From the NCBI GenBank assembly GCA_030531025.1, contig JAUMTV010000054.1, positions 1 through 22,198 of the forward strand: 22,198 nt of DNA, written 5' to 3'. The notes beneath the pieces are model-generated. The model was not told where the DNA came from and searched no databases. It worked only from the letters and a program-made list of their open reading frames with translations. Both the position numbers and the translations under genes were made by a program. The stretch comes from Turicibacter sp. (GTDB lineage Bacteria > Bacillota > Bacilli > MOL361 > Turicibacteraceae). Below, piece after piece: positions 1 to 22,198 of this stretch (positions within the stretch are counted from its first letter, which is position 1; each line of letters starts with the position of its first letter).

Positions 1-81
1 GGTCTTTTCAAAGATGACCTCGCGGAGGGAGTTTGGATTTATTTTCATAGTAGATATCATGAACATAAACATGATATCTAA
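1..81 (+). CDS. C-terminal end of an unidentified upstream gene (partial)
   Basis: Frame 1 is open from the window edge to a TAA at 79-81, giving a 26-residue tail that ends RYHEHKHDI. Frame 3 closes at once and frame 2 stays open slightly longer, so the assignment is weak. In B. subtilis hemL precedes spoVID, but this tail does not let me identify hemL or any other family. The stop codon lies within an 11-bp inverted repeat. Confidence 0.3.
   Translation, partial: GLFKDDLAEGVWIYFHSRYHEHKHDI
51..80. repeat. Perfect 11-bp inverted repeat
   Basis: TAGATATCATG at 51-61 and its exact complement at 70-80 flank an 8-nt loop. It overlaps the end of the upstream frame. No T-run follows, so it is not a standard intrinsic terminator. 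It could be an RNA 3'-end hairpin or an operator. Confidence 0.6.
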
Positions 82-122
82 TTGAAAAGCTTGAAAGAAG
101 CCTATCTGTTAATTAATATGTT

Positions 123-150
123 TCATATTTTTATGATTGAGGAATATAAT
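123..150 (+). promoter_or_regulatory. Candidate sigma-E-type promoter of spoVID
   Basis: TCATATT at 123-129 matches the Bacillus sigma-E -35 element. After 13 nt comes AATATAAT at 143-150, which agrees with the -10 consensus CATACAAT at 6 of 8 positions. spoVID is a sigma-E gene in B. subtilis, so the position makes sense. The match was made by eye and is not proof. Confidence 0.42.
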
Positions 151-182
151 GAACTGAAATATCAAAATTAGGAGGGTCAAGC

Positions 183-2000
183 ATGAGTTATTCATTTAAT
201 TGGGATTGCACATTACCGATCAGTAACATAAATGATATTATATCAATTAATATTGTTCCACAAACAAAAGCATATGATGAGGGTGATTATTTATCATTAC
301 GTGGACAAATTTCAATCGACGGAGAATATACGACAACAAGTGGAAAACAAGAAATATTTAAAGAATATATTCCACTCGATATTACTCTGCCGAATAACGG
401 AAGAGGTAGTGAAATTAATACGGATATTACAAATTTTGATTATCAAGTTCAAGACGGAAGTAATTTATTTTTAACGTTGAATCTTAGTTTAGATGGTTAT
501 GATTGGGAAAGCCCAATTACGCTAGTTGAAGAGCAGGAAAATGAAGTTGAAGTTCAGACCCAAGCCCCTGTTTTATTTACAAAAGAAGCCTTTGTTGCGC
601 CAGCTGAACCTGAGGAGCAAAAGGTAAAAGTTGAAACAGACGAAGCCCATGAAAATAAAAAAGAGGTAATTGAGCATACATCAGCTACCAAACCATCACA
701 AAAGGAACAAGAAGTGAACTATTATAGTTCTGAAAGTGAAGATGAACAAGGTCATAATCACTATCATGATGAGACTGATGACTTAGATTATATTGATTTT
801 GATGAAGTCGTTTTAGATCATAAAGAAGAAGCTATTGATCCAAAATTAGCAAAAGAGCGTAAAGAATCACTAACAGAGACAGATGTACAATATATGACTA
901 ATCAGTCAATTGAAATAAAAGAGTCTGTTGTAGTAGAAGTTGTTTCAGAAGTTCCAGAGGAAGTTGAAGTTGTTGAACAATTAACTTCACAACCCGTTGT
1001 TGAAGAAGTCGTTTTAGATCATAAAGAAGAAGCTGTTGATCCAAAATTAGCAGCAGAGCGTAAAGAATCATTAACGGATAAAATTAAGCAATTTATTACG
1101 AAAGAACCTGTTGAAGTAAAAGAGCCTGTTGTAGAAGTTGTTTCAGAAGTTCCAGAAGAAGTTGAAGTTGTTGAAACACCACAGGTTGAACAATTAACTT
1201 TACAACCCGTTGTTGAAGAAGTCGTTTTAGATCATAAAGAAGAAGCTGTTGATCCAAAATTAGCAGCAGAGCGTAAAGAATCATTAACGGATAAAATTAA
1301 GCAATTTATTACGAAAGAACCTGTTGAAGTAAAAGAGCCTGTTGTAGAAGTTGTTTCAGAAGTTCCAGAAGAAGTTGAAGTTGTTGAAGCACCACAGGTT
1401 GAAGAAGTCGTCGAAAAGGTTAAACTAAAACCAGTTGCTCCAATTCCAGCGGTTTCTAATGTGGTCAAAGTTGAAGAAGAACCAGCTGTCACAGAGGTAG
1501 AAGAGGAAGAAGAAATCCTACCATTTCCGTTAAAAGAGAAAGAAGTAGTAGAAGCTAATCCAGTTCAAGCAAAAAAATCTGATATTTTTAATATGTTGTA
1601 TTCTTTAGATGAAACAGAACCGGTCCTAGAAGAAGTGGCTTCACAACCAGTGGTAGAAGAAATTGTGTCAACTCCTGTCGTTGAAGAAATTGAACCGACT
1701 GTTGTCGTAGAGAATGAACAAGTGGTGCAATCACAATCGGTAGTATCTGAAGAAGTAGAGGCGACTACAGGACAAAATCAAGTGATTTCAACGTATTCAA
1801 GTGATGACTCAATTGCAAATCAATTTTTAGATGGGGAAAGTATTTTAAAAATTATCTTTGTACAAGAAGAAGAAACAACAATTTCAAATATTTGTACAAA
1901 ATATGATGTTCCTGAAAAAGCAATCTATAATTTAGAGGGGCTAAATTCTCCTTTACATTGCGGTGATCGCGTGATGATTAATTATGGCAAATTACGATGA
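183..2000 (+). CDS. spoVID: Stage VI sporulation protein D (SpoVID-like), spore coat encasement
   Basis: SpoVID is a spore-surface morphogenetic protein that lets coat layers encase the forespore. The N-terminal ~115 residues resemble the SpoVID beta-rich domain (start MSYSFNWDCTLPI). The C-terminal ~50 residues (about 553-605) resemble a LysM peptidoglycan-binding domain (ILKIIF...ISNICTKYDVPEKAIYNLEGLN). Between them lies a long, acidic, Val/Glu/Pro-rich linker with three copies of a 67-71-residue unit beginning VVLDHKEEA(V/I)DPKL at residues 209, 276 and 347. The ATG at 183 has a strong AGGAGGG site 6 nt upstream. The last 17 nt overlap ysxE, the B. subtilis order. The family call rests on both end domains and on synteny; the linker is low-complexity and could mislead homology searches. 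Confidence 0.86.
   Translation: MSYSFNWDCTLPISNINDIISINIVPQTKAYDEGDYLSLRGQISIDGEYTTTSGKQEIFKEYIPLDITLPNNGRGSEINTDITNFDYQVQDGSNLFLTLNLSLDGYDWESPITLVEEQENEVEVQTQAPVLFTKEAFVAPAEPEEQKVKVETDEAHENKKEVIEHTSATKPSQKEQEVNYYSSESEDEQGHNHYHDETDDLDYIDFDEVVLDHKEEAIDPKLAKERKESLTETDVQYMTNQSIEIKESVVVEVVSEVPEEVEVVEQLTSQPVVEEVVLDHKEEAVDPKLAAERKESLTDKIKQFITKEPVEVKEPVVEVVSEVPEEVEVVETPQVEQLTLQPVVEEVVLDHKEEAVDPKLAAERKESLTDKIKQFITKEPVEVKEPVVEVVSEVPEEVEVVEAPQVEEVVEKVKLKPVAPIPAVSNVVKVEEEPAVTEVEEEEEILPFPLKEKEVVEANPVQAKKSDIFNMLYSLDETEPVLEEVASQPVVEEIVSTPVVEEIEPTVVVENEQVVQSQSVVSEEVEATTGQNQVISTYSSDDSIANQFLDGESILKIIFVQEEETTISNICTKYDVPEKAIYNLEGLNSPLHCGDRVMINYGKLR
972..1403 (+). repeat. 213-bp tandem duplication inside spoVID
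   Basis: Positions 972-1190 and 1185-1403 are aligned copies offset by 213 bp. By my reading they differ at only two bases across 219. An older, diverged copy begins near 807. The unit keeps the reading frame (71 codons), so copy number can change without breaking the protein. Confidence 0.9.
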
Positions 2001-2967
2001 GATAAAAGTCTTTGTAGAAGCCCATTATGATTTGACGATTGAATCAATGACACCCATCACCCGTAAATCGATGAAAATTAGAGCCTCAAATCATGACTAT
2101 TTATTAAAGGTTACAAGTGGTGATGATGAATTTATTATGAAGCAGCTTTTTGCGTATAAAGCATTATCTCGAAATATTTTACCGATTTATCGTACGAAAG
2201 ATAATGATCATTACGTGCCATGGCGCGATCATTTCTTTTATTTGACAGATTATGTAGAAACGATTCCTTTACCTTTGGAACAACAAATTCATTACTATAT
2301 TGAATTATTAGAAAAATTACACTCAGAAACACAGTTAGAGGTGGATGTGAGTGATGATGAATTACAACGTATTTATAATAAAGATTATAAACGATTGCAA
2401 AATAGCTATGATCAACTGCAAAAAAGCATTGAGGAGTGTGAGTTGCAACGGGATCGCTCGCCTTATGACTGGTACTTTATGATGGTATATCCTATGCTCT
2501 ATACGATGTTACATCATGCTCATGATGAACTGAAAAAGTTTTATGATCTCATTAAACGAGACAAAAAAATGCCAGTGAGTTTAATTCATGGGGATGTCAA
2601 TGTCGCTAATTTATTAGTCACTGAAAAATCAACTTATTTAATTAATTTTGAGAAAAGTATGTTTTCAATTGCTTCATTAGATATGTATTACTTTTTAGAA
2701 AATTATCATGAAGTCCCAGGATTACATTCAATCGTTTTAGATTATGTGAAAAATGAAAAGGCCGCAGCATTGCGGCACTATTTCTTTTTCCGTTCCCTTT
2801 GCATCGATTTAGGCGAACTTCATCAAACATTAAATGATCATTCATTAATTAATATTGCCTTGTTAAATGAATGTATGGCTCCTCACTTATTGGCATTACA
2901 AGTTTATGATCAGTTTAACAAACCCACCACAACAAACCAAGAACCCCCCCAAGGATCAACAACATAA
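1984..2967 (+). CDS. ysxE: YsxE-like spore-coat kinase-fold protein (CotS family)
   Basis: YsxE works with SpoVID in coat encasement in B. subtilis. It belongs to the CotS group, which has an aminoglycoside-phosphotransferase/choline-kinase fold. Here the catalytic-loop motif HGDVNVAN is at residues 202-209. The expected metal-binding Asp of the following D-F-E/G motif is Asn: INFE, with N221. A nucleotide-binding N-lobe is plausible around IMKQL (about residues 51-55). The ATG overlaps the spoVID end by 17 nt, suggesting translational coupling. The tail (from about residue 313) is Thr/Pro/Gln-rich, includes a run of seven C (2944-2950), and is antisense to a small minus-strand ORF. The family call is well supported by order and motif; catalytic activity is doubtful. 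Confidence 0.75.
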   Translation: MANYDEIKVFVEAHYDLTIESMTPITRKSMKIRASNHDYLLKVTSGDDEFIMKQLFAYKALSRNILPIYRTKDNDHYVPWRDHFFYLTDYVETIPLPLEQQIHYYIELLEKLHSETQLEVDVSDDELQRIYNKDYKRLQNSYDQLQKSIEECELQRDRSPYDWYFMMVYPMLYTMLHHAHDELKKFYDLIKRDKKMPVSLIHGDVNVANLLVTEKSTYLINFEKSMFSIASLDMYYFLENYHEVPGLHSIVLDYVKNEKAAALRHYFFFRSLCIDLGELHQTLNDHSLINIALLNECMAPHLLALQVYDQFNKPTTTNQEPPQGSTT

Positions 2968-3094
2968 CGAAATCAAATTGAGAAAATGAAAAGATAATAA
3001 GAAAAAGCTGATAAAAAAATAATAATGAAACGATAGAACGTAATGTTAGTAAGTAGGCTCTAAATCCGCCTCCACCACGACGATAACGCCCCAT
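2915..3094 (-). CDS. Small two-helix membrane protein, 59 aa, unidentified
   Basis: The minus strand reads ATG at 3094-3092 to TAA at 2917-2915. The protein starts MGRYRRGGGGFRAYLLTLRS, a basic glycine-rich head. Two hydrophobic segments follow at about residues 15-38 and 43-58, and it ends GLLWWVC. A strong Shine-Dalgarno, GGGGGTGA, sits 5 nt before the ATG. Upstream, CATAAACTA (minus strand; + positions 3115-3123) resembles the -10 of sigma-E/sigma-K promoters and would give a very short leader. The 3' end overlaps ysxE tail to tail by 53 nt. I do not recognise the family. The strong ribosome site and membrane-protein composition argue that it is real; the overlap argues for caution. Confidence 0.55.
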   Translation of the reverse strand: MGRYRRGGGGFRAYLLTLRSIVSLLFFYQLFLIIFSFSQFDFVMLLILGGVLGLLWWVC

Positions 3095-3231
3095 GTACTC
3101 ACCCCCTATAGTTATAGTTTATGCAACAATAAGGGGGTATAACATTTAGAAAATGAAAATAATGGAATTATTTAGTTTCTTCAGATAAAAAAAGAATTTT
3201 GAGGAATTAATTGTAATTTACTCACCAACTC

Positions 3232-3280
3232 TTGAATAAATTTATTCGTTGTTGTAGAATACTAACATATATATTATGAT
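3232..3280 (+). promoter_or_regulatory. Two overlapping vegetative promoters for the T-box transcript
   Basis: P1 is TTGAAT (3232-3237), 17 nt, TAGAAT (3255-3260). P2 is TTGTAG (3252-3257), 17 nt, TATGAT (3275-3280). Both have ideal sigma-A spacing. P2 would start transcription near 3287, just before the T-box stem I. Confidence 0.55.
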
Positions 3281-3286
3281 AGTTGA

Positions 3287-3528
3287 ACAACAATGACCAG
3301 GAGGAGTAAAAGTTCCCTCGCATTCAAGAGAGAAGTTCAGTTGGTGAAAGAACTTTATGTGATAGCTTTGAAGGTAGCCTGTGAGTTGGGTTTCTGAAAT
3401 AAATTTTAAGTAGGAAATTCCGTTAGCTGCGTTAAAGCATAAAGTGGTAGGTTATCATAAACCTACAATCAAGGTGGTACCGCGGAATTTTAAGCATTTC
3501 GTCCTTATGAGGACGAAATGCTTTTTTT
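3287..3528 (+). promoter_or_regulatory. T-box leader, probably tRNA-Val responsive
   Basis: The conserved T-box sequence AAGGTGGTACCGCGG lies at 3471-3485 and is followed by a terminator hairpin. Stem I features are visible: GGAGGAGTAAAAG near 3300 and AGAGAGAAG and TTGGTGAAAG in the distal loop region. GAAGGTAGCC followed by TGAG marks the specifier region near 3370. In the antiterminator bulge, UGGU would pair with an ACCA tRNA end. That fits tRNA-Val (discriminator A), and GTA is present at the specifier site. Read strictly after GAA, the codon would be GGT (Gly), but tRNA-Gly has discriminator U. The next real gene downstream is valS, although it lies 1.4 kb away. Confidence 0.9.
3494..3528 (+). 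terminator. T-box intrinsic terminator
   Basis: GCATTTCGTCCT and AGGACGAAATGC form a perfect 12-bp stem with loop TATG, followed by seven T. It competes with the antiterminator that contains the T-box sequence. Confidence 0.93.
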
Positions 3529-3748
3529 ATTGGTCCCAAAGACTTTATGCTTAATTTTCATTCAAATGGTGTATCATTTTTAAAAAGATAATTATGCTAA
3601 TGAAATGAAACGAGTTAAGTCATTGTCCGACATTGAATGTGCTTATGTTTAGAACTATCATTAATATTTCTATATGAATTCAATCGTTTGATATGAAAGA
3701 AAATAAAAATTAGCAGTGAACCTTTAATTGTATATGAATTCAACAATT

Positions 3749-3771
3749 TTATAATTCCATAATCCAGGTGG
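3749..3771 (+). repeat. Spaced repeat copy 1 (subtype A)
   Basis: Ends CCATAATCCAGGTGG after TTATAATT. It is identical over 23 bp to copy 4, and both are preceded by ATTCAA two bases before ATT. Confidence 0.85.
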
Positions 3772-3891
3772 TTTGATTTTAATGTTCAGTCTATAGTGCT
3801 GAATCGTCATGTTGAATAACCATTGATTCTCTTCTTACGTTTGAAATCAAAAGGCAAGTTCAGCACAATTTTAATATTAATGAATCAATTT

Positions 3892-3914
3892 TATATAATC
3901 TATTATCCAGGTGG
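3892..3914 (+). repeat. Spaced repeat copy 2 (subtype B)
   Basis: Contains TATAATCTATTATCCAGG followed by TGGTT. It is identical to copy 5 across this stretch and lies 143 bp after copy 1. Confidence 0.85.
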
Positions 3915-4017
3915 TTTATGTGAAATTTGAGGAGCTATTAATATGATTGTGTTTTTGTTCTTAAAGATTGAGATAAAAGTTAGAGTATTAATAGAGAATA
4001 TACGTTATTTAAAGTTT

Positions 4018-4040
4018 TATAAGGTCCGTTATCCAGGTGG
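4018..4040 (+). repeat. Spaced repeat copy 3 (subtype C)
   Basis: TATAAGGTCCG followed by the core TTATCCAGGTGG. It is the most diverged upstream half and lies 126 bp after copy 2. Confidence 0.8.
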
Positions 4041-4139
4041 TCCGATAATAAAAAGTTATTAAGTTAGCTAACAAAGAATAATGATGTTTTCTGCTTTTTT
4101 TCATCCCTAATGAGGAGAAGATACATCAATTCAATCATT

Positions 4140-4162
4140 TTATAATTCCATAATCCAGGTGG
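4140..4162 (+). repeat. Spaced repeat copy 4 (subtype A)
   Basis: Identical over 23 bp to copy 1 and followed by the same TTT. It lies 122 bp after copy 3. Confidence 0.85.
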
Positions 4163-4257
4163 TTTTTATATCCTGTGTTGAATAATGATGAACATTCTTT
4201 TTTAATAAACAAAAAGCCAGAGCGGATAAACAATTATTTATGCATGAGAAGAATTTA

Positions 4258-4280
4258 AATATAATCTATTATCCAGGTGG
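4258..4280 (+). repeat. Spaced repeat copy 5 (subtype B)
   Basis: Shares TATAATCTATTATCCAGG plus TGGTT with copy 2 and lies 118 bp after copy 4. Confidence 0.85.
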
Positions 4281-4581
4281 TTATTTAATAAAATTTAACT
4301 CATTGCAATGGCTTAGCATAACTTGACGCATTGCAATCTTTTAATGAAATAAAAACTCGGTTGATGATCATATAGGAAATATGATTAGAAGTTTCGATCG
4401 TTGGACTTCTGGCGATAGATTTTCTAATTAGATAGCTTTAAAAGGATGCGTGTGTAGTGAACGATGATGCTTAACTAAGGGTTATTGATTAAAGATGATT
4501 AAGATTAAGATGGATACTTCTTTTGATGAAGATAAAAGCTAAGGAAGCTATGAATACAGACGGTACATCATCTAAACATGT

Positions 4582-4604
4582 TATATCATCCATTATCCAG
4601 GTGG
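4582..4604 (+). repeat. Spaced repeat copy 6 (subtype C-like)
   Basis: TATATCATCCA followed by TTATCCAGGTGG. This is the only copy followed by A instead of T. It lies 324 bp after copy 5, with no intermediate copy visible. Confidence 0.8.
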
Positions 4605-4947
4605 ACAAAGCAACTCGTTATTAGAGACATTGACGTCAATTTTTTGTTTAGATATAGGGATTCAATAAATATCATCCATCCATTTGATATTTGTGCAGCT
4701 TCACCAAGTTGTACTAAGATTATTCCACCAACCATTTTTAGTTGAGAACCTATAACTGAATGAGACATTGCTCGTTAAAACGGTACTTTAATTATGAGAT
4801 GCTGAAATACATTATCGATATAAAAGTTTTGGATCCTTTGGTTGTTCAGTTTAATAACTAAACACTTTAGGTTAGATGGTTAAACAATCAGGTTAAAACT
4901 GCTGGAGTTGTTCATCTATCAGAGATTAAGAAAAGGAGGACACTAAA

Positions 4948-7584
4948 ATGACGAAAAACTTAGCACCTAAGTATAATCATTTAGATGTTGAACAAGGTAA
5001 GTATGCATTTTGGTATGAGCAAGATTGCTTCAAAGCGCAACCACAATCAGAAAAACCTAAGTATACAATCGTTATTCCGCCACCAAATGTTACAGGTAAG
5101 TTACACTTAGGGCATGCATGGGATACATCATTACAAGATATCATTATCCGTATGAAACGTATGCAAGGATATGACGCGTTATGGCTACCAGGTATGGACC
5201 ATGCCGGAATTGCGACTCAAGCAAAAGTTGATGCTCGTTTAAAAGAGCAAGGAATTTCACGTTATGATATTGGACGTGAAGCATTCTTAGAAAAAGCTTG
5301 GGAATGGAAAGAAGAATATGCTGGATTCATCCGTCAGCAATGGGAAAAAATGGGGTTATCATTAGATTACTCTCGTGAACGTTTCACATTAGATGAAGGA
5401 TTATCAAAAGCAGTTCGTCGTGTATTCGTTCAGTTATATGAAAAAGGATTAATCTATCGTGGTGAGCGTATCATCAACTGGGATCCAGCTGCGCGTACAG
5501 CCTTATCAGATATCGAAGTTATTCATAAAGAAATTGAAGGGGCATTCTATCACTTTAAATATATGATTGAGGGAACAAATGACTTCTTAGAAGTTGCGAC
5601 AACTCGTCCAGAAACGATGTTTGGAGATGTGGCTGTTGCGGTTCACCCAGAAGATGATCGATATAAAGATTTAATTGGGAAAAATGTCTTAATCCCAGGA
5701 AATAATAAACCAATTCCAGTCATTGCTGATGAGTATGTTGAAATGGATTTTGGAACAGGTGCTGTTAAAATTACACCAGCTCACGATCCAAACGACTTTG
5801 AAGTTGGAAATCGTCATGACTTAGCTCGTCCAATCTGTATGAACTTAGATGGGACAATGAATGAATTAGCAGGTAAATATAGCGGAATGGATCGTTTTGA
5901 TGCTCGCCGTCAATTAGTTGCTGATTTACAAGAAGCGGGATTAGTTGTAAAAATTGAAAAGCATGTTCACTCAGTAGGACACTCTGAGCGTACAGATGTA
6001 GTCGTTGAGCCATACTTATCGACACAATGGTTCGTTAAGATGGAAGAATTAGCTGCACGTTCTGTTGCTAATCAATCAACTGATAATAAAGTAAACTTCG
6101 TACCAGAACGCTTTGAAAATACGTTCTTACGTTGGATGGAAAACATTCATGACTGGTGTATTTCACGTCAGTTATGGTGGGGACACCAAATTCCAGCTTG
6201 GTATCATAAAGAAACAGGTGAAATGTACGTAGGTGAAGAGGCTCCAGCAGATCTTGAAAACTGGAACCAAGACGAAGACGTATTAGATACATGGTTCTCA
6301 TCAGCTTTATGGCCATTTACAACACTTGGTTGGCCAGATGTTGAGTGTGAAGACTTTAAAGCGTACTTCCCAACAGATACATTAGTTACTGGATATGACA
6401 TCATCTTCTTCTGGGTATCTCGTATGATTTTCCAAAGTTTAGAGTTCACAGATGAGCGTCCATTCAAAAACGTGTTAATCCACGGATTAGTGCGTGATGC
6501 TGAAGGGCGTAAAATGAGTAAATCATTAGGTAACGGGGTTGACCCAATGGATGTTATTGAGAAATACGGAGCAGATAGCTTACGTTACTTCTTAACAACA
6601 AACTCAGCACCAGGTCAAGACTTACGTTATATTGAAGAAAAAGTAGAATCAACATGGAACTTCATTAACAAAATCTGGAACGCTTCACGTTTCGTCATTA
6701 TGAATTTAGATGGAATGACTTGCGAAGATGTGAAGTTAGAAGAAGCAACATTAAATGTTGCGGATCAATGGATCTTAGGACGTTTAAATGAAACAATCGA
6801 GGCTATCAACTACAATGCTGATAAATTCGAATTCGGTGAAGTCGGACGTCATTTATATAACTTCATCTGGGAAGACTTCTGTAACTGGTATATTGAAATG
6901 GCGAAGTTACCATTACAAGGTGAAGATGAACAAGCCAAACGTTCAACTCGTATGGTCTTAACTTACGTGTTAGAATCAATCGTGAAATTATTACACCCAT
7001 TCATGCCATTCGTAACAGAAGAAATCTATCAAATGATTACTCGTGAAAATACAGCATGTGCGGTAGCTGCTTGGCCAGTTGTTAAACCAGAGTATAACAA
7101 TGAAAAAGCAATCAATAACTTCGCGTTATTAATGGACATCATCCGTTCAGTACGTAACATCCGTGCAGAAGTTGATGCTCCAATGAGCAAACAAATCCGT
7201 ATCTTTATCAATGCTAAATCAGGAGAGGTATTAGAAAACTTAAGTGCAAACCAAGCCTACTTAAAGCGTTTCTGTAACCCAAGCGAATTAGTGATTGAAA
7301 AAGATTTAACAGTAGAAGAAGAAACAATGACAGCCGTTGTTACAGGAGCTGACATCTTCTTACCAACTGAAGGGTTAATCGATGTAAGTGCTGAAATCGA
7401 ACGTTTAAAAAATGAGCTTAAAAAATTAGCTGCAGAAGTAAAACGTGGAGAATCAAAACTTTCAAATGAAAAATTCGTTGCTAAAGCACCAGCTCACTTA
7501 GTAGAAGAAGAACGTAATAAGTTAGCGGATTACAAAGAAAAATATGCAACAGTTGAGGCTCGCTTAGCTCAATTAGAAAAATAA
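4948..7584 (+). CDS. valS: Valyl-tRNA synthetase
   Basis: Charges tRNA-Val with valine in the cytoplasm; a class I aminoacyl-tRNA synthetase. The length of 878 aa is typical of bacterial ValRS. The HIGH-type motif is HLGH at residues 53-56, following PPPNVTGK, and the KMSKS loop is at 522-526. The editing domain includes [13 protein letters not shown]. The C-terminal coiled-coil arm, rich in Lys/Glu, covers roughly residues 810-878. A strong AAAGGAGG site lies 9 nt before the ATG. A T-box leader is upstream but unusually distant. An intrinsic terminator follows directly. The folC neighbour downstream is the Bacillus order. Confidence 0.98.
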
Positions 7585-7590
7585 TAGTAT

Positions 7591-7623
7591 AAAAAGCTCT
7601 CAGTTTATCTGAGAGCTTTTTTT
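7591..7623 (+). terminator. valS terminator
   Basis: AAAAGCTCTCAG and CTGAGAGCTTTT form a 12-bp stem with loop TTTAT and a T-run to 7623. The AGCTCTCA arm recurs in the terminator after radC. Confidence 0.92.
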
Positions 7624-7673
7624 GTATGAAAGAAGTAGAAAGAACGTTTTACTCTTTTAAAAACTAAATTTAG

Positions 7674-7702
7674 TTGGTAGAATTATGTTATGATTTTATA
7701 TT
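7674..7702 (+). promoter_or_regulatory. Candidate promoter of the PASTA gene, with overlapping palindrome
   Basis: TTGGTA (7674-7679), 17 nt, TATATT (7697-7702). A perfect 14-bp palindrome, AACTAAATTTAGTT, at 7662-7675 touches the -35, where a regulator could bind. Confidence 0.45.
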
Positions 7703-7775
7703 CTAGTTATTAGTCATAAATTTAGATGTATTGGGAAAAATATTGTATTCTTCCTAACTATAAGGATGTGAGGAT

Positions 7776-8270
7776 TTGGGCAAAAAAAAGAAACGAAAAA
7801 AATATCGATTAAACGCTAGATTTTATTGTTTGATTTTTGGATTATGTACAATAGTTGCCTTAATCATTAACATAAAATCAACCCTTGAATTTAATACAAT
7901 TCCAAACTTTCATGGGTGGTCAGCTGATGAAGTAATGAAATATGATGAAAAACATGAGAATATCTCGGTTATTTATGAACTCGTTTATTCATATGATGTT
8001 TTACAAAATCGCGTGATGGAGCAATCGATTAAACCACGAACAAAAGTCGGAGATGATCCATTAATTTTAACGGTTTATGTATCAAAGGGATATCCAGTCA
8101 TGGAAGATTTTACAGGAAAAAATTTAAGTAAGCTAAATGAATTTGCTAACTTGTATGGGATAACGGTTGAGTCGTCAGCAGAAGATGGAATCATTGAGAC
8201 GCAATCGGTTTTAGCAGGTGAATTATTAACAAAGGGAATGGTCGTTTCAGTTACGATAAAAACAGAATAG
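7776..8270 (+). CDS. Membrane-anchored PASTA-domain protein
   Basis: A short, very basic cytoplasmic head (GKKKKRKKYRL) is followed by one transmembrane helix at about residues 13-28. Two PASTA-like modules follow: about 39-109 (IPNFHGWSADEV ... VYVSKGYPV) and about 110-164, ending VSVTIKTE. PASTA modules in Firmicutes usually bind peptidoglycan or muropeptides, as part of Ser/Thr kinases or penicillin-binding proteins. This one has no kinase or transpeptidase domain. The start is TTG, with AAGGATGTG about 9 nt upstream; no in-frame ATG fits. It ends 20 nt before folC, probably in one operon. I do not recognise a named gene. A wall-sensing role is inference. Confidence 0.78.
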   Translation: MGKKKKRKKYRLNARFYCLIFGLCTIVALIINIKSTLEFNTIPNFHGWSADEVMKYDEKHENISVIYELVYSYDVLQNRVMEQSIKPRTKVGDDPLILTVYVSKGYPVMEDFTGKNLSKLNEFANLYGITVESSAEDGIIETQSVLAGELLTKGMVVSVTIKTE

Positions 8271-8290
8271 AAAAAAGAAGGTGAGAAAAC

Positions 8291-9571
8291 ATGTTTAGAA
8301 GTGGAAAAGAAGTCATAGAGTGGGTTTCAGAACAACTTCGATTTGGGATTCGTCCTGGTTTAGAAAGGATGGAAGCAGCTTTAAATCGCTTAGACAATCC
8401 ACATTTAAAAATTCAAACAATCCATATTGCTGGAACTAATGGAAAAGGGTCAACAGTAACGTATTTACGTTCTGTTTTACAAGATGCCGGCTATCATGTT
8501 GGGACATTCACTTCTCCGTACATTGAAACATTTAATGAGCGAATTTCGTTAAATGGAATACCGATTAGTGATGATGATTTGGCATGGTGTGCGAATGTGG
8601 TGAAGCCGATTGTTGAAGAAATTAATAAAACACCAATTGGTCCGTTTACGGAATTTGAAATTATTACACTGATTTCATTTATTTATTTTAAGCATTATCA
8701 AACGGATATTGTTATTTATGAAGTTGGTCTCGGAGGACGATTTGATGCGACGAATGTCATTTCTCCTATTGTTTGTGGAATTACGAATATCGGTCATGAT
8801 CATGAAGCAATTTTAGGGGATACGTTAGTAAAAATTGCTCATGAAAAATTAGGTATTGTTAAGCCAAATATTCCACTATTTACAACGGAAGAGAATGAAG
8901 AAGTTTTAAAAGAATTTAAAGATGTGACATCTAAGAAAAATAGTCCGTTAATTAAAGCACTTGATGTTTATACGCCAACGCATGTTCATCTAAATCAAGA
9001 AGGAATGCAGTTTGATTGGCCTAAGTTAAAAGGAGTGCAGTTAACAATGAAAGGGGCGCATCAAATTAAAAATGCAACACTGGCATACTCGATTATTGAA
9101 TATTTAAAGCAAAAAAGGATTTTTAGTATTTCTGATGTAAATATATATAGGGGAATGAAACAGTCTTTTTGGAAAGGAAGATTTGAGGTCATTCATGAAA
9201 ATCCAGCTATTATTTTAGATGGAGCGCACAACCTAGAAGGAATGACCCAATTATGTGAGACAGTTAAAAGTCTTTATCCAACTCAGCGTCGCCTGTTTAT
9301 GGTAAGTGTTTTAAAAGATAAAGATTATGAAAAAATGTTTGATCTTATTCATGAAGTAGCTGATCATGTTTATTTTACAACCTTTGATTATCCACGTGCT
9401 CAATCAGCTAAAGAACAACATGAATCATACAATCGGTTAAATTCATCTTATGAAGAAGATTTTCATGAGCTAATGGACCGTTTATTAGGTGAAGTAGAAG
9501 ATGATGAATGTTTAGTCATTACAGGATCACTTTACTTTATCTCAGAAGTGCGAAAATCATTAGTAAGATGA
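8291..9571 (+). CDS. folC: Folylpolyglutamate synthase / dihydrofolate synthase
   Basis: A Mur-ligase-family enzyme that adds glutamate to folates, and in many bacteria also to dihydropteroate, using ATP. The P-loop GTNGKGS is at residues 48-54. EVGLGGRFDATNV and NIGHDHEAILG are family signatures of the central ATPase domain. DGAHNLEG marks the start of the C-terminal domain. The length of 426 aa is usual. The AAGGTGAG ribosome site precedes the ATG. It follows valS as in Bacillus, with the PASTA gene between. Confidence 0.95.
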   Translation: MFRSGKEVIEWVSEQLRFGIRPGLERMEAALNRLDNPHLKIQTIHIAGTNGKGSTVTYLRSVLQDAGYHVGTFTSPYIETFNERISLNGIPISDDDLAWCANVVKPIVEEINKTPIGPFTEFEIITLISFIYFKHYQTDIVIYEVGLGGRFDATNVISPIVCGITNIGHDHEAILGDTLVKIAHEKLGIVKPNIPLFTTEENEEVLKEFKDVTSKKNSPLIKALDVYTPTHVHLNQEGMQFDWPKLKGVQLTMKGAHQIKNATLAYSIIEYLKQKRIFSISDVNIYRGMKQSFWKGRFEVIHENPAIILDGAHNLEGMTQLCETVKSLYPTQRRLFMVSVLKDKDYEKMFDLIHEVADHVYFTTFDYPRAQSAKEQHESYNRLNSSYEEDFHELMDRLLGEVEDDECLVITGSLYFISEVRKSLVR

Positions 9572-9661
9572 GATTTAGACAATTTTTTTGAATGACTTTT
9601 GATATCATCATACCCATATACTAATGAGATAAAGCAATGACTGAAGATGATAGGTGGGGTC

Positions 9662-10339
9662 ATGATGAAGAAAAAGAAGTTTAAATTTAGGTTAAAAATC
9701 GATTTAAAATCAATACGTTTATGGATTTTATTAACGTTAATCATTGTTATGGTTGGGCTATCGTTTGGAAAATTATTAGATAATTTTTTAGGCCCAGCAG
9801 AAGGTATTGAGACCGCTAGTGGTGTAGCGAATGAGACACCACCTGCTAATGAAGATGCATCAAAAGAAGAGCCTGAGCCAGTGGAGGATTCAAAGGATGT
9901 GACAACAGAAAATAAAATTTATGTCATACAGTTAGGCGTGTACGAAACGTATGATAATGTTTTAAATTTAGCAGGTCAATTACAGCAGTTAGGCTATAAT
10001 TACGGAATCTTAAAAGTAGATGGGAAATACTCTGTATTTTCACATATTTCAGGAATGAAAGAGAGTCTAGCTTCTGTTGAGGAAGCAATGAAAAATAAAG
10101 GAATTGATTACTTTATTAAAGAAGTAGAAGTTCCAACAGATGACTTAAAGTGGAATTACTTTTTACAAGCTGTCAAACAAAAACCATTTGAAATGACGGG
10201 AGATTTTATTCAAACATTCACGGATGATGAAATGCATATATGGGGTTATTATGTGACACTTTCAACAGCCTCTTTTGACGCCTTATCGACAGAACGCCAG
10301 AAGATGTTGCTTGAGATTTATCAATGGTTAAACGGATAA
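9662..10339 (+). CDS. spoIIB: SPOR-domain membrane protein, SpoIIB-like
   Basis: A 225-residue single-pass protein. It has a basic cytoplasmic head (MMKKKKFKFRLK), a transmembrane helix at about residues 20-38, and an acidic linker (EEPEPVEDSKD). A SPOR domain follows at about 85-160 (IYVIQLGVYETYDNVLNLAG...). SPOR domains bind denuded glycan strands. SpoIIB acts at the sporulation septum during engulfment, and its gene lies between folC/comC and maf/radC in B. subtilis, which matches this place. The start at 9662 has AGGTGGGG 2-5 nt upstream; the in-frame ATG at 9647 lies upstream of that site. Sequence similarity to SpoIIB itself is not proven here; domain order and synteny carry the call. 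Confidence 0.68.
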   Translation: MMKKKKFKFRLKIDLKSIRLWILLTLIIVMVGLSFGKLLDNFLGPAEGIETASGVANETPPANEDASKEEPEPVEDSKDVTTENKIYVIQLGVYETYDNVLNLAGQLQQLGYNYGILKVDGKYSVFSHISGMKESLASVEEAMKNKGIDYFIKEVEVPTDDLKWNYFLQAVKQKPFEMTGDFIQTFTDDEMHIWGYYVTLSTASFDALSTERQKMLLEIYQWLNG

Positions 10340-10362
10340 GAACAGGAAGTGATCAGTAGGAC

Positions 10363-11046
10363 ATGGAACCCTTTATGATTCGTGATTTACCTCTTGAAGA
10401 GCGGCCTCGAGAACGCTTGTTATTAGAAGGGGCCGCCTTTTTATCAAATGCAGAGTTATTGGCAATTATGTTACGAACGGGGACAAGGCAACAATCAGCG
10501 TTAAACTTAGCTCAAACGATATTACAAAAGACACAAGGCATCAAGCTTTTAAATGAAATAACGATCGAGGAATTAATGAGTATACATGGGATTGGCGAAA
10601 GTAAAGCCATTCAAATTTTAGCGAGTATCGAATTAGGGAAACGAATCGCAAAAGCTAAACATCAAAAGTTTGCTGCGATTTTATCTCCTAGTGATTGTGT
10701 TTCTTATTTGTCAGCAGAAATGAAGCATTTAACACAAGAACATTTTGTTGTCTTATTTTTAGACACTAAAAACTTTATTATCGGAAAAAAGACGATTTTT
10801 ATAGGATCTCTTAATAAAGCGATCGTTCATCCTCGGGAAGTTTTTAAAGAAGCAATTAAACGTTCATCGGCAGCTGTCATTTGTGCTCATAATCATCCAA
10901 GTGGTGATCCAACTCCTTCACAACAAGATATTCAACTGACGCATCGCTTATATGAAGCGGGTGAATTAATTGGTATTAAAGTCTTAGATCATTTAATTAT
11001 AGGGGATGATCAGTTTACTAGTTTAAAAGAAAAAGGATATTTATAA
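10363..11046 (+). CDS. radC: RadC/YsxA family JAB-domain protein
   Basis: Full-length at 227 aa. A helix-hairpin-helix-like N-terminal part (LPLEERPRERLL ... LMSIHGIGESKA) is followed by a JAB1/MPN-like metalloprotease-fold domain. The zinc-site signature HNHPSGD is at residues 176-182, with D189. The old DNA-repair role is doubtful in the literature and the function is still unclear. The start is ATG at 10363; M5 (10375) is an alternative that begins MIRDLP. maf, which usually precedes radC in Bacillus, is missing here. mreB, which should follow, is replaced by other genes. Confidence 0.94.
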   Translation: MEPFMIRDLPLEERPRERLLLEGAAFLSNAELLAIMLRTGTRQQSALNLAQTILQKTQGIKLLNEITIEELMSIHGIGESKAIQILASIELGKRIAKAKHQKFAAILSPSDCVSYLSAEMKHLTQEHFVVLFLDTKNFIIGKKTIFIGSLNKAIVHPREVFKEAIKRSSAAVICAHNHPSGDPTPSQQDIQLTHRLYEAGELIGIKVLDHLIIGDDQFTSLKEKGYL

Positions 11047-11065
11047 ACGATATCTTATTAAGAAT

Positions 11066-11094
11066 AAAAAAGCTCTCAAATATGAGAGCTTTTT
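11066..11094. terminator. Bidirectional terminator between radC and the DUF1622 gene
   Basis: AAAAAAGCTCTCA and TGAGAGCTTTT form a stem with loop AATA. A-rich and T-rich flanks serve both strands, ending the convergent radC and DUF1622 genes. Confidence 0.9.
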
Positions 11095-11096
11095 AG

Positions 11097-11438
11097 TTAA
11101 ACAGAAGGTGTTTGTTTTTGTTTTGCATCTTGTTTCATTTCCCATTCAATGACAATTGTCATTAAGACTCGAAGTAAGAAAATAGAACCTAGAATAATCA
11201 GTTCATTTAAGCTTTGAATGAGAACAGTTTTTAAAATTTCAGCGGCTAACTTAAATTCAAGACCTGTTGCCATAGAATTAGCAAATTGGTGCTTAATAGG
11301 GTAATGATCTTTAAAGAGTAATGTTTTGACATAATGATAAAAGGCCCGAAATGCGCCGATGGTAATGATGAAAATTCCCATGAATTCTAAAATTCCAATA
11401 ATAATAGGTAGCGTCTCCTCGATCAGATGATCAAACAT
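11097..11438 (-). CDS. DUF1622 family integral membrane protein
   Basis: A 113-residue protein with about three hydrophobic helices (roughly 9-33, 66-83 and 82-99 within a continuous hydrophobic second half). GLEFKLAAEILKTV, followed by a long aliphatic stretch and a charged tail, is typical of DUF1622, a family of unknown function. AAGGAA lies about 9 nt before the ATG on the minus strand. It is convergent with radC and divergent from asnB, so it begins the accessory block that separates radC from mreC. I can offer no function beyond membrane location. Confidence 0.78.
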   Translation of the reverse strand: MFDHLIEETLPIIIGILEFMGIFIITIGAFRAFYHYVKTLLFKDHYPIKHQFANSMATGLEFKLAAEILKTVLIQSLNELIILGSIFLLRVLMTIVIEWEMKQDAKQKQTPSV

Positions 11439-11639
11439 ATGAATGTTCCTTTCGAAGTTGATAAGATAGTTTTAGTTTTAACAAAAAAATATGACTTATG
11501 CTATGCTTCCCTAATGTTTTCTGAAGAGAAATCGAAAGTGATGAAAAAAATCAGAAAAAGTAGTTATGTTGAATCCGCTCACACGCATAAGATTAAAGAA
11601 AAGAGACTGATAGTGTGTCATTGAAGGGGGTTAAATGTT

Positions 11640-13223
11640 ATGTGTGGATTTATGGTTTATACAGCCAATGATATTAAGGTGGAAGACTTCGAAGAAAGTT
11701 TTATCCGAATTTCGTATCGAGGACCAGACTTTTGTATCATTCAAAATCGTGAACGAGGGTTATGGGGATTTCATCGGTTATCTATTATGGGATTAACTGA
11801 GTCAGGGAACCAACCCTTTGAACTTCATAATAATTTAGTCGTTTGTAATGGAGAAATTTATGGTTATAAAAAAATACGAGAACAATTAAGTCCTCAATAT
11901 GTCTTTGAATCAGACAGCGATTGTGAAGTGATTTTACCACTTTATGAAAAATACGGATTAGACTTTTTTAAAAAGTTAGATGCGGAATTTGCTTTAGTCA
12001 TTTATGATGCTAAGAAAGATGATTTTATTGCCGGAAGGGACCCGATTGGAATTCGTCCACTTTTTTATGGTTATTCAAAAAATAGTCATAAAATTATGTT
12101 TGCTTCAGAAGCAAAAGCATTAGTTGAGTTATGCAGTGAAGTTCATCCATTTCCACCAGGATATTATTATGCTAATGGATGTTTTACTTGCTATTACGAT
12201 GCAGCACAATCATCAGGATATTATAATGGTAGTCTCGAAGAGGTGACAAAAGAAATTAAAGAGCGTTTAATTGAAGGCGTTCGTAAACGATTAGATGCTG
12301 ATGTTCCAGTTGGATTTTTATTAAGTGGAGGCTTAGACTCTAGTTTAGTGTGTAGTATTGCCTCAAAAATTTTGAATCAACCGATTAAAACGTTTGCTAT
12401 TGGAATGGAAAGTGATGCGATTGATTTGAAATATGCAAAAGAAGTTGCTGATTATATTGGATCAGATCATAGTGAAGTGATTATTACAAAAGATGATGTC
12501 ATTAATTGTTTGGAAGAAGTCATTTATATTTTAGAAACTTATGACATTACAACGATTCGCGCTTCTATAGGAATGTATTTATTATGTAAAGCGATTCGTG
12601 AAAAAACAGATGTAAAAGTTTTATTAACTGGAGAAATTAGTGATGAATTGTTTGGTTATAAATATACAGATTATGCACCAAGTGCCATGGCGTTCCAAGA
12701 AGAGTCACAAAAACGAATTCGTGAACTTTACATGTATGATGTCTTACGCGCAGATCGCTGTATTTCTGCCAATTCTATTGAAGCGCGTGTTCCATTTGGT
12801 GATCTAGCTTTTGTTGATTATGTGATTGGGCTTAATCCACAACTTAAATTAAATAGATATAATAAAGGTAAATATTTGTTACGCCGAGCTTTTGTTGGTG
12901 ACTATTTACCAGAAAGTATTTTAATGCGCGAAAAAGCAGCATTTTCAGATGCAGTCGGTCATTCTTTAGTAGATATTTTAAAAGAATATGCAGAATCAAA
13001 ATATACAGATGAAGAATTTGAAAGAAAAGTGAAGCAATATAAAGGGGATTGTGTTCCATTCACAAAAGAGTCATTACTTTATCGCGAAATTTTTGATAGC
13101 TACTTTAATGGGTATGCAAAATGGATTAAAGATTATTGGATGCCAAATAAAGAATGGGAAGGGTGCAATGTCTTAGATCCTAGTGCTCGGGTATTAGCTA
13201 ACTATGGAGATAGTGGAAAATAA
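11640..13223 (+). CDS. asnB: Asparagine synthase (glutamine-hydrolysing), AsnB type
   Basis: Makes asparagine from aspartate, ATP and glutamine. The N-terminal Ntn glutaminase domain starts with catalytic Cys2 (MCGF). R46 (FHRLSI), N70 (NGEIYG) and D94 (SDSDCEV) are at the expected glutamine-binding places. The synthetase domain has the PPi loop SGGLDSS at 229-235 and LLTGEISDELFGYKY further on. At 527 aa it is close to the E. coli AsnB length, so it is complete. The GAAGGGGG site lies before the ATG. Some AsnB-like proteins amidate peptidoglycan or natural products instead; the sequence alone does not exclude that. The GNAT gene begins 22 nt later, probably in the same operon. Confidence 0.93.
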   Translation: MCGFMVYTANDIKVEDFEESFIRISYRGPDFCIIQNRERGLWGFHRLSIMGLTESGNQPFELHNNLVVCNGEIYGYKKIREQLSPQYVFESDSDCEVILPLYEKYGLDFFKKLDAEFALVIYDAKKDDFIAGRDPIGIRPLFYGYSKNSHKIMFASEAKALVELCSEVHPFPPGYYYANGCFTCYYDAAQSSGYYNGSLEEVTKEIKERLIEGVRKRLDADVPVGFLLSGGLDSSLVCSIASKILNQPIKTFAIGMESDAIDLKYAKEVADYIGSDHSEVIITKDDVINCLEEVIYILETYDITTIRASIGMYLLCKAIREKTDVKVLLTGEISDELFGYKYTDYAPSAMAFQEESQKRIRELYMYDVLRADRCISANSIEARVPFGDLAFVDYVIGLNPQLKLNRYNKGKYLLRRAFVGDYLPESILMREKAAFSDAVGHSLVDILKEYAESKYTDEEFERKVKQYKGDCVPFTKESLLYREIFDSYFNGYAKWIKDYWMPNKEWEGCNVLDPSARVLANYGDSGK

Positions 13224-13245
13224 GAGATTTGAAGGAGTTAACGAA

Positions 13246-13812
13246 ATGAAACATTTAGGAACCTGTCGACTTGAAACAGAGCGGCTTTATTTGAGAAAAT
13301 TTAGAGTTAGCGATGCGACGATGGTTTATGAAAATTGGAGTAGTGATCGAGAGGTCGCACGATATGTTGCTTGGCCTGTTCATCAAAATGTTAATACAAC
13401 GAAGCGAATTTTAGCCAATTGGGAGTCGGCATATCAACGCTTAGATATTTACCAATGGGCAATTGTTTATCGCAAAAATGAGCAGGTCATTGGGTCTATT
13501 TCTCTGTATCAATTTATTCGCCGAGGACAACGCTATAGATGTGAGTTAGGCTACTGTCTATCTAAAGATTATTGGAATCAAGGATTAATGACTGAAGCAG
13601 CAACAGCAGTTTTACGGTTTGCTTTTGAACAAATTGGAGTGGATACTGTAATCGCTAAACATGATGTTAGAAATCCCGCTTCTGGTCGAGTTATGAAAAA
13701 AATAGGGATGCATCATGATCGTTTAGTGACACGGGCAATCTTAAATGGCCATCGAGAGTGGGTAGATTGTGATACTTACATTATTTATAAAGATGAATTT
13801 ATGACAGCATAA
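13246..13812 (+). CDS. GNAT N-acetyltransferase, RimJ/RimL-like
   Basis: An acetyl-CoA-dependent transferase of 188 aa. It opens with LETERLYLRKFRVSDA, the usual start of the RimJ/RimL group. The acetyl-CoA binding region is around ELGYCLSKDYWNQGLMTEAA, and the late GNAT strand is RNPASGRVMKKIGM. The ATG at 13246 has GAAGGAG 8 nt upstream; a longer in-frame version from 13204 would overlap asnB and has no better ribosome site. The substrate is unknown: this group includes ribosomal-protein, antibiotic and small-molecule acetyltransferases. The IS element begins just after the stop. Confidence 0.85.
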   Translation: MKHLGTCRLETERLYLRKFRVSDATMVYENWSSDREVARYVAWPVHQNVNTTKRILANWESAYQRLDIYQWAIVYRKNEQVIGSISLYQFIRRGQRYRCELGYCLSKDYWNQGLMTEAATAVLRFAFEQIGVDTVIAKHDVRNPASGRVMKKIGMHHDRLVTRAILNGHREWVDCDTYIIYKDEFMTA

Positions 13813-13819
13813 TAAAGGA

Positions 13820-15423
13820 TTAGTAAAAAATTCTCACTACTATAAAAGGAGGGCACTGAAAAAGGAGCTTATTATTTTTAAAATAAAAGACTCCTTTTTT
13901 CTTATCCATAAAAATAGTTAATAGTTGACCTATTTTTGAACGATATTCCGTTAAATTCTCTGCTTGTATCTGTACTAACCTTATTATTCTCTTTGAATTG
14001 ACTACAATTGCTGTTAGATAAGCTTGAATTTTCATGCCAAAAGCCCCGTGAATTTACATTTTTGAAATCCATGAGACTGTCTTAATTCAGCGTTCTTTGC
14101 TTCTATCTTATAGCGTTGTTTTTTCTTATTTTTAAACTCATCTGTCTTTTGAGCATCTATCGCTTTTTGATGAATATCTGATTTTATAGTGATGGAATAA
14201 GTTTTAGACTTTACCCCAGGTTTATAACACCCATTTCTTAAGGGATAGTTTTTACATCTTTCAATCTCAAAGTAGTAAGTTAAACTTTGATTCTTGTTTT
14301 GATTTTTCTTTCCTGTTCGTGCTTTTCTAATACTTAAATGACCGGCTAGGCATCTCATTTGTCCAGCGTCTTTATTATATTCAAATCCTTCGACTTCTCG
14401 TTTTCTACCATTTAATACGATGGGATTCAAAGGGGTGATGGCTGTTATTCCTTCTTTATCCATATACTCTAAATTATCTTTATTTGAATACGCCGCATCA
14501 GCTAATACATCTTCGACTTCAATGGCGTTCTTTTTTGAGTTTTCTACTAACGTTTCTAAATATTTTCCGTCACTGACCTCAACCGTTGTGACTTCAATCG
14601 CTGTAATGATGCGTTCTTCTGTGATGGCAATATGTGACTTATAACCTGCAAAAGAGTCAGTGGATGACTTATATCCCATTTTAGCTTCTGGATTTGAAAC
14701 AGAGAGAATCGTTTGATACGTTTCATTTTTTAATAGATCTAAAGCTTTTTCTGTCGCCTTTTTGATGGTCATATTTTGACCATTATATTGACTTGAAAAA
14801 TCAATCAATTCCTGCGTGTAAGTGACTTCTTCTTCAAGTGAAGCTGTCGGATGTAATTTAGGAGGAACTGAGTCTTTTATTTCAGGAACATAGCGATAGA
14901 GCTGCTTACGTATATTTTTAGAAACTTCTCTCAACATTTCAATGGGTGTTTTAACTGAATATTGACTTCTTGTATGTGTCGCATCCATAATTAACGTCTT
15001 TGATTTAATTAATTCCTTTTCAATCGCCTGACTCACCATTTCATGAAGTAATTCTTCTAAAATCTCTTCGTCATTTAGTCTTAATTTTCTGAATTTAGTC
15101 AGTGAGGACGGATGCATCAGTTGGTCTTCTGGTGCTAAGTTTAAAAAGTATTTATACGCCATATTAACCTGAGCTTCTTGAATCATACGTTCATCAGATA
15201 AATTGTAAAGGAATTTTAAAAATAAAAGTTTAAACATCACTTCAGGAGAATAGGCAGTTCTTCTATAATCAATCGAATAGTTAGCGCCGAGTAAAGGGGT
15301 CACAAAAGAAAAATCAATGTATTCATTGATTAAACGTAACGGGTGATTTTTCGAAATAATTTTATCGTACAAGGGATGTCCTTGAGAAAGATTTAATGAT
15401 AGTTGTTCAAAGTCTTTGATCAT
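13820..15423 (-). pseudogene. IS1182-family transposase, frameshifted near the C-terminus
   Basis: The main frame runs from ATG at 15423 (GAGG 6 nt upstream; an in-frame TTG at 15435 is less likely). It has the N-terminal IS1182 region (NHPLRLINEYIDFSFVTPLLG, and YSPEVMFKLLFLKFLYNLSDERMI further on) and a DDE domain with TLIMDATHTRS and VLADAAYSN. It ends at 14032 with KCKFTGLLA. The adjoining frame (13820-14035) begins KIQAYLTAIVVNSKRI, which is the expected family C-terminus. Adding one T in the run CTTTTGG near 14040 would join them as TGLFGMKIQAYL. The transposase is thus broken by one missing base, and the element is probably inactive unless supplied in trans or rescued by slippage. Confidence 0.8.
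13859..13900. terminator. Hairpin terminator at the IS end
   Basis: AAAAAGGAG and CTCCTTTTTT form a stem around an AT-rich inner hairpin, ending in a T-run. It sits just inside the left inverted repeat and can stop transcripts coming from asnB-GNAT or from the transposase. Confidence 0.65.
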
Positions 15424-15528
15424 GATGAGCCTCAAAAGATGTAATCAGTAAAAAAATTATATCATTTATAATAAAAAAACACTGAGACAATTCATGTTTC
15501 AATGTTTTCCTTTTTTTGTGAGGTGTAT

Positions 15529-15542
15529 TTCAGTGAACTCCT
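15529..15542. repeat. Right inverted-repeat core of the IS element
   Basis: TTCAGTGAACTCCT is the imperfect complement of the left core at 13847-13860, with 12 of 14 positions paired. Confidence 0.65.
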
Positions 15543-15634
15543 ATAAAAGTGGGGATTTTTTTATGGTGTAAAGGCTAATCTCATGTAAAAAGTGTGAAAA
15601 GTCATAGAGTTAGTGCTTATGTCATCAATTAGAC

Positions 15635-15663
15635 TTGTTTCATACATATCAATTATATATAAT
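15635..15663 (+). promoter_or_regulatory. Promoter of mreCD
   Basis: TTGTTT (15635-15640), 17 nt, then a perfect TATAAT (15658-15663), about 45 nt before the mreC ATG. It gives mreCD its own start outside the IS and without mreB. Confidence 0.72.
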
Positions 15664-15708
15664 AAGCATTATAAAAAAGATTATTGTAAAGACTTAGGAT
15701 GTGTTCAA

Positions 15709-16560
15709 ATGAAGGGTGTTAACCATTTAAAAGTATTTGGAATTATCGTAATAATTTTTATGACTTTAATTACAGTTGGTTATACGATGAATCAAGAAAC
15801 AAGAAATCCATTACCTGAACGTCTGATTAAGGATGGAATGACAGCCGTTCAAACAGGATATACAGGGATTGTTGATATTTTTAAAAACTTTTTAACGAAT
15901 ATTAACGATCTATTTCATACGTATGAAGAAAATAAATTGTTAAAACAACAGATGTATAACTATGAAGCATTAGAAGTGTATGTTCATCAATTAGAAGATC
16001 AAATTGCTTCATTAGAGGAATTACAAGAAACTGGGGTTTCTTTAACAAGTTATACTACAATTAATGCAGCAACAGTCATGCGTAATGTTGATCAGTGGCA
16101 TGATTTTATTGTCCTTAATAAAGGAAGCCAACAAGGAATTAAAGAGAATATGGCAGTGCTTTCAAAAGAAGGGTTTTTAATTGGAAAAATTATTTCAGTT
16201 AACTATTTATCAGCTAAAGTTAAGCTCATCAAAAACCAAGACTTTGGAAGTAAAGTATCGGCGATTATTGATGGAAAAGAAGGGTCTGTTGGTACTGTTG
16301 AAGGGTATGATTACACAACGGATGAACTCGTTATGACACAGGTTTCAAAGGAGGTTGCCGTTGAAGAAGGAGACGCCGTGATTACAAGTGGTTTAGGTGG
16401 TGTTTATCCTCGTGCACTTTTAATTGGATATGTTCATCGTATTGAAGTAAGTAAAGATGGATTAACACAAACACTCTATTTAAAAGGTGAAAAGAATTAT
16501 GACAATATGGACTACGTGATTGTTGTTTCACGTGAGGCGGTGACACCAACTAATGATTAG
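15709..16560 (+). CDS. mreC: Rod shape-determining protein MreC
   Basis: A membrane scaffold of the elongasome that links wall synthesis enzymes to MreB and MreD. The chosen ATG at 15709 gives 283 aa, with AGGATGTG just upstream. A longer open frame from 15613 would add 32 residues carrying no MreC feature and would overlap the promoter. One transmembrane helix lies at about residues 8-26 (VFGIIVIIFMTLITVGY). A coiled coil follows at about 70-105 (EENKLLKQQMYNYEALEVYV...), then the beta-barrel domain with VLNKGSQQGIKENMAVLS and ITSGLGGVYPRALLIGYV. The stop overlaps mreD by 8 nt. mreB, normally directly upstream, is absent from the window. Confidence 0.93.
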   Translation: MKGVNHLKVFGIIVIIFMTLITVGYTMNQETRNPLPERLIKDGMTAVQTGYTGIVDIFKNFLTNINDLFHTYEENKLLKQQMYNYEALEVYVHQLEDQIASLEELQETGVSLTSYTTINAATVMRNVDQWHDFIVLNKGSQQGIKENMAVLSKEGFLIGKIISVNYLSAKVKLIKNQDFGSKVSAIIDGKEGSVGTVEGYDYTTDELVMTQVSKEVAVEEGDAVITSGLGGVYPRALLIGYVHRIEVSKDGLTQTLYLKGEKNYDNMDYVIVVSREAVTPTND

Positions 16561-17071
16561 ATTAATTATGACCTTTATGACATGTTTTGTCCTTGATAAT
16601 TTATTAGTCATCTTTTTACCAATTCAACCGATTTTTGGACATTATATGGTGATCCCGAACGTCTTTTTGATTTGTTTAGCCTTTTTTACGTTTTATGATA
16701 AAGGGTTCCGCCCGCTTTTGATTGCTCTTATTTTTGGAATTCTGTACGATATTTGCTATGCTGATTTAATTGGGCTATATACATGTTTATTTCCAATCAT
16801 AACGTTTATTTTGTTACGTTTCATTTCACAAACAATGCCGATTAATATTTTATCGATGATGGCATTGGTAATGATGGTTGTTATTTTTGAAGAGTGGGTG
16901 GTTTATTTTATTGTTAATACGATGAAGACGACTAATATGACATTACTAATGTTTATTAAGTTGATTTTACTTCCAACAGCTATTTTTAATACGTTAATCA
17001 CCATTCCAATTTATCCAGTTTTAAAACGTCAATTTAGAAAATATCAACGAGATTTTTTAAATGAATTTTAA
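16553..17071 (+). CDS. mreD: Rod shape-determining protein MreD
   Basis: A 172-residue, highly hydrophobic protein with about five or six membrane helices, the usual MreD size. It partners MreC in the elongasome. The ATG overlaps the mreC stop (ATGATTAG), implying translational coupling. GILYDICYADLIGLYT matches the conserved central MreD motif region. A terminator follows, so mreCD forms a two-gene unit separate from spoIVFAB. minC and minD, which follow mreD in B. subtilis, are not here. Confidence 0.9.
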   Translation: MIRLIMTFMTCFVLDNLLVIFLPIQPIFGHYMVIPNVFLICLAFFTFYDKGFRPLLIALIFGILYDICYADLIGLYTCLFPIITFILLRFISQTMPINILSMMALVMMVVIFEEWVVYFIVNTMKTTNMTLLMFIKLILLPTAIFNTLITIPIYPVLKRQFRKYQRDFLNEF

Positions 17072-17074
17072 TTT

Positions 17075-17101
17075 AAAAGACACCTGAAGGTGTCTTTTTT
17101 T
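17075..17101 (+). terminator. mreCD terminator
   Basis: AAAAGACACC and GGTGTCTTTT form a 10-bp stem with loop TGAA and a T-run. Confidence 0.92.
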
Positions 17102-17262
17102 ATGAAGTTAAATGGCATAAAATTCTAAGCATCCTTCTAATATTATAAGCTCATGTTTAAAATCATTTAGTCATCAGAATAAGAGTTCTAATTTTTTATA
17201 AAGACTCATATGATTCATTGAACAAGCTTACGTACATGAAACAATAGTTGGGAGGAATTGTT

Positions 17263-18057
17263 GTGGCTAATCAAAAAAAAAATCGTCCACCTTATCGCTC
17301 TACTTATAGTGGGTATAAAGCAAATCATTCATCATCTTATTATAGACGAAGAGAGCAGGAAGATGGGACAGTTATATTTGTTCGACGTTTTATTTGTCAA
17401 TCAATGGTTTGTTTATGTTTACTAATGAGTGTATTAGTGCTTCAAAAAATTCCTAATGTTCCTCTTTATGAAAATGTAAAGAGTGTCGTGATGGGAAACT
17501 TTCCTTTTACGAAATATGAAAAAATGTATCAAGACATGTTATTTAAATTGTTCCCTTTTGATAATAGTTTAACAAAACAAGAGGATGCAACTATTCCTAC
17601 AAGTGGAATAGAAGGAACAACAGTAGATGAATCAGGTAATCCGATTGAGGGGGAAAGCACAGATTCAATTTTTGATATTTCACAGGCTATTAGTAATATT
17701 CGTAATAATATGGTATTAAAAGATTATGAGAACGGTGTCATCATTCAAATCAAACAGGATGAAGAGATTCGTAGTTTTGTTCCTGGAATTGTTTTGAATG
17801 TAGGAATGGATGATAAAATCAGCAACTATATGAATATCCAGTTAGAAGATGAGTGGACATTAACTATAGGCTTTATTGAAAACCGAAAAGTGAGTCAATA
17901 TCAACATATTAAAGCTGGTGATGTTTTAGGAGTCGGTTCAGTCATTGGAGAACCAGGAACAGAATTAGGAGAAGGAGCTTATTATTATTTAGCGCTAAAA
18001 GATAAGGATGGAAAATATCAAGACATTGCAGCTTATTTAGATGAGTATGTTCAATAA
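17263..18057 (+). CDS. spoIVFA: SpoIVFA-like M23-fold membrane protein
   Basis: In B. subtilis SpoIVFA holds the intramembrane protease SpoIVFB with BofA in the outer forespore membrane, inhibiting it until sigma-K is needed. The product is 264 aa. It has a basic, Tyr/Arg-rich N-terminus, one transmembrane helix at about residues 43-60 (ICQSMVCLCLLMSVLVLQ), and a C-terminal domain at about 160-264 resembling a degenerate LytM/M23 fold (GVIIQIKQDEE, IKAGDVLGVGSVIGE). The LytM His-x-His zinc motif is not seen, consistent with a non-catalytic role. The start GTG at 17263 has GGGAGG 7 nt upstream; an in-frame TTG at 17248 lies upstream of that site. spoIVFB follows after 15 nt. Neighbourhood strongly supports the call. 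Confidence 0.8.
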   Translation: MANQKKNRPPYRSTYSGYKANHSSSYYRRREQEDGTVIFVRRFICQSMVCLCLLMSVLVLQKIPNVPLYENVKSVVMGNFPFTKYEKMYQDMLFKLFPFDNSLTKQEDATIPTSGIEGTTVDESGNPIEGESTDSIFDISQAISNIRNNMVLKDYENGVIIQIKQDEEIRSFVPGIVLNVGMDDKISNYMNIQLEDEWTLTIGFIENRKVSQYQHIKAGDVLGVGSVIGEPGTELGEGAYYYLALKDKDGKYQDIAAYLDEYVQ

Positions 18058-18072
18058 TTAGGAGGGACATTC

Positions 18073-18891
18073 ATGCGTAAAAATCGGTTAAAGTTTACTC
18101 CATCTTTTTATGCAATGACCCTCTTAGCCATTATGCTTGGTTATTTAAATGAATATGTTATTTTTGCCTTAACGATCATTATTCATGAATGTGGTCATCT
18201 AACGATGGCCTTTTTTTATAAATGGGAATTAGAAGAATTAAGATTTTTTGCCTTTGGTGGGGTGATGGAATTTAAAGGTGAGTTAAATAAATCGAACAAA
18301 GAGGATTTAGTGGTTAGCAGTGGAGGGATTCTCTTTAACGTGATTACGTTATTCATTTTACTTCTCTTACGAAACAATACGAGCTCTTATCTTCATTTAT
18401 ATCTCTATAAATACGCGATATGGGCACAACTTTTTGTGATTATATTTAATCTCATTCCATTACCGCCTCTTGATGGCAGCCGATTAGTTAGTGCTATTTT
18501 ATGTTATTTTTGGCCATATAAGACTGTTTTGCAAATTGTTAAATGGTTAAATGGAGTATTAGTTATAATTGGCACAGTTATAACATTTTTATACGATATT
18601 CGACAAATCTTTCTTATTGTGAGTTTTTTAATATATTCGACAATAAAGTACAATCAGCAAATTGATTATATTTTTCAACGTTTTCTTTTGCAGAAGAAAA
18701 TGTATATAAACGTTGATTTACCAAGAAAAATCGTAAAAATTAAAAGTCATTCTTGGGAGGATAAAATTTATCGAGGATATTTAAATTCATTTCAAGTCAA
18801 AAATCGACTTCATGAAGAAATAAAATGGTTAAAATTAAAATATAAAGAAAATGATACGTTAATTGTTGACGCTCAAATTAAAACTGACTAA
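18073..18891 (+). CDS. spoIVFB: SpoIVFB-like intramembrane metalloprotease (M50)
   Basis: A site-2-type protease that in Bacillus cleaves pro-sigma-K in the mother cell. Zinc motif HECGH is at residues 38-42, inside the first membrane helices. The second conserved motif, NLIPLPPLDG, is at 126-135, with D134 as the third zinc ligand. Several membrane helices span about residues 11-190. The soluble tail (about 200-272) corresponds to the CBS-domain region in longer M50B members but is short and not clearly a CBS domain. TAGGAGGG lies ahead of the ATG. It pairs with spoIVFA immediately upstream. Confidence 0.9.
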   Translation: MRKNRLKFTPSFYAMTLLAIMLGYLNEYVIFALTIIIHECGHLTMAFFYKWELEELRFFAFGGVMEFKGELNKSNKEDLVVSSGGILFNVITLFILLLLRNNTSSYLHLYLYKYAIWAQLFVIIFNLIPLPPLDGSRLVSAILCYFWPYKTVLQIVKWLNGVLVIIGTVITFLYDIRQIFLIVSFLIYSTIKYNQQIDYIFQRFLLQKKMYINVDLPRKIVKIKSHSWEDKIYRGYLNSFQVKNRLHEEIKWLKLKYKENDTLIVDAQIKTD

Positions 18892-18899
18892 AATGAAAA

Positions 18900-19307
18900 A
18901 TGAATGAACATCAGTTGGAGGCGGATTTAAACGTGGGACAAGTATCAGGAAATTTTTCCGTTTTAGTAGTCGATGATAATGAAATTAATTTAATGCTAAT
19001 GGAAGACATCTTAGATGTTATGGATATCAAGAATGTAAAAACAATTGATAGCGGGATTGAAGCCGTAAATGAGATTGAACAAAATCCTAACTATGATGTT
19101 GTTGTGATGGATATTTGTATGCCGGGAATGGACGGTTATGAAGCATCAAAACAATTACGCTATATGGGATATCGAGGACGTATTGTTGCCTTAACTGCTA
19201 GCTTATTATCAAAAGAAGATCCAAAATTTCAAGAAGCCATGATGGATGATATTTTACTAAAGCCAATAGATTTAAATATGATTAAGAAAGTCTTATGTTT
19301 TGCATAA
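18900..19307 (+). CDS. Stand-alone response-regulator receiver domain
   Basis: A 135-aa protein made of one CheY-like receiver. The acidic pair is D25-D26, the phospho-acceptor D71 (VVVMDICMPGMDGYEA), T99 in ALTA and K121 in LLKPID; all catalytic positions are intact. No output domain follows. VVDDNEINLMLME resembles receiver modules of hybrid kinases more than Spo0F. It starts 8 nt after spoIVFB. ATG at 18900 has no clear ribosome site; in-frame GTG at 18933 lies 12 nt after GGAGGCGG, so the true start is uncertain (GTG gives 124 aa). A role in sporulation signalling is inference from location. Confidence 0.86.
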   Translation: MNEHQLEADLNVGQVSGNFSVLVVDDNEINLMLMEDILDVMDIKNVKTIDSGIEAVNEIEQNPNYDVVVMDICMPGMDGYEASKQLRYMGYRGRIVALTASLLSKEDPKFQEAMMDDILLKPIDLNMIKKVLCFA

Positions 19308-19325
19308 AAAAACATAAGGCTTTTT
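19289..19325 (+). terminator. Terminator after the receiver gene
   Basis: CTTATGTTTT and AAAACATAAG, extended by AAG(T)/(G)CTTT, form a long stem ending in TTTTT. The stop codon lies in the loop, so the hairpin overlaps the coding end. Confidence 0.85.
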
Positions 19326-19437
19326 GTTTAAAAAATTTAAAATGAACTAAAATAAATTATAAAAATTTTCGAAATCGTCATTCATTAAGGAACTTAGAAA
19401 ATAATCGAAAAAGGTAGACATAACCATACATAAATGA

Positions 19438-19466
19438 TTGACGAATAGTATAGGCTTTGATATAAT
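19438..19466 (+). promoter_or_regulatory. Strong promoter of the rplU operon
   Basis: TTGACG (19438-19443), 17 nt, TATAAT (19461-19466). Near-perfect sigma-A promoter. Confidence 0.88.
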
Positions 19467-19471
19467 GAATC

Positions 19472-19560
19472 ATGTTGTTAGCACCTTAGGGTACTACAAC
19501 CGCACGGATAAGGTCAAAATATGTCACTGACATATACCTTTAATGGCGAGTCTTAGTTAA
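19472..19560 (+). promoter_or_regulatory. Structured leader of rplU (L21-leader type)
   Basis: The transcript between promoter and rplU carries two evident hairpins. GTTGT-AG pairs with CT-ACAAC around CACCTTAGGGTA. AAGGT and ATATGTC pair with GACATAT and ACCTT around ACT. Firmicute rplU operons often have a conserved L21 leader thought to mediate autoregulation; position and structure fit, but I cannot confirm the covariance match here. Confidence 0.7.
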
Positions 19561-19580
19561 ATTTTAAGGAGGTGCAGGTA

Positions 19581-19889
19581 ATGTACGCTATTATCAAAAC
19601 TGGTGGTAAACAATTAAAGGTTGAAGTAGGTCAAGCTATCTACGTTGAAAAATTAAATGTTGCTGAAGGTGAAGTTGTAACTTTCGACGAAGTATTATTC
19701 GTTGGTGGAGAAAATGCAAAAGTTGGTGCTCCATTAGTAGAAGGTGCAACTGTAACTGCTAAGGTTGAAAAACACGGTAAAGGTGAAAAAATCATCGTGT
19801 TTAAATACAAACCTAAAAAAGGTTACAAAAAGAAACAAGGTCACCGTCAACCATACACTAAAGTGGTTATCGAAGCTATCAACGCTTAA
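19581..19889 (+). CDS. rplU: 50S ribosomal protein L21
   Basis: A 102-residue 23S rRNA-binding protein. It starts [17 protein letters not shown] and ends with the basic [16 protein letters not shown] region diagnostic of bL21. ATG at 19581 is 6 nt after AAGGAGGTG; an in-frame GTG at 19572 is part of that ribosome site and is not the start. It heads the rplU-prp-rpmA operon. Confidence 0.97.
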
Positions 19890-19899
19890 TTATTAGACG

Positions 19900-20211
19900 A
19901 TGATTACAGCCAATTTTAACTATAAAAATAATAAAGTTGAGTCATTTGAGATCAGCGGCCATGCCTTTGCAGGTGAACCAGGTGAAGACTTAGTCTGTGC
20001 TGCGGTGAGCGCTGTGACATTTGGCTTAACCAATTCCATTATCAGCTTAGATGAATCAGAACTTATTATAAAAATGGAAGATGGTTATTTATTAGTTGAA
20101 AATCTTCCAGATAGTGAAGCGTGTCAAACGCTAATCTATGGAATGATAACTTCTTTACAAACAATCGAAGAAGATCAATTTAAATACTTAACAGTAATAG
20201 AGAATAAGTAG
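19900..20211 (+). CDS. prp: Ribosomal-processing cysteine protease Prp
   Basis: A 103-aa protein of the YsxB family. Prp removes the N-terminal extension of ribosomal protein L27 in Firmicutes. Catalytic His is H21 ([16 protein letters not shown]) and Cys is C33, the spacing seen in the family. The gene sits between rplU and rpmA, 10 nt after rplU, with a weak ribosome site that suggests coupling. The substrate is encoded directly downstream and has the expected cleavable extension. Confidence 0.93.
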
Positions 20212-20222
20212 GAGGTGGACTC

Positions 20223-20507
20223 ATGTTAAAGTTAAACTTACAATTTTTCGCATCTAAAAAAGGTGTTGGTTCTACTAAGAACGGTCGTGACTCTGAATCT
20301 AAGCGCTTAGGTGCTAAGAAAGCAGACGGACAATACGCTTCTGCAGGATCAATCATCTACCGTCAACGTGGAACAAAAATTTATCCAGGTACAAACGTAG
20401 GTATGGGTGTTGATCACACTTTATTCGCTAAAATCGATGGTATCGTTAAATTCGAACGTTTAGGACGTGACAAAAAACAAGTTTCTGTATATCCAGAAGC
20501 TAAGTAA
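20223..20507 (+). CDS. rpmA: 50S ribosomal protein L27 with Prp-cleavable extension
   Basis: A 94-aa protein whose N-terminus reaches the peptidyl-transferase centre. The start is [20 protein letters not shown]; in Firmicutes Prp cuts after FFA, exposing the mature SKKG end. [15 protein letters not shown] and [13 protein letters not shown] are bL27 signatures. TAGGAGGTG lies 6 nt before the ATG. A terminator follows, so obg is in a separate unit. Confidence 0.97.
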
Positions 20508-20517
20508 TCGATTTAAT

Positions 20518-20549
20518 AAATCCCCTAATCATCTGATTAGGGGTTTATT
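20518..20549 (+). terminator. rpmA terminator
   Basis: CCCCTAATC and GATTAGGGG form a perfect 9-bp stem with loop ATCT, then TTTATTTTT. Confidence 0.94.
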
Positions 20550-20601
20550 TTTATGTTCATTTCTTGTATGAGTTTATTAGTTTATTTTAATAATATATAT
20601 A

Positions 20602-20644
20602 AGTCCAGATAAGTTTTTCCTATCGGAAAACTTTTAGCTGGACT
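20602..20644 (+). other. Two-tier hairpin in the obg leader
   Basis: AGTCCAG pairs with CTGGACT. Inside, AAGTTTT(T)CC pairs with GGAAAACTT around TATC, with one bulged T. AGGAGG follows at once but no usable start codon lies behind it. The region occupies the usual spo0B position. A candidate -35 TTGTAT is at 20564. Confidence 0.6.
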
Positions 20645-20736
20645 ATAGGAGGCTTTAGTATTAAAGCAACATATTAACTAGGACTGATGTAGAATCATGA
20701 AATATATTTCTGTTTCTATATAGAAGAATACTAAAA

Positions 20737-20759
20737 ATGAAGTGAAGACCACTTCATTA
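20737..20759 (+). other. 9-bp hairpin just before the obg ribosome site
   Basis: AATGAAGTG and CACTTCATT form a perfect stem around AAGAC, ending 21 nt before the TTG start. There is no T-run, so it could affect translation or mRNA stability but is not a terminator. Confidence 0.6.
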
Positions 20760-20779
20760 AATAGAATTGAGGGATACAT

Positions 20780-22063
20780 TTGTTTATCGATCAAGTCAAA
20801 CTAAAAGTAACGGCTGGTAATGGTGGTAATGGTGCTGTTGCCTTCCGTCGTGAAAAATATATTGCAAATGGTGGTCCTGCAGGTGGTGACGGAGGTAACG
20901 GAGGAAGTGTTGTTTTCGTTGCTGATGAAGGATTATCAACTTTATTAGATTTACGTTATAACCGTGTGTTACAAGCGAAAAATGGTGAAAATGGAATGGC
21001 AAAAAGTTGCCATGGTAAAAATTCAGATGATTTAGTTGTAAAAGTTCCAGTTGGAACAATTGTTTATGATAACAGTACAAACTTAATCATTGCGGACTTA
21101 ACAGAAAATGGTCAACGTGCAGTTATTGCAAAAGGAGGACGCGGAGGACGCGGAAATATTCACTTTGCAACACCACGTAATACAGCGCCAGAACTTGCTG
21201 AAAATGGTGAGTTAGGTCAAAAACGTGAAATTCGTGTTGAATTAAAAGTTTTAGCAGACGTTGGACTAGTTGGATTCCCGAGCGTTGGGAAATCAACGTT
21301 AATTTCAGTTGTTTCAGCATGTAAGCCAAAAATTGCTGCTTATCACTTTACAACGTTAGTTCCTAACTTAGGAGTTGTTGGAGTACCAGATGGTCGTTCA
21401 TTTGTTATGGCAGACTTACCTGGATTAATTGAAGGTGCTGCTAGTGGAGCGGGACTAGGACATCAATTCTTACGTCATATTGAGCGTACACGTGTTATAT
21501 TACATGTAATTGATATGTCAGGAATGGAAGGTCGCGACCCTTATGAGGACTATGTGACAATTAATAATGAATTAGCACAATACCGTTATAAATTATTAGA
21601 GCGACCACAAATTATCGTTGCTAATAAGATGGATATCGGTGATGCTGAAGAAAACTTAAAAGCATTTAAAGAAAAAGTTGGTGACGATGTGACAATTGTT
21701 GAAATTTCAGCAGCAACGCGTCAAGGAATCGATCAATTATTATATAAAACAGCTGATTTATTGGAACAAACACCTCAATTCCCATTATATGATGAGGATG
21801 AAGTAGAACAATCAGTAACATATAAATTCAAACCTGAAGAAGCTAAGTTCCATATTTCTCGTGGAGATGATGGAGTTTACGTGGTTACAGGAGCACATGT
21901 TGAAAAAATCTTCCATCAAACAGATTTCAATCGCGAAGCATCGGTTATGCGATTTGCACGTCAATTACGTCAAATTGGTGTCGATCAAGCGTTACGTGAT
22001 CTTGGAGTTGAGGATGGAGATCTTGTACGTATCCTTAACTTTGAATTTGAGTTCAAAGATTAA
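20780..22063 (+). CDS. obg: GTPase Obg (ObgE/CgtA)
   Basis: An essential ribosome-associated GTPase linked in Bacillus to 50S assembly and sporulation. The glycine-rich Obg fold is at residues ~1-158 ([27 protein letters not shown]). The P-loop GFPSVGKS is at 165-172, then DLPGLIEGA and NKMD. The C-terminal OCT domain, about 345-427 ([20 protein letters not shown]), is typical of Firmicute Obg. TTG start, with GAGGG 6 nt upstream. It lies after rpmA as in Bacillus, but spo0B, usually between them, is missing. Confidence 0.97.
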
Positions 22064-22072
22064 TTATCTTTC

Positions 22073-22107
22073 AAGCTACTTTACTTGTCGTAAAGTGGCT
22101 TTTTTTA
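22073..22107 (+). terminator. obg terminator
   Basis: AAGCTACTTTAC and GTAAAGTGGCTT form a 12-bp stem (one T-G pair) with loop TTGTC and a long T-run. Confidence 0.92.
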
Positions 22108-22198
22108 TGTCTCCAAATAAATATGAGCATGTATTTTAAAATTCTATATAAAAACAGAGAAATAATCTACATTTTCAGAATCATCCTCAGTTTCTAGT

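Follow-up and report, generated by a model that had tools for sequence, protein, structure and literature searches.

A spaced array of conserved-loop hairpins lies between the T-box and valS in Turicibacter

Introduction

Several described systems are relevant to repeated structured elements located ahead of a bacterial gene for an aminoacyl-tRNA synthetase. T-boxes bind the NCCA terminus of tRNA through UGGN and are themselves identified, at sequence level, by the UGGN bulge together with ACCGCG, while the thrS operator of Escherichia coli represents an autoregulatory aminoacyl-tRNA synthetase leader. In CsrB and RsmZ, GGA motifs located in hairpin loops are bound by CsrA. REP, BIME and MITE elements are short imperfect palindromes present in several copies in bacterial intergenic regions, and the DnaA box has the sequence TTATCCACA. 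Here we describe a Turicibacter valS locus in which six copies of a short motif, noticed in an earlier note on this DNA, are situated within the valS leader; the T-box upstream of these copies, and their position as a group at the tips of hairpins, were absent from that note.

Results

In the window, valS is preceded by a T-box and an unusually long leader

The window (the whole stretch of DNA that was analysed: 22,198 nucleotides, contig JAUMTV010000054.1 of the Turicibacter sp. assembly GCA_030531025.1) contains the following elements that delimit the leader:

3284..3509, + strand: T-box leader (RF00230) of valS, 140.1 bits in cmscan (gathering score 93)
3492..3523, + strand: intrinsic terminator of the valS T-box, a 14-bp stem with arms that are 100% complementary, followed by a T-run
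4948..7584, + strand: valS, encoding valyl-tRNA synthetase (878 aa), with its closest relative in Turicibacter sp. UBA7094 (locus L001, 96% identity)

The next relatives of this ValS (L002, 84% identity; L003, 76%) are both named Turicibacter. The T-box core is separated from valS by about 1.5 kb in the window, as compared to 73-674 nt (median 110) at 75 other Bacilli valS loci. These originate from a survey of 80 valS loci, in 76 of which a T-box core was found within 2.6 kb (the 75 other loci plus L001, where valS begins 1978 nt past the core). The core was absent ahead of valS in L002 and L003, which are termite-gut relatives (within 1699 and 2600 nt upstream, respectively), in L066, and in L010, where the upstream DNA amounts to 27 nt only. 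The long gap is specific to valS, since 28 other T-boxes of the Turicibacter genomes G004 and G005 lie 54-596 nt from the first ORF (taken mechanically as an ORF of at least 80 aa) and are free of the motif described below, with no match within one mismatch in the approximately 3 kb searched near them.

Between the terminator and valS there are twelve ORFs of 30-60 aa and none of at least 80 aa, for which reason a coding remnant, or decayed gene, was rejected. Internal promoters were likewise rejected, as the number of promoter-like matches in 2900-5000, 14, does not stand out from the 12.0 expected by chance (sd 4.2); the sequence TATAAT stands upstream of several array copies.

Six motif copies are spaced through the leader

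Six exact copies of TWATCCAGGTGG are present between 3760 and 4604, all on the sense strand, with cores starting at 3760, 3903, 4029, 4151, 4269 and 4593. Since the T-box terminator ends upstream (3523) and valS starts downstream (4948), the array is part of the valS leader. Each copy is associated with a hairpin, listed here with its score against model R1 (see below), a model in which all six copies are themselves included:

3743..3784, + strand: array hairpin 1, CCA / loop TAATCCAGG / TGG; 43.6 bits
3886..3927, + strand: array hairpin 2, CTA / loop TTATCCAGG / TGG; 44.9 bits
4012..4053, + strand: array hairpin 3, CCG / loop TTATCCAGG / TGG, weak outer stem; 37.1 bits
4134..4175, + strand: array hairpin 4, weak outer stem; 44.1 bits
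4252..4293, + strand: array hairpin 5; 37.6 bits
4576..4617, + strand: array hairpin 6, the last one, weak outer stem; 33.0 bits

Hairpin 2 has a long stem, with its own arms ranked first as partners and a fold of -24.7 kcal/mol over 94 nt; the outer stem of hairpin 1 is weak, its own arms ranking 15th among 28 partners. No further exact or one-mismatch core copies occur in the 22-kb window. At up to two mismatches the core has 12 matches as opposed to 1.74 expected, a number reached by none of 100 shuffles.

These data agree with the six spaced copies of the earlier note, whose 23-mers start 11 nt before the cores, with the spacings it gave, and with its pairing of copies 1 and 4 (91% similarity over 44 nt) and 2 and 5 (86% over 35 nt). 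Its A-B-C-A-B-C order stands for A/A' and B/B', which recur at offsets of 391 and 366 (the stretch TGTTGAATAA also recurs at offset 366), but the C/C' pairing has no support. In the 35-nt stretch used for copies 2 and 5, copies 3 and 6 are only 66% and 71% similar to copy 2. The proposal made from this order, that a block of three units was duplicated long ago, is retained in the same part: A/A' and B/B' look duplicated, and a decayed A' is found in G007. The location upstream of valS is true in that the array precedes the gene, and is corrected to a location within the valS leader, past T-box and terminator. A CRISPR array, which the note had considered dissimilar, is rejected on account of the uneven spacings (118-324), the mere ~12 nt common to all copies and the lack of a full-length repeat.

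The motif is maintained in five of six Turicibacter valS leaders

Six valS leaders were compared, namely those of the window, G001, G004, G005, G006 and G007, which contain 6, 6, 5, 7, 0 and 4 copies, respectively. All 28 copies in the five array-bearing leaders are in sense orientation, with none antisense, and in each of these five (the window and four relatives) the array is preceded by a T-box. Across these five leaders TCCAGGTGG is found 28 times exactly, never with one mismatch and twice with two mismatches (both in G004); this count disregards 60 nt at the start and 40 nt at the end of each leader cut. Since copies were gathered by exact string, the evidential weight lies in the absence of near-misses.

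In alignments of orthologous leaders, motif columns are identical at 60 of 72 positions (window-G007) and 68 of 72 (G001-G005), as against 920 of 1323 and 1132 of 1843 columns elsewhere. Eleven of the twelve window-G007 motif-column differences stem from two copies decayed in G007, where the four others are exact: at the place of window hairpin 4 (A') G007 possesses a decayed copy, and at that of hairpin 6 no recognisable copy. Because the loop was kept while the surrounding DNA drifted, an independent regulatory function of the loop is probable. The previous suggestion that the motif itself is selected is thus supported (28 exact copies and no one-mismatch copies, with non-motif columns 61% and 70% identical in two leader pairs), as are conservation of the core in close relatives (exact copies in four relatives' valS leaders) and a variable copy number (4-7 among array-bearing leaders); that the array would always precede valS holds for five of the six Turicibacter leaders, and fails for G006.

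G006 has a T-box, and its leader cut measures 357 nt compared with 1396-2043 nt in the other five. In the valS tree G006 branches first, with support of 98/99 for the other five, and the root is unsure because it rests on two long outgroup branches. This distribution fits a single gain of the array in a common ancestor of the other five, or else its loss from G006.

Motif copies form the tips of imperfect hairpins

That the motif copies constitute, as a group, the tips of imperfect hairpins or palindromes is well supported. The complementarity of each copy's own 5' and 3' arms averages 12.79, as opposed to 8.96 (sd 0.65) when the 3' arms are swapped among copies, with none of 5000 shuffles reaching the real value, and as opposed to 7.09 at 5843 other leader positions (sd of resampled means 0.64; 0 of 20,000). 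An inner YYR/UGG triple, fully paired in 26 of the 28 copies, encloses the loop NNNUCCAGG; its 5' side reads CCA in 18 copies, and eight of the other ten still pair by means of G-U. The loop triplet ahead of TCCAGG is variable (TTA 12, AAA 12, TAA 2, TGG 1, ACA 1). When 94-nt pieces are folded to minimum energy, the inner triple is complete in 18 copies and at least one of its pairs forms in 21; own arms are ranked first of 28 in six copies only.

Alignment A1 and the model R1 encompass 25 of the 28 copies, with three G004 copies beside an inserted palindrome having been left out. In A1, 66.5% of the cells of the hairpin structure are paired, a share that drops to 38-49% upon sliding the 3' arm by 1-3 columns. 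Letter shuffles of A1 match the real value in 27 of 500 cases for paired cells and 16 of 500 for the covariation score, a modest signal, and in 7 of 500 for cells changed on both sides; no signal is seen for pairs changed on both sides (359 of 500) or pair types (222 of 500). RNAalifold did not recover the hairpin from A1, returning two other pairs instead (CC/GG within the core). Consensus folds of ten orthologous pairs gave z scores of -7.9 and -3.6 in two cases and -1.4 to 0.8 in eight.

With regard to the strand on which the structure acts, arm complementarity shows no preference, being equally strong in antisense (z 6.05 versus 6.11), while the mean folding z is -0.9 in sense and -0.25 in antisense; an enrichment of G-T over A-C is not clear (32 versus 20, with 30 versus 23 in swapped controls). 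The array could accordingly operate at DNA level, as directional protein sites or single-strand hairpins that stand before valS by happenstance, a reading to which the lack of sense-strand preference and the copies located upstream of tilS in G007 and G004 lend some weight. We nonetheless judge it rather improbable, since all 28 copies are in sense orientation and eight of ten altered inner triples pair via G-U on the sense strand. From orientation, position in the leader and the inner-triple changes we infer that RNA is the functional form.

Shine-Dalgarno/start sites or leader peptides were considered and not retained; a start codon is located 4-11 nt past AGGTGG in 8 of the 28 copies.

Resemblance of the motif to the T-box antiterminator

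The AGGTGG sequence is present in the array copies, followed by ACCGCG in none of the 28. Window copies 1 and 4 read AATCCAGGTGGT, a sequence also common in relatives; it agrees with AATCAAGGTGGT of the window's valS T-box in 11 of 12 positions, a level that 2 of 2000 T-box letter shuffles attain. In addition, a T follows TGG in 23 of 28 copies and an A in four. The hairpins may therefore be T-box-derived sites for the tRNA acceptor end, copying the antiterminator strand and serving as decoys or extra sensors: UGGU would base-pair with the terminal ACCA of uncharged tRNA-Val, and this tRNA would displace a stand-in, namely the CCA present on the cis strand in 18 copies. Beside the copies neither the ACCGCG half of the antiterminator nor its CCTT partner is present, Rfam yields no T-box match there, and the invariant UCC of the loop is left unexplained, which makes this reading unlikely, although the 11/12 match and the excess of T after TGG keep it alive.

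A second conserved element is located between the array and valS

4657..4726, + strand: 3' element, bounded by GGGAT/ATTCC (4657-4661 and 4722-4726), with the conserved sequence GATTATTCC at 4718-4726

In the window this element contains a hairpin formed by ATATCA/TGATAT and a second one with a CACC loop (4702-4705); the GGGAT/ATTCC and ATATCA/TGATAT helices were recognised by eye and in single-sequence folds only. G001, G004 and G005 each contain two or three such elements, and array and 3' element occur together in five leaders, G006 being devoid of both. The CACC-hairpin arms have a complementarity of 15.56 compared with 9.99 (sd 1.41), reached by 2 of 40,320 permutations, the own order included. 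Among the eight elements tested the loop is CACC in seven and CTTC in one (G004), with two of ten GATTATTC-type elements, which do not have a CACC-type loop, excluded from this arm test and from the quick alignment A2, and with matches before leader position 1000 (one, at position 726 in G004) excluded from the collection. RNAalifold on A2 produced no consensus.

Since CAC can be taken for a valine anticodon in certain loops of 7 nt, the CACC loop was considered as an anticodon mimic; this was dropped because loop size and register vary between leaders. The loop could instead take part in folding in cis, whereby GGUGG of the array loops and YCACC of the 3' element, which are able to pair over 5 bp, form mutually exclusive kissing interactions that set the shape of the leader, its translation or its stability. 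Seven of the eight tested elements carry CACC in a loop whose hairpin is backed by arm fit, and array and element are jointly present in five leaders and jointly missing in G006. Set against this are the CTTC of one G004 element, a chance of a few per cent (rough estimate) for a match of such length, the absence of an RNAalifold consensus for the 3' element, and the fact that UGG is already paired in the array hairpin; covariation is uninformative here, as both loops are nearly invariant. We regard such folding as doubtful.

The array is restricted to Turicibacter within the genomes searched

Within the genus, model R1 matches at more than 30 bits in valS leaders and at one other place, upstream of tilS in G007, the few other matches being weak (22-26 bits). 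At the level of the order four of eight genomes match, all of them array-bearing, and among 395 genomes of the class matches were obtained in four Turicibacter genomes and, singly, in three others (E 0.004-0.007); the latter are at chance level, approximately four being expected at E 0.01. Weak copies can escape the class search, in which 16 candidates per genome were scored as compared to 150 in the genus and order searches. The array is therefore restricted to Turicibacter within the genomes searched.

None of the 4227 Rfam models matches the array region at gathering score, either in the window or in the other loci scanned. The T-box model RF00230 matches only 3284-3509, and the array is free of T-box matches at a threshold as loose as E<=10. 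Elsewhere, Rfam detects a ribosomal protein L21 leader at 19488-19563 of the window (RF00559, 51.6 bits) and a RAGATH-18 RNA at 12612-12685 (-) of L001 (RF03064, 56.8 bits). The phage and plasmid collections contain no array match, so that in these and in Rfam the array belongs to no named repeat family, as the earlier note had supposed. Viral contigs contain no match to a 22-mer, and scattered single exact matches to two 16-mers (27 and 23). No title on the array was found in the titles and abstract openings of the literature matches listed, nor was Turicibacter found in the accessible portions of two surveys of non-coding RNA (PMC8632094, PMC11109978).

The pattern WATCCAGGTGG has 38 matches in five genomes, 20 of which are located in valS leaders (placed by coordinates); five of the 18 others were inspected (L133, L134, L136-L138). 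A phage, plasmid or mobile repeat was rejected given this concentration in valS leaders and the absence of plasmid and phage matches. A non-adaptive or selfish repeat, the copies of which are kept alike by recombination, would be in keeping with the expansion of repeats in G004, where palindromic units lie beside three of five motif copies, and with the duplicated appearance of A/A' and B/B'. Conversion should, however, spread the spacers too, whereas likeness is mainly in the motif; moreover, decay has affected two copies in G007 and left four exact, and matches of both R1 and the pattern concentrate at valS. We consider this explanation improbable.

Repeats in the G004 valS leader and upstream of tilS

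In the G004 valS leader (L114 ~1000-1960, -) palindromic units (CATACCCTACC...GGTAGGGAACCCAT) are located beside three of five motifs, at the same place in each, and recur farther on without the motif.

The region upstream of tilS is readable in four genomes (that of G001 is cut by a contig end), and in all four it contains very long arrays of 73-85-nt units: G007 (L133, ~2450-5160), G004 (L151/L134), G005 (L149) and G006 (L142), for which a tandem-repeat finder reports 20, 29, 34 + 13 and 14 + 18 copies, respectively. The units of G004, G005 and G007 contain a hairpin with a loop of approximately GTCRGAGYT, for example CAATCAG-AAGTCAGAG-CTGGTTG; those of G006 differ and contain 37 AATCCAG. 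By eye, the locus ends in a conserved 3' piece with GTGTTCGGA, followed by a terminator. There is no Rfam match in L133 or L134, and from its sequence the locus looks like a giant repeat RNA without a family name.

Between these repeats and tilS a valS-type hairpin (TATAG-TCA-loop-TGG-T-TATA) is situated in L133 at 2866 (-) and in L134 at 1963 (-), scoring 32.9 bits (G007) and 24.9 bits (G004) against R1. In G005 a gene resembling an IS200/IS605-type transposase (by eye) lies between repeat locus and tilS (L149 ~555-1005, -), and an 85-nt unit is present in 4.6 near-identical copies at L149 1407-1801.

Discussion

The explanation that we tentatively favour, and hold with limited confidence, is that the array would act, in the form of RNA, as a multivalent hairpin platform that is gated by the T-box and presented to a trans-acting factor. 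Uncharged tRNA-Val would cause read-through of the T-box terminator and thereby production of the long untranslated valS leader RNA, unless an internal promoter is used. The 4-7 hairpins, each showing the one loop NNNUCCAGG closed by YYR/UGG, would then constitute repeated docking sites for a single partner acting in trans, for which an RNA-binding protein is the most likely candidate; the array would function either as an operator on the valS mRNA or as a starvation-induced sponge. Many identical docking sites on one RNA would be expected to show repetition, a fixed loop, differing stems and a variable copy number. Such a platform finds support in the presence of the array in five of six leaders and behind a T-box in each of the five, the all-sense orientation of the copies, the lack of one-mismatch copies, the long gap peculiar to valS, the arm fit, the loss of pairing when the 3' arm is slid and the YYR/UGG pairing. 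Against it count the fact that G006 lives without the array, the equal arm complementarity on the two strands, the weak folding scores, the incomplete inner pairing in minimum-energy folds, the low rank of own arms in most copies, the failure of RNAalifold to recover the hairpin, the letter-shuffle results and the absence of CsrA from five genomes.

The same loop next to a second repeat-rich locus, that of tilS, suggests a shared binding partner. A more speculative extension, which we think unlikely as a whole, is that valine shortage induces a multi-hairpin RNA of 1.4-2 kb whose UCCAGG loops capture a Turicibacter-specific partner, perhaps shared with the tilS repeat RNA. If true, tRNA charging would be linked to a lineage-specific RNA network through that partner. 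An insert of 1.4-2 kb with conserved hairpins in one gut genus speaks for a second regulatory layer on a synthetase gene, or for a regulatory RNA produced upon amino-acid starvation.

Comparison with known systems

DnaA box clusters resemble the array in their spaced sites, and four of the six window copies begin with TTATCCA; DnaA boxes were rejected because the TTA part is not conserved, most copies of G001 and G005 reading AAATCCAGG. Leaders of the thrS type, in which a synthetase gene is likewise preceded by a structured element, differ in that the array consists of 4-7 copies of one hairpin with no tRNA-like fold established. The T-box (RF00230) lies next to the array on the same strand and has AATC-AGGTGGT in common with the motif (11 of 12 positions), but the array is located past the terminator and has no match to this family.

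The sponge RNAs CsrB, CsrC and RsmZ are alike in displaying many hairpins with one conserved loop on differing stems. In the array, the existence of several hairpins with one loop is supported as a group property, and their position suggests that they are on one RNA. The array loop, NNNUCCAGG followed by UGG, is not of the GGA type, and CsrA (PF02599) was found in none of five Turicibacter genomes, with control matches in E. coli, B. subtilis and Thermotoga maritima; a CsrA sponge was therefore rejected, and CsrA is unlikely to be the partner. As compared to REP, BIME and MITE elements, the valS array is distinguished by its concentration at one locus and its single orientation, with a conserved loop carried on differing stems.
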